Shown: positions 1-49,111 of the stretch, piece by piece
Numbering within the stretch: the first letter of the stretch is position 1
Layout: the number at the start of each line of letters is the position of its first letter
Source of the DNA: a virus
IMG/VR virus record: IMGVR_UViG_3300042559_002235
Coordinates: 1-49,111 of that record
Length of the DNA: 49,111 nucleotides
Reading direction: 5' to 3' (one strand)
Translations under genes and position numbers: made by a program
Notes under the pieces: generated by a model
Told to the model about the DNA's origin: nothing
Database searches by the model: none
Seen by the model: only the letters and a program-made list of their open reading frames with translations

Positions 1-986
1 CCCTTTTCTTTTGGTGGCATTATTTGAGCAACTACACCATGTAGTGATTTTATTAAGTTATAAACTTTACTATCTGACTTTGGTGGAGCTGGTGGTACTG
101 GTGGAGTAGCCTCGTTAATTGAGTAAACCCAATTAAATTCATACTCATGTGATGCATTAACAGATTGTGTTGCCCCAACTGTAGTTGTTGTAGCTCCTGT
201 TGTTGGTACCTTTTTCTTAGCTAATTCTGCTTTTTCAGCATCTGTTAATTTTCCGTCTTTAAACCCTTTATTTCCAGCTAAGTGTGGAAGAACAGCGTCT
301 GATCTTTTTTTGTTAGCTACTATAAATTTATTAACGATTCTAAGAGCACTTTGAAAATTAGCAATATATGATAGATAAACTTTTTCACCTGAGATTCTTT
401 CAGCTTTTTTCTCTGGATCCATATCCTCTTCGGTTACGTTATCTTCTTCCTTAATTGAATCTAAAAACTTCTTCCATTCATTTAATTGTCTTAGTAACTC
501 ATTTTTCTTAGGTATATCAGCAGTTTCTTCTGTTTTTTCAATAGCTATATTAGTTAAGTTTTTTATTTCTTGTAAAGGAGTCTTTTCAACATGCATATTC
601 TTTACAGCCTTTTCTAAGTTATAAAGATATATGAAGTTTCTAATTTTAGCCCATTCAGCTAAATCACTTTCATCTAAGTCATTTACTTTTGATTCTAATA
701 GTAAGTCATCAAATGTACTTTTTAAACGAGAAACAACGCCTTTCATTCTAACTAAATTAGCTTGTATTTTAGCTTTTCTGATTGTACTATTAATTAATCT
801 ACCTAATAATGAGTCACCCCAAGGAATATCATTTGCAAAAGGACCACTATCTTCAAGTATTAGCTCGAAATCAGATGATTTATATTCTTCTTTCAGAGAT
901 GGATATTTTTCTTCTAAAGATTTAAATTCATTTACTTTATTGATACTTTTTCTAAGAAATTCATCTCTTCCACTAATATACTTCAT
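1..986 (-). CDS. Unknown phage protein, 3' end outside window
   Basis: This reading frame is open from an ATG at 986 to the left edge, so only the N-terminal 328 residues are visible. It begins MKYISGRDEFLRK. The first 200 residues are rich in Lys, Glu and Leu and look helical. Around residues 270-310 comes a Thr/Ala/Pro-rich linker (TPPVPPAPPK), followed by a second segment containing KVYNLIKSLHG that runs off the window. The linker suggests two domains. The start is supported by a TTAATATATA motif 24 nt upstream, the same spacing as the portal gene. No family was recognised; a virion protein is the most likely role because of the late-type promoter, but that is inference. Confidence 0.7.
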   Translation of the reverse strand, partial: MKYISGRDEFLRKSINKVNEFKSLEEKYPSLKEEYKSSDFELILEDSGPFANDIPWGDSLLGRLINSTIRKAKIQANLVRMKGVVSRLKSTFDDLLLESKVNDLDESDLAEWAKIRNFIYLYNLEKAVKNMHVEKTPLQEIKNLTNIAIEKTEETADIPKKNELLRQLNEWKKFLDSIKEEDNVTEEDMDPEKKAERISGEKVYLSYIANFQSALRIVNKFIVANKKRSDAVLPHLAGNKGFKDGKLTDAEKAELAKKKVPTTGATTTTVGATQSVNASHEYEFNWVYSINEATPPVPPAPPKSDSKVYNLIKSLHGVVAQIMPPKEK

Positions 987-1010
987 ATAAATATGTATTT
1001 TTTTCAAAAG

Positions 1011-1020
1011 TATATATTAA
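1011..1020 (-). promoter_or_regulatory. Late-type promoter motif TTAATATATA
   Basis: Exact TTAATATATA on the minus strand, 24 nt before the ATG at 986. The same motif and spacing recur before 8358, 17990 and 18538. Confidence 0.6.
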
Positions 1021-1116
1021 AAGATTTAACTCTATTTTTCATTATTCATAATAAGTCCGTATATTTGAGACATTGATAATATTTATTGAAAATAATAAAA
1101 AATATATATCATAATA

Positions 1117-1148
1117 TTTGATTTGAATTGAAATTATTGTTATATTTG
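1117..1148 (+). promoter_or_regulatory. Host-type (Bacteroidetes) promoter
   Basis: TTTG at 1117-1120, a 20-nt spacer, then TATATTTG at 1141-1148, matching the Bacteroidetes -33/-7 pattern TTTG and TAnnTTTG. It lies just upstream of the gene at 1168 and suggests early expression by host RNA polymerase. Confidence 0.6.
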
Positions 1149-1167
1149 TATAAATAATAAATCCACT

Positions 1168-1515
1168 ATGAAAAATATAATCTGTATCGACTTAACAAAA
1201 TACAATCAAAGCAAACTTCAAGAACTTGCTTCTGTATACAAACTTAATTATGATTTCTTAGACAAACATAAAAAAGCTGACTCTGTTAAAATCTGGATCG
1301 ACTTGAGTTCTGGTATATTAGTGGCTTTTACTACTAAGAAGATCACAAAAATGATTTACTCTGACGAATACATGGATTTCTTGTCAAAAATGGAAACAAT
1401 CACATTGGCTAAAAAAGAAGTTGTAATGGATGTAGATTCAATACTTGATAAAATTGCTAAATATGGTATCACATCCATAACTGAAAACGAAAAAAGTTTT
1501 CTTGATGGTCAATAA
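1168..1515 (+). CDS. Small protein with C-terminal ILDKIxKYGI motif
   Basis: 115 residues, begins MKNIICIDLTKYNQ. The C-terminus reads ILDKIAKYGITSITENEKSFLDG. A closely similar ending (LDKILSKGISSLT...DKEILD) occurs in the unrelated protein encoded at 20250-20687. This short helix-turn segment is common at the C-termini of Bacteroidetes proteins, so it may be a small interaction module. The gene has its own host-type promoter and an intrinsic terminator, so it is a monocistronic, probably early gene. Function unknown. Confidence 0.75.
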   Translation: MKNIICIDLTKYNQSKLQELASVYKLNYDFLDKHKKADSVKIWIDLSSGILVAFTTKKITKMIYSDEYMDFLSKMETITLAKKEVVMDVDSILDKIAKYGITSITENEKSFLDGQ

Positions 1516-1540
1516 AAATACCTATTTTTATACAAATCTT

Positions 1541-1570
1541 AAAAAACCGGGAATAATTCCGGTTTTTTTA
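1541..1570 (+). terminator. Intrinsic terminator
   Basis: An A-tract, CCGG stem with GAATAATT between, CCGG and then seven T. It follows the gene ending at 1515. Confidence 0.8.
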
Positions 1571-1679
1571 TTTTAAAATATATTTTTTTTAAGCACCACC
1601 ATTTTTTGATAAAAAATCAAGGTCAATTATTTAACTGTTCAAAAATTGAATATATATATTATACAATTAAATTTTTTGT

Positions 1680-1982
1680 ATGAGATACATAGAGCTAAAA
1701 TATCGTAATAAGACTTATACCACAGAGGTAGAAATCGATGATATTCTTTTAAGTGAGAATTTTTATTGGTTAATCGACTCGGAAATCGAGAATGCTCAAA
1801 TTGAGATAGAAAAAGGTACACTTATTTGGAATGGTGGTAGTTTCTTTACTGGAGACTGGCACTATGGTATTTTTAAAAATGGTGACTTTTATGGAAATTG
1901 GGAAAACGGGATATGGGAGAGTGGTAATTTTGGGGGAAAATGGCATAGTGGTGTTAATTTAACTCAAGATATAAAAAAATAA
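1680..1982 (+). CDS. Small Trp/Gly repeat protein
   Basis: 100 residues. Residues 45-90 consist of short repeats built on W-x-x-G-x-F-x-x-G (for example GDWHYGIFKNGDF, GNWENGIWESGNF). This spacing of Trp, Phe and Gly predicts a repetitive beta structure, similar in style to MORN-like repeats, but I cannot assign a family. The N-terminal half (MRYIELKYRNK) is not repetitive. An AT-rich stretch with ATATATAT lies 20 nt upstream. The next gene follows after 9 nt and is probably cotranscribed. Role unknown. Confidence 0.7.
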   Translation: MRYIELKYRNKTYTTEVEIDDILLSENFYWLIDSEIENAQIEIEKGTLIWNGGSFFTGDWHYGIFKNGDFYGNWENGIWESGNFGGKWHSGVNLTQDIKK

Positions 1983-1991
1983 CAAATTATT

Positions 1992-2447
1992 ATGAAGAGA
2001 AAAAGAATTGTTCTTGAAGAAGAAAGAGCTAAGGAAATTTTGAATCAAAATGTAATCAGAGTTAAAAAAGAATCAGGTGATTATTTTTTTGAAATAGGAA
2101 AAGAGTCAACTTCTGACATTGCAGAAGGTGTATCAATTCTTATGAGAAAATTAGAATGGAATGACCCGATTTGGAATACCGAGATAGATAAAATAATTTA
2201 TGAAGATATAACACCTGAGAAGGCCTTATTTTGGTTAACAGGTGGTTATGCAGAGTGGAGAACACTAAACCACTATAATAAACCATGGTGTGATAGTTAT
2301 TTAGAATTTCAAGAAGAATTTGGATTTCTAATAATAAATATCATTAAAAAATCAAAAAAACTAGCAGATGTAAGAGACGGATTTGTAAAGTATCTTAATC
2401 TACCAATTTTATACAACTTTGCAATTAGTAGAGATATGGTAAAATAA
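1992..2447 (+). CDS. Unknown protein
   Basis: 151 residues starting MKRKRIVLEEERAKE. It has no signal peptide or membrane segment. The central part is aromatic-rich (LFWLTGGYAEWRTLNHYNKPWCDSY). It shares a transcript with the Trp/Gly repeat gene (9-nt gap) and is followed by a strong terminator. No family recognised. Confidence 0.65.
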   Translation: MKRKRIVLEEERAKEILNQNVIRVKKESGDYFFEIGKESTSDIAEGVSILMRKLEWNDPIWNTEIDKIIYEDITPEKALFWLTGGYAEWRTLNHYNKPWCDSYLEFQEEFGFLIINIIKKSKKLADVRDGFVKYLNLPILYNFAISRDMVK

Positions 2448-2469
2448 ATAAAAAATATATATGTTAATT

Positions 2470-2500
2470 AAAATCCCATCTAAATGATGGGATTTTTTTT
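2470..2500 (+). terminator. Intrinsic terminator fused to a promoter
   Basis: AAATCCCATC stem, 5-nt loop, GATGGGATT and a run of T. The last T of the tract is the first base of a TTAATATATA motif. Confidence 0.85.
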
Positions 2501-2509
2501 TAATATATA
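2500..2509 (+). promoter_or_regulatory. Late-type promoter motif TTAATATATA
   Basis: Exact motif that begins inside the T-tract of the preceding terminator and ends only 5 nt before the ATG at 2515. A transcript from here would be leaderless or nearly so. Confidence 0.55.
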
Positions 2510-2514
2510 ATTAC

Positions 2515-2790
2515 ATGGAACAATTAAAATCTATTTGTCGAAATGCCTGGTGTAAAGCGACTTTTGTTTATAGAAAAGAAGATATGGTACCTGTGAATCC
2601 AGATGTTAAAATAACAAAAAATGAACCAATGGATGATATTGAAATGATGGCTCCTTTATATTGTTATAAATGTAAAAGCTTTGATTCTGAACTTAGTGGT
2701 GGAATTGAATGGAAAGATAAAGAATATGAAGGAAGTAGATTTGATGGTATGCCTCATCAGGTAAGATATAAAGTAACAAATTTTAAATAA
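2515..2790 (+). CDS. Small protein with four-Cys zinc-binding pattern
   Basis: 91 residues. It carries a C-x4-C pair (CRNAWC, residues 8-13) and a C-x2-C pair (CYKC, near residue 50), which together could bind one zinc ion as a zinc ribbon. The C-terminal part is acidic and aromatic. The stop codon overlaps the next start by one base (TAATG), so translation is probably coupled to the HAD-like gene downstream. Function unknown. Confidence 0.7.
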   Translation: MEQLKSICRNAWCKATFVYRKEDMVPVNPDVKITKNEPMDDIEMMAPLYCYKCKSFDSELSGGIEWKDKEYEGSRFDGMPHQVRYKVTNFK

Positions 2791-3635
2791 TGAAAGCTCA
2801 CTTTTTTGACATCGATGTTATATTAAATACTAATAGTATGGTTTGGGTTGTGGATAAAGCTGTGCCTAGTATACCTATATTAAAAATATCTCAATCCGAG
2901 TTTAATTTAATAAAAAAAGGTATTTATAAAGGTCAAGAAAGCTCTATGAAGTTTGGAGGAACCGACTATTGGGTTTCTTCGGATTTTATGAATAAGATAA
3001 AAGTTAAATCTAAAAATCATCAAGCTAATTTTTCTAATCTAATATTCTCTATGCAGGAATTTATGAATAAAGAGTTAATGGAGAATTTAGAATATACACT
3101 AAATTTAGATAATATACTACATCTTAAAAATACAGATGATGATATTTACTTTATATGTTCTAGAAATAATAAAAGAAACTATGAAGTAATGATTTCTAAA
3201 ATAGAAGAGAAATTAAAAGAAAATGGATTAAAAATTAAAAAGTATTATTTCATCTCTGAGACATTCTATAATAGAAATAGTGATGATATATCTTATAAAA
3301 AAGCTAGACTATTACTACAACACATTATAGGATTGAAAACAGAAGGTGATAAATTCACTGAAGAAGAGTTACAGAAATATACTGAATTGTATTTTTATGA
3401 TGATGAAGAAAATGCTATAAAATTAGCAATCGATTCAAATAAACTCTTAACCGTTTTACTTTCTAATACCGATTCTAATTTAAAGGATAGAATTAAAAGT
3501 GAATTAAAACAAGAAGAAAGATTACTTTTTGTTAACCTTGTTACTGGTAATAGAGTTAACCGATTCGTTACAACAAAGGTAAAAATTGAATTTAGTAACT
3601 TGATTAAGGCTTTTGAAAGTTTTAAGTATAGATAA
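2790..3635 (+). CDS. Putative HAD-superfamily-like protein
   Basis: 281 residues. The N-terminus reads MKAHFFDIDVIL, a DxDx-type motif I. ICSRNN near residue 130 could be motif II, a Lys in KKARLL motif III, and YFYDDEENA near residue 210 the acidic motif IV, which has the typical DD. The order and spacing fit a HAD phosphatase fold, with a cap-like insertion between residues 30 and 125. The second Asp of motif I is retained. Substrate unknown. It is translationally coupled to the zinc-ribbon gene. The assignment rests on motif order only. Confidence 0.5.
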   Translation: MKAHFFDIDVILNTNSMVWVVDKAVPSIPILKISQSEFNLIKKGIYKGQESSMKFGGTDYWVSSDFMNKIKVKSKNHQANFSNLIFSMQEFMNKELMENLEYTLNLDNILHLKNTDDDIYFICSRNNKRNYEVMISKIEEKLKENGLKIKKYYFISETFYNRNSDDISYKKARLLLQHIIGLKTEGDKFTEEELQKYTELYFYDDEENAIKLAIDSNKLLTVLLSNTDSNLKDRIKSELKQEERLLFVNLVTGNRVNRFVTTKVKIEFSNLIKAFESFKYR

Positions 3636-3636
3636 T

Positions 3637-4272
3637 TTACTTAGAATCTTTATCTTTCCCTATCATCGCATTTTTAATCAAATCATTCAACTTTCTGTTA
3701 TCCATGATAGCACCTGTATCTGACTCTGGCATTTCTCCTGAGAAGTCATCAATTGCTTTTTGAACATCTGGACTTTCGATTTCGTTCAAACCTAAATCTT
3801 TTCTTAGTCCTTTATAAAATTTCTCCAATTCAGTTCTTTGAGTAGATGAGAATTTAGAGTTTTCTCTAATTTGGCCAATTGTTTGGTTGACAACCTCGTG
3901 CATTCTTGCTGAATTGTCACCATTATCTACTTGTCTCAATTGTGATAAGAAGTTCTTTCTAGTCATTTTTGATAAGAAGATTGTTTCAGCATAAACTAAA
4001 GCATCATCTCTCAGCTTATTTTTTATATATGGGTGTTCTTTTAATTGTGGTACGTCACTTAGATATAAATCTACAAGTGATTCTAATACTTCCATTGATT
4101 GTTGTGAAGCAACGGTCATATCTGAGTCATAATCATACATCTCAATTGCTCCTAAATCTGGTAAATCTTCAGGTCTTGCTAAGTGTTTGCTGATATCAAA
4201 TTCTCCGCTTTCGGACTGAATTTCATCAAATTCATCCTTTATTCTATTTCTTTCATTTTCTGCTTTTGACAT
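3637..4272 (-). CDS. gp16: Probable small terminase (gp16-like)
   Basis: 211 residues, transcribed divergently from the large terminase gene with 50 bp between starts. An acidic N-terminus with LARPEDLPDLG is followed by long helices. The segment YAETIFLSKM...ARMHEVVNQTIGQIRENS...ELEKFYKGLRKDL has the same order of residues as the central region of T4 gp16 (AKIFL, RHMEVF, GQM, LHKDMKDI). Small terminases recognise phage DNA and regulate the gp17 motor. The protein is longer than T4 gp16 (164 residues). The neighbourhood supports the call; sequence similarity is weak. Confidence 0.55.
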   Translation of the reverse strand: MSKAENERNRIKDEFDEIQSESGEFDISKHLARPEDLPDLGAIEMYDYDSDMTVASQQSMEVLESLVDLYLSDVPQLKEHPYIKNKLRDDALVYAETIFLSKMTRKNFLSQLRQVDNGDNSARMHEVVNQTIGQIRENSKFSSTQRTELEKFYKGLRKDLGLNEIESPDVQKAIDDFSGEMPESDTGAIMDNRKLNDLIKNAMIGKDKDSK

Positions 4273-4291
4273 AGAAGGTGGTTTTTTACAA

Positions 4292-4301
4292 TATATATTA
4301 A
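4292..4301 (-). promoter_or_regulatory. Late-type promoter motif TTAATATATA
   Basis: TTAATATATA on the minus strand, 19 nt before the ATG at 4272. The surrounding AATATATATTAA is nearly palindromic, so it could also serve the divergent terminase gene at 4323. Confidence 0.5.
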
Positions 4302-4322
4302 AAAGATATTGTTCCTAAAATT

Positions 4323-6452
4323 ATGGCAGTAGCTAAACAACAAGAAAGACAGATGATTTTCACTACTAAATTAGTAGATGAAGCAACAGATAAAATAAAC
4401 GATGGAGTAGTCGTTAAAAGATACCAAAACCCTTGGTTAAAAAGTGAGGTTGGTCTTCGAAGAGCGGGTGCCTCATTTAAGATGACACCTGACGAACAAC
4501 AGGAGTATGTTAGATGTGCTTTAGATGTTCACTACTTTACCGAAAAATATTGTAAGGTTAAAACAGAAGATGGATCTATTGATAATATTCTACTAAGAGA
4601 TTATCAGAAAGAAATGCTTGACAACTTTGTTAATAATAGATTTAGTATTTTAATGGCATCTCGTCAGGTAGGTAAGACTATCTCATCTTCTATTTTTATG
4701 TTACATACTATTCTATTTAATAATGATAAGAACATAATGATTGTTGCCAACAAAGGTGATACCGCTGTTGAAATTGTTGATAAGATTAAATCTATCTACT
4801 CTTTATTACCTTTCTTCTTAAAACCCGGTATTAAAACTTGGAATCAGAAGTCATTAACATTTGAAAATGGATGTAGAATTAAAACATCTGCTAGAACAAA
4901 GACTCCGGCTATTGGTTTTACGATTGACGTACTTTACTTAGATGAGTTTGCTCATATTCCTTCAAATATTATTGAACCTTACTATACTGCTGCTTTCCCA
5001 ACCGTATCAGCCGTTCAAAATTCAAAGATTATTATTACATCAACTCCAAATGGTATGAATTTATTCCATAGATTACTAATTGATGCTGAACGACCAGATG
5101 GAGATCCACTAAAGAATAACTATAAAGCGATGAGGGTTTATTGGTATCAAGTTCCGGGTCGATTTATAACTTATATTAGATTAAACGCTCATAAAATGTA
5201 TGAGTATGGTGTTACTAAAGAAGAGATATTTCAAGTAGTGCAGGATAGATGGTCTCAACATACAAAACTTGAGATGAAGTATATCACTGATAATATGAAA
5301 GATGTTATCTATGTTTATAATAATGATAAATGTACAGATGAAGAAGTTAAGAAAACAACTTTTATTGATAAGAATGGATTTGAAGTTCCTATTTTAGCTA
5401 TATCTGAAATGACAACTTGGAAAGAAGAGGCTATAAAGGATATCGGTGGTGAAGATGCCTTCAATCAAGAATATGGACTAAGATTTATTAATGCTTCTAA
5501 ATCATTACTTAATGAGGCTATTATTGATGATTTGTTGAGAAATAAAAAGAACTATGTATTTGAAGAAATACAAGAGTTTGATAGAAAACTTAAATTTAGT
5601 TATAACGACTTAAAGTGGGTTGATGATGATGATATATTCATACCACTTAAAAGAAAAGATTATAAAATAGTCATTTCAGTTGATATATCTGAAGGTTTAG
5701 GTCAAGATTACTCTATAATAAACATTTTTAGAGTTTCTGAGAAACCGAAAGATCTCATAGAATCTCAAAAAGCGTCTTATAAATCTATTGTTGATTTCTT
5801 TAGACTAGAACAAATTGGTATTTTCAGAAATAATTTTATTTCAGTTAAACAATTAGCTGAGTTACTTTATATGATCGTCTTTGAATACTTAAATCCAGAA
5901 AATATTAAAGTAGTAGTTGAGTTAAATAACTATGGTAATACTTTATTTGCTGAGTTACCACATGTTTTTGATGGTAATAATAACTATGGTTCTTCGGTTT
6001 TTGTTAGATATAAACATAGAGCTGACGCAACTGAAGAAAAAATGGGTTTAAAGGTAGGTGAGAATAAAAATCTTATGGTTAAAGATTATCAAGACCTAAT
6101 GCAAAGTAAATCATTTGTTATAAACAATGAAGATAATATCAGAGAAATAACAACTTTTGTCAAGCACACAACAACAGCCGGTAATACTAGATATGCGGCT
6201 GATGTTGGGAATGATGATAGTGTTATGACTATAGTTAATGCTACTACTATATTTAGTAGACATGAATTTTCTGAAATGGTAGAGGATTGGTCTAGTAAAT
6301 TTGTTGATAAAGAATTTACAAACTATGTTCAAGAAAGTCTTAAAAATATGGACTATGTTGACGGAGTTGATTATGGACAAGTCCTGAAAATAAGAAAGCA
6401 ACAAATGAATAGATATAAAGGTAGTCAGGGGAAAAACTGGTTTAATAGTTAA
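4323..6452 (+). CDS. terL: Terminase large subunit (gp17-like)
   Basis: 709 residues; the ATPase-nuclease that drives DNA into the prohead and cuts it. Walker A is SRQVGKT (about 113-119), Walker B LYLDEF (about 204-209), and the coupling motif is STPNG (240-244). The RNase H-like nuclease begins at ISVDIS (Asp near 454) with a following QDYS, then VVVELNNYGN and GNDDSVM supplying further acidic residues. T4 gp17 has about 610 residues; the extra length lies mainly between the ATPase and nuclease domains (about 260-440). The 3' end overlaps the convergent ClpS gene by 4 nt. Assignment is secure. Confidence 0.95.
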   Translation: MAVAKQQERQMIFTTKLVDEATDKINDGVVVKRYQNPWLKSEVGLRRAGASFKMTPDEQQEYVRCALDVHYFTEKYCKVKTEDGSIDNILLRDYQKEMLDNFVNNRFSILMASRQVGKTISSSIFMLHTILFNNDKNIMIVANKGDTAVEIVDKIKSIYSLLPFFLKPGIKTWNQKSLTFENGCRIKTSARTKTPAIGFTIDVLYLDEFAHIPSNIIEPYYTAAFPTVSAVQNSKIIITSTPNGMNLFHRLLIDAERPDGDPLKNNYKAMRVYWYQVPGRFITYIRLNAHKMYEYGVTKEEIFQVVQDRWSQHTKLEMKYITDNMKDVIYVYNNDKCTDEEVKKTTFIDKNGFEVPILAISEMTTWKEEAIKDIGGEDAFNQEYGLRFINASKSLLNEAIIDDLLRNKKNYVFEEIQEFDRKLKFSYNDLKWVDDDDIFIPLKRKDYKIVISVDISEGLGQDYSIINIFRVSEKPKDLIESQKASYKSIVDFFRLEQIGIFRNNFISVKQLAELLYMIVFEYLNPENIKVVVELNNYGNTLFAELPHVFDGNNNYGSSVFVRYKHRADATEEKMGLKVGENKNLMVKDYQDLMQSKSFVINNEDNIREITTFVKHTTTAGNTRYAADVGNDDSVMTIVNATTIFSRHEFSEMVEDWSSKFVDKEFTNYVQESLKNMDYVDGVDYGQVLKIRKQQMNRYKGSQGKNWFNS

Positions 6453-6733
6453 TCATTAGACTCCATAGTTGCTGAAAGACCAGCACCTCTTAGTTTATCT
6501 TTCATTGTTGAGATTGTTTCTAAATCTCCGTATTTAACATCACACTTTCCTCTATAGTGAATTATATGAGCACATTGATTAGCTTGTTCTAACTCGTGGT
6601 TACAAACTTTCATTAAACAAGTAATAACCCAATCAAATGTATTGTGATCATCATTGTGAAGAATTAGCTTATAAGGTTTTGCTAAAATTTCTTGTACTTT
6701 CGATTTTGTTTTCTTCTTTGTAATTGTTGCCAT
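6449..6733 (-). CDS. clpS: ClpS-family adaptor for Clp protease
   Basis: 94 residues, close to the family's usual length. After a Lys-rich tail the domain reads KPYKLILHNDDHNTFDWVI; the NDD at 27-29 and Thr32 are where ClpS holds the free alpha-amino group of N-degron substrates. HIIHYRGKC (about 56-64) and GLSATME at the end complete the fold. ClpS passes N-degron proteins to the ClpA/ClpC unfoldase and, in E. coli, slows degradation of SsrA-tagged proteins. The start of this gene lies 3 bp from the stop of the HAD gene, so the two form one operon. A phage copy could redirect the host protease. Confidence 0.88.
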   Translation of the reverse strand: MATITKKKTKSKVQEILAKPYKLILHNDDHNTFDWVITCLMKVCNHELEQANQCAHIIHYRGKCDVKYGDLETISTMKDKLRGAGLSATMESND

Positions 6734-6736
6734 AAA

Positions 6737-7264
6737 TTATATATTTTTATATTTAGTCTCTTCTTTTTTAATAACGTCTACTATTGTTACATCAACATGA
6801 TGTTCAGATGCCCATTCTTCAAATTTAACTAAGTGTTCGTGTCTATCATCATACATAACAAACTCTTTAACACCAAGTTCTTCTATTTTTTCTTCAAATA
6901 GTTTAGTTTTAAAGTTATATGTGTCACCTCCCCAGTTTAAGTGGATTTCATCAAATGATAAATTGTGTTGATTTAGAATACTCATAACATTAGCAAGCAT
7001 TCCTTCCTTCTTTTTAAGACGACCAGTTGCTAAAATAACATAGTTATCTGGATCAGCCACTGCTTCTAAATACTTAGCATATACCCATTGATTTAATGGT
7101 ACATAAAATATTTCTGGATCAATACTTTCTGGTCTACCCCACCAACCATTGTATGGCCAATCTGTTCCGGTTTTTTCTTTCCAAATTTTTTCACCTTCTT
7201 CGGGTTTTGGCGTGTGACATAAGGTGTCATCAAAATCGAATGATATTAATCTTTTATACTTCAT
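6737..7264 (-). CDS. HAD-family protein (Swiss-army-knife RNA-repair type)
   Basis: 175 residues. Motif I is FDFDDTL (residues 9-15), motif II ATGR (about 83-86) and motif IV YDDR (about 141-144). The sequence between I and II (WWGRPESI...PLNQWVY) is typical of the HAD domain found in Swiss-army-knife RNA-repair proteins, here without other repair domains. It is probably a phosphatase acting on a nucleotide or RNA end. The gene lies just upstream of clpS in one operon. A TATATTTG box (complement at 7291-7298) upstream suggests host-polymerase transcription. Confidence 0.75.
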   Translation of the reverse strand: MKYKRLISFDFDDTLCHTPKPEEGEKIWKEKTGTDWPYNGWWGRPESIDPEIFYVPLNQWVYAKYLEAVADPDNYVILATGRLKKKEGMLANVMSILNQHNLSFDEIHLNWGGDTYNFKTKLFEEKIEELGVKEFVMYDDRHEHLVKFEEWASEHHVDVTIVDVIKKEETKYKNI

Positions 7265-7290
7265 TTACTATTTATAAATTTTATCGAATG

Positions 7291-7298
7291 CAAATATA
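7291..7298 (-). promoter_or_regulatory. Possible host-type -7 box
   Basis: TATATTTG on the minus strand upstream of the HAD-clpS operon. No clear TTTG at -33, so the call is weak. Confidence 0.35.
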
Positions 7299-7376
7299 GT
7301 GAAAATATTAAAAAGATAATAATTTATCACGAAACATTTATTATTTTATATATATCATTAAAATTAAAAAGTTTTT

Positions 7377-7793
7377 ATGAAACTGGATATTAAATCTATA
7401 CTGATTTTGGTATTACTTGGATTCTCACTTATATTTTTCTATATGTGGTATTTCAGAGGAAGTGATAACTATAAAGATGACTTAAAAAAATTAAAACAAG
7501 AGAACAAAGAACTTCATGAAAAGAGAGATTCGATTCAATTACACTTAAACTCTCTTAATATTAGTTTTAATGAGTTGAGAAAACAAGATTCTCTATTAAA
7601 AATTAAAATTTCTGATCAAGAATTAGAAATACAGAAATTTAAAACTAAAGCTAATGCTTCTAAAGAACAACTTAATAAGTTATTAAAGGAGATGGAAGAA
7701 ACAAGAAAGAAAATTCAAGAATTAAAAAATAATCCTCCTAATAGAACTGATCAGGATTTAATTAATTCTCTAAAAATTAAAACAATAAAATGA
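7377..7793 (+). CDS. Membrane-anchored coiled-coil protein (possible inner spanin)
   Basis: 138 residues. One membrane segment (about 8-27, ILILVLLGFSLIFFYMWYF) is followed by a long charged coiled coil rich in Lys, Glu and Leu that ends in a Pro/Asn tail. This is the layout of an inner-membrane spanin (Rz-like), which spans the periplasm to help disrupt the outer membrane at lysis. The next gene begins at an overlapping ATGA and encodes an exported partner. No lysis gene was recognised nearby, so the role is inferred from architecture. Confidence 0.5.
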   Translation: MKLDIKSILILVLLGFSLIFFYMWYFRGSDNYKDDLKKLKQENKELHEKRDSIQLHLNSLNISFNELRKQDSLLKIKISDQELEIQKFKTKANASKEQLNKLLKEMEETRKKIQELKNNPPNRTDQDLINSLKIKTIK

Positions 7794-8299
7794 AAAATTT
7801 AATTAAATATATTATTTGTGTATCTTTTTTATTTTTAACAATGAGTGTTTCGGCTCAAGTAATAGAATATCCGAGATTTGAGACTGACTCATTGGGTCAA
7901 AAAGTTATTGTGATGACAATTGAACAAGCACAAGCACTTGATAATAAAACAGATTTAATTCCACTTTTTGAAAAACTTAATGTTCAAATAGGATCAGTTG
8001 ATTCCGCTTGTATTAAAGTTATTAATGAAAAAGATATGGTGATTGCTAGTCAAGAGGTTCAATTAAATAATCAAAAGTCTTTAATAGTAGTTAAAGACAA
8101 GGAAATATCAAACCTACAAAGTCAAATTATTGATTATAAGAATAAAGAACTTACATATATTAAAGAAATAGAGAATAAGGATAAAGAAATAAAATTACAC
8201 TTAGATAAAATTCACAAACAAAAAGTAAAAATGATTATTGGTGGTGGTATCGGTGGAGTGGCTATAATAGGCTTAGTATTATCTTTACTTATTCATTAA
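7790..8299 (+). CDS. Exported coiled-coil protein with C-terminal membrane anchor
   Basis: 169 residues. It has a signal peptide with a likely cleavage site after SVSA (residues 1-22), then a periplasmic domain and a coiled coil (about 85-145). The end is a Gly-rich membrane segment (IIGGGIGGVAIIGLVLSLLI). There is no lipobox Cys, so it is not a classical outer spanin. A helix anchored at the inner membrane and reaching outward would still suit a spanin-type or channel-regulating role. It overlaps the upstream gene by 4 nt (ATGA) and is probably translated with it. Confidence 0.5.
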   Translation: MKNLIKYIICVSFLFLTMSVSAQVIEYPRFETDSLGQKVIVMTIEQAQALDNKTDLIPLFEKLNVQIGSVDSACIKVINEKDMVIASQEVQLNNQKSLIVVKDKEISNLQSQIIDYKNKELTYIKEIENKDKEIKLHLDKIHKQKVKMIIGGGIGGVAIIGLVLSLLIH

Positions 8300-8323
8300 A
8301 TGATAAAAAATGAGTTTTTAGAC

Positions 8324-8333
8324 TTAATATATA
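8324..8333 (+). promoter_or_regulatory. Late-type promoter motif TTAATATATA
   Basis: Exact motif 24 nt before the ATG at 8358. The preceding sequence (TAAAAAATGAGTTTTTAGAC) closely resembles the one before 12897, so the conserved element may extend about 25 nt upstream. Confidence 0.65.
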
Positions 8334-8357
8334 ATCTATAAAAAATATTCAAATAAA

Positions 8358-9035
8358 ATGAAGCATATTAGAACATTTGAAACCTATCGTATTAAAAAGA
8401 ACAGAGAAGAAATTATTAAAGAGTCTGTTTTTCAAGTAAACGATATTTATAAAGTTAAGACTATGATTGATATTCCTCAGTCATTAATTAATGCTTATGT
8501 GAAGAAAGTAAAAGATACTACTGGTAAAAACCTTCGTCAATTTTTTGGTGATGTTGACATCGCTGAAGAAATCGTTAAGTATATCAATATGAACAACTTA
8601 GATGTTGAAAAAATTCCAGGTGGAGCATTAATGGGTGGTCAAGCACAAGGACAAACTCAAGGTCAAGCACAACCACAAGTACAAACTGAAGGTGAGGCTC
8701 AAACTCAACCACAAGCTCAACCACAAGCTCAGCCACAGGCTCAACCACAGGCTCAGCCACAGGCTCAACCAGAAGGTCAAGCACAAGCTCAACCAGCTCA
8801 AGGACAAGCTCAACCAGCTCAAGGACAAACTCAAGGTGAATTTGAAGAACCAGCACAAGGTCAAGGTCAAGGTCAAGCACAAGGTCAAGCACAAGGTCAA
8901 GCACAAGGTCAAGCACAAGCACAAGGTCAAGCACAACCAGTTCAAGGACAAGCACAAGCTCAACCAGCTCAAGGTGAAGAAGAGGAAGAAGAGGAAGAAG
9001 AAACTGAAGAAGGTGAAGAAGAATTACCTCTTTAA
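8358..9035 (+). CDS. Gln/Ala/Pro-rich protein with capsid-targeting-like N-terminus
   Basis: 225 residues. The N-terminus MKHIRTFETY matches the recurring MKxIxxFE motif of this window. Residues 25-90 form a normal globular segment (DVDIAEEIVKYINMNN). From about 95 to 200 the protein is a run of Gln-Ala, Gln-Pro and Gly-Gln steps with almost no other residues. The C-terminus is a block of Glu (EEEEEEEETEEGEEE). The composition suggests a disordered or scaffold-like protein; T4 prohead core proteins are also small and acidic. Expression is from a strong late-type promoter. Function is inferred. Confidence 0.75.
   Translation: MKHIRTFETYRIKKNREEIIKESVFQVNDIYKVKTMIDIPQSLINAYVKKVKDTTGKNLRQFFGDVDIAEEIVKYINMNNLDVEKIPGGALMGGQAQGQTQGQAQPQVQTEGEAQTQPQAQPQAQPQAQPQAQPQAQPEGQAQAQPAQGQAQPAQGQTQGEFEEPAQGQGQGQAQGQAQGQAQGQAQAQGQAQPVQGQAQAQPAQGEEEEEEEEETEEGEEELPL
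8635..8976 (+). repeat. Low-complexity CAAGCxCAA repeat inside a gene
   Basis: About 340 bp of short repeats (CAAGGTCAAGCA, CAACCACAGGCT) encode the Gln/Ala/Pro/Gly tract. It opens long spurious frames on the other strand and in other frames, which I do not annotate. Confidence 0.85.
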
Positions 9036-9056
9036 TCTATAAATATTCAAAGAATT

Positions 9057-9087
9057 AAAACCCATCAAGAAATTGATGGGTTTTTTA
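9057..9087 (+). terminator. Intrinsic terminator
   Basis: AAAACCCATC, short loop, GATGGGTTTTTT. It is followed at once by a TTAATATATA motif, as at 2470-2509. Confidence 0.85.
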
Positions 9088-9088
9088 T

Positions 9089-9098
9089 TTAATATATA
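9089..9098 (+). promoter_or_regulatory. Late-type promoter motif TTAATATATA
   Basis: Exact motif ending 4 nt before the ATG at 9103; one of the short-gap class. Confidence 0.55.
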
Positions 9099-9102
9099 GT
9101 AT

Positions 9103-9714
9103 ATGAAATTCATTAAAACATTTGAGAGTTATAACGATGATACATTGATTATTGTTGATGTTCAGAAGTCATTTAAAAAGTTCTTTTCTGAGATGTACTT
9201 AAATGAATTGAAAAAGTATTGTAAAAACTTTCAAAATGTTTATCAATTGTGGGATAATCATGTCGATGGTAAAAATGTGGATAAAGATTATTTATATGAT
9301 GATAAACCTGATATTCCAGTTCATAAAGACCTTTATCATTTCCCTAATCAGAAAGACCTTATAGAAAAAAGATATAACTATGATGTAGATGCTGATTTTT
9401 ATAAAAAGATTTTAGATAAAGAAGTTTATAACAAAGTTAGTAAAATGGAAGAAGAGAAAACTTTGAAAAAAGGTGATATCTTCAATACTAAAGAAGGAAC
9501 TATTATTACTTTTATAAATAATAATCATGTCTGGTTTCACGTTCCTAAGAAATTATATGAACTACTTAAATCGTTAAAAGGTAGAGAAGTTACAATTGTT
9601 GGTGGTGCTGATTCTGAATGTTTAGAAGATGTAGTTACAACCGCTGAAAGTCTTGGGGTTAAAATTAAAAGAGATTATAAGTATATTTATACTGCTAGTA
9701 GTTGTCCTATTTAA
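9103..9714 (+). CDS. Isochorismatase-like cysteine hydrolase with capsid-targeting-like N-terminus
   Basis: 203 residues. After MKFIKTFESYND, the segment TLIIVDVQKSF carries the first catalytic Asp of the isochorismatase/nicotinamidase fold. VTIVGGADSECLEDVV near residue 165 supplies the nucleophilic Cys and the usual helix after it. Members hydrolyse isochorismate, nicotinamide or similar amides. The central region (50-150) is not typical, so the substrate cannot be named. The N-terminal ten residues match the MKxIxxFE motif seen in unrelated genes and may be a prohead-packaging signal. The 3' end overlaps the convergent gene by 4 nt. Confidence 0.7.
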   Translation: MKFIKTFESYNDDTLIIVDVQKSFKKFFSEMYLNELKKYCKNFQNVYQLWDNHVDGKNVDKDYLYDDKPDIPVHKDLYHFPNQKDLIEKRYNYDVDADFYKKILDKEVYNKVSKMEEEKTLKKGDIFNTKEGTIITFINNNHVWFHVPKKLYELLKSLKGREVTIVGGADSECLEDVVTTAESLGVKIKRDYKYIYTASSCPI

Positions 9715-10238
9715 TCCTCTTCGGGTTCGGGCATATCAAAAGAAATTCTAATTACATCTCCGTCAAATCCAACTGAACATAATTCAAAGTTTGAAAAGTG
9801 TTCAAATCTTGGAACTATTTCTTCTTCTAAAATTTTGAATATATTTTTAATTTTGTTATTATTACTCATAATAACATCTAAGTTATTCTTTAATTTTTGA
9901 AGATTTTCAATTTGATTGTCAACAGAGTCTTGTAATTCTGTATAGAATTCAGTGACATCTTGTGGGTCATCTGTTGGTGGTAATATATCATTTAGGTATC
10001 TAGCTGTTAGATATGTTCCTTCTTCATCTACATCATCATTGGTTATCTGAGGTATAGTTAATTCACAATCATAAAAATAATCATTTTCTAGAAAGCCATT
10101 ATCAAGATTTTTGGTATAATCATGAAATTCACATTGAAAATAATCAGATAAATCCATCATTATTTCCTTAAATGTTTCAAAGTCACATTCTTCTTCAGAT
10201 GCTTCATTAAATTTCTTTAGATAAACTAGTTTTTTCAT
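9711..10238 (-). CDS. Unknown acidic protein with capsid-targeting-like N-terminus
   Basis: 175 residues, starting MKKLVYLKKFNEAS. The F-N-E followed by Ala is a candidate gp21-type cleavage point. The rest is acidic with a helical segment (about 105-150) and ends MPEPEED. It is preceded by a TTTATATATA motif 5 nt before the start. It lies in a minus-strand group with gp25 and gp44. No family recognised. Confidence 0.65.
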   Translation of the reverse strand: MKKLVYLKKFNEASEEECDFETFKEIMMDLSDYFQCEFHDYTKNLDNGFLENDYFYDCELTIPQITNDDVDEEGTYLTARYLNDILPPTDDPQDVTEFYTELQDSVDNQIENLQKLKNNLDVIMSNNNKIKNIFKILEEEIVPRFEHFSNFELCSVGFDGDVIRISFDMPEPEED

Positions 10239-10268
10239 AATACTATATATAAAAAAATCCAGTCAATT

Positions 10269-10643
10269 TTAGATAACACTTACATAAACTTCATATTCTG
10301 ATATAGTGAAGGCTATTTCCATCCATTCCTGATATCTTTCAGGATCCTCATATATGTTTACTTTTAATGTGTATGGTAATCCAGATATTTCTGGTATATA
10401 GGATAATATTTGTTGTGTAAGATCTCCTTGTATTACATCAGCTGATAGTCTTGTTTCATGTAGTAATTCTACTAAATTTCCTCCAAAATTTGGTAATCCA
10501 AAAACATCACCTTTATTAGTAAATAATATCATCTGCCATTTTTGTATAATGACACTTATAATATCATCTTCGATGATTTTTGAATCAGTGAATCTTGGAT
10601 GACCTGGGTATAATATGTAGAAATCTGTAAAATCAGCTGGCAT
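10269..10643 (-). CDS. gp25: Baseplate wedge protein gp25-like
   Basis: 124 residues, close to T4 gp25 (132). The gp25/GPW family builds the baseplate wedge at the inner ring and is thought to help start sheath polymerisation. The segment GDVFGLPNFGGNLVELLHET is the family's most conserved region, and the C-terminal half forms the expected beta strands (LKVNIYEDPERYQEWMEIAFTI). A TTAATATATA motif lies 4 nt before the ATG. A second phage structural gene (gp15) lies close by on the opposite strand. Confidence 0.85.
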   Translation of the reverse strand: MPADFTDFYILYPGHPRFTDSKIIEDDIISVIIQKWQMILFTNKGDVFGLPNFGGNLVELLHETRLSADVIQGDLTQQILSYIPEISGLPYTLKVNIYEDPERYQEWMEIAFTISEYEVYVSVI

Positions 10644-10674
10644 AACATATATATTAAATATATTATACCCTTAT

Positions 10675-11637
10675 TTAATTTAAAATGTCTCTAAACTTTC
10701 CAATTATAGTCAGACCCAATATTATTGGATCTGTATTAGTTTCTAACTTAGATGAATAATCAGCTATAATAAAATTACAATCAAATAATTTATCTATATT
10801 CTTACTTTCGGATATAGACCAATCAATAAATGGTTTACCTAATAGTTTAATCATTACATCAATTTTTTCAGGTCCAAAGTTAGACATTAAGAAGTGATAT
10901 ATCTTTTCATAATCCATTGACTTATCATATATACAAGAGTATAAATCTAATTTTACCTTATTAGACACATTGGATGAATTTTCACCTAAACTACCAGTTT
11001 CTAAATAGTTTTGAACCTCGACCATTATAGATCTGAAGTCAGGAAACTTTTTAGTAATAATAGAAACTAAATCTTCTTTAGGAATTTCTTTACCTTCTTT
11101 AGGTAGAATTACATTGTTGATTCTTCTGTAAACTTCTTGTTTAAGATATTTCTCTTCTTCAAGATTTTGACAATCAAAATTTATTTGGGGTATTCTTGAT
11201 TTAATACCATCTGAAATCTTATTTAAGTGATTCGTTGTAATGATAAATCTAACATTCTTATTATATTTTTCAATAAATGCTTTGAATGCGTCTTGGAATT
11301 GAGCCGACACTCTTTCAAACTCATCTAAGAAAATATATTTAATATCGGAATCAGTCTCCATCATTGGAGTGAACTTACAGAAATCTTCAATCTCACTTCT
11401 TAAAACATCAATAGATGTGTATAAAGAAGAGTTAAGTTCTAAAAATGGTTTATCTTTTGTATATTTTCCAATAAGAATTCTAGCCAAACTTGTTTTTCCA
11501 GTTCCAAAGTGACCATAGAATATAAAGTTTTGATTGACACCATTTTCAAAGTGTTTCCTGATTCTAGGTAAAAGAATGACATCCTCCATAGTTTTTGGAC
11601 GCCACTTTTCCCATAATAGTAATGATTTAACAGACAT
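10675..11637 (-). CDS. gp44: Sliding-clamp loader ATPase subunit (gp44-like)
   Basis: I place the start at 11637 (MSVKSLLLWEKWRPK), giving 320 residues against 319 in T4 gp44. The frame extends upstream to 11736, but those residues are hydrophobic and unlike the family. Walker A is GHFGTGKT (about 40-47), Walker B YIFLDEFE (DEFE in place of DExx variants), sensor 1 ITTNH, and SRIPQ carries the Arg finger. gp44 with gp62 opens the gp45 clamp at DNA junctions; in T4 the loaded clamp also activates late transcription with gp55 and gp33. gp62 and gp45 are not seen in this window. Confidence 0.9.
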   Translation of the reverse strand: MSVKSLLLWEKWRPKTMEDVILLPRIRKHFENGVNQNFIFYGHFGTGKTSLARILIGKYTKDKPFLELNSSLYTSIDVLRSEIEDFCKFTPMMETDSDIKYIFLDEFERVSAQFQDAFKAFIEKYNKNVRFIITTNHLNKISDGIKSRIPQINFDCQNLEEEKYLKQEVYRRINNVILPKEGKEIPKEDLVSIITKKFPDFRSIMVEVQNYLETGSLGENSSNVSNKVKLDLYSCIYDKSMDYEKIYHFLMSNFGPEKIDVMIKLLGKPFIDWSISESKNIDKLFDCNFIIADYSSKLETNTDPIILGLTIIGKFRDILN

Positions 11638-11698
11638 ATTTATTCGCTTAATTAATAGGTATATAATCTCATGAAGAGAAAGTTTATATTTAATATAT

Positions 11699-12856
11699 AT
11701 GACTATGATAGGAGAAAGATTTAATTTCGAAGACATATTTTTTAGAGATCTTACCGTTTGTGTTTTAGATACACTTGAAGGTCAGATAAAATGGATTAAT
11801 AGATTTTCCTCAGGTGATAAATTTGTTCAGGTTCCTTTTTACTACTCTCTTACAGGAGATGAAAGATTTTTACTAGATTCTTTTCAAGATGATATTGTTT
11901 CTGAAAACAGATTTGTTGAATTAAACACTGATTTAATACCAAGAGGGCACCTAACTATGACTGGATTTAATATTAAATCTGATGAATTCGCCAACCCTAA
12001 TGTTTGGTTAAGAATGGTTGTTGAGAACGAGGTTGAGATTAGAAAAGTTTTAGCTAAAGTTAGAGCAGTTCCGGTTACGGTAAATTATGATTTAGAAATA
12101 TTACTTAGTTCTGAGATAGATACCTTTAAATGTAGTCAAGCAATATTAGACACACTTTGGTTATATAAATTTATGTATTTTGAACATAACTTTATGAATA
12201 TAGATGCTGTTATATTGATGCCTGATAGTAATTCAATAGAAATGGCTAGAGAGAAGAATTTAACATCTGATAATAATATTAAATTAAAAGTTTCTTTTAC
12301 TGTTGAGACTTATTATCCAGCTTTTAGAAGAGATAGAATTAATTCAACTGGATATCCTCAAACACAAGGTTCGGGTATGGCTGATTCAAATGGATTTGCA
12401 TTGGCTGGTGGAATTTCTGATAGTTTTGCACAACCTGGTTCTCCGGGTTATGGTAGTTCAAATTCTTTTGGTGGTGCTCCTGGTGCTTTTCCTGGTTCTC
12501 CTGGTTCAGGAAATCAACAAAATCCTAGTGGATATGTTGGTGGCGGTCCTGGTGGATCTGGTGGTCCTGGTGGTGGAGCTATCAATCCCGCATTTGGTAC
12601 CGTTGGTGGTAGTGAGAATGCTGGTGGTAATCAAGGTCCAAATGGAAATATTGGTGTGACTGGATCGTTCTATAATACACAAGGTTCTACAAGTCCAGGT
12701 GATCCTTTAGGTTCTTTTGCAAATACTGACTTTTATGATATTCGACCAAAAAGAACTAGATGGTTTAATAATATACTGAAGGCAAGAGAAAGAGCATCAG
12801 GTGGAAATATAAATCCTAATGCTCAGGACCCTAATAATGCTAATAATGGAAATTAA
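11699..12856 (+). CDS. gp15: Tail sheath stabiliser gp15-like with Gly/Pro-rich tail
   Basis: 385 residues. Residues 1-215 follow T4 gp15 in order: RDLTVCVLD...SGDKFVQVPFYY, IPRGHLTMTGFNI, VNYDLEILLSSEIDTFKCSQAILD and LKVSFTVETYYP. gp15 caps the tail and joins it to the neck. From about residue 220 to 345 there is a Gly/Pro/Ser/Asn-rich extension absent from T4 gp15. The start is uncertain: a TTAATATATA motif (11690-11699) runs into the first ATG, and a second in-frame ATG is at 11705. If the motif is the promoter, a later start or leaderless mRNA is likely. Confidence 0.72.
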   Translation: MTMIGERFNFEDIFFRDLTVCVLDTLEGQIKWINRFSSGDKFVQVPFYYSLTGDERFLLDSFQDDIVSENRFVELNTDLIPRGHLTMTGFNIKSDEFANPNVWLRMVVENEVEIRKVLAKVRAVPVTVNYDLEILLSSEIDTFKCSQAILDTLWLYKFMYFEHNFMNIDAVILMPDSNSIEMAREKNLTSDNNIKLKVSFTVETYYPAFRRDRINSTGYPQTQGSGMADSNGFALAGGISDSFAQPGSPGYGSSNSFGGAPGAFPGSPGSGNQQNPSGYVGGGPGGSGGPGGGAINPAFGTVGGSENAGGNQGPNGNIGVTGSFYNTQGSTSPGDPLGSFANTDFYDIRPKRTRWFNNILKARERASGGNINPNAQDPNNANNGN

Positions 12857-12896
12857 AAATAAATTTTCAAAAATGGTAAAAAATGACTTTTAAGCC

Positions 12897-12906
12897 TTAA
12901 TATATA
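12897..12906 (+). promoter_or_regulatory. Late-type promoter motif TTAATATATA
   Basis: Exact motif 28 nt before the ATG at 12935, with an upstream block (TAAAAAATGACTTTTAAGCC) nearly the same as that before 8324. Confidence 0.65.
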
Positions 12907-12934
12907 TGTTATATAAAAAAAAATATTTTAAAAT

Positions 12935-14218
12935 ATGAAGAATCTTAAACTTGAATTGTTTAACTTCAAAAAGAACTTAACTCTTGAACAGGAGGAAGTA
13001 TCTGGGATAGTTGAGGGACATATGAATGCTTGTAATGAGTTATCTGAAAAACAAATCATTATCTCTCTTAATGAGAGGCTTAAACCATACACATACGATA
13101 AAAGTGTTAAATCTTTGTTAGAAAATCTTAATGATGATGTGAAGAATTATGAGTTATTATATGAGTTGAAAAATTTATATAATGTGATTAATACTAAAAA
13201 TCAAGGAGAGTTGTATAGACAACCATTAAACGTTCTTCTTCAAACAATTAACTTAGACACTGACCAAGATAGAATGTCTAAAATTCTTAATGAATTAGCT
13301 ATCTATGATTGGGTACCAGAAGTTAAATTATTTGTTCATAATTTGACAAAATCACCTGAAAAAAGAAATAATCTTTTAAGTGGTGGTAAAGGTGAATCTA
13401 CATTCACAATTGTTGAACAAGTTGAAGATGGTCACGTTGCTCTTGTTAATGATTCTTGGTTCCTTTTAAGTGAAAATACAATTGAGAAAACTCTTTTAGA
13501 AAATCACGTTAAAAACGAAGAAGAATTAAAAAGTCTAAGAATGTTGGAAACGGCTATGAAATATGCTTCAGTTACTGAAGATAGAGTTAATTTCAGAATT
13601 TCGGAATATTTAACTATCGGTCTTTCGGTTGGTAAGAAAAGTAGTTTATTCATCAATGATGATGAGATGAACGAAGAGACTACATTGGAAAGTGTATTTG
13701 ATTCTCCAATTATTCCAATTGTTAATAAAAACTTCTATCCTGTTTTACTTGAGGTTTCTAAAAACTTAGATAAATTTGTAGAATTAGATGTTGTTAAGAG
13801 AGTTAATAACTTAATTAACCCTTATTTAGAAATCTTCGCATTCAATTATAAAAATAGTACATATTTATATAGATGTGATGAGAGATATGGTAACTCTTTC
13901 TTCAAATATGAATCAGCTTTAGAGTTGGTAAATGAAGTAAGAAATGAATTAAACTATGATTTAACATATTTCTACGAAAATAGATTAGATAAAGAATTAA
14001 TCGTTAAAAGAAAACTTGAAGATAAAGAAAGAGAAATCACTCTTAAATTAGAAGATGTTCAATTTAACATTGAGAAAGTTAAAGGTTCTATCCAAATGAT
14101 TGGTGAATCAGCAGTTTTAGTAACAGCTCTTAAAAATTTAGAAAAAAGAAGAGATGTTTTAAACACTGAATTAAACGCAACAAAAGAGTTACAATATAAC
14201 GAAAGAGTTAGAGCGTAA
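12935..14218 (+). CDS. Conserved large phage protein, function unknown
   Basis: 427 residues, soluble, mostly helical. Recognisable blocks are QPLNVLLQTINL, DWVPEVKLFVHNLT, LLSGGKGESTFTIVEQV and FRISEYLTIGLSVGKKS. The C-terminal 70 residues are a charged coiled coil (KRKLEDKEREITLKLEDVQ, broken here). Its size, strong late-type promoter and own terminator suggest an abundant virion or head-assembly protein, but I cannot match it to a T4 gene. Confidence 0.8.
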   Translation: MKNLKLELFNFKKNLTLEQEEVSGIVEGHMNACNELSEKQIIISLNERLKPYTYDKSVKSLLENLNDDVKNYELLYELKNLYNVINTKNQGELYRQPLNVLLQTINLDTDQDRMSKILNELAIYDWVPEVKLFVHNLTKSPEKRNNLLSGGKGESTFTIVEQVEDGHVALVNDSWFLLSENTIEKTLLENHVKNEEELKSLRMLETAMKYASVTEDRVNFRISEYLTIGLSVGKKSSLFINDDEMNEETTLESVFDSPIIPIVNKNFYPVLLEVSKNLDKFVELDVVKRVNNLINPYLEIFAFNYKNSTYLYRCDERYGNSFFKYESALELVNEVRNELNYDLTYFYENRLDKELIVKRKLEDKEREITLKLEDVQFNIEKVKGSIQMIGESAVLVTALKNLEKRRDVLNTELNATKELQYNERVRA

Positions 14219-14232
14219 TTTCAAAACATATT

Positions 14233-14265
14233 AAAAAATCCTCAAATTTATTTGAGGATTTTTTT
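14233..14265 (+). terminator. Intrinsic terminator
   Basis: AAAAAATCCTCAAA, 3-5 nt loop, TTTGAGGATTTTTTT after the gene ending at 14218. Confidence 0.85.
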
Positions 14266-14345
14266 ATTTTAAAACTTTTATATAAAAAAAGTATATAACA
14301 TGAAATCATGAAAGGTTAAGAACCTTAAAAAAATAATGAATATGA

Positions 14346-14711
14346 ATGTATCTAAACAACAAAGACCTTTATATTGAGGTAATCATATCAAAAGCTCAAG
14401 GAAAACTCACAAGAAATGCTGAGAAAATGTTAGAGCTACTAGCAAAGAAAACAATTAAAAAAATGAGATACTGGTCTAATGATGATAAATTAGATTGTTA
14501 CCAATCCGGATTACTTGATATGTTCCAAAACTGGTACAATTTCAACGAGGATAAATCAGTAAACGCATTTGCTTACTTCACCGAAGTCTTTAAAAGAGGA
14601 ATAGCTAAGGGGTTTAATGAGTTATATAAGAAAAAAGGCGATAATGATAATTTAATTAAATTATTATCAATAGAGGGATCAAATGATGGCATGGGACTCC
14701 ACTCACTCTAA
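14346..14711 (+). CDS. gp55: Late-transcription sigma factor, gp55-like
   Basis: 121 residues. The stretch DCYQSGLLDMFQNWYNFNEDK, followed by SVNAFAYFTEVFKRGIAKGF, matches the sigma region 2 core of T4-like gp55 (NFNPEKxNNAFAYFTQ). gp55 replaces the host sigma factor and recognises the late promoter -10 element, TATAAATA in T4. Here the likely target is TTAATATATA. The protein is shorter than T4 gp55 (185 residues) and ends GMGLHSL, without an obvious separate clamp-binding tail. The start (MYLNNKDLYIE) is chosen for family-like N-terminal sequence. Confidence 0.8.
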   Translation: MYLNNKDLYIEVIISKAQGKLTRNAEKMLELLAKKTIKKMRYWSNDDKLDCYQSGLLDMFQNWYNFNEDKSVNAFAYFTEVFKRGIAKGFNELYKKKGDNDNLIKLLSIEGSNDGMGLHSL

Positions 14712-14853
14712 TATCAATCTAAAAACATTTGATATAGTTATGACACCAGCATTTGGTGCCGCTAATATACCAATAACTATATTTCCTTCAAGACAGAAAA
14801 GACGAAAAGAAAAAATTCAAAACTTATTTAAAATAAAAAAACCTCTCAATTGA
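14683..14853 (+). CDS. Small basic ORF overlapping the sigma gene
   Basis: 56 codons, from an ATG inside the last 29 nt of the gp55-like gene to a TGA inside the following terminator stem. It reads MMAWDSTHSN...TPAFGAANIPITIFPSRQKRRKEKIQNLF. The C-terminal half is basic and ends with KIQNLFKIKKPLN. A short hydrophobic motif after a basic helix could bind the clamp or RNA polymerase, as T4 gp33 does, but no real similarity is visible. Coding status is uncertain. Confidence 0.35.
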   Translation: MMAWDSTHSNINLKTFDIVMTPAFGAANIPITIFPSRQKRRKEKIQNLFKIKKPLN

Positions 14854-14866
14854 GAGGTTTTTATTT
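14835..14866. terminator. Bidirectional intrinsic terminator
   Basis: AAAACCTCTC, AATT, GAGAGGTTTTT between convergent genes; it has an A-tract and a T-tract, so it can work on both strands. Confidence 0.85.
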
Positions 14867-14875
14867 TTATTAATA

Positions 14876-15985
14876 TTAAGCTTCTGTTTCAACACCACTA
14901 TATACCGTTTCTAACATTCTTTCTGAAACTAAATAAGGGTCACAATTTGATGCTGGTCTTCTATCTTCAAAGTAACCTTTCTTTTCAATTATAGCTTGTG
15001 CTGGAATTCTGATAGAAGTATCTCTTGTAGAAAATCCATAGCTGAAATCATTAATACTTGATGTTTCGTGTTGTCCTGTTAATCTTTCTTCATTGAATAA
15101 ACCATAGATTTCAATGTGTTCTTTTTGAAATCTCTCTAATTTAGGCATTGTTTCTTTGATTATATCCAATCCACCTTCTTCTCTCATTTCCTTAGTAGAA
15201 AAGTTCACATGACATCCAGTTCCGTTCCAGTCCCCTTTTAATGGTTTTGGATGAAGTGAAACATTAGTATCATATTTTTCAGCAACTCTTTGTAGTAAAT
15301 ATCTAGAAACCCATAATTGGTCCGATCCATTTAATGATGTAACTGGACCAATTTGATATTCCCATTGACCAAGTAATACTTCAGCGTTTATTCCTGATAT
15401 ATCTAAACCTACTTCTATACACATATCCATATGTTCTTCAACTATATTACGACCAATAACCGTATCAGCTCCAATACCACAATAATAATCACCTTGTGGT
15501 CTTGGATTTAATGAGGTTCCTATTCCTGGGTGTAAAATATCTTTTGTAAATCCTAATGGCAAACCTTCACCTTCAACAAAAGGATTTCCTGTCTTATGTG
15601 TTAGTGTGTATTCTTGTTCCCAACCAAACCAAGGTTGTTCGTTTTTATCAATCGTTTCAAGTAATCCTAACTGATTCATTTTTTCTTCTAACTTATATCT
15701 GTGATTAGTTATATGTGGAGTTCCGTCAGGATTTAATACTTCACAAAATACTAATCTGTGTGGATATCCTCTGAATGGATCTTTTGTTATAAACACTGGT
15801 TTTAAAAGACAATCTGTATTTTTACCTCTTCCTGATTCTGCTTGTAGTGTTGAACTTCCATCGAAAGACCACATAGAGTAATCTTTTGCCAAAAGTGTGT
15901 CTGATTTTTCGACAATTTTAGTTTTACTTCTTAATTGTTGTGGTTCCGAACCATCTAACCAAATGTATTCTAATTTTACGCTCAT
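14876..15985 (-). CDS. glnII: Glutamine synthetase, type II (GSII)
   Basis: 369 residues, full length for GSII, which joins ammonia to glutamate using ATP. Family blocks in order: WSFDGSST, PWFGWEQEYTL (metal-binding Glu residues), GDYYCGIG, AEVLLGQWEYQIGP, DWNGTGCHVNFST, NEERLTGQHETSS and GYFEDRRPASNCDPY. No catalytic block is missing, so it should be active. GSII is typical of eukaryotes and some bacteria, and a phage copy is unusual. It sits alone on the minus strand among phage genes, with a terminator shared with the sigma-factor region. It may supply glutamine for nucleotide synthesis or alter host nitrogen sensing. Confidence 0.95.
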   Translation of the reverse strand: MSVKLEYIWLDGSEPQQLRSKTKIVEKSDTLLAKDYSMWSFDGSSTLQAESGRGKNTDCLLKPVFITKDPFRGYPHRLVFCEVLNPDGTPHITNHRYKLEEKMNQLGLLETIDKNEQPWFGWEQEYTLTHKTGNPFVEGEGLPLGFTKDILHPGIGTSLNPRPQGDYYCGIGADTVIGRNIVEEHMDMCIEVGLDISGINAEVLLGQWEYQIGPVTSLNGSDQLWVSRYLLQRVAEKYDTNVSLHPKPLKGDWNGTGCHVNFSTKEMREEGGLDIIKETMPKLERFQKEHIEIYGLFNEERLTGQHETSSINDFSYGFSTRDTSIRIPAQAIIEKKGYFEDRRPASNCDPYLVSERMLETVYSGVETEA

Positions 15986-16056
15986 TTTAAAGTTTTTTTT
16001 ATTTTATGAAACTTTCTCACAATTGTTTTATAAAATGACTATAAATTATTAAAAAA

Positions 16057-16362
16057 ATGAATAAGGTTATTTTACAACTTTGGGAAGAGTCAAATCAAAA
16101 TGATGGTGTGTTTAGTAATGGATGCTCAATTCATATTAATGAAGATGAAAGAATAAAATTTGTTTCAAATATTTATTCTAATAGAGAATCTGGTGATATA
16201 CCCAATGAATATGATAGTATTGTTGGTGAAGGAATTGAAGTTTTTCTAACTGATAGTATTTATAATTTATTATCCACTTCAAATTCTGTTAAAATATCTG
16301 AGGTTGAATTTCAAAATCTTATAAAATTTGAAGATATAATATATAACACAGAAATGATATGA
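16057..16362 (+). CDS. Unknown small acidic protein
   Basis: 101 residues, acidic, soluble, starting MNKVILQLWEES. No motif recognised. Its stop overlaps the start of the membrane-protein gene by 4 nt (ATGA), so the two are probably made together. Confidence 0.6.
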   Translation: MNKVILQLWEESNQNDGVFSNGCSIHINEDERIKFVSNIYSNRESGDIPNEYDSIVGEGIEVFLTDSIYNLLSTSNSVKISEVEFQNLIKFEDIIYNTEMI

Positions 16363-16703
16363 TTACTTTTTTTTATTATTTTATTTTAGTTTTTATATGG
16401 ACTAAGATATTTCTTGTTTTTAACAAACAAAGATTGGACTTAAACTTTAGAAATAAAGATTTAATGGCTATTAAAAAAATAGACTTAGTTTATTACTTCA
16501 CAGAATTTCTATTTTTTGTTTGGATGATTATAGGATTATGGTCATCTCAAAAAGTATTATTTATTACTTTACTTTCTCTATATCTTCTTAAATTTCCATT
16601 TTATCATTTAAGTAAAAGGTTATATGCAGTTTGGGATAATATACTACCTAGTATTTCTATCATCTTTATATTGATGATATTTATTTATAGTCTTATACAT
16701 TAA
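16359..16703 (+). CDS. Small membrane protein, 3-4 TM segments
   Basis: 114 residues with hydrophobic segments at about 3-20, 45-63, 66-85 and 92-113. The C-terminus is short. Size and topology could fit a holin or a superinfection-type membrane protein, but nothing specific supports either. It is coupled to the preceding acidic gene and overlaps the convergent gp4 gene by 11 nt. Confidence 0.6.
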   Translation: MITFFYYFILVFIWTKIFLVFNKQRLDLNFRNKDLMAIKKIDLVYYFTEFLFFVWMIIGLWSSQKVLFITLLSLYLLKFPFYHLSKRLYAVWDNILPSISIIFILMIFIYSLIH

Positions 16704-17217
16704 ACTTCTTAAGATGATCTTCAGTTATTATAATGAAGGTATATCCCTTTTTATTACACCATTCAATCACGGTTTCCCACTTTTGTTTATTTTTATAAGC
16801 CATTTTTAAGTCGTACTCAAAGTTTTTTAGTTTCTTAGTTCCTTTATCAGGTACTTCTAATCTTCCTTCGTTTAGAGCTTGAACCATTTTATACTCTTTC
16901 ATTGGTTTAACTTCGGCTACTATTTGTTTTAGTTCTCCATTGATTCTCATTTCATAATAAAAGTCAACGTGATATATATGACTTTTGACTTTTGTGTCAC
17001 CATTATCAAAGTGTGTCATTTGATATGGTATTTGTAAACATTCTGCTCCCCATTTTATAATTTCTGATTTCATGTCTAACCAATACATAATTTTCTTTTC
17101 CCAAGAACTTCTAAAATAAACACCACCTTGTGTATTTAACTTAATTACCTTGTCTTTATTCTTAGGTATATAATTTCCTTGATTATAATTAGAGTTATTT
17201 GGTTTTGAATTTAACAT
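16693..17217 (-). CDS. gp4: Head-completion protein gp4-like
   Basis: 174 residues against 150 in T4 gp4. The order YIPKNKDK...VYFRSSWEKKIMYWLD...IIKWGAECLQIPYQ...YHVDFYYEM...QIVAEVKPMKE...KWETVIEWCNKKGYTFIIITEDHL follows T4 gp4 closely. The D and E-x-K residues form a PD-(D/E)xK-type nuclease site. gp4 is needed to finish filled heads before tail joining. A palindromic TTTATATATAAA lies 16-18 nt upstream and is shared with the divergent gene at 17260. Confidence 0.9.
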   Translation of the reverse strand: MLNSKPNNSNYNQGNYIPKNKDKVIKLNTQGGVYFRSSWEKKIMYWLDMKSEIIKWGAECLQIPYQMTHFDNGDTKVKSHIYHVDFYYEMRINGELKQIVAEVKPMKEYKMVQALNEGRLEVPDKGTKKLKNFEYDLKMAYKNKQKWETVIEWCNKKGYTFIIITEDHLKKFNV

Positions 17218-17233
17218 ATCTATAATAGTTTTC

Positions 17234-17245
17234 TTTATATATAAA
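17234..17245. promoter_or_regulatory. Palindromic promoter motif for two divergent genes
   Basis: TTTATATATAAA is a perfect palindrome and gives a TTTATATATA motif on each strand, about 16-18 nt from the ATGs at 17217 (minus) and 17260 (plus). Confidence 0.45.
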
Positions 17246-17259
17246 AGAAAATTAAACTC

Positions 17260-17955
17260 ATGGGGGAATTGGTTGATAGAATAGGTCTTAGAATGTTAGT
17301 TGACGGAGATGGTATAGCAGATAATTTTAAAAATAACTCTTTATATTTTTATAATAAGTATCAAAAATCTGATAAAGATGTTTTTGCTATTGATGTTAAG
17401 GATTTAATGCCTGGTATGTTTTTTCACTTACATTACCTTGATAGTTCTAATTGGATGAAGTGGTCTCCTATTTTTGTTACAAACTATAAAAAAATAGGAA
17501 AACAGATAATAGTATTTGGTGTTAATTTAAATTTTATACCACTTGAAGTAAGAGCTTTTTTATTTGATAAATTTATTACAGAAGAGGATTTAGACCAAAA
17601 TAGACCATTAAAAGTTAATTATGAGGGTATGTATGCTGAACTTATAAAGTTTGGATTTGAATATTCTATCGTTGAATATGATGTTAGATTGGTTAAATTA
17701 GTTCATAGAATTGATATGAGTTTAGTTCCTAGATTTTTAATATCTGGACACCCTAAAAATAAATATGATCCAGGTAAGTTATTTGATATATGGCAAGTTA
17801 AGTTAAAGGATAAGGATAAGAGACATCAAGAAATAATGAACTCATCTATGGATGACTTCTATGATGTTCGAGGAGAAATTTCCGATAAATATGTTGTATT
17901 GAAAAAACATATACAAAGAATTCAAAGCAATCAAAAAAAATATGGTAATAAATAA
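17260..17955 (+). CDS. Conserved phage protein, probably virion-associated
   Basis: 231 residues. The central region MPGMFFHLHYLD...WSPIFVTNYKKIGKQIIVFGVNLNFIPLEVRAFLFDKF resembles a block found in many T4-like phages of marine and Bacteroidetes hosts, with the GxNLNFIPLxVR pattern. I cannot name its function. The C-terminus is basic and helical. It lies between gp4 and the portal, consistent with a head or neck role. Confidence 0.65.
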   Translation: MGELVDRIGLRMLVDGDGIADNFKNNSLYFYNKYQKSDKDVFAIDVKDLMPGMFFHLHYLDSSNWMKWSPIFVTNYKKIGKQIIVFGVNLNFIPLEVRAFLFDKFITEEDLDQNRPLKVNYEGMYAELIKFGFEYSIVEYDVRLVKLVHRIDMSLVPRFLISGHPKNKYDPGKLFDIWQVKLKDKDKRHQEIMNSSMDDFYDVRGEISDKYVVLKKHIQRIQSNQKKYGNK

Positions 17956-17965
17956 TTAATATATA
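17956..17965 (+). promoter_or_regulatory. Late-type promoter motif TTAATATATA
   Basis: Exact motif 24 nt before the ATG at 17990, directly after the preceding stop codon. Confidence 0.6.
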
Positions 17966-17989
17966 ATCATATAAAATATACAAAATACT

Positions 17990-18466
17990 ATGAAACACAT
18001 CAGAAAATTTGAAGAATTGGATTACTCAACATATATCAGTGCTGCTGATAAATTAGAAGATTTTGGGCAAATCGATAGAGCTAAAGAATTAAGAACACAC
18101 GCTGTTAATATGTCTAGAAGAGAAGTTGACGAGATGATTTTTGGTATTTTAGTTGGTGGTGTTAGACCTTTTCCTGAGGCTAAGTTCCAAGAGATGAGTT
18201 TATTTAGATCAGGTGAGTCTTTTTTACTTAGATCCATATTCAACTCTGGTAATAATACACATAGAATAGACTCTGTTATCGATCCTAAAACAGGTGATAT
18301 TACTTGGAGTGAAGGTAATAAATTTTTAGAGAAAAGATCAGCTATGAAATTTCAAAAATTAGTAGATGCAATTTCTAAAAATCAAGACGATTTTCAATCA
18401 TTTTTCGTTGAAAGTAAGCTAACTTCAACAGATTTGAAGGTTGTTTTTAGAACTTTCTATGTATAA
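17990..18466 (+). CDS. Unknown protein with capsid-targeting-like N-terminus
   Basis: 158 residues. It begins MKHIRKFEEL, almost the same ten residues as the unrelated proteins at 8358 and 9103. The remainder (AADKLEDFGQIDRAKELRTHA, ending in VVFRTFYV) shows a helical start and a mixed C-terminal half, without a recognised family. Placement directly before the portal gene, with a late-type promoter, fits a prohead internal protein. Confidence 0.7.
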   Translation: MKHIRKFEELDYSTYISAADKLEDFGQIDRAKELRTHAVNMSRREVDEMIFGILVGGVRPFPEAKFQEMSLFRSGESFLLRSIFNSGNNTHRIDSVIDPKTGDITWSEGNKFLEKRSAMKFQKLVDAISKNQDDFQSFFVESKLTSTDLKVVFRTFYV

Positions 18467-18503
18467 TTCAACATTATCAATTGTTTGGAGGGACTCTTTG
18501 ATT

Positions 18504-18513
18504 TTAATATATA
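18504..18513 (+). promoter_or_regulatory. Late-type promoter motif TTAATATATA
   Basis: Exact motif 24 nt before the portal ATG at 18538. Confidence 0.65.
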
Positions 18514-18537
18514 ATATAAATTTTATTAAAACAATAA

Positions 18538-20253
18538 ATGGCTTCTTATAATCAATCTAATCAAGATACATCAAATTCGAATTTCGCTTACACAAATAGT
18601 GCAGTTGAAAACAAAGGACTTTTTAATAGAATTTTAAGAAGTTTATCATCATATGGTATGAATTATGATGATATGATTGTTAGAAATCAAGTAGGTATTG
18701 GTATCAACGAAGATCCATACGCTGCTAGAGGTAACTCAATGTATGATTTCTTTTCTCAAAGAGCCGTTGCTTCGGTATTAAATAGAAAATCTATTCCTTA
18801 CTTAGATAAAGCATATGGTGATAAAAGAAGAATCCTAAGAGAGTATTCTATTAAAGATGAGATTAGAGACTTTGTTAGTTCGATAGCTGATGAGAGTATC
18901 GTTTACAATGATGATAGAGACTTTTGTTCTCCAAAAACATTATCTAATGAGTATCCACAAGAAGTAAAAGATAAATATCAAGAGTATTTTGAAAAAATTT
19001 ATAATAAGTTTGGATTCGGTGATAGTATCACGGCTTGGAATATGATGAAAGACTTTTTAGTTGATGGTTATTTAGCACTTGAAATTATTTATGATGATAA
19101 AAAGAAAAATATCATTGGATTTAATAGATTAAGACCAGAAACTTTAGTTCCAGCTTATGAACCAACAATAGGTCACTTATGGATTCAGTTTCCAGAGGAT
19201 CCTCAATTAAGAAGAATATTCTTAGATTCTCAAATAGTTTATATTTCTTACTCTACTCAAAATGATTATTCAGAAACTTCTTATGTTGAAGGTTTAATTA
19301 AACCATATAATCAGTTAAAGATTCTTGAACAAACAAGAGTTATGTTTAACATTATTAATGCTACCGTTTATCAAAAATTTACTATTCCAATTAAAGGTTT
19401 ATCAAGACAAAGAGCTGAAGAACAAATTGGTCAATTAATTAATGACTATTCTGAAGAAGTAGAATGGGATGATACATTAGGTACTTTAAGTATCAATGGG
19501 GCTAAACACTTACCTTATAATAAACAAATTTGGTTTCCTGAAGGAGATGCTGGTACACCAGCTATGGAATTAGTTTCACCAGAAGGACATAACTTGAATG
19601 AGTCTGATATGTTAACTTGGTTCTATAATGCTTTGAAAAGAGCTTCTAAAATTCCTTTCCAAAGATTCGATAAAGAAAATGGTGGTGGTAACCTTTTCTC
19701 AGATGCTTCTGAGATGACAAGAGATGAGATTAAGTTTTATAACTTTGTTAATAGATTAAGAGCTAACTTTAAAGAATTAATTGTTAAACCTCTTAAATTA
19801 CAAATGTTAATTGAGTTCCCTGAGTTGAAAGATGATGAAGTTATCATGAATCAAATGGATATTACTTTTAACTCAAATCAAGTATTTGAAGAGTGGAAGA
19901 AATTAGGAAACTTAGCTAAGAAAGCTGAGATATTTGGAACATTAGTTGGAATTATGAATGGTGAGAAACCTTACTTCCACGTTGATTACTTAATAGACAA
20001 TGTATTTAAACTTACTCAAGAGGAAATTGCTGAAAATCAAAGATACTGGGCTAAAGATGCTGCGTCTGTCGCCGCCGCTGCCGCCGCTGCCGGTGGTGCT
20101 CCTGCTGAAGGTGGTGAAGCTCCTGCTGAAGGTGGTGAGACGCCTCCTGCTGAAGGTGAAGCTCCTGCTCAAGGTGCTCAAGCCGCTCCAGAAGCTCCGG
20201 CTGAGGGTGGAGAAACTCCTCCTGCTGAAGGTGGTGGGGAATTCGAATTCTAG
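18538..20253 (+). CDS. gp20: Portal protein (gp20-like)
   Basis: 571 residues; the dodecameric ring at the head vertex through which DNA passes. Portal blocks include YGDKRRILREYS, NMMKDFLVDGYLALEIIYD, GFNRLRPETLVPAY, YSETSYVEGLIKPYNQLKILE and ASKIPFQRFDKENGGGN. T4 gp20 has 524 residues. The last 60 residues here are an Ala/Gly/Pro/Glu-rich tail (GGAPAEGGEAPAEGG) encoded by locally G+C-rich triplet repeats, ending GGGEFEF. The tail is probably disordered and not part of the conserved portal. The 3' end overlaps the next minus-strand gene by 4 nt. Confidence 0.93.
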   Translation: MASYNQSNQDTSNSNFAYTNSAVENKGLFNRILRSLSSYGMNYDDMIVRNQVGIGINEDPYAARGNSMYDFFSQRAVASVLNRKSIPYLDKAYGDKRRILREYSIKDEIRDFVSSIADESIVYNDDRDFCSPKTLSNEYPQEVKDKYQEYFEKIYNKFGFGDSITAWNMMKDFLVDGYLALEIIYDDKKKNIIGFNRLRPETLVPAYEPTIGHLWIQFPEDPQLRRIFLDSQIVYISYSTQNDYSETSYVEGLIKPYNQLKILEQTRVMFNIINATVYQKFTIPIKGLSRQRAEEQIGQLINDYSEEVEWDDTLGTLSINGAKHLPYNKQIWFPEGDAGTPAMELVSPEGHNLNESDMLTWFYNALKRASKIPFQRFDKENGGGNLFSDASEMTRDEIKFYNFVNRLRANFKELIVKPLKLQMLIEFPELKDDEVIMNQMDITFNSNQVFEEWKKLGNLAKKAEIFGTLVGIMNGEKPYFHVDYLIDNVFKLTQEEIAENQRYWAKDAASVAAAAAAAGGAPAEGGEAPAEGGETPPAEGEAPAQGAQAAPEAPAEGGETPPAEGGGEFEF

Positions 20254-20687
20254 TTATCTAGAATCTCTTTATCAAATTTTGTAAGACTGGATATTCCTTT
20301 ACTTAATATTTTATCAAGAACAATATCCTTTGTAGTAAAATCTTCTTTGAAACTTAATATTAATTTAAGTATGATATTAGACATATCTTGTCCAATATTA
20401 TTTTCAAAAAGAACATCAAAGTGGTTGTCGAAAAATATATCAGTTGATAAATCCACCACTTTGAATTTTATTCCATATTTTTTATATAGATTTGATATGT
20501 CTACTAATAGGTTATCATCTAATATAGCAAACATACATTCATTATCATTATCATCTATGTATTCAATTGCACTAAATTTGGAATATAAAGATTCGATATA
20601 TTCAATCTCAGAAATAGACATTTTATCTATGATTTCATTTAAATAGTCCTGATTGGCTTCTGTTAATATGTTGATAAATTTCATCAT
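20250..20687 (-). CDS. Unknown protein with capsid-targeting-like N-terminus
   Basis: 145 residues. It starts MMKFINILTEANQ; L-T-E before Ala is a good match to the T4 gp21 cleavage rule ([LI]-x-E). The C-terminus LDKILSKGISSLTKFDKEILD matches the C-terminal module of the protein at 1168-1515. The middle is acidic without a known fold. Its start overlaps the stop of the upstream gene (ATGA), so the two are coupled. Confidence 0.65.
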   Translation of the reverse strand: MMKFINILTEANQDYLNEIIDKMSISEIEYIESLYSKFSAIEYIDDNDNECMFAILDDNLLVDISNLYKKYGIKFKVVDLSTDIFFDNHFDVLFENNIGQDMSNIILKLILSFKEDFTTKDIVLDKILSKGISSLTKFDKEILDN

Positions 20688-21133
20688 GCTGTCATTTTTG
20701 GATATGTAAAGTAGAAAGATTTGACTTGATTATCTACTATGTTTTGTCTGAGTTCTAGTTCAACTCCTGATTCAATTAAGTTTCTGATAATCTTACCCCA
20801 TTCAGTAGTCATTGTTTTAATTGTTATTTCTAATTCTAAAACATTATTACCTTTGAGTATAAATTTCATAAACTTTATAGCAGATGATGATTTTTTAAGA
20901 ACATCATAGTCATAATTATCATCTGTTACAACATTTACATACATAACACCAAGAGAATGTGCGGATATATCTAAAGTAAATTCAATCTTTTTATCTTCTA
21001 AAATTGAATTTAGTTTAATATCTCTTTTATATTCTTTCCAATTACTAAAATTAGATAATAGTTTCTCGTATTGTTCTAAATTATTATTATCTAATTTAAT
21101 ATTAAAAGACTTTGTTACACTCCAACCATCCAT
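20684..21133 (-). CDS. Unknown protein
   Basis: 149 residues starting MDGWSVTKSFNI. It alternates beta-like and helical stretches (IEFTLDISAHSLGVMYVNVVT, broken here). No motif recognised. It is transcribed after the RNase R gene, whose stop abuts its ATG, and overlaps the next gene by 4 nt, so it belongs to a minus-strand operon. Confidence 0.6.
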   Translation of the reverse strand: MDGWSVTKSFNIKLDNNNLEQYEKLLSNFSNWKEYKRDIKLNSILEDKKIEFTLDISAHSLGVMYVNVVTDDNYDYDVLKKSSSAIKFMKFILKGNNVLELEITIKTMTTEWGKIIRNLIESGVELELRQNIVDNQVKSFYFTYPKMTA

Positions 21134-23014
21134 TTAAAATATTGTGAAATCTATTTGTTTTCTTTCTAAGTCTACTGATTTAACTACAACTTTAACAGGA
21201 TCTCCTAATCTGATTTTATCACCTAATTCATTAGTTATAGTATAGTTATTTGTATCAACTGACCATTTACCTTCTAATGTTTGATATCTAACCATTCCTT
21301 CACATTTACTTTCGGTTAATTCAACATACATACCCCAATCACTTACTCCTGATACGATTCCATCAAATACTTTTCCGATTTTATCTAAAAGATATTCAGC
21401 TTGTTTATATTTAATAGAATCTCTTTGAGCTTTAGCAGCAATCAATTCACGGGATGAACACCATTTAGCTTGGTCTTCAACTTTACCAGGGTTTCCCTGT
21501 TTTCCTTTATTTAAGAAATCAAATAAAATTCTATGTGTGATTAAATCAGGATATCTTCTAATTGGACTTGTAAAGTGTGAATAGTGTGTAAATCCTAAAC
21601 CATAGTGTCCTATGTTCTTGATTGTATAAGTAGCCTTAGACATACATCTAGTAACTAATGTTTCTATCATATTCTCTTCAGGTGTTCCTTTAATCTGAAC
21701 TAGTAAATTGTTAAGTGACTTCTTCAAGTCATTCGACTCTACATCTACATCTAATTCGTATTTAAATGTGTTGCAAATTCCAACCAATTCATTTAACTTA
21801 TCGATATTAGGTGTATCGTGAACTCTATATACATTTGCCCATCCAGCTGTTGAAAGTGTCTTAGCAACAGATTTATTAGCTAATAACATAAATTCTTCAA
21901 TTAATTTATTAGCTTCTTTTTGTTCTTTGAAATAAACACCAATTGGTTTCTTGTTATCTGGTGCTAATTTGAATTTAACTTCAATGCCTCCCATTTCAAT
22001 AGAACCATCTTTAATTCTTTTCTTTCTGATTTTTCTAGCAATAGAATCTAAAATTCTTATCTCTTTATTATAATCACCATCAACACCTTCAATTATCTCT
22101 TGAGCTTCTTCGTATGAGTATCTTCTATCAGAGTGTATTATTGTTTTTCCTTGCCAAGTATCTAATATATTACCATCATAGTCTAATGTGAATATAACAG
22201 AGAATGCTAGTCTATCTTCGTGAGGTTTTAGAGAACATATCCCATTACTTAATCTTTCTGGTAACATTGGAACACATCTATCCACTAAATAAACAGAGGT
22301 AGCTCTTTTGAAAGCTTCTTCATCTAATTTAGTTTCAGGTTTTACATAATGAGCAACATCTGCGATGTGTACTCCTACTTCAATTTTATTATCACTTATT
22401 ATATTAACTGATAAAGCATCATCAAAGTCTTTAGCATCAACTGGGTCAATAGTTAAGGTTGTTATACCTCTCATATCTCTTCGAGATTTAATTTCTTTTT
22501 CAGTTATAATCTCTGGTACTAATTCAGCCTCATTTATAACATCTTGTGGGAAATCAACAGGTAGATTATATTCATACATAATTGAGTTCATCTCAGCGTT
22601 GTTATCACCAGAATCTCCTAATATTTTAACTATTTTACCTTGTGGTGATTTACTATCAGTCCACTTTACTAACTCAACAATAACCTTTTGATTATCTTCA
22701 GCTACTAATCCACCTTTGATATAGAAATCAACTGGAATTCTATTACTATCTGGTATTACAAATGTTGATTTTTTACCTATTTGTACTTTTCCAACAAATT
22801 CTGTCTTATATCTTGAAACTACTTCAGTAACTTTTCCTTCTAGCTTTTTCTCAGCTTTGAATATTTCAATTTTCACTTTATCTAAGTGTAATGAGTTAAG
22901 TGTATTCTTTTTATAAATGAATACTTCTTTCTCTTCTATTTTTAGAGATGCGTTTCCGTTTGTCGAAAATTCTATTTGTCCTACAAATACATCTCCCTCT
23001 TTTAATTCTATCAT
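21134..23014 (-). CDS. rnr: Exoribonuclease RNase R (RNB family)
   Basis: 626 residues. N-terminal OB-like cold-shock segments are followed by the RNB catalytic domain. TLTIDPVDAKDFDDAL (about 190-205) carries the metal-binding Asp residues, ADVAHYV follows, and FTHYSHFTSPIRRYPDL marks the end of the RNB core. A C-terminal S1 domain (GIVSGVSDWGMYVEL) is present. E. coli RNase R has 813 residues; the extra N-terminal helix-turn-helix and the Lys-rich tail are missing here. RNase R digests structured RNA 3' to 5' and, in E. coli, clears non-stop mRNA during tmRNA rescue. The window also has a tmRNA gene. Confidence 0.93.
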   Translation of the reverse strand: MIELKEGDVFVGQIEFSTNGNASLKIEEKEVFIYKKNTLNSLHLDKVKIEIFKAEKKLEGKVTEVVSRYKTEFVGKVQIGKKSTFVIPDSNRIPVDFYIKGGLVAEDNQKVIVELVKWTDSKSPQGKIVKILGDSGDNNAEMNSIMYEYNLPVDFPQDVINEAELVPEIITEKEIKSRRDMRGITTLTIDPVDAKDFDDALSVNIISDNKIEVGVHIADVAHYVKPETKLDEEAFKRATSVYLVDRCVPMLPERLSNGICSLKPHEDRLAFSVIFTLDYDGNILDTWQGKTIIHSDRRYSYEEAQEIIEGVDGDYNKEIRILDSIARKIRKKRIKDGSIEMGGIEVKFKLAPDNKKPIGVYFKEQKEANKLIEEFMLLANKSVAKTLSTAGWANVYRVHDTPNIDKLNELVGICNTFKYELDVDVESNDLKKSLNNLLVQIKGTPEENMIETLVTRCMSKATYTIKNIGHYGLGFTHYSHFTSPIRRYPDLITHRILFDFLNKGKQGNPGKVEDQAKWCSSRELIAAKAQRDSIKYKQAEYLLDKIGKVFDGIVSGVSDWGMYVELTESKCEGMVRYQTLEGKWSVDTNNYTITNELGDKIRLGDPVKVVVKSVDLERKQIDFTIF

Positions 23015-23035
23015 ATGTTTATTCTATTAGTGAAT

Positions 23036-23422
23036 TTAATTTTGTTTATCTCTCTTTGAGATATTATCTACACCATACTTCTCAACTAGAGTTTTTTTCA
23101 TCTTAGTAAGAACCTTTTTATTTTGTATTGGGTAGTCAACTCCGAAGTTTTCTCTTAGTGTTTTCTTTCTTTTTACTTCGGAACATTTTCTACAATAATA
23201 TTCACCCCACTTATTATCATATTTAATATAGTTTTTAAAGATTACATCCTTTTCTATACCACATCCATCACATTTACAAGTTATTTTATAATGTGATCCT
23301 TTTGACATTAACTCTATGGGTATTTGTATATTTTCCCCAATAGTTACATCATATCCCAAATCTTCATAGTATTGAAAGTTTGATTCATTTATTTTAATAT
23401 CTATTACTCTTGTTAGTATCAT
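23036..23422 (-). CDS. Zinc-finger N-terminal fragment of a homing-endonuclease-type protein
   Basis: Start placed at MILTRVIDIKI (23422); the frame begins six codons earlier. C-x2-C pairs (CKCDGC near 52, CRKC near 83) suggest a zinc-binding domain. Then come two copies of a KTLxExFGVDxxxQ motif (KTLRENFGVDYPIQN, KTLVEKYGVDNISK). These repeats are typical of the DNA-binding part of phage homing endonucleases that normally continue into a nuclease domain. The protein stops after the second copy, so it is probably truncated or a stand-alone DNA-binding remnant. Confidence 0.55.
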   Translation of the reverse strand: MILTRVIDIKINESNFQYYEDLGYDVTIGENIQIPIELMSKGSHYKITCKCDGCGIEKDVIFKNYIKYDNKWGEYYCRKCSEVKRKKTLRENFGVDYPIQNKKVLTKMKKTLVEKYGVDNISKRDKQN

Positions 23423-23476
23423 AAATCCTCGAATTTGCAAAAATTTCTATTATTTATTAAGTTAATCACTGCCCCT

Positions 23477-23590
23477 CTGTAAAAAATCCATTCACTTAGG
23501 AAATCATATTCATTATTTCGATAAATACATTACTTTGAACCTGCTTAGTATAACAAAGTCAATTGTTGTAGAAGTTCTGTAAAAAATCCA
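23477..23590 (+). repeat. Two copies of CTGTAAAAAATCCA, 100 bp apart
   Basis: Identical 14-mers at 23477-23490 and 23577-23590 in the 233-bp gap before the protease-scaffold gene. A third copy with one change (CTATAAAAAATCCA) precedes the capsid gene at 25775-25788. The gap has no gene. It also holds a short ACTTTG/CAAAGT inverted repeat. Confidence 0.6.
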
Positions 23591-23617
23591 CTCTTTATTT
23601 TTAACGGTTTTTTGAAG

Positions 23618-23627
23618 TGAATATATA
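23618..23627 (+). promoter_or_regulatory. Late-type promoter variant TGAATATATA
   Basis: One-base variant of the late motif, 28 nt before the ATG at 23656. The same 28-nt gap separates the motif from the ATG at 12935 and 25854. Confidence 0.5.
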
Positions 23628-23655
23628 CTCTATATTTTAAAAAATAACTATTTAA

Positions 23656-25773
23656 ATGAAACCAGTTTTAATTGTAGAAAATTCGACAAATGCTCTTATA
23701 AGAGAAAGTGTCAATGGTAAGAAAGATTATATACTTGGTGGTACATTCACGGAATTCGGTGTTAAAAATCGTAATGAAAGAATTTATACTGCTGACAAAT
23801 TTCTTCCTGCTTTAAATGAGATGAATGATAGAATGAGCAGTCTAGGTGCTGTTTATGGTGAGTTTGATCACCCAGATGTTTTTGATACATCTCTTTCTAG
23901 AGCTTCTCACATAATTACAAAAGCAAATTATGTAAAAGAATCTAACCTTGTTAGTGGTGAAATTAGACTTCTTAGTACCTATTGGGGTAAAGAAGCTAAA
24001 GCATTAGTTGATGATGGTTGTCCAGTTTTTGTTTCTTCAAGAGCGGCTGGTATTACTGAATCAGATGGTACTGTTTCCTTAAAGAAATTATTTACTTATG
24101 ATATAGTAGCTGATCCAGGATTTGCATCGGCTAAGATGAGCGTGAAGGTTCTTAACGAGTCTTTGGGTTATAATCAAAACTCCAACTTTAGGATATATGA
24201 AATGTCCGATGAGTCCAAAATAAATCAACTATTTGATATGAACAAAAATGAATTTGTTACTAAACAACAGTTAACTGACTATTCTCAATATTTAGTTAAA
24301 GAATTAGCTTCTACTAAGAAAGAAGTTAAAGGTGCAATTTCTAAAGGTAACTTAAGTCCTAAAAAACTTGAACAACTTTTAGAGTATTACGATGAGTTAA
24401 ATAACACAAATTCTCAAGTTGTTAAGTACTTGGATTATTTGGCTGAGAAAGTTCAAATTATGGTTAATGAGAATAAGTCTTTAAAAGAGACTACAAATAA
24501 ACTTATTAAACATAATGACTATTTAGCCGAAAATCTTGAAAAGGCTGTTAACTACTCTGAGTATTTGGCTGAAAACTTAGATAAAAATATCGAGTATTCA
24601 GAATATTTAGCTGAAAATCTTGATAAAAATATTTCTTATTCTGAGTATATCGCTGAGAATTTGGATAAAAACATTTCTTATTCTGAGTATTTAGCTGAGA
24701 ATTTGGATAAAAACATTGAGTATTCAGAATATTTAGCTGAAAACTTAGACAAAAACATCGCTTACTCTGAGTACATCGCTGAAAACTTAGATAAAAGTAT
24801 CGCTTACGGTGAGTACATCGCTGAACACGTTGATAATTCAATCGCTTATTCAGAATATTTAGCTGAACACGTTGAAGGTAACATCGCTTACTCTGAGTAC
24901 ATCGCTGAACATTTAGATGATAATATCGCTTATTCAGAATATATCGCTGAAAACTTAGACAAATCAATTTCTTACCAAGGATTAATCGTTGAAAAATTAA
25001 ATTCTAAAGGTGGTAAATTATTTGAATCAAATGAAGAAGAAGCTTTCCCTTCATTACAAGCTGCTGGTTTCGAAGATGCTGAAGAAGATGAAAATTGTGG
25101 ACCTAACGCTACTGAAGAAGATGAAGAAGAATACAATGGTGTTCCTTCAGCTCACGAAGAAGAGGCTTACAATATGGAAAATGAAGAAGAAAATGAAAAT
25201 GAAGAAAATGAAGAAGAAGTTCATTCACATAACTATGAAGTTGGTGGACATGAAGATTCTGAATTATCTGAATCAATTAATAAATTAATAGAAGAAGCTA
25301 AAAAACGTAAAGTTTCTGAATCTACAGACTTGAATTTCTTAAAATTCTTAAACAAGTCACAAGTAGATAGCTTTTATGCACTATCAGACGAAGAACAGGA
25401 ATCTGTTAAACTTCACATAAACGAGAGAAGTTATTTCACATCCAAAGATGTATTAGGTCTAATTGCTGAAGCATTATCAACAAAGAATGAAACACTTGAA
25501 GAAAGAGTAATCAGATTAATGCCTGAAAACACTAAGGCTATCTGGAGTCAAATGAATGAATCTGCTAAAAAATCTATCTTATCACAAGCTAGACTTTACC
25601 CAGCTGAAGTTTTAATGAACGAATCTCAAGTTGAGCACTTCTGGGCAACTAGAAAGCTTAAAACAAATGAATCTGTAACTAAAAAGTTAGTATCACACGA
25701 AAGTCTTATACAAGAAGATAAACTTTCTGATAATGATGTTACTGCTATTATGGAAAGATTCAAAAACATCTAA
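23656..25773 (+). CDS. gp21: Prohead protease fused to scaffold-like repeat protein (gp21 + gp22-like)
   Basis: 705 residues. Residues 1-168 are a gp21-type prohead protease: DYILGGTFTEFG, NERIYTADKF, YGEFDHPDVFDTSLSR (His72 and a second His at 85), VSSRAAG (Ser127/128) and DIVADPGFASA. LNES at 166-169 fits the [LI]-x-E rule and may be a self-cleavage site. Residues 286-439 are 11 tandem 14-residue units (YSEYLAENLDKNIE), helical with two heptads per unit; nearly all contain LAE or IAE. An acidic region (about 455-545) and a helical C-terminus follow. In T4 protease and scaffold are separate proteins. Confidence 0.88.
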   Translation: MKPVLIVENSTNALIRESVNGKKDYILGGTFTEFGVKNRNERIYTADKFLPALNEMNDRMSSLGAVYGEFDHPDVFDTSLSRASHIITKANYVKESNLVSGEIRLLSTYWGKEAKALVDDGCPVFVSSRAAGITESDGTVSLKKLFTYDIVADPGFASAKMSVKVLNESLGYNQNSNFRIYEMSDESKINQLFDMNKNEFVTKQQLTDYSQYLVKELASTKKEVKGAISKGNLSPKKLEQLLEYYDELNNTNSQVVKYLDYLAEKVQIMVNENKSLKETTNKLIKHNDYLAENLEKAVNYSEYLAENLDKNIEYSEYLAENLDKNISYSEYIAENLDKNISYSEYLAENLDKNIEYSEYLAENLDKNIAYSEYIAENLDKSIAYGEYIAEHVDNSIAYSEYLAEHVEGNIAYSEYIAEHLDDNIAYSEYIAENLDKSISYQGLIVEKLNSKGGKLFESNEEEAFPSLQAAGFEDAEEDENCGPNATEEDEEEYNGVPSAHEEEAYNMENEEENENEENEEEVHSHNYEVGGHEDSELSESINKLIEEAKKRKVSESTDLNFLKFLNKSQVDSFYALSDEEQESVKLHINERSYFTSKDVLGLIAEALSTKNETLEERVIRLMPENTKAIWSQMNESAKKSILSQARLYPAEVLMNESQVEHFWATRKLKTNESVTKKLVSHESLIQEDKLSDNDVTAIMERFKNI
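24511..24972 (+). repeat. 11 tandem 42-bp units encoding a coiled-coil array
   Basis: Each 42-bp unit encodes 14 residues of the type YSEY[LI]AENLDKNI. Units 2-7 are nearly identical; units 8-10 diverge (EHVDNS, EHVEGN, EHLDDN). A twelfth, degenerate unit follows. Confidence 0.9.
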
Positions 25774-25774
25774 T

Positions 25775-25788
25775 CTATAAAAAATCCA
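25775..25788 (+). repeat. Third copy of the TAAAAAATCCA element
   Basis: CTATAAAAAATCCA directly after the protease-scaffold stop codon; see the two copies at 23477 and 23577. Confidence 0.5.
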
Positions 25789-25816
25789 CATCTCCGAAAA
25801 GTAGATAAAACAAGGG

Positions 25817-25825
25817 TTATATATA
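25817..25825 (+). promoter_or_regulatory. Late-type promoter motif (TTATATATA) of the capsid gene
   Basis: GGGTTATATATAG, 28 nt before the ATG at 25854. It lacks the AA of the common motif but keeps the ATATATA core. Confidence 0.5.
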
Positions 25826-25853
25826 GATAACAAAAAAAAATAAAAATTAAATT

Positions 25854-27605
25854 ATGTCACACATTAGAATAGACAAACAAAAAGCAGTTAAGAAGTGGAC
25901 TCCAGTATTGGAAAACATGGGTGTATCTGCTGAAAGAGTTGAATGGATGTCAGAAATGGCTGAATATCACTCAATCAACGAGAATGCGTATGTTAACGCT
26001 TCTAACGTTGCAGGTATGGGAGCTGTTACAGCTGCTCAACCATCTTCATTAGCTGGTTCTTTACTAGGTAGTAACTGGTCTGGAAACGGAAACGGTGGAT
26101 CACTTGGTTCAGGAGACGTAGGTCAAAACTTGTTACCAGTAGCAATGAAAATTGCAGCTCAAACAATCGGTTTAGATTTAGTAGCTGTTAAACCAACTCC
26201 AGGTCCAAAAATCGACTTACTTTATATTGATTTTCAATATGATGACGTTCGTTCAGTTAATGGTGCTGATGAAAGACCACAAGTTTTCAAATTAAATTGT
26301 CCAGAAAACGCATCTATTCAAAGATCAATTAGAGCTTTCTTAGCTACTAATTCAATCAATGAAACTACAGGTGGTTTAGCAAACGGTAGAGTTTGGATAT
26401 CTCTTAATGCTTCTTCAGCTATCGCTGGTACAGTTACTGTAACTAGTCAAGAAAATGCTGATAAAAGAGGTACTGCTGAGTTCTTAGGTTTCTCTCGTAT
26501 CGATGGTTTCCCAATCTTCAGAGCTTACAGACAAGCTAACACAGCTCATACTGCTACAGCTTTAGCAAGTGGAACATCTACACTTTGGGCATTTGACCAA
26601 GCAAGAAACACTTTTAACCCAACTCAATCTATGATTGACCAAATTACTCAAGTAGGTACTTACTCTACTATTACGGGTAATGTTGTTGCTGGAACAAAAA
26701 CTATCGAATTGGTATCTGCTTTAGAAGACCATATCCCAGGTTTCTCTGCAAACTGGACAGCTGGTACTGGTGCTGCTGGTTCTTACCCAATGTCTCGTCA
26801 GTCAGATGATGATTCATATGCTGGTGTTATCGGACCAAAAATCTCTTCTAAAACTGTAGCAGTTGGTACTATCGAAGTATCTTCAGCTCTTAGAAGAACT
26901 GAAATTGAAGATATCAAAGCTAATACAGGTATGGATATCGTTCAAAAAATGGAATCTATCCTTGTTAATGAGTTGTCTCAAACAATCTCTAAACAAATCG
27001 TTGCTAAAATCTTCGAAATGGGTACATTAAACGCGGCTAGTGCTCCATTATCTAGTGGTGCTGTTGGTACAGGAACAACAATCTTTGACTTGAATACAGC
27101 TTATGCTAATCAAACATCAGGTTATGTTGGTGGTGAAACAACTCACGCTGTTCAAAGAAAGTTAATCACTAAGATTGCTCACGCTTCGAACTATATCGCG
27201 ACTGAAGGTCGTGTAGGACCTGCTCAATACCTTATCACAAACGGAGGTTTAGCTGCAGCTCTTCAAGATATCGCTGGTTACACAATTAACCCAGTTAAAT
27301 CTAAATTAAACGGACAAGGTCAATTATACCCTGTAGGTTCAATCGGAGACATCTCTATCTATGTAGATCCATATATGAGATATAACGATAACAGAATCGT
27401 ATTAGGTCGTAAGAATAACCCTGACCAACCAGGTATCATTTTCGTACCTTACTTAATGGCTCAGTCTATTTCTGTAATCTCTGAAGCTACATTCGCACCA
27501 AGAATGTTGTTACGTTCAAGATACGCAGTAACTGAAGTTGGTTGGTATCCACAAAAACAATTTATGACTATTACAGTTACTGACGCTGCTCAGTTATTGA
27601 ACTAA
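25854..27605 (+). CDS. gp23: Major capsid protein (gp23-like)
   Basis: 583 residues (T4 gp23 has 521). The N-terminal propeptide MSHIRIDKQKAVKKWTPVLE parallels the T4 start. SINENAYVNASN (40-51) gives an I-N-E cleavage point at 41-43, earlier than T4's residue 65. HK97-fold blocks follow, including TGMDIVQKMESILVNELSQ, ASNYIATEGRVGPAQYLIT, DISIYVDPYMRYNDNRIVLG and PGIIFVPYLMAQ. Codon use is more regular than in neighbours, as expected for a highly expressed gene. It has its own promoter and a strong terminator. Confidence 0.95.
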   Translation: MSHIRIDKQKAVKKWTPVLENMGVSAERVEWMSEMAEYHSINENAYVNASNVAGMGAVTAAQPSSLAGSLLGSNWSGNGNGGSLGSGDVGQNLLPVAMKIAAQTIGLDLVAVKPTPGPKIDLLYIDFQYDDVRSVNGADERPQVFKLNCPENASIQRSIRAFLATNSINETTGGLANGRVWISLNASSAIAGTVTVTSQENADKRGTAEFLGFSRIDGFPIFRAYRQANTAHTATALASGTSTLWAFDQARNTFNPTQSMIDQITQVGTYSTITGNVVAGTKTIELVSALEDHIPGFSANWTAGTGAAGSYPMSRQSDDDSYAGVIGPKISSKTVAVGTIEVSSALRRTEIEDIKANTGMDIVQKMESILVNELSQTISKQIVAKIFEMGTLNAASAPLSSGAVGTGTTIFDLNTAYANQTSGYVGGETTHAVQRKLITKIAHASNYIATEGRVGPAQYLITNGGLAAALQDIAGYTINPVKSKLNGQGQLYPVGSIGDISIYVDPYMRYNDNRIVLGRKNNPDQPGIIFVPYLMAQSISVISEATFAPRMLLRSRYAVTEVGWYPQKQFMTITVTDAAQLLN

Positions 27606-27623
27606 TAGTTTGATTGAAATATT

Positions 27624-27654
27624 AAAAAAAAGACCCTTCTTGGGTCTTTTTTTG
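27624..27654 (+). terminator. Intrinsic terminator of the capsid gene
   Basis: AAAAAAGACCC, short loop, GGGTCTTTTTTT. Confidence 0.9.
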
Positions 27655-27664
27655 TTTTAAATAG

Positions 27665-27674
27665 TTTATATATA
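27665..27674 (+). promoter_or_regulatory. Late-type promoter motif TTTATATATA
   Basis: Motif variant ending 4 nt before the ATG at 27679; short-gap class. Confidence 0.5.
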
Positions 27675-27678
27675 GTAT

Positions 27679-28068
27679 ATGATTATAAAACAATTTTCAC
27701 TATTCGAGGGTAAAAAAGATAAATTCCCTAATATACAAAAATTAGATATAGACGGATTTGTTGTCTATGTAGGTAAAGATGCTAAATCTAATGACCACTT
27801 AACATTTAATATAGCTGATAAAGAAGATATTTGGATGCACGTTAAAGGTGTTCCGGGTTCTCATGTTGTTATTAGAGTTAGAGAAAATCTTCCTATTGAT
27901 TCGGTTATTAAAAAAGCAGCTGAATTGGCTAAGAAAAATAGTAAAGCATCTAAAGATAGTAAGGCTACTGTAGTTTATTGTCAAAGAAGGTTTGTTAAGA
28001 AAGAACCAAACATGAATGATGGTCAAGTTAAAGTTGATTATACAAATTCTTATGAAATTCAAGTTTAA
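27679..28068 (+). CDS. Stand-alone NFACT-R (DUF814) domain protein
   Basis: 129 residues. After a short N-terminus (MIIKQFSLFEGKK) the protein is one NFACT-R domain: IDGFVVYVGKDAKSNDHLTF, then IADKEDIWMHVKGVPGSHVVIR, AAELAKKNSKASKDSKATVVY and the RRFVKK stretch. This domain occurs at the end of RqcH/NEMF proteins, which bind stalled 50S subunits, and also alone in bacteria. The other NFACT domains are absent, so it is not a full RqcH. Its L-F-E before Gly fits the prohead-protease cleavage rule, so it may also be packaged. It follows the capsid gene. Confidence 0.8.
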   Translation: MIIKQFSLFEGKKDKFPNIQKLDIDGFVVYVGKDAKSNDHLTFNIADKEDIWMHVKGVPGSHVVIRVRENLPIDSVIKKAAELAKKNSKASKDSKATVVYCQRRFVKKEPNMNDGQVKVDYTNSYEIQV

Positions 28069-28071
28069 TAA

Positions 28072-28081
28072 TTAATATATA
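28072..28081 (+). promoter_or_regulatory. Late-type promoter motif TTAATATATA
   Basis: Exact motif 23 nt before the ATG at 28105, just after the NFACT-R stop. Confidence 0.6.
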
Positions 28082-28104
28082 ACATAATAAAAATATTTTT
28101 ATAA

Positions 28105-29466
28105 ATGGCAGAAGATAAAAAATCAGTAAGAGTTACTTATACAAAAGAGTTAGAAAGTATTCTTAAAGAACTGGAAGATGCAAATAATTATGTAGCATTT
28201 GAGCTACTTTGGCTAGGTGAAATATCTGCTAAATATCATAATGGATTAAGAATTGAAACGGTTAGTGTTTCTAAAAAGAAAAATTCATTTGATGTTACTA
28301 TTGATGGTAAAGTGACACCAATGCCTATATCAAATTTTATTAAATATTACTTTAGAAGTCTATTAAGTCCTTCCGATGTTAATGATTTTCTTAGAATGTA
28401 TAACTCTTTATCTGCTGGTGAACCAATTGATGGTAATTTAATTAAAGTTGAAGATTTTAAATACAATCCAAAAGATGTAAGAAGCACTTTCCTTTCATTA
28501 GTTACTAAAACATACCCTCACTTTGCAGATAATCGTTATGAAAAAGAAGTTTTACAATTTCTTCCAAAATTAGAAGAAGATATCGTTGGTAACTATTATA
28601 AAATAATAGGAGATTCAAAACCACAAACTATGTTTACTTCTCACTTAGATACTGCTGATAGAGAACAAAAAATAACAAAACTTTATTCAAGTGAAGAAAA
28701 AGGTGAAGAATATATTATTACCGATGGTAATTCTATATTAGGAGCTGATGATAAAGCTGGTGTGGCTGTTATGTTATATATGATGGCTCATAATGTACCA
28801 GGTCTTTATTATTTCTTTATTGGTGAAGAAAGAGGTGGAATCGGTTCTGGATTACTTTCATCAGTTTATGATGAGGTTGATTATCTTAAAGATATTAAGA
28901 GATGTGTTTCTTTTGATAGAAGAAACTATCACTCAGTTATAACATCTCAATTAGGTAGAGTTTGTTGTTCGAATGATTTTGGAACAGCTCTTTGTAAAGA
29001 GTATAATAAACAAGGTATGGATTTATCTTTAGATCCAACAGGTGTTTATACCGATTCAGCATCATTTTTAGAAGAAATATCAGAATGTACTAATGTTTCT
29101 GTTGGATATATGCATGAACACACTGCAGATGAGTATCAAAATATTACATATTTAGAAAAACTTGCTAAGGCAAGTATTGGTGTTGATTGGAATTCTCTTC
29201 CAACTGTTAGAAAAATTGGTTTAGATGAAGAAGTTTTAAGAAAACATGGTAGTTTAATATCAGAACTTAAAAAGTCAGCATTTGCTATAGATGTTAAAGT
29301 TGTCCGTGAAGATGGTGGTGGTGTTTCTTTACAATGTGATTTAGAAGATGGTGCTATTGAAGAAATTTATGATTCATTAACATCTTTATCTGTTATATTA
29401 AAGAAATATAAGATAGAAGATACTGCTTTCTTTGATGAAACTTACCTAAAAATAGAACTAAAATAA
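28105..29466 (+). CDS. Zinc peptidase-like protein (M20/M28 type), longer paralogue
   Basis: 453 residues. The metal-binding blocks are TSHLDTA (His and Asp), LGADDKAGVAVMLYM (Asp), IGEERGGIGS (Glu-Glu catalytic pair), VSFDRR and MHEHTADEYQ (C-terminal His). This matches dizinc aminopeptidases of the M20/M28 group. The N-terminal 120 residues and the C-terminal 80 residues are extra domains. A shorter paralogue at 45292-46377 shares the whole catalytic core. The substrate is unknown. The stop overlaps the next start by one base. Confidence 0.8.
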   Translation: MAEDKKSVRVTYTKELESILKELEDANNYVAFELLWLGEISAKYHNGLRIETVSVSKKKNSFDVTIDGKVTPMPISNFIKYYFRSLLSPSDVNDFLRMYNSLSAGEPIDGNLIKVEDFKYNPKDVRSTFLSLVTKTYPHFADNRYEKEVLQFLPKLEEDIVGNYYKIIGDSKPQTMFTSHLDTADREQKITKLYSSEEKGEEYIITDGNSILGADDKAGVAVMLYMMAHNVPGLYYFFIGEERGGIGSGLLSSVYDEVDYLKDIKRCVSFDRRNYHSVITSQLGRVCCSNDFGTALCKEYNKQGMDLSLDPTGVYTDSASFLEEISECTNVSVGYMHEHTADEYQNITYLEKLAKASIGVDWNSLPTVRKIGLDEEVLRKHGSLISELKKSAFAIDVKVVREDGGGVSLQCDLEDGAIEEIYDSLTSLSVILKKYKIEDTAFFDETYLKIELK

Positions 29467-29972
29467 TGAAAATTAAAAAGTATACACAAATAGTAAATGA
29501 AGGTCGTTGGGATGATGATGATGACTCTCTTTTTGGAAGACCTAATTATCCAAGTACAGATGGTGATGACGATGATGATGACGATGAATTTTATGATGAT
29601 AAAGGTTATAAGAAACTAACAGATGATGAAGAAGACTATTCATATGAAGATGACGATGAAGATGATGATTCAGAAGATGATGGTCAGTTTGGTCATTTAC
29701 TATATCTTCTTAGATTAATGTTCAAAAATACTGGAGTTGAAGTTGAGATAACAAATGATGATTTAGATATTTCTATTGTTGCTTTTATGAATGAAAAGGA
29801 AAGATTAAGAGATGTAATAAGAGTATTTGAAGTTGCTAAAAAACTTAAAAGAGATACCTTAGCACAATATGATTCTGAATTTGAAATTTGGTATGCTAAA
29901 GATGGTAGACCAATGTTGACTTTTAATTTTTATTATGGTGATGGTTTAGATGATGATAATACACCTTTTTAA
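29466..29972 (+). CDS. Very acidic protein with capsid-targeting-like N-terminus
   Basis: 168 residues. It starts MKIKKYTQIVNEGRW, with V-N-E before Gly as a candidate cleavage point. Residues 17-75 are mostly Asp and Glu in runs (DGDDDDDDDEF, EDDDEDDDSEDD). The C-terminal 90 residues are a normal folded domain (GHLLYLLRLMFKNTGVEVEI). The acidic run could act as a DNA mimic or prohead filler. It is coupled to the peptidase gene through TAATG. Confidence 0.7.
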   Translation: MKIKKYTQIVNEGRWDDDDDSLFGRPNYPSTDGDDDDDDDEFYDDKGYKKLTDDEEDYSYEDDDEDDDSEDDGQFGHLLYLLRLMFKNTGVEVEITNDDLDISIVAFMNEKERLRDVIRVFEVAKKLKRDTLAQYDSEFEIWYAKDGRPMLTFNFYYGDGLDDDNTPF

Positions 29973-29989
29973 TTAAATTTATTAAACTT

Positions 29990-30021
29990 TTTGTTATTTT
30001 AGAATATTATATATACATTTG
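29990..30021 (+). promoter_or_regulatory. Host-type promoter of the tmRNA gene
   Basis: TTTG at 29990-29993, a 20-nt spacer and TACATTTG at 30014-30021, a full match to the Bacteroidetes TTTG / TAnnTTTG pattern. The tmRNA 5' end lies 27 nt further on, leaving a short leader to trim. Confidence 0.7.
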
Positions 30022-30047
30022 TAGAATAGTAACAAATATACACACTT

Positions 30048-30429
30048 GGGGATGTTTTAGAATTGATTTGCAGAGTGGTGGTATTTATGCAGGTATCGGG
30101 TTGTCAAATGACCGATTTATAAATTAGATGGCAAAGTCGTAAATGGCAAAACAAATGAAGTAGGAACTCGTGAAGATTTAGTAGCGGCTCTACAAAACAA
30201 CATGATCTCTGTAGAAGATCTAGCAACTGTCTAAACAATAGTTGTTATCAAAAAATTCTCCATCCCGATTCACACGGGGTTAAAAAAGGTGAGATTTATT
30301 GTTTTTACTTGTTAGAGTCTTTCAAAATCAAGTAAATAGTTTGTAAGTTAAGAAAAACTTTCTAAGCCTGTGAATGAGTAATTATTAGTAACTGAAAAAG
30401 ACACGTTGGGCAGTACAACGTCATCTCCA
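30048..30429 (+). ncRNA. ssrA: tmRNA (SsrA) with an unusually long tag
   Basis: 382 nt. The 5' GGGGATG pairs with CATCTCC (30422-30428) followed by A, forming a 7-bp acceptor stem with the G3-U wobble needed for alanylation. CAGG (30090) and CCTG (30367) may form helix 2, and ATCGG/CCGAT the first pseudoknot. AGTCGTAAATGGC marks the resume region. From GGC at 30145 the tag has 29 codons, starting GKTNEV and ending SVEDLATV before TAA at 30232. Bacterial tags are usually 8-15 residues ending in ALAA. The T-loop is GGCAGTA, not TTCRANT, and CCA is not encoded. No SmpB gene is in the window. Confidence 0.82.
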
Positions 30430-30433
30430 CAAG

Positions 30434-30456
30434 TTCGATAGTAATATCGATTTTTT
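30434..30456 (+). terminator. Intrinsic terminator of the tmRNA
   Basis: TCGATA, GTAA, TATCGA and six T, starting 5 nt after the tmRNA 3' end. Confidence 0.85.
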
Positions 30457-30494
30457 AGACCTCACTTCCTGAAATGGGAGTGAGGTCTTTTTTT
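30457..30494 (+). terminator. Second, strong terminator
   Basis: AGACCTCACT and AGTGAGGTCT flank a short loop, followed by seven T. It immediately follows the first terminator. Confidence 0.85.
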
Positions 30495-30511
30495 ATTATG
30501 AGAAAATTATA

Positions 30512-30519
30512 TATATTTG
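30512..30519 (+). promoter_or_regulatory. Host-type -7 box TATATTTG
   Basis: TATATTTG ends 4 nt before the ATG of the ligase remnant at 30524. No convincing -33 element is visible. Confidence 0.35.
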
Positions 30520-30523
30520 TAAA

Positions 30524-30589
30524 ATGAGTAAGTATAACAGAACATATCATTTGCCTTGGTCACCTGGGTCTACAAAATTAGGAATATGA
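30524..30589 (+). pseudogene. 5' remnant of an RNA ligase gene
   Basis: Twenty-one codons: MSKYNRTYHLPWSPGST, then KLGI and a stop. KYxRTxHLPWSPGxT is the N-terminal signature of a phage RNA-ligase family that continues with NDD(K/R)I and the ligase domain, none of which is present here. The remnant keeps its start and a -7 box. The rest was probably deleted between here and the gene at 30643. The 29973-30642 interval holds only the tmRNA, terminators and this remnant. Confidence 0.55.
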
Positions 30590-30642
30590 AAAAATTAAGA
30601 GATAGAATTGACATGTAAGTATTTAAAAAATAACTTATACAT

Positions 30643-30969
30643 ATGTCAAAACACACAAACAAACACTGGTTAAGAGAAAAAGAATATATTTCTCTTAAAA
30701 AAGAGCATGATTATATATACGATTCTACACCAAGATACCCTAAATGGAGTCGTCCTCAAAATTCACGTCTTTGTGAAATTAACGAAAGGCTTCGTCAAAA
30801 ATTCCATAATGAATATAATGGATATTTTAATAGCGCACCTTGGTGGTATAGAAATATGCTTAATCGTTCACAAAGAGCCAAATCTAAACAAGTAGTACAT
30901 AGAATCATGAAAGGTGATGAGAATTATATCTTTGAAGATAACTACAAAGATGCACCTTGGTATTGGTAA
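30643..30969 (+). CDS. Unknown basic, aromatic-rich protein
   Basis: 108 residues. Rich in Arg, Lys, Tyr and Trp (NSAPWWYRNMLNRSQRAKSKQVVHRIMKG), ending DAPWYW. The composition suggests nucleic-acid binding, but no family was recognised. It starts a plus-strand group containing NADAR and the methylase. Confidence 0.6.
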   Translation: MSKHTNKHWLREKEYISLKKEHDYIYDSTPRYPKWSRPQNSRLCEINERLRQKFHNEYNGYFNSAPWWYRNMLNRSQRAKSKQVVHRIMKGDENYIFEDNYKDAPWYW

Positions 30970-30998
30970 ACTTTGTTTAATCTAATTATATAATATCT

Positions 30999-31502
30999 AT
31001 GATTGATAAATTTGAAGGTCGTTGGAGATTCTTATCCAATTTCTATCCTTGTAAGATAGAACACCAAGGTATTACATACCCATCCGTTGAAAACTTTTAT
31101 GTCGCAATGAAAGTTAATGATCAGCAATTAATAAATGGTACTTATTTCACTCCTGGTGATTTCAGAGAAATGATTGCTAAAATTTCAAATCCTGCTGAAG
31201 TTAAAAGAATAGGTTCTAAAGTAAAACTACGAAGTAATTGGGATGAAAAGAAATTAGAAGTAATGAACTGGGGTGTTCGCGAGAAGTTTAAAAATGAAGA
31301 ATTGGCTCAATTATTAATTGATACTGATGATCATGAACTTATTGAGGGTAACTGGTGGCATGATTATTTCTGGGGAGTTTGTAATGGTAAAGGTGAAAAT
31401 CATCTTGGTAAAATTCTAATGGATGTTAGAGAAGAATTAAAATTAGCAAATCAAAAACCTTCAATCGAAGATATAATAAAAGATAAAAATAAATTAGATT
31501 AA
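30999..31502 (+). CDS. NADAR-family ADP-ribosyl glycohydrolase-like protein
   Basis: 167 residues. Family blocks: FEGRWRFLSNFYPCKIEHQG, TYPSVENFYVAMKV (the Glu is catalytic in YbiA-type proteins), GSKVKLRSNWDEKKLEVM and WHDYFWGVCNGKGENHLGKIL. NADAR proteins cleave N-glycosidic bonds of ADP-ribose derivatives, and some remove ADP-ribose from guanine in DNA placed there by DarT. In a phage this would suit counter-defence against DarTG-type systems; that role is inferred. The DNA methylase gene starts 2 nt after its stop. Confidence 0.88.
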   Translation: MIDKFEGRWRFLSNFYPCKIEHQGITYPSVENFYVAMKVNDQQLINGTYFTPGDFREMIAKISNPAEVKRIGSKVKLRSNWDEKKLEVMNWGVREKFKNEELAQLLIDTDDHELIEGNWWHDYFWGVCNGKGENHLGKILMDVREELKLANQKPSIEDIIKDKNKLD

Positions 31503-31504
31503 TA

Positions 31505-32488
31505 ATGAGTGTAATAAGCTATTTTGGAGGTAAATCCTCAAATGTTTTCATTGAATTCATAAATTCAAAAATTCCTAAAGATGGAAGTATAAAAACCTAT
31601 TTAGAACCATTCTCTGGAGCCATGGGAACATATATGGACGACCCAAACTTAAAGTTTGATGTAGTTATCTATAATGATAAAAATCGTCACCAGGCGAATC
31701 TATATAAGTGTTGTTCTGAGCCTGAAACATTTGTTAAGTATTTAGAGGCTTTGAAAAAAACTTTACTTCATACAGATGAAACAGAACCATTAAAGAAATG
31801 GGACTTCTATAAAGAAATTTATAAGAAATATATTAAGAATGAATTCCTAGATAATATGGATTTTGAAATAGGTGACTTCAAAAAAGCTTCTATTTATGCT
31901 TTCTTAATCACTTCAGCTCATAACTCAGTTTATCCTCGTGGTGCTGGTTTTAATGGTTATAAAAAAGATAAAGACCGTTTGAAATTAGAAGTTCTTATTG
32001 ATAAATTAAAAAAGAACAAATACACTGCAAAGTTAAAATCTATTAAAGAGTTCAATAATGTTGATTTTGAAGAACTTATTAATAAATATGACTCAGAAGA
32101 TACTTACTTGTATTTAGATCCACCATATCACAGACCAGATGTAAATGGTGATGATGATGCTAAAAGATTATCTTGGTATGGAGCTGATAAAGAAGGAGTA
32201 TTTGGACCAGCTTCTCATAGAAGACTATTGGATCTAATTAAAAATTCAAAATCTCGTTGGTCATTATCTTATTACTATTTTCCTTTATTAGAAGAATTGT
32301 TACCAAGAGACCAATATATTTGGACTGAGAAAGAAGTATTTAGAAGTTCTGCTCAAGGTGGGAATAACTCAGATACTAAAAAAGAACAAGAAAAAGGAGT
32401 TGAGTTACTAATTATGAATTATGACCCAACTACTGGTAAAAAATTAAACATCAATCATGGAGTATCCACTACCGAGACAGAGATATAA
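31505..32488 (+). CDS. dam: DNA adenine methyltransferase (Dam/D12 class)
   Basis: 327 residues. YFGGKSS near the N-terminus and YLEPFSGAMG (SAM-binding) are followed by YLYLDPPYHRPD (catalytic DPPY, about residue 203-206). The YYYFPLLEELL...WTEKEVFRSSAQGGN segment is a later conserved block. It transfers a methyl group to the N6 of adenine, most likely protecting phage DNA from restriction. The target site cannot be read from sequence. It lies directly after NADAR, and the DUF1653 gene begins 32 nt before its stop. Confidence 0.88.
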   Translation: MSVISYFGGKSSNVFIEFINSKIPKDGSIKTYLEPFSGAMGTYMDDPNLKFDVVIYNDKNRHQANLYKCCSEPETFVKYLEALKKTLLHTDETEPLKKWDFYKEIYKKYIKNEFLDNMDFEIGDFKKASIYAFLITSAHNSVYPRGAGFNGYKKDKDRLKLEVLIDKLKKNKYTAKLKSIKEFNNVDFEELINKYDSEDTYLYLDPPYHRPDVNGDDDAKRLSWYGADKEGVFGPASHRRLLDLIKNSKSRWSLSYYYFPLLEELLPRDQYIWTEKEVFRSSAQGGNNSDTKKEQEKGVELLIMNYDPTTGKKLNINHGVSTTETEI

Positions 32489-32657
32489 ACATTATAAAGG
32501 AGGTACTTACGAAGTAATTACTTTAGCCACTCATACAGAAACAGGAGAAAAGTTGGTAGTTTATAAATCTATCAACTTTGGTTCTATTTATGTTAGACCA
32601 TTAGATATTTGGAACTCAACTTCTGAGGATGGACAAAGAAGATTTCAACTGATATGA
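32457..32657 (+). CDS. DUF1653 protein
   Basis: 66 residues, beginning in frame within the end of the methylase gene (32-nt overlap). QRYKHYKGGTYEVITLATHTETGEKLVVYKS...YVRPLDIW is the DUF1653 signature. The family is found widely as small stand-alone proteins without known function. Its stop overlaps the next start (ATGA). Confidence 0.8.
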   Translation: MEYPLPRQRYKHYKGGTYEVITLATHTETGEKLVVYKSINFGSIYVRPLDIWNSTSEDGQRRFQLI

Positions 32658-33403
32658 ATAGCATAGTAGATTTATTTAATAGTAATACAAGAGATTTTAT
32701 TACCTCTCAACGTTGGATGGTCGAAAATAAAAACCTTACTAATTTTGAGACTAAAAAGTTTTCAGTTCCCGTTTTAACATCAGAAATGAAAAATGAATAT
32801 CTTAATATAGATATGGAACCTCATCTAGTTAATGCTATTAAAAATGAAATTTCAAATAGTATTATTAGAACTCTCACTAAGAGATTATTTACTACTCATA
32901 AATTTGATTACTTAGACTTAAGACCTGATGGCTCATTAATGAATGGTAGGAAATATCTTGAGCAATTAGTAAGTTTGTTAACTGGAGATAATTATAATAA
33001 CTTAATTACTACTGGACTTATAGCCTCTGAATTACAAGATAGTTCGGCTTTCTCACCTTATATGACAACACATGATTTGAAAAATGGAGGTGAACCTCAG
33101 TGTTATGGTAAATTAGGAGGTAGTGTTGAAGTTTATAGTGATCCATATATGAAATTTAATGATGGTAGAATTTGTTTGTTTAATGCAGTTGAATTTAATG
33201 TAGGTGAAATGAAAGCTTATGAAACACCTTATCCTGGATCATTCGCTCCGAGAATTGTCATAGAATATGATATTGATTATAATGTAAATGACTCTAAATT
33301 ATTTTTTGTAATTGAAGATGAAACTTCTGAGGCATTTAAACAATATACGTCTTTACAAAGAGATATAAAAATTGATAATATTTTAGATGGCAAGAGCTTG
33401 TAA
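32654..33403 (+). CDS. Capsid-fold relative of the major capsid protein (C-terminal half)
   Basis: 249 residues. Several blocks align by eye with gp23 at 25854: ISNSIIRTLTKRLF with ELSQTISKQIVAKIF, GSVEVYSDPYMKFNDGRICL with DISIYVDPYMRYNDNRIVL, and SFAPRIVIEYDIDY with TFAPRMLLRSRYAV. The N-terminal propeptide and roughly the first half of gp23 are missing. It could be a vertex or accessory head protein. It is cotranscribed with the methylase and overlaps the next gene by 17 nt. Confidence 0.65.
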   Translation: MNSIVDLFNSNTRDFITSQRWMVENKNLTNFETKKFSVPVLTSEMKNEYLNIDMEPHLVNAIKNEISNSIIRTLTKRLFTTHKFDYLDLRPDGSLMNGRKYLEQLVSLLTGDNYNNLITTGLIASELQDSSAFSPYMTTHDLKNGGEPQCYGKLGGSVEVYSDPYMKFNDGRICLFNAVEFNVGEMKAYETPYPGSFAPRIVIEYDIDYNVNDSKLFFVIEDETSEAFKQYTSLQRDIKIDNILDGKSL

Positions 33404-33611
33404 TCCTAGTGTATTTAATATAAATAGTTCATCAAACTCAACCGCAATTAATGTTGATGTTGATGGTTGTACAGTTATTAGTAAGTTAGTTCTATTAGAT
33501 GAGAAGACCGGTAATAAATGGCAAATTAAAATATCGGATGGTGAGTTAATAGCTGAACCACTTGAATTAGAAGATAAAAGAGAATATAAACTAAATAAAA
33601 TACTTAAATAA
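33387..33611 (+). CDS. Small beta-rich protein
   Basis: 74 residues. MARACNPSVFNINSSSN is followed by alternating strands (TAINVDVDGCTVISKLVLLDE, broken here). It overlaps the capsid-like gene by 17 nt in another frame. The composition suggests a small surface or decoration protein, but no similarity is recognised. A bidirectional terminator begins at its stop. Confidence 0.55.
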   Translation: MARACNPSVFNINSSSNSTAINVDVDGCTVISKLVLLDEKTGNKWQIKISDGELIAEPLELEDKREYKLNKILK

Positions 33612-33638
33612 AAAAACTCAGATTTCTCTGAGTTTTTT
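33611..33638. terminator. Bidirectional intrinsic terminator
   Basis: AAAAAACTCAGA, short loop, TCTGAGTTTTTT between convergent genes. Confidence 0.85.
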
Positions 33639-33639
33639 A

Positions 33640-34068
33640 TTAAAATTTAGATAACAAATCGTTTTTTTTAATACTATTATAGATAATATTAAGTTCTTCT
33701 TCACTTAAACTATTTATCCATTTATCAAGTTTTGGAGCATGTCTATCTTGAGTCATGTCTGTTATACTATTCCATATTTCTATTTTTTTATCCTCAACAT
33801 CAACATTTTCATTAGTTCCTTCGAAATCCTCAATAGCTTCAATACTATCATCTATTTCAGCAGGACTTAAATCATCCATTTTACGAGTTGTTTTATTGAA
33901 TTTATATCTTGAGTTCCCAACGTGTTGTTGGTCTTCAGAATTAGGCTTAGTTGATCTTCTAACTTTTTTTAAATCTGTTTCTTCTCCTTTTGGATCGGAC
34001 AAGAAGTCTTTAAAGTTAACTACTTTTCTATTTACATTGAATGTAGGTGTATTTTCTTTATAAGTCAT
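33640..34068 (-). CDS. Unknown acidic protein
   Basis: 142 residues, with VNFKDFLSDPKGE near the N-terminus, a Lys/Asp-rich middle and a helical C-terminus (WINSLSEEELNIIYNSIKKN). No family recognised. It has its own TTAATATATA motif, which overlaps the stop codon of the upstream gene. Confidence 0.6.
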   Translation of the reverse strand: MTYKENTPTFNVNRKVVNFKDFLSDPKGEETDLKKVRRSTKPNSEDQQHVGNSRYKFNKTTRKMDDLSPAEIDDSIEAIEDFEGTNENVDVEDKKIEIWNSITDMTQDRHAPKLDKWINSLSEEELNIIYNSIKKNDLLSKF

Positions 34069-34088
34069 TTTATAGAATTACTTTTTTG

Positions 34089-34098
34089 TATATATTAA
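34089..34098 (-). promoter_or_regulatory. Late-type promoter motif TTAATATATA
   Basis: Exact minus-strand motif 20 nt before the ATG at 34068. It overlaps the stop codon of the gene ending at 34095. Confidence 0.5.
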
Positions 34099-34760
34099 TC
34101 TCTAAATTCGGGTTTTAGTGTTATTGTAATGATAGCACTTTTATCACCATAACTATCTTCAGTAATTTCCTTTTCAACATTAAATTTAGAAAAATCTATA
34201 CCTCTAAAAAGACCATTCCACTTTCTATCGGTATAAGCACCTTCTCTATAACCATTACTACAATTAACAACAATTTTCAAGTCTTCTTTATGTAATCTTT
34301 TAGTCATATTATTTGAAAAGTCACTTTTAGAAACATTTGTTCTTTTACTCATCTCGTTGAAAAGTTGTTGAACTAAAAATAAACTTCCTTCAACTTTAGC
34401 TTTTTGTATAAAAGTAACTATTATATGATGTCTCATATGTGGATTTATTGAAACTCTAGAGCTTTCTAAACGATTTTTAAGAGCTATTAACTCATCTAAA
34501 AATTCCCAAAACTTATCATCAATAATTTGTTCAGTGTATCCACCAGATGGTCCTAATTTAAAAGAGTTTCTAAATATTATATTAATAGATTTATATCCGG
34601 AAAATTCACCTTCAGTTATAGTTCTCGGTTCTGAAAAAGAATATTCAATTCCTAGGTCAGTAATAGGAATTAATAACTCATCTAAATCTTCTTTAGATAA
34701 ATCTGTTATATCTTCAGAAGATTCATTTAAGTATGTTACAAATTTTTCTAAATATCTCAC
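34095..34760 (-). CDS. Unknown protein with capsid-targeting-like N-terminus
   Basis: 221 residues starting MRYLEKFVTYLNESSED; L-N-E before Ser fits the prohead cleavage rule. The rest mixes strands and helices (INIIFRNSFKLGPSGGYTEQ, broken here). It is the third gene of a minus-strand operon running from 36201; its start shares one base with the stop before it. Function unknown. Confidence 0.6.
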   Translation of the reverse strand: MRYLEKFVTYLNESSEDITDLSKEDLDELLIPITDLGIEYSFSEPRTITEGEFSGYKSINIIFRNSFKLGPSGGYTEQIIDDKFWEFLDELIALKNRLESSRVSINPHMRHHIIVTFIQKAKVEGSLFLVQQLFNEMSKRTNVSKSDFSNNMTKRLHKEDLKIVVNCSNGYREGAYTDRKWNGLFRGIDFSKFNVEKEITEDSYGDKSAIITITLKPEFRD

Positions 34761-35452
34761 TACTTATTTTTCAATTTTTTATCAAGTATGGCAGCTATAT
34801 TATCTCCTATAAAGAAGTGAACATTTTTTAATGTGTCTGTTTCAATAGTCTCTATTTCATCCATAAATTTGAATTGAAATTTATAAGTATCTAATTCTTC
34901 TTTATCAGTTCTATCTATTTTTTGTATAGATAACTCCATATTATAGTTATTATTAATGTTTATTTTAAAATCGAATGTTGTTTTATCACAAGGAGTTGTT
35001 TTGAACTTAGGTTCATACTCTACGTCAAAGATTGAGTAATCTGTAATCTTTGCTCTTCTCATATAGTAGTTTAAGAACATAGATGGTGCTTCAATAAAAT
35101 CTGAAAGAATTTGTAAGTCTTCTCCAAAGTTATTAGATTCTATTATATCCTCTATCTTCTTCTTCATATCGACTACATTAGAGAATTCAATTTTATGATA
35201 AACACAATTTAAATCATATAGATATATAAATGAATTTTCTATTATATTTCTCTTATCTAAATCAGCTTTGAATATAAATTTAGTATGTATTATTGATACA
35301 TCTTGTACCGCTAATCCATGAATTGAGATAACTAACTTATAGAAGTCTTCCTCAGGTGACATTTCGTATACGGATTCTACCGTATTTACGACACCTTCTT
35401 CTTCAAAGATATCTTTGAATATTTGTTCTATTTCTGATATTTTAATTTCCAT
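34760..35452 (-). CDS. Unknown acidic protein
   Basis: 230 residues starting MEIKISEIEQIFKDIF. Its mix of strands and acidic stretches resembles its neighbour at 34095, but with no direct similarity. It lies 2 nt downstream of the nucleotidyltransferase gene. No family recognised. Confidence 0.6.
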   Translation of the reverse strand: MEIKISEIEQIFKDIFEEEGVVNTVESVYEMSPEEDFYKLVISIHGLAVQDVSIIHTKFIFKADLDKRNIIENSFIYLYDLNCVYHKIEFSNVVDMKKKIEDIIESNNFGEDLQILSDFIEAPSMFLNYYMRRAKITDYSIFDVEYEPKFKTTPCDKTTFDFKININNNYNMELSIQKIDRTDKEELDTYKFQFKFMDEIETIETDTLKNVHFFIGDNIAAILDKKLKNK

Positions 35453-35454
35453 AT

Positions 35455-36201
35455 TTAATTGAATTGTTTATCATATGACTTTCTTTTAAGTTTCATAATC
35501 TTCTCAATGTATCCATTTCTTCTAAGTAGTTTGAATACAAGATTTCCAAGTGATAATTCACCACCTTCTTCTTCTAATCCACTTTTTCTGTAGTTTTTAA
35601 TTTTATCCCATACTTTATTTAACTTTTCATGGAATTTTTCATATTTGTCTTCATCTACTTCTTCTTCTAATCCATCAACAGACATCATTACTGATTTTGC
35701 CTTTTCTCTAAGAGCTTCTTCATCTGGTTCAAATTCTATCTTTTCTGGTCTAACATTCCATTTATCATTAAGTAGTGAGAAAACACCACTTGATTTATGT
35801 GGTTCATCAATATCTTGTATATAAACTTCTACTTCATATCCTTTTATTTTGATATCATGTTCATCATTCCAGTTTTTCTTAGCAGCATCAGCAAACTTTT
35901 TAACCAACTCAACATTATCATCAACATCATCGAAATCAATTAGAATGTGTAAGTCATAATCAGAGTATTTTTCTGACCAATTGTAATTAGCTAAAGACCC
36001 TGTTAGTATAATATCTTTAACATCGGCTTTAAGCTCAGTTGATTCGTAAAAGTCTTGAGCGATTTTAATCAATTGTTCTCTGACTTCTCCATCTAATTCA
36101 AAGTTATCCCATAATTTAGGATTCAACTCATCTTTAATATAAAAAGACTTAATAGGTTCTAAGTCAGCCTGAACAAATTCAAAATATTTATTAACTTTCA
36201 T
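35455..36201 (-). CDS. Nucleotidyltransferase (Pol beta-like fold)
   Basis: 248 residues. DIILTGSLANYNWSEKYSDYDLHILIDF (in the region 62-91) contains the GS and SDxDLHI motifs that place the two metal-binding Asp residues. A third acidic residue is likely in YEVEVYIQD. Members transfer a nucleotide to RNA, protein or small molecules. The N-terminus MKVNKYFEFVQ is a weak match to the capsid-targeting-like motif. The substrate is unknown. First gene of a three-gene operon. Confidence 0.75.
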   Translation of the reverse strand: MKVNKYFEFVQADLEPIKSFYIKDELNPKLWDNFELDGEVREQLIKIAQDFYESTELKADVKDIILTGSLANYNWSEKYSDYDLHILIDFDDVDDNVELVKKFADAAKKNWNDEHDIKIKGYEVEVYIQDIDEPHKSSGVFSLLNDKWNVRPEKIEFEPDEEALREKAKSVMMSVDGLEEEVDEDKYEKFHEKLNKVWDKIKNYRKSGLEEEGGELSLGNLVFKLLRRNGYIEKIMKLKRKSYDKQFN

Positions 36202-36206
36202 AAATG

Positions 36207-36216
36207 TATATATTAA
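36207..36216 (-). promoter_or_regulatory. Late-type promoter motif TTAATATATA
   Basis: Exact minus-strand motif 5 nt before the ATG at 36201; likely promoter of the 34095-36201 operon. Confidence 0.5.
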
Positions 36217-36256
36217 AAAATAGAAACTTATATTTTAATTTTTTATATAAGAGGGT

Positions 36257-37225
36257 ATGGAAAAACTAATTATTATAACACCCCATATGTCAACTGGTGG
36301 GTGTCCTCAATTTGTTCTAAAAAGAATTGAGATGTTAAGAGAGTTCTATGAAATTTATTGTATAGAATATAGTTTTTTATCATCACAATACGTTGTTCAA
36401 AGAAATAAAGTTATTGATTTGATTGGTGATAGATTTATTCCAATATTTGGAGATAAAAATAAGTTAATTGACTTATTGACTAATATAAAACCTGATATAA
36501 TACACATTGAGGAATTCTCGGAAACTTTTATGGATATAGAGGTGTGTAATTTCATTTTTAAAGAAGATAGAACATATAAAATAATAGAAACAACACATGG
36601 GTCTGATGATAAATCAATTTCAAAAGTAAACTTACCAGATAAATTTATTTTTGTTTCAGAGTGGTCTAAAAATATGTATAGTCACTTTGGAGTTGATTCT
36701 GTTGTTATTGAATATCCAATAGATAAAAAAGAGATAGATTCCGAAGCAAAGACTCGATTAGGATTAGATGATGGATATAAACATATTATAAACATTGGAT
36801 TATTCACTCCTGGTAAAAATCAAGCTTATATTTTTGATATCGCTAGATTATTATTGAATGAGAAGATAAAGTTTCATTTTTTAGGAAACCAAGCTGAAAA
36901 CTTCAGAAGTTATTGGGAACCATTAATGAATAATAAACCAGAGAATTGTATAGTCTGGGGAGAAAGATCGGATGTTGAAGATTTCATAATGGCTTCTGAT
37001 ATGCTTTTATTTACTTCTACATTAGAACTTAACCCATTAGTTATAAAAGAAGTTTTATGTTATGATATTCCAATACTTATGTTTGATTTAAAAACATATT
37101 GTGGTTCTTATAGTAGTCATGAAAATATTACATTCCTTAGTGGTTATACAGAAATTGACACACAGGCAATAAAAAAAACATTAAACAAAGATGAGTACAT
37201 TTTTAACAACACAGAAATATATTAA
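36257..37225 (+). CDS. Glycosyltransferase, GT4-like
   Basis: 322 residues with a GT-B plan: an N-terminal ITPHMSTGGCPQFVLKRIEML, a middle TTHGSDD...FIFVSEWSKNMY, then the sugar-nucleotide domain IINIGLFTPGKNQAYIFDIA and SDMLLFTSTLELNPLVIKEVL. The last block holds the usual acidic residue followed by NPLVIKE. It would transfer a sugar from an activated donor. It overlaps the heptosyltransferase-FkbM gene by 35 nt, so the two probably act in one pathway. Confidence 0.8.
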   Translation: MEKLIIITPHMSTGGCPQFVLKRIEMLREFYEIYCIEYSFLSSQYVVQRNKVIDLIGDRFIPIFGDKNKLIDLLTNIKPDIIHIEEFSETFMDIEVCNFIFKEDRTYKIIETTHGSDDKSISKVNLPDKFIFVSEWSKNMYSHFGVDSVVIEYPIDKKEIDSEAKTRLGLDDGYKHIINIGLFTPGKNQAYIFDIARLLLNEKIKFHFLGNQAENFRSYWEPLMNNKPENCIVWGERSDVEDFIMASDMLLFTSTLELNPLVIKEVLCYDIPILMFDLKTYCGSYSSHENITFLSGYTEIDTQAIKKTLNKDEYIFNNTEIY

Positions 37226-39026
37226 CGCTTATAATAGTACCTCTATTACAGAAAATAAAATTCCAGAGAAGTATAACTTTAATGTTTCTTTTTTAAGAAA
37301 TCCTACTGTTGAGATATCAGGAAATTCTAAAGATAACTTTTTAGTTGAATTTATTGATGGAGATAGGCTAGTACACTCATCTAATATAAGATGTGGTATG
37401 TGGACCAAAGTTAATAGGGAGTATTATGCTGATTGGAGAGTTAGAATAACTAAAAAAGACCAGGTTGTTTATGACCAAAAGATAGATTTTACTGGTAAAA
37501 AGGTTTATATTTCACTTGAGTCAAAAGCCTTAGGAGATACACTTGCTTGGTTCCCATATGCTGAAGAGTTCAGAAAGAAACATTCATGTCAGGTAGCAAT
37601 ATCTACATTTATGAACGATTTATTTATTGACCAATATCCTGATTTAGAATTTGTAAGCCCAGGGCAAGGATTTGAGAATATTTATGCTCACTATAAAATC
37701 GGATGGTTTTATAACAATGGATTATTTAATCAAAATTTGAATCCAAAAGATTTTAAGAAAATACCACTTCAACAAACAGCAAGTGATATATTAGGACTTG
37801 ATTATAAAGAAGTTTCTGCTAATCTTCCTAATATCTCTACAACTAAAAAGAAAAGAGTTGGATTTGCTATGCACTCAACCGCACAAGCAAAATATTGGAA
37901 TAATCCAACAGGATGGCAAGAAGTTGTGAATTACTTAATTAAAAAGGGATATGAAGTTGTTCTTTATTCCAGAGAGAATGATGGATATATGGGTAACTTT
38001 CAACCAAAAGGAATACAAAAATTCCCAGGTGGTTCTATGAAAGATGTTATAAGTGATATGTCAACTTGTGAGTTTTTTATTGGACTTGCATCTGGATTAA
38101 GTTGGTTAGCTTGGTCAATCGGATTACCTGTTGTTTTAATATCTGGGTTTAGTGAAGAATGGGCTGAAACTTTGTTAAATACTTATAGAGTAATTAATAA
38201 GTCAGTTTGTCATGGATGTTTTAATAGTGATAGATTAGATGCTGGTGATTGGAATTGGTGTCCAAAACACAAAAATACAGAACGTATGTTTGAGTGTACA
38301 AAAAAAATAGGTTCTGATATGGTGATTAAACAAATCAATAAAATTATCAACGGTGAAGTAGAAGAAAATGATTATCAAAATTTTGATTGGGGTAAAAAAG
38401 ATAATCAGTATGTAGATGCTGCAATCAAAGAAGTATTTGAGGATAATACATATGAAAGATTTTTTGAAGTAGAAGAAGGTGATATTGTTGTGGATTTAGG
38501 AGCGTCTATAGGTCCATTCACATATAAAATTCTACCAAAAAATCCAAAACAATGTTATGTTGTTGAGCCTTTATCACATCAAATTGATATATTAAATAAA
38601 AATGTTGGTAAAGATAATGTGAAAATAATTCAGGGAGCAATTACAGATAAAAAGAAAATTGAAATATCTTGGGATAATGTTACAGAAAGTGTTCCAACAT
38701 TTACATTTAGAGAATTTTTAGATGAAAATGGAATTGATAAAATTGATTTCTTAAAATGTGATTGTGAGGGTGGTGAATATGATGTATTCCAACCAAGTAA
38801 TATTGAATTCTTAAAAACAATTCCAAAAATTGTTACTGAATTCCATTTAAGAGATAATGAAACATTTGATAAATGTAAATTTAGATGGTTTAGAAAAAAC
38901 ATACTTCCTAAATTTAATAACATACAAGTTTACTCATTTGATGGTGTTGATATCAAATGGGATTTGTGGAATGAACACTTTATTGAATATTACTGTGAAG
39001 TAATCATTTACATAGATAATAGATAG
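37191..39026 (+). CDS. Fusion of BAHT-type heptosyltransferase and FkbM methyltransferase
   Basis: 611 residues. Residues 1-395 resemble bacterial autotransporter heptosyltransferases (TibC/Aah): SLESKALGDTLAWFPYAEEF, FAMHSTAQAKYWN and the Cys motif CHGCF...WNWCPKH...FEC that binds a structural metal ion. Residues 410-611 are a FkbM-type SAM methyltransferase: VVDLGASIGPFTYKI, FLKCDCEGGEYDVF and VTEFHLRDN. Separately the two activities add and modify sugars; their fusion suggests a single substrate. Targets could be a virion protein or host surface protein. Confidence 0.85.
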   Translation: MSTFLTTQKYINAYNSTSITENKIPEKYNFNVSFLRNPTVEISGNSKDNFLVEFIDGDRLVHSSNIRCGMWTKVNREYYADWRVRITKKDQVVYDQKIDFTGKKVYISLESKALGDTLAWFPYAEEFRKKHSCQVAISTFMNDLFIDQYPDLEFVSPGQGFENIYAHYKIGWFYNNGLFNQNLNPKDFKKIPLQQTASDILGLDYKEVSANLPNISTTKKKRVGFAMHSTAQAKYWNNPTGWQEVVNYLIKKGYEVVLYSRENDGYMGNFQPKGIQKFPGGSMKDVISDMSTCEFFIGLASGLSWLAWSIGLPVVLISGFSEEWAETLLNTYRVINKSVCHGCFNSDRLDAGDWNWCPKHKNTERMFECTKKIGSDMVIKQINKIINGEVEENDYQNFDWGKKDNQYVDAAIKEVFEDNTYERFFEVEEGDIVVDLGASIGPFTYKILPKNPKQCYVVEPLSHQIDILNKNVGKDNVKIIQGAITDKKKIEISWDNVTESVPTFTFREFLDENGIDKIDFLKCDCEGGEYDVFQPSNIEFLKTIPKIVTEFHLRDNETFDKCKFRWFRKNILPKFNNIQVYSFDGVDIKWDLWNEHFIEYYCEVIIYIDNR

Positions 39027-39086
39027 ATTATAGACGTTATATATTTTTATATATACCCTATTGATAAAAAACAAAAATCAAGCACA

Positions 39087-40430
39087 ATGAGTAGATTAGT
39101 TACATTAAATGGTGAAAATGACCAAGAAATATTAGATTCAATTTTTGGAAATGAAATAATTGTATTTGAAGATATACAAGGTTCAAAAATATGGGTTAAC
39201 TGGGATGGTAAGGAATTTAACATAAGACCTAAATCCATCGGTAGTGAATCAATTAATTTAATTGATTTAGCTATGCAGAATTATTACAACCCTGCTATTA
39301 ATTATCTTAATGGTTTAGATAATAGAGTTAAATCATTACTTAATAAAAAATGGTGGTTCTGTTTTGAATATTTTCCAGATAGTCAACCAGCAAATATACA
39401 ATATTCAAGAGTTCCTAAAAATCATTTAGTTTTAACCACTATTAATAAAGGTGGTAAATATGAATTTGGAGTAGAAGAGTTAGATGAGTATTCAAGACTA
39501 TTTGATGTTGATGTTCTACCGGTGGTTTTCCAAGGGAAGATATCTGAAAGAGCTATAGAAGCTATTAAATACTTTGTTAATACAAGTGAGGATGATTTAG
39601 AGTATGTGTTTGGTGAGAAATCATTCGCTTTCTTTTTCTATAAAATACTTAATCCAAGTTCTACTAATTCATTTCTAATGGATGAAGAAGATTATCAATC
39701 TAATTTAGAGAAATTAATAGTTAGATCAAAAGATACGGATATTTCATTTGAAATACTTAACCCTTTATATAAAAGAATGAATGATAGTAATTCAACTGAA
39801 TTTGTTGAAATCTATACACTTATTTTAATTAACTTTTTAAATTTTTGTCAGTCGTTTAATTTAGATGAAATTAAACTTAAAGGTGATAAAAAAGATGAGG
39901 TTTACATTTACTTAATATGTAAACTATTTAATATCTATGTTTCTGAAGTAAAAGAAGATTTATTAAATTTTGAATTTGTAGTTCCTGAATTCTTTGATAA
40001 AGAGAAATTTAAAATTAATACTGAACTTATTTCAAATAAATTAACAAAAGATTACATAAGAGAAAGTGGTAAACTTGAGTATATATTCAAAGCTATATTG
40101 GGTTCATTTAACAAAAAAAGAAAAAAGCCAATTGGTGTTTTTACTGATAATACGGTTATTTTATTTAATGGATTTGTAGATGATATTGATAAATATATTG
40201 ATAGATATCTTAATAAATTACATGAGGTTGAGTTAACAAGATCTGGATTACTTGATTTTGGTGACTTCTTTGATATTCAATATGACAAAGATGGAGAAGG
40301 TGAAGTTTATCCTGATGTTTACTCAGAATTTGAAAAAGGAGCTGGTGAAAAGAAGAAAAAAGGTAAAGGTGGTAAATTACCTATAACTCCTGAATCAACT
40401 AGTAAGGAACCACCTAGTTTAACTAAATAA
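39087..40430 (+). CDS. Ligase-like protein with degenerate nucleotidyl motif
   Basis: 447 residues. EIIVFEDIQGSKIWVNWDG (about 24-42) occupies the place of ligase motif I, but the adenylated Lys of KxDG is Asp (DIQG). WWFCFEYFPD could be motif III and LEKLIVRSKD motif IV, followed by FEILNPLYKR. From about 230 to 400 is a helical domain; the last 45 residues are Lys/Gly- and Ser/Thr/Pro-rich. It may be a polynucleotide-ligase relative that has lost activity, or my alignment may be wrong. It is coupled to the next gene (TAATG). Confidence 0.45.
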   Translation: MSRLVTLNGENDQEILDSIFGNEIIVFEDIQGSKIWVNWDGKEFNIRPKSIGSESINLIDLAMQNYYNPAINYLNGLDNRVKSLLNKKWWFCFEYFPDSQPANIQYSRVPKNHLVLTTINKGGKYEFGVEELDEYSRLFDVDVLPVVFQGKISERAIEAIKYFVNTSEDDLEYVFGEKSFAFFFYKILNPSSTNSFLMDEEDYQSNLEKLIVRSKDTDISFEILNPLYKRMNDSNSTEFVEIYTLILINFLNFCQSFNLDEIKLKGDKKDEVYIYLICKLFNIYVSEVKEDLLNFEFVVPEFFDKEKFKINTELISNKLTKDYIRESGKLEYIFKAILGSFNKKRKKPIGVFTDNTVILFNGFVDDIDKYIDRYLNKLHEVELTRSGLLDFGDFFDIQYDKDGEGEVYPDVYSEFEKGAGEKKKKGKGGKLPITPESTSKEPPSLTK

Positions 40431-40645
40431 TGAAATCAATTAATCTTAATATGACTTCTATTGAAGTTAAAGCAGAAACAAGAGCTATTAAAGCTACTTG
40501 GACCACTGAAATGATTAAGGATATAAGTTCATATCATAATACTGATATTGAAAAAGATCTTGAGAATCTTTTAAGAGCTGAACTTATTAAAGAAAGGGCT
40601 TCTAATCGTAAAAATTCTATCAATAAAATTTTTAATAATATCTAG
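40430..40645 (+). CDS. Short capsid-fold fragment (gp23 spine-helix-like)
   Basis: 71 residues: SIEVKAETRAIKATWTTEMIKDISSYHNTDIEKDLENLLRAELIKE occupies residues 10-55 and follows the gp23 pattern of T4-like phages (a V-x-A-x-TRxLKAxxTxExxxDL stretch and a Lxx-LxxE helix). In this phage's gp23 the equivalent region is TIEVSSALRRTEIEDIKANTG. It keeps only that segment of the fold. It overlaps the preceding gene by one base. It may bind capsid subunits; this is inference. Confidence 0.5.
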   Translation: MKSINLNMTSIEVKAETRAIKATWTTEMIKDISSYHNTDIEKDLENLLRAELIKERASNRKNSINKIFNNI

Positions 40646-40685
40646 TTTATTACAAACATAAACCAGGATTTTTTATATAAAATCT

Positions 40686-41927
40686 ATGACAGTTTCAAGT
40701 GTAGTTAAGTTAAGTGATATAGAATCATATCAGTCAATTAAGAAGAATTTAGAGAATAAAAAACATAGCTTACAATTCCTACCAGTCTCTTTAGAAGAGA
40801 TATCAAAACAAAAAAACTTTACATACAAAGGTGAAAAATTAAAATCAGCGTATATAGTTGATATATTACATAACCTTATACTTAAATATTATTTTAGAAA
40901 AAATAATAAATTTAGTTTAATGGCTTCCATTCTCAAAGAGAAGTATGGGTATTTATATAATTACTATATGGACTTCCTCATTGAAAAGGGAGTTATTGTT
41001 CTTTTATCAAAACATCAAAAAGGTAAAAATTCTAGAATCTACGCAATAAATGAATATATTTTAAGAGGTAAAATTATACGATATAATAATTGTGATAAGG
41101 TTCTTCTTAAAAAATATAAAAACAAAATATCACAAATAGAAGAGAATGATGTAGATGATAAAAAGTCATTAATTGACAATGATATTAAGATTAAGCTTGT
41201 AGATGATTTATTTAGTGTTCAAGTGCAGTTTGATAGGTCTATATTCTATCTTGATGCGTTGAAACAAGATGATACTGATGTTTATAATCGTAATAGATAT
41301 TCAGTTGAGTGTATAAATGATAAACACATATTCTATCATTTTGATAATTATGGTAGGATGCATACAAACTTTACCATATTAAAATCCTTTATTAGAAAAA
41401 ATTGTTTATTGATAGATGGTGAGGAAACTTCTGAAATAGATATTAAAAATAGTCAACCTTTGTTTTTAGCAAAGATGATTCAAGATATTGGAAGTAAATG
41501 GGTTAAAGAGGAAGAGTTTCAATTATTTAAGGAGTTAACTATAAGTGGCAACTATTACCAGTATGTTATGAATTCAATTGGTAGTAGTGATAGAAATAAT
41601 GTAAAAGAAATGACCTATAAAGTTCTTTTTGGTAGAAATGGTTCAAATAGTAAGGCTGATAAAGTCTTCTCAAATCTTTTCCCGACTATTCATAATTTTA
41701 TAAAATTGTATAAAAAAGAACATGGTGATTATCGAATACTAGCATATGATTTACAGAAGGCTGAGAGTAATTTAATTTTCAATCAAATAATAAGACAAAT
41801 AATTACACTTTATCCTGAAATTAAAGTTGTTACTGTACATGATAGTATAATCATGCAAAAGAAATACAGGGATTGCGTTTGGGCAATTTTCCAGACAAAA
41901 TTATTAGAAGAATTTAGAATTATTTAA
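40686..41927 (+). CDS. PolA-like palm protein with N-terminal helical domain
   Basis: 413 residues. C-terminal motifs fit family A DNA polymerases in order: SEIDIKNSQPLFLAKM (motif A, Asp near 259), RNNVKEMTYKVLFGRNG (motif B, Arg/Lys and the FG turn) and VVTVHDSIIM (motif C, Asp near 391). Residues 1-140 include helices that could form a winged-helix DNA-binding domain. There is no 3'-5' exonuclease domain, and the protein is half the usual PolA size. Similar compact proteins occur in mobile elements of Bacteroidetes. It may be a primase-polymerase or replication initiator. Confidence 0.65.
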   Translation: MTVSSVVKLSDIESYQSIKKNLENKKHSLQFLPVSLEEISKQKNFTYKGEKLKSAYIVDILHNLILKYYFRKNNKFSLMASILKEKYGYLYNYYMDFLIEKGVIVLLSKHQKGKNSRIYAINEYILRGKIIRYNNCDKVLLKKYKNKISQIEENDVDDKKSLIDNDIKIKLVDDLFSVQVQFDRSIFYLDALKQDDTDVYNRNRYSVECINDKHIFYHFDNYGRMHTNFTILKSFIRKNCLLIDGEETSEIDIKNSQPLFLAKMIQDIGSKWVKEEEFQLFKELTISGNYYQYVMNSIGSSDRNNVKEMTYKVLFGRNGSNSKADKVFSNLFPTIHNFIKLYKKEHGDYRILAYDLQKAESNLIFNQIIRQIITLYPEIKVVTVHDSIIMQKKYRDCVWAIFQTKLLEEFRII

Positions 41928-41951
41928 AATTAAATATATGATATATAAACT

Positions 41952-42107
41952 ATGAAAACATTTTATCTAAAACCAAAAAACTCCAAAGAGGTCATTTCGA
42001 GAGTTTTGCTCGAAACATTAGAAGAGGCGATTATTTATTTTTCAAAAGTAAAAAAGCTTAGTAAAAAAAGTATTCTTGATATCTATACTGTGACAGATCA
42101 AGTATAA
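41952..42107 (+). CDS. Small ORF
   Basis: 51 residues, MKTFYLKPKNSKEVISR..., ending VTDQV. It is Lys-rich and soluble. The N-terminus MKTFYLKP is only loosely like the MKxIxxF motif. An AT-rich motif (AAATATATGATATATAAAC) lies just upstream, and a late-type promoter follows its stop. Coding is plausible from codon use and position. Confidence 0.5.
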   Translation: MKTFYLKPKNSKEVISRVLLETLEEAIIYFSKVKKLSKKSILDIYTVTDQV

Positions 42108-42111
42108 ATAT

Positions 42112-42121
42112 TTAATATATA
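42112..42121 (+). promoter_or_regulatory. Late-type promoter motif TTAATATATA
   Basis: Exact motif ending 4 nt before the ATG at 42126. Confidence 0.5.
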
Positions 42122-42125
42122 CTTT

Positions 42126-42665
42126 ATGATCGGACTAGAACACAGAGACGCTTCTTTTATTTTACTTTCCTCACCTAGAATAGAGGATATGATTTCAATT
42201 CTTTATGCTAAAGAATATCAAGTTTTACCTATTAAGGGTTATTACAAAGGTCAATATGAAGACTCTGTTATGGCTTATGGTCGTGTTGATAATGATACCT
42301 TAAGGAAAGATGTTATTTTCCTACTTAATCACTTTCACGAAGATTGTGCTATTATTAAATATACAGGTGAGACTAATGCTAAGAAGATATTCAAAGATGG
42401 TTCTGAGATACCAATGGGTATTGTAATGTATAATACTGATTCTGATAATATGTCATATTTACATAATGGTACATCATTCTCATTTGTTGAATCAAAAAGA
42501 TATTGGAAACCAACTAAAAAAGAAGATTTTAGAGTTGGTATGTTAGTTGAGTATTTTAATAAGGATAAATGGTATGAACGAAAAGTTGAGAATCCTAATG
42601 ATGAATATGAAAAACTTTATAAGTTACTAATAAAGTATGATAAGGTTAGAGTTGCCTCTATATAA
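42126..42665 (+). CDS. Unknown protein
   Basis: 179 residues, soluble, starting MIGLEHRDASFILLSSPR. A central segment reads YTGETNAKKIFKDGSEIPMGIVMYN, and the C-terminus is YDKVRVASI. No family recognised. It has a short-gap late-type promoter. The 3' end overlaps the convergent capsid-like gene by 8 nt. Confidence 0.6.
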   Translation: MIGLEHRDASFILLSSPRIEDMISILYAKEYQVLPIKGYYKGQYEDSVMAYGRVDNDTLRKDVIFLLNHFHEDCAIIKYTGETNAKKIFKDGSEIPMGIVMYNTDSDNMSYLHNGTSFSFVESKRYWKPTKKEDFRVGMLVEYFNKDKWYERKVENPNDEYEKLYKLLIKYDKVRVASI

Positions 42666-43434
42666 TTTCAAACCAATTTATAATCTTAGAATAATTCGGA
42701 GTCTCTTTTAAGAAGTATCTCATATCATTTGTACAATTTATTACATTTAATCCATTCTCGGTTTTCTGGACATTTCTCATCATAATAATCTTATTTGATT
42801 TGATATAAGGTGATGGTATAACATTCATTCCATTAATATTCCCAGTCACAACACCATCGTTACTTGAAGCCATCATTCCATTGGAAAGAAGAAGATACTT
42901 ATAAGCATCTAAACCAATTATAATAGTATTAGCAGGACCTGTTCTACCAGTTGATGATATGTAATTACTTAATAAAATTATTTTAGACACAACTCTTCTG
43001 GATAAAGCCATCAAATTTTCGAAGTCTGTTAAACTAGGATCATTTTGAATATTTATATTCAAATTTTGAGGAGTACTCATAGGTGAAGATGTTAATGATT
43101 CTAATGTCATCATTATATCTGTGTAAATATCTGTTAAATCTAAATAGGTTTTACCCTTAACATTAATTGATTTAAGTTTAGGAGATATAGTTTGTATATA
43201 TCCTTCATTATCCAATGGATTAATAAATGATTCTCTGTTTTTAAACTCTTCTACTTTATCTTCAATAATAGCATCAATAGCAAGTTCTCTATTCTTTCTT
43301 TTAATTTCTCTTTGATACTCTTCATTTGGTTCTTCTTCAAAGTCAATGAAGTTCATTGATGCTTGTGGTAAAGAAGGTTTTGTAGACTCTACATAGTTAC
43401 ATACTTTTTCTAAATCTTTAGATGAAATTATCAT
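42658..43434 (-). CDS. Second capsid-fold relative
   Basis: 258 residues. ALSRRVVSKIILLSNYISSTGRTGPANTIIIG aligns with the gp23 region RKLITKIAHASNYIATEGRVGPAQYLIT. INGMNVIPSPYIKSNKIIMMRN aligns with DISIYVDPYMRYNDNRIVLGRK. The N-terminal 90 residues are helical, acidic and not gp23-like. It lacks the N-terminal propeptide and cleavage site of gp23. It overlaps the glycosyltransferase gene by 17 nt. A head vertex, portal-collar or other capsid-associated role is possible. Confidence 0.6.
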   Translation of the reverse strand: MIISSKDLEKVCNYVESTKPSLPQASMNFIDFEEEPNEEYQREIKRKNRELAIDAIIEDKVEEFKNRESFINPLDNEGYIQTISPKLKSINVKGKTYLDLTDIYTDIMMTLESLTSSPMSTPQNLNINIQNDPSLTDFENLMALSRRVVSKIILLSNYISSTGRTGPANTIIIGLDAYKYLLLSNGMMASSNDGVVTGNINGMNVIPSPYIKSNKIIMMRNVQKTENGLNVINCTNDMRYFLKETPNYSKIINWFEII

Positions 43435-44182
43435 ATTTATTCTTCATTCCAATTTTTGGCAATTGGTTAAAGATAACCTTTTGTAACTGAGACTTATCCA
43501 TTTGAGATGTCTTTTTAAGTAGATCTAAATTTCTTTGATACCATTTCATTTCTGGTTGTTCTTTATCATGATAAAGATGGTAACACTTAGCTCTGAGTTC
43601 TGTCCAAGATAAAAAGTTATGAACTTTTAATGTTTGATAATCATCTTCTCCACCCCATCCAATAAAGTCTTCATTCCAACCAGCTATTTTTGAGATAGAC
43701 TCTTTTCTAAACATTGATATTCCGCCTGAAATATTAATCTTTTGGTTATCTGTTTCTCCTCTTCCAGGTCTTTCAATTTTCACCACTTCTTCCATTGGTA
43801 ATCCAGTTTCACTTGGTGTTAAATCAACTACTGTGTGATAAGGACTAACCATTTCATAGGTTTGAAGAGCTTGTAAACCAGCTATAAATTGATTAGGTTC
43901 CATTATTAAATCAGAGTCACCAAAAACTATTACTGATGAATTTGAGCTTTTCAAAGCCACATTAAATGACCAAGATCTATTATATGGTAGATTTGATTTT
44001 ATAAAAATATGTTTAGCTTTTAGATTTAGATGTGATATCTTTGAGTGTTTATCTTGCTCGACTATTATTACTTCTGCTCCTGAGAATCCATTGATCCAAT
44101 CAAGTACTCTTCTTAAATTTTGTAGTCTGTCTATTCTGTGTCTGTATCCTATTACATAGGTAAAAGCGTAATTATGAGCCAT
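43418..44182 (-). CDS. Glycosyltransferase, GT2/GT7-like
   Basis: 254 residues with a GT-A plan. AFTYVIGYRHRIDRLQNLRRVLD and VIIVEQDKHS form the first Rossmann strands. VIVFGDSDLIM carries the DxD metal site. GWNEDFIGWGGEDDYQT is the acceptor-side motif of beta-1,4-galactosyltransferase-like C-terminal domains. It probably adds a sugar to a protein or glycan. It is cotranscribed with the capsid-like gene at 42658, which overlaps its end, so a capsid-linked substrate is worth considering. Confidence 0.75.
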   Translation of the reverse strand: MAHNYAFTYVIGYRHRIDRLQNLRRVLDWINGFSGAEVIIVEQDKHSKISHLNLKAKHIFIKSNLPYNRSWSFNVALKSSNSSVIVFGDSDLIMEPNQFIAGLQALQTYEMVSPYHTVVDLTPSETGLPMEEVVKIERPGRGETDNQKINISGGISMFRKESISKIAGWNEDFIGWGGEDDYQTLKVHNFLSWTELRAKCYHLYHDKEQPEMKWYQRNLDLLKKTSQMDKSQLQKVIFNQLPKIGMKNKYDNFI

Positions 44183-44316
44183 TAAATGATATTATTTTTT
44201 ATTTATATAAACTATTATCAATTTGTTCAATAAAAATTACTATATTTGTTAATTAAGATGTCCCTATGGATGGGTATAATAAATTATATATAAAATAAAA
44301 TTATTTTATAGAGGAG

Positions 44317-44733
44317 ATGGGTGGTGAAAATGTGGAAAAGAAAGTTGGGAGATATGAGAATGTTTATTTCCCTGAGTTGAACATTGGTAAGTTAAAGGGT
44401 AAAATAGATACCGGTGCTTATGGTATAGCTTTACATGTCGATGATATTGAGATTGTCGATGGTAAATTGAAATTTAGAATAGACTCCAATGAATTTGTTT
44501 ATGAGAAATTTAAGAAGGTTTCAGTTAAAAGTTCATTTGGTAGAAAACAAGAAAGATTTTTAGTTTTTACAAAAATAAAAATTGGAGAATCAACATATAA
44601 GTTTTTTATATCATTAGCAAATAGAAAAAATATGAGATATCCTGTCTTAATAGGTAGGAGATTTTTACATAAATTCAACTATATAGTTGATGTTAGAATG
44701 AAGAATATAAATGATACCGATAAAAAGAAGTAA
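44317..44733 (+). CDS. Retropepsin-like protease (PF05618/RimB type)
   Basis: 138 residues. GKIDTGAYGIALHVDDI carries the DTG catalytic Asp of aspartic proteases. VSVKSSFGRKQERFLV, SLANRKNMRYPVLIGRRFL and YIVDVR follow in the order typical of the family. In bacteria these proteases often pair with RimK-type ATP-grasp ligases; none is visible here. GAGGAG lies immediately before the ATG, closer than normal Shine-Dalgarno spacing. A TATATTTG box (44241-44248) upstream suggests host-type transcription. The next gene overlaps by 23 nt. Confidence 0.75.
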   Translation: MGGENVEKKVGRYENVYFPELNIGKLKGKIDTGAYGIALHVDDIEIVDGKLKFRIDSNEFVYEKFKKVSVKSSFGRKQERFLVFTKIKIGESTYKFFISLANRKNMRYPVLIGRRFLHKFNYIVDVRMKNINDTDKKK

Positions 44734-45244
44734 TTATATTACTGGTAATCCAAGTGATGTCTCATACGCATTGAGTCGTATAATATCTTTTTTGGAAACT
44801 GATGGTAGAACACCTTTGTTAATTTGTAGACCCAGAAGTTCAAGTTCTGCTAAAACATCACTTATATATTTTATAGATAATAAAATAGAATTTAATAATT
44901 TTTCCGAATTTAAAATGATATTAGAAAATCGTTCTAATTTGTTTAGAGTCGACCTTTTAATATTTGACTTTTGGGGTCTTAGTGTTTCGACTATTATAGA
45001 GTATAGAGAGATTATAGATAAATTGAATATTGATTATATAATCGTTGCTAAGGAATATCACTATAAGATGTCAGATGATGTTGGTGATTATCATGTAAAA
45101 CATGAAATTAAAAATAATCATATAGAGAATAACTATTACATAACTGATAAGATATCTGGTTGGACCTCAGACTTAACCGAATTATCCAAATCATGGATTA
45201 GAGATAAAAAGATTGATCAAATTTTTAATAAAGATAAAGAATAA
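44711..45244 (+). CDS. Unknown protein, Rossmann-like pattern
   Basis: 177 residues starting MIPIKRSNYITGNPSD. It alternates helices and beta strands (LLICRPRSSS, DLLIFDFWGLS, IDYIIVAKEY). There is no P-loop. It overlaps the retropepsin-like gene by 23 nt, so its product may regulate or be a substrate of that protease. No family recognised. Confidence 0.55.
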   Translation: MIPIKRSNYITGNPSDVSYALSRIISFLETDGRTPLLICRPRSSSSAKTSLIYFIDNKIEFNNFSEFKMILENRSNLFRVDLLIFDFWGLSVSTIIEYREIIDKLNIDYIIVAKEYHYKMSDDVGDYHVKHEIKNNHIENNYYITDKISGWTSDLTELSKSWIRDKKIDQIFNKDKE

Positions 45245-45291
45245 TTTGTATATTACTTTATTTTTAACTATATTTACTTAAATTATATAAA

Positions 45292-46377
45292 ATGAGAATT
45301 AGGAAGAAGTTTTTACAACTTACAAGTTACACATATCCGAACGGAACTGAGGGATTTTTAAAATCATATTTACCACAAGGAACAAAACAAGATAAGTTTG
45401 GTAACTTTTATTATGTTGTTGGTGAAAATCCAACTACAATGTTTACCTGTCACTTAGACACGGCTTGTTCAACACAACAAAAAGTAACACACGTTCAAGA
45501 TACTAAATTTATTAGAACTAATGGTAAAACCATTTTAGGAGCTGATGATAAAGCAGGTATGGTTGTTGTGATGTATATGATAGAAAAGAAAATTCCAGGA
45601 CTTTACTATTTCTTCTTAGGTGAAGAAGTTGGTTGTATAGGATCTGGTAAAGTCTCTAATGATTGGCAAAATAATGAATTTTCAAAAACAATTAATAAGG
45701 TTGTTTCTTTTGATAGAAGAGGAACTACTTCTGTTATTACACACCAATGGTATGGTAGATGTTGTTCTGATGAATTTGCAAAAGAATTGGCCACTCGATT
45801 AAATGTGGCTGGTGAGAATTTAAGTTTTGAACCAGATGATACAGGTATTCTTACAGATTCTGCTAAATTTATGGACTTGGTACCTGAGTGTACTAACATA
45901 TCTGTAGGTTATTACAAAGAACATACAACTAGTGAACATCAAGATATTGAATTTTTATCTAAACTTTGTAAGTCAGTTTGTAATATTGATTGGGAAACAT
46001 TACCTGTAAAAAGAAATCAGTATAATTATGATGATATTGACACCGGTGAGAGTGATGATAATTCAGTTTATTCTGCTGATTACTTCTCATACTTTAAATT
46101 CGGTGATAAAACTAAAAAAATGTATATCTCTAAAAAGAAAATAGAAGAAGAAACTTCTTTACTTTATAGATGGATTTTTGAACAAGGATATACAGAAATG
46201 AAAAGTATTAATTGGAATGGTCACGCTTTATATGTTGAAAATCATAGAGGTAAACAAGAGTTTGTTGGAAACAGATATGATATAATGGAAATGTTACCAG
46301 AGATTGGTACTGTTTATACAAGTGATTTATGTGATAATCCAAATGGAATTAAAAAGCAAAAAAATATCCTGATGTAA
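45292..46377 (+). CDS. Zinc peptidase-like protein, shorter paralogue
   Basis: 361 residues. The catalytic core matches the protein at 28105 block by block: TCHLDTACSTQQK, ILGADDKAGMVVVMYM, LGEEVGCIGSG, VSFDRRGTTSVIT, and YKEHTTSEHQD (C-terminal His). It lacks the N-terminal 120-residue extension of the larger paralogue and has a different C-terminal domain (residues 260-361). The stop codon lies within the loop of a terminator. Confidence 0.8.
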   Translation: MRIRKKFLQLTSYTYPNGTEGFLKSYLPQGTKQDKFGNFYYVVGENPTTMFTCHLDTACSTQQKVTHVQDTKFIRTNGKTILGADDKAGMVVVMYMIEKKIPGLYYFFLGEEVGCIGSGKVSNDWQNNEFSKTINKVVSFDRRGTTSVITHQWYGRCCSDEFAKELATRLNVAGENLSFEPDDTGILTDSAKFMDLVPECTNISVGYYKEHTTSEHQDIEFLSKLCKSVCNIDWETLPVKRNQYNYDDIDTGESDDNSVYSADYFSYFKFGDKTKKMYISKKKIEEETSLLYRWIFEQGYTEMKSINWNGHALYVENHRGKQEFVGNRYDIMEMLPEIGTVYTSDLCDNPNGIKKQKNILM

Positions 46378-46390
46378 TCAGGATATTTTT
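46361..46390. terminator. Bidirectional intrinsic terminator
   Basis: AAAATATCCTGAT, GTA, ATCAGGATATTTTT. The stop codon of the upstream gene (46375-46377) overlaps its loop and stem. Confidence 0.8.
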
Positions 46391-46393
46391 ATC

Positions 46394-46582
46394 TTAACCT
46401 AAGATTAATCCAGGTGATTTGTATTGTTTGTGAGAAACTATCTCCATCATTTGTTGTGTTGATAATTCTTTTGAATTCCAACCTTTCTTTTTAGAGTATT
46501 CATTAACAAATTTTTCTCTTAATAGGTTGATTTCTTCTTTTGACATTGATTGATTTTTAATCATTTCAGGTTCTTTTTTCAT
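46394..46582 (-). CDS. Small unknown protein
   Basis: 62 residues, highly charged and helical (KEEINLLREKFVNEYSKKKGW), ending KSPGLILG. No family recognised. It is 11 nt downstream of the membrane-protein gene and probably cotranscribed. Confidence 0.5.
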   Translation of the reverse strand: MKKEPEMIKNQSMSKEEINLLREKFVNEYSKKKGWNSKELSTQQMMEIVSHKQYKSPGLILG

Positions 46583-46593
46583 AATATTTATTT

Positions 46594-47028
46594 TTAATTT
46601 AGTAGAAATAGATAGATGAATACTTGTGATAAAACACCTATTACCATTGCTATAGTTCTTTTATTATATTTTATTAGTGGTGTAAATGGTGGAAATGTTC
46701 TAGATTCATCACACCATCCTTTAGGATATAAATCTCCATTACTTAATTTATTTCTAGTATGATAGTAGGTTCCGTTGTGAAAGAAGCTAAAAATTAGTAT
46801 CATACATATTGAACTTAATAGGGAGTACCATCCGATTATACCTACCATAACTATTGATGTTATTAATAAAATTAGAGCTCTTTGTAGATTAAATATTGGA
46901 TTCACATTAAAGTCACATACTCTTTTACAACTATTCTCATAGTGCCAGTAGAAACCTTCTCTCATTCCTTCTGTTAGTGAATAAACTATCCAAATGAAAT
47001 TCATTATAATTAATGTTGATAATACCAT
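46594..47028 (-). CDS. Small membrane protein
   Basis: I place the start at 47028 (MVLSTLIIMNFIWIVYS), giving 144 residues, because a TTAATATATA motif lies 20 nt upstream and the longer frame (to 47139) would run into the divergent gene at 47081. Membrane segments are predicted at about 2-17, 50-85 and 125-143. The loop HYENSCKRVCDF contains two Cys. Function unknown. Confidence 0.6.
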   Translation of the reverse strand: MVLSTLIIMNFIWIVYSLTEGMREGFYWHYENSCKRVCDFNVNPIFNLQRALILLITSIVMVGIIGWYSLLSSICMILIFSFFHNGTYYHTRNKLSNGDLYPKGWCDESRTFPPFTPLIKYNKRTIAMVIGVLSQVFIYLFLLN

Positions 47029-47048
47029 ATAATATTTTATATTTTTTG

Positions 47049-47058
47049 TATATATTAA
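47049..47058 (-). promoter_or_regulatory. Late-type promoter motif TTAATATATA
   Basis: Exact minus-strand motif, 20 nt before the ATG at 47028. Confidence 0.55.
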
Positions 47059-47080
47059 TATTTCTAAGTATCTTTGTTCT

Positions 47081-47551
47081 ATGTTTGAATTGAAAGGAAT
47101 TATAGAGTTTGACCCAATTAACGTGACTAAGAAGCACAATGCTCAGTCTAGTTGGAAGAAAACTGCTATGGTGAAGTTCGATGATGATACTTTTGCTTAC
47201 TACGCTTGGTTCTTAGAAAAAAGATTCAACTTGAAGTTGAACAAACCTTTAAGAGGAACTCACGTTACTATTATCAATGATAGATGTGATGATGAAATCT
47301 ACGCACAAGCTAGAGAAATATTCCACGGAAAAGAAATCACTTTACAATATGATCCAACTTTAATTAGATCTAACGATAAAGGTCACTGGTGGTTGAAAGT
47401 TTATTGTGATGATGCTAGAAACATTAGAACTGCTATGGGTTTAACTCCAGATCCTTACTTTGGATTACACTTAACTATTGGTTTGGCTACTCACTTACAA
47501 TTAGAACACTCTAAATACATAACCGAACAATGCATAAGATTCAACCTGTAG
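47081..47551 (+). CDS. 2H phosphoesterase-like protein
   Basis: 156 residues. Two H-x-T motifs, GTHVTIIND (about 59-67) and GLHLTIGLA (about 127-135), match the catalytic pair of the 2H superfamily, which opens cyclic phosphodiesters. Between them are acidic and helical segments. 2H proteins include RNA-end enzymes and the anti-CBASS protein Acb1 of T4-like phages. No direct Acb1 similarity is visible, so the substrate remains open. Confidence 0.65.
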   Translation: MFELKGIIEFDPINVTKKHNAQSSWKKTAMVKFDDDTFAYYAWFLEKRFNLKLNKPLRGTHVTIINDRCDDEIYAQAREIFHGKEITLQYDPTLIRSNDKGHWWLKVYCDDARNIRTAMGLTPDPYFGLHLTIGLATHLQLEHSKYITEQCIRFNL

Positions 47552-47602
47552 TATTTTAAAGTAATTGAATATAACGATACTCAGATATATTTAGGTTTTC
47601 TT

Positions 47603-47612
47603 TTAATATATA
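47603..47612 (+). promoter_or_regulatory. Late-type promoter motif TTAATATATA
   Basis: Exact motif 20 nt before the ATG at 47633. Confidence 0.55.
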
Positions 47613-47632
47613 CACTAAAATAACATACGAAG

Positions 47633-47830
47633 ATGGAAAATAATAAACACATACAAAAGTTCAATGAACATCAAGAAAACTTGAATATATCTGATGTTAG
47701 TGATGGTGAAAAAATTACTAATCTTATTCAAATAATCGAGGATTTATATATCAATTGGGAGATTAAAACGATAGATGTATATATGAAGAAGAATAAGGAT
47801 AAAATAATAAATATTATAAAAAGTAAATAA
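47633..47830 (+). CDS. Small protein with capsid-targeting-like N-terminus
   Basis: 65 residues starting MENNKHIQKFNEHQ; the internal KHIQKFNE resembles the motif of other genes here, with F-N-E as a possible cleavage point. The rest is helical and Lys/Ile-rich. The stop lies 16 nt before the first structured repeat, so the C-terminus may have been altered by that element. Confidence 0.5.
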   Translation: MENNKHIQKFNEHQENLNISDVSDGEKITNLIQIIEDLYINWEIKTIDVYMKKNKDKIINIIKSK

Positions 47831-47846
47831 TTTTTTAATTATCACT

Positions 47847-47894
47847 AACGATTGAGTGTAAAAAATCGTTTTAATGTTTTTTACACTTTGTTAT
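47847..47894 (+). repeat. 48-bp hairpin repeat, copy A
   Basis: It begins AACGATTGAGTG and ends CACTTTGTTAT. The inner AGTGTAAAAAA/TTTTTTACACT stem is 11 bp. Copy B at 48385-48432 differs at one base in 48. Confidence 0.9.
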
Positions 47895-47977
47895 GTATTA
47901 GTAAAAACTTAATTATTCACTTGGATAAATATTTTTGTAAAATAGAAACTCATAATTAAGTTTTTATTATACATAAC
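47890..47977 (+). repeat. Inverted repeat IR-1, arms 47890-47916 and 47952-47977
   Basis: Arms of GTTATGTAT, a 3/2-nt asymmetric bulge and a second 15-bp stem (TAAAAACTTAATTAT). The 35-nt loop holds TATTTTTG, a possible host-type -7 box, but no gene. IR-3 has the same 9-bulge-15 layout with changed bases. Confidence 0.85.
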
Positions 47978-48228
47978 GGTTACAGATAAACGAATGTAAA
48001 ATTAAAAAAATATGGAACGAATACTTAAAAAAATACTTTTACAAAAATTAAATAAACACGATAAGGTTGATTACAAAAAACTAAACATTGATAAACATTC
48101 ATATACGAGTGGATATTCAAATGGTTTTGTACAAGGATTTTTTCTTGCACGAAAATGGATAGTTGGAATAGTGATTGTATTAGCAATATCGCTGATTTTT
48201 AATTTTATTTCGTTTATCTGATGTTATG
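47972..48228 (+). repeat. Inverted repeat IR-2 around a small gene
   Basis: CATAAC, a bulge and CAGATAAACGAA (47972-47994) pair with TTCGTTTATCTG, a bulge and GTTATG (48209-48228). The arms enclose the gene at 48012. The CATAAC is shared with IR-1. Confidence 0.75.
48012..48221 (+). CDS. Small membrane protein within IR-2
   Basis: 69 residues. A basic N-terminus (MERILKKILLQKLNKHDK) and a Gly/Ser/Phe-rich middle (SGYSNGFVQGFFLARKW) lead to one C-terminal membrane segment. The stop codon overlaps the right arm of the inverted repeat. No family recognised. Its placement between the arms suggests it travels with the element. Confidence 0.55.
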   Translation: MERILKKILLQKLNKHDKVDYKKLNIDKHSYTSGYSNGFVQGFFLARKWIVGIVIVLAISLIFNFISFI

Positions 48229-48271
48229 TTTAACGAAGTGTAGTTGTGAGGAACGAACAATTAAACATAAC
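48223..48271 (+). repeat. Hairpin GTTATGTTTAA/TTAAACATAAC
   Basis: Perfect 11-bp stem around a 27-nt loop. It begins in the GTTATG of IR-2 and ends in another CATAAC. Confidence 0.85.
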
Positions 48272-48322
48272 TATTATATATCTATAATTAAACTAAATCA
48301 CTTATTTTATATATGATTCTAT

Positions 48323-48412
48323 ATGAAAATTCTTAAAATATTTGAAGAAAAGTTAAGATATAAAAATCACTCTTCTTCCAAAACAACGGTTGAGTGTAAA
48401 AAATCGTTTTAA
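48323..48412 (+). pseudogene. Capsid-targeting-type ORF cut by hairpin repeat B
   Basis: Twenty-nine codons: MKILKIFEEKLRYKNHSSSK, then residues encoded inside repeat B (from 48385) and a stop at 48410-48412. The start matches the MKxIxxFE motif and follows an ATATATG-rich promoter-like stretch. The natural 3' part seems lost or displaced by the repeat. Confidence 0.5.
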
Positions 48413-48432
48413 TGTTTTTTACACTTTGTTAT
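48385..48432 (+). repeat. 48-bp hairpin repeat, copy B
   Basis: AACGGTTGAGTG...TTTGTTAT, 47 of 48 bases the same as copy A at 47847. Confidence 0.9.
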
Positions 48433-48634
48433 AAATATGTAAAACTAAAATTATACAATATGAAAAAATACTTTATTAAACAAGAATTGATGTGTGGTGA
48501 AGTTTATCACATGATATATGTAAGATGGTTTGGATTATTTGAATCATTTTATGAAAGGTGGAATACTTATGAAACAGCGAAAATAAGACTGAACGAATTA
48601 AACAATTCATAATTTTAGTTTTATTATTTATAAC
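48428..48634 (+). repeat. Inverted repeat IR-3 around a small gene
   Basis: Arm 1 (48428 on) is GTTATAAAT, ATG, TAAAACTAAAATTAT. Arm 2 (48609-48634) is its complement with AA in place of ATG. The layout matches IR-1. The arms enclose the gene at 48460. Confidence 0.85.
48460..48612 (+). CDS. Small protein within IR-3
   Basis: 50 residues, start chosen at MKKYFIKQELMCGEV because the longer frame (from 48412) lies in the hairpin repeat. It is aromatic-rich (YVRWFGLFESFYERWNTY). The stop codon overlaps arm 2 of the inverted repeat. No family recognised. Confidence 0.5.
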   Translation: MKKYFIKQELMCGEVYHMIYVRWFGLFESFYERWNTYETAKIRLNELNNS

Positions 48635-48688
48635 TGAGATATATACACACGTTTCAAATCAATTATTGAGTAAAGTAAATCTACCAAT

Positions 48689-49045
48689 ATGAGTGATGAT
48701 TTTTTTGATAGTTTTAAAGGTAAGCCTAAATATGACCATAAAGTAAGAGTAGTTCATTTTAAGAAAGAACCTTTTGACATTTATATTGGTCGGTTACCAA
48801 ATGGTAAATACAATAAGTGGTCTTACCCTAAAGAATTGCGTGATACTTTTCCAGAGGGAACTACGAGAAAAAAAATCGTAGATGCTTATGAAGAGTATTT
48901 ACTTTCTAATGAAGAATTAATGAATGACTTACATGAATTAAAAGATAAAGTTCTTGGGTGTTGGTGTAAAAATTTAGGAGGTGGTGGTAAATCTTGTCAC
49001 GGAGATATACTTGTTAAATGGGTAAAGAAAACTTGTAATGATTAA
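48689..49045 (+). CDS. DUF4326 protein
   Basis: 118 residues. FDIYIGRLPNGKYNKWSYP, GTTRKKIVDAYEEYLL, ELKDKVLGCWCKNL and SCHGDILVKWV are the DUF4326 blocks, with Cys and His residues that could hold a metal. The family occurs often in phages and is uncharacterised. The usual GNPF is changed to SYPK. Confidence 0.8.
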   Translation: MSDDFFDSFKGKPKYDHKVRVVHFKKEPFDIYIGRLPNGKYNKWSYPKELRDTFPEGTTRKKIVDAYEEYLLSNEELMNDLHELKDKVLGCWCKNLGGGGKSCHGDILVKWVKKTCND

Positions 49046-49059
49046 AATTACCTTTTCTA

Positions 49060-49111
49060 TTAGTTCTCTCTTCTTCTGATGTCATTATCTGGATCATAAG
49101 TTCCAATACCA
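49060..49111 (-). CDS. C-terminal end of a partial gene
   Basis: On the minus strand the frame reads GIGTYDPDNDIRRREN and stops at 49060-49062. It is open to the right edge. The composition looks coding, but only 16 full codons are visible. Confidence 0.3.
   Translation of the reverse strand, partial: GIGTYDPDNDIRRREN

Follow-up and report, generated by a model that had tools for sequence, protein, structure and literature searches.

Introduction

Classical integrons mostly carry single-gene cassettes arranged in one direction, the ends of which are complementary over 9–10 nt, and they also contain gene-less cassettes and cassettes inserted at secondary sites. These traits recur at the phage locus described here, together with a tyrosine recombinase, an attI site beside its gene, and hairpin sites with AAC/GTT cores, as found in classical integrons (PMC2727003), in which the attC complement is known to extend over 9–11 nt (PMC2727003). 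The present system differs from them in four respects: its recombinase lacks the IntI insert; its hairpins have an asymmetric spacer (4–5 nt on one side and 1–2 nt on the other) with no evident extrahelical base; in the phages, the attC-like site lies upstream of each gene and the genes face attI; and reading frames cross the recombination junction. The IntI-specific insert, of about 42 residues, has been treated as a defining part of IntI that integrons need in order to function (PMC2426708, PMC8138268), and it is not fully conserved in an integron-like subgroup (PMC8138268).

CALINs have been reported in phages, Polaribacter phage P12002L among them, as has the recombination of P12002L attC2 with attI1 under IntI1 (Qi et al. 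2023, PMC9892861). Close to its methyltransferase genes, P12002L carries two hairpins that belong to the present class, and the assayed attC2 may be one of these. The P12002L CALIN shares with our locus the hairpin class with the TCGTTTTAATG loop and its occurrence in a virulent Bacteroidota phage, and differs in being reported without an integrase; a dedicated recombinase family, attI, and gene orientation like those seen here are not known to be described for it (PMC9892861). This earlier work greatly strengthens an integron reading and reduces the novelty. Simple Xer recombinases, XerA in particular, resemble the present recombinase in giving its best profile match and in having no IntI-type insert, but the recombinase here is tied to cassette arrays and attI, not to dif. 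In the open-access literature outside bioRxiv, no description of this integron-like lineage was found. Here we report that the locus is very probably a cassette array belonging to an integron-like element that is carried by a phage and has had its own recombinase gene destroyed.

Results

Organization of the array

The window, that is, the whole stretch of 49,111 nucleotides analysed, is a fragment of a virus record and carries genes for a terminase, a portal protein, and a major head protein. Toward its right end, X units (TAACG ... GTTA, forming a hairpin or a long stem) alternate with Y units (GTTA plus 5–6 nt ... complement plus TAAC), as follows.

47081–47551, + strand: left flanking gene A, 156 aa, with a weak 2H-phosphoesterase match (Pfam 2H-SAK, E = 0.0017, under the cut-off)
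47572–47699, + strand: attC-like unit X0 (TAACGATACTCAGATATATTTAGG..ATATCTGATGTTA), with a start codon and leader peptide
47633–47830, + strand: 65-aa ORF, starting in X0 and running across the GTTA junction into Y0
47696–47849, + strand: cassette body Y0 (GTTAGTGAT..ATCACTAAC)
47846–47893, + strand: attC-like hairpin X1 (48-bp hairpin at 47847–47894), loop ATCGTTTTAATGT, with stem covariation
47890–47977, + strand: cassette body Y1 (IR-1), without a gene
47974–48226, + strand: long attC-like unit X2 (IR-2), with a 69-aa ORF (48012–48221) in its loop
48223–48271, + strand: cassette body Y2, without a gene, the last before attI
48268–48293, + strand: attI-like site TAACTATTATATATCTATAATTAAAC (predicted cut after TAAC, before TATTATATATCTATAATTAAAC), identical in L014 and L017
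48323–48387, + strand: recombinase remnant, N-terminal residues deletion-joined to a C-terminal HSSSKTT segment
48384–48431, + strand: attC-like hairpin X3 (48-bp hairpin at 48385–48432), with stem covariation
48388–48634, + strand: inserted cassette X3+Y3, target ACAAC/TGAG of the recombinase remnant
48428–48634, + strand: cassette body Y3 (IR-3), with a 50-aa ORF (48460–48612)
48635–48692, + strand: recombinase remnant, C-terminal end ..EIYTHVSNQLLSKVNLPI and stop
48689–49045, + strand: right flanking gene B, 118 aa, DUF4326 (Pfam, E = 1.8e-14)

The first-pass annotation had described the part from X1 to Y3 as a chain of structured inverted repeats, and its observations were confirmed: the 48-bp hairpins of X1 and X3 are identical at 47 of 48 positions; IR-1 and IR-3 share the plan of a 9-bp stem, a 3/2 bulge, and a 15-bp stem with perfect arms; the 69- and 50-residue ORFs are present; and neighbouring units have CATAAC/GTTATG junctions in common. 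The window has exactly two instances of the 9/3-2 bulge/15 plan, whereas 60 shuffles of its entire length under a dinucleotide model gave none. The chain is, however, longer than then described, starting at 47572 and ending at the attI-like site (48268–48293). The segment 48272–48384 is not an empty spacer: besides the attI-like site, it contains the beginning of a recombinase gene, the end of which follows IR-3.

The 69-aa ORF lies nearly entirely within the X2 loop, has a hydrophobic stretch at its end, and weakly matches Pfam SLATT_5 (E = 0.0018, under the cut-off). Searches of the cassette proteins against Pfam and PHROGs gave no match above the cut-off, and searches of the window for Rfam families and for tRNA/tmRNA genes returned none. 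Elsewhere in the window, a long tract of QAQAQPQAQ repeats marks the protein encoded at positions 8358–9035; this stretch also has long ORFs in its other frames, which seem to arise merely from the repetition. The protein encoded at positions 23656–25773, of 705 aa, contains many successive repeats of the YSEYLAENLDKNI type.

Structure of the hairpins and cassette bodies

In an alignment of 48 distinct hairpins of equal length, stem positions were paired in 96.1% of cells as against 79.0% in shuffles, and 121 cells were altered on both sides as against 37.6. The covariation score was 0.437 versus 0.123 for shuffles, none of 500 shuffles reaching it, and the signal was destroyed by sliding the partner by 1–3 columns. 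Covariation favouring a conserved fold, proposed earlier from IR-1 and IR-3, is thereby borne out for the hairpin stems. The constancy of AACG, of the loop TCGTTTTAATG, and of GTTA is no evidence of the same kind, because these were fixed by the pattern with which the hairpins were collected.

Classical attC sites have extrahelical bases (a G in L'' and a T downstream). The short hairpins here form a continuous 12-bp stem with no one-sided bulge and no evident counterpart of an extrahelical base, and the spacer between outer and inner stems is asymmetric (4–5 versus 1–2 nt). The paired arms of attC (R''/R' and L''/L', with a structure-conserved stem) do have counterparts, in that the inner stem covaries and the body ends extend the R pairing to 9–10 bp. 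Among 235 bodies, collected by a search that demanded an outer complement of at least 9 bp, the complement is exactly 9 or 10 bp and never more, as would be expected if the two cassette ends pair in a circle. Accordingly, the conserved 9-bulge-15 fold proposed earlier stands in its outer part, the 9–10-bp stem being common, and not in its inner part: a stem resembling the 15-bp one was found in about 11% of cassettes (0.3% in mismatched controls), and the 15-bp stem was dropped as a general part of the element.

Association with attI and a recombinase gene in viruses

The pattern of the 48-bp hairpin occurs in 26 viral stretches, nearly always as AACG-hairpin-TGTTAT followed by a small gene, which may be the same as or different from that in the window. 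A looser pattern was found in at least 120 viral stretches and in 36 bacterial ones, many of which come from Bacteroidota. The records used in this study are for the most part metagenomic contigs. One viral stretch (L072) holds a long array of more than 10 units, and many stretches shared in an all-against-all comparison end at GTTA or TAACG. The integron-integrase profile TIGR02249 matched, below its cut-off, in 15 of 38 array-bearing viral records. In L223, a gene of this kind comes directly after the array. A scan with a profile of the recombinase alone gave 417 viral relatives.

Counted over 80 of these 417, array units lie upstream of the recombinase in 65 of the 66 relatives with at least 0.9 kb of sequence there and downstream in 4 of 77. 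The density of body units is 1.33 per kb upstream, compared with 0.07 in shuffled and 0.02 in downstream sequence. The attI-like sequence TAAC/TATTATATAT precedes the recombinase start codon by about 55 bp in nearly all relatives inspected. Two features by which integrons are recognised, an integrase gene beside the array (in the window, its remnants) and an attI adjoining that gene, are both found.

Orientation of cassette genes and junction-crossing frames

In the unbiased recombinase set, the main ORF faces attI in 228 of 238 phage bodies with an ORF and points the opposite way in 10. The classical arrangement, in which a gene is followed by its own attC and reads away from attI, is not that of the phages and is that of the bacterial relatives described below. 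Of the attI-facing phage ORFs, 87 of 228 (38%) begin before GTTA, usually inside the X unit, and cross the junction, with recurrent leaders such as ..NLNISD/V and ..KKLHISD/V joined to differing bodies. The 65-aa ORF of the window is one of these predicted junction-crossing frames.

Properties of the recombinase

The recombinase is a tyrosine recombinase (Pfam PF00589), in which the catalytic R, K, H, R, H, and Y are invariant in 18 relatives. Its predicted fold (pLDDT 86) is structurally closest to the Vibrio cholerae integron integrase (2a3v), and its best NCBIfam profile is XerA (NF040815), below the cut-off of that profile. In a phylogenetic tree the phage recombinases cluster strongly, while the deep order and the placement of IntI1 are unsettled on account of long branches.

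A conceivable alternative is that a phage has acquired a classical integron, with the IntI additional domain and canonical attC sites, as has been reported for 21 phages. The 9–10-bp complement resembling an R box, the AAC-G core, and the combination of array, attI, and integrase would all fit such an origin, and so would the reported activity of P12002L attC2 with IntI1 (PMC9892861). The recombinases, however, do not: between the catalytic motifs they are 41–43 residues shorter than IntI1, the region of the IntI insert, which spans 88 residues in IntI1, comprises 45–47 in those array recombinases, from phages and from bacteria, that were compared with it, so that no IntI additional domain is apparent, and the three scanned score 151–158 bits against the TIGR02249 cut-off of 265. 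The reversed orientation of the phage genes relative to attI also argues against it, and we regard a classical integron as very improbable. The enzyme is simpler than that of a classical integron.

A broken recombinase gene and an inserted cassette

At the locus of the window, gene A is the conserved left neighbour and gene B the conserved right neighbour in relatives. In L014 and L017, the array is followed by TAACTATTATATATCTATAATTAAAC, an intact recombinase of 265/266 aa, and directly 3' of it gene B, gene A lying further upstream of the array in L017. In a tblastn comparison with the L017 recombinase, residues 1–23 matched in part at 48323–48391 of the window and residues 247–265 matched at 48633–48689 with 100% identity. 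When the flanks of 48388–48634 are joined, they read CCAAAACAAC then TGAGATATATACACACG, which is exactly the L017 sequence around the target; X3+Y3 is therefore one inserted cassette with a known target. Thus, judged from the restored flanks, what had been the last unit of the first-pass annotation is a cassette inserted in the C-terminal remnant of the recombinase gene. L231 has the same cassette at 99.5% identity; the hairpin upstream of the body is shared, while the site downstream is another one. Because the recombinase of the window is dead, any movement of X3-Y3 after that loss would have needed a recombinase acting in trans.

Relatives also differ in what occupies this locus. Gene A is followed directly by gene B, with no insert, in L008 and L015, other cassettes fill the locus in some relatives, and L012 has another recombinase remnant. 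With the same cassettes present in other phages and other contexts, the earlier description of filled and empty cassettes of a mobile element proves essentially right, and the mobile-element interpretation is supported; its further proposal that the structure itself is recognised is probably correct as well, the recombinase being the presumed reader. What that description had not contained is the integron-like nature of the element, the mobile unit composed of a hairpin and the following GTTA..TAAC unit, and the wreck of a recombinase gene adjoining it.

In L069 (2740–3030), an X+Y cassette lies within tRNA-like sequence (..GTGGTAGCTC/GGTTGAGTG .. TAAC/GTTAGGCTCATAACC..). From its sequence, this appears to be a second insertion at a secondary site besides that of the window.

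The moving unit

Where one body unit recurred in several contexts, the upstream hairpin was kept in about half of some 25 informative pairs and the downstream hairpin in essentially none, each pair being listed twice in the table of cassette pairs, once per strand. In shared cassettes, either the upstream hairpin was kept or both neighbours had changed; the upstream one alone never had. The retention of the upstream hairpin, together with the split remnant, defines the cassette as a hairpin and the following body, with a presumed cut at AAC/G. That both neighbouring hairpins differ in about half of the pairs suggests, in turn, that hairpins evolve faster than bodies or are exchanged separately, and chimeric hairpins exist, e.g., GAGTGTAAAAAA..TTTTTTATACGC. 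Among the units of the window, X0 has homologues with differing right-hand neighbours in L121, L132, L135, L194, L207, and L214, and a unit nearly identical to Y2 occurs in L072 with a different junction.

The chimeric hairpins could also be explained if the repeats were structured UTRs or terminators around small phage genes, and if hairpins recombined with one another solely by common homologous or illegitimate routes. The position of the hairpin ahead of genes would fit this, as would a role of its stem and loop at the RNA level. Such shuffling is highly unlikely in view of the boundaries at TAAC/GTTA, the exact-ended cassettes in the recombinase remnant and in an apparent tRNA gene, and the attI and recombinase that accompany the arrays. 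Recombination by the integron-like system itself is the presumed source of these rearrangements.

Bacterial relatives

Related recombinases adjoin arrays of similar form in Bacteroidia chromosomes. Of 395 genomes from the class to which Winogradskyella belongs, 198 have a related recombinase (E < 1e-55), usually in a longer open frame. Arrays were counted in a small, non-random sample of fetched loci: a perfect GTTA..TAAC cassette lies 53–156 bp after the match in 10 of 18 high-ranking loci, several of these cassettes being preceded by TATATAAACAA-like sequence, and adjoins the recombinase in 4 of 13 usable lower-ranking loci, with 0 of 13 on the upstream-side control. All 24 bacterial array genes read away from the recombinase. 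A similar arrangement is present on a Chryseobacterium plasmid. The bacterial recombinases first found via TIGR02249 (L224–L229) had no arrays nearby, and the array-bearing chromosomal relatives were reached only through the later profile search. In the cultured Bacteroidota phages Leef_1, Ingeline_1, and Freya_10, the integrases are 36–37% identical, with 1–3 scattered matches to the body test.

Two side observations concern the bacterial sequences. Seven of 20 fetched contigs (L372–L374, L376, L381, L386, and L388) end less than 400 bp downstream of the recombinase, as if local repeats broke the assemblies. The recombinases of L325–L344 have N-terminal extensions of very variable length, up to about 280 residues, and many of these contain a recurrent W-S-x-x-x-x-x-W-x-x-P-D/N motif that is absent from the phage form.

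Discussion

The array, the attI, the intact recombinase in relatives, the cassette boundaries, the insertion with its empty target, and the covariation can each be read from the sequences, and together they point to the integron-like element proposed above. Several observations weigh against it: both neighbouring hairpins differ in about half of the informative cassette pairs, the hairpins have no extrahelical bases of the classical kind, the recombinase does not have the insert considered essential in IntI, and an adjoining array was seen in only a minority of the lower-ranked bacterial relatives. Movement of the units as non-autonomous hairpin transposons (IS200/IS605- or REP-like) with small cargo, driven by a Y1 transposase, would account for hairpins with a common loop, precise ends, and the coexistence of gene-less and gene-bearing copies, but has very little probability, given that the units share AACG/GTTA junctions head-to-tail and that nearly every array adjoins a conserved attI together with a tyrosine recombinase. 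No Y1 transposase came to notice beside the arrays.

For the integron-like element we propose the following mechanism. A cassette consists of an attC-like hairpin unit (AACG..GTTA) and a body (GTTA..TAAC), usually with a single small gene. The recombinase, a short tyrosine enzyme of the XerA/IntI type whose gene lies immediately past attI in related phages, would recognise the hairpin folded in single-stranded DNA and cut at the AAC/GTT core, both the single-strand folding and the exact position of the cut being presumed. Cassettes would be excised as circles, the presumed intermediate, in which the two 9–10-bp body ends pair and complete the hairpin, and would be inserted at attI (TAAC/TATTATATAT), with secondary AAC/GTT sites used now and then, presumably also by a recombinase supplied in trans. 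The genes would be read toward attI and are presumably expressed. Each has a hairpin unit of its own in front of it, and this unit would often give the leader, the start codon, and the first residues of the product.

We are slightly inclined to a broader view, in which a widespread integron lineage occupies chromosomes, plasmids, and phages of Bacteroidota and has been missed by standard detection because its integrases lack the IntI-specific domain. On the same broader view, since the phage cassettes are inverted, each phage attC would act as a portable module for translation start and leader peptide that builds fusion proteins across the junction.

If the integron-like reading is true, arrays with attI and mobile cassettes but without the IntI insert would represent a second, or ancestral, way to recognise folded attC, and an active gene-capture platform would reside inside hundreds of phages. 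Bacteroidota is a phylum in which few integrons have been counted (PMC9024848). Similar cassette sites would link the gene pools of phage and host, and the frames that run from the recombination site into a captured gene would offer a simple route to new fusion proteins.
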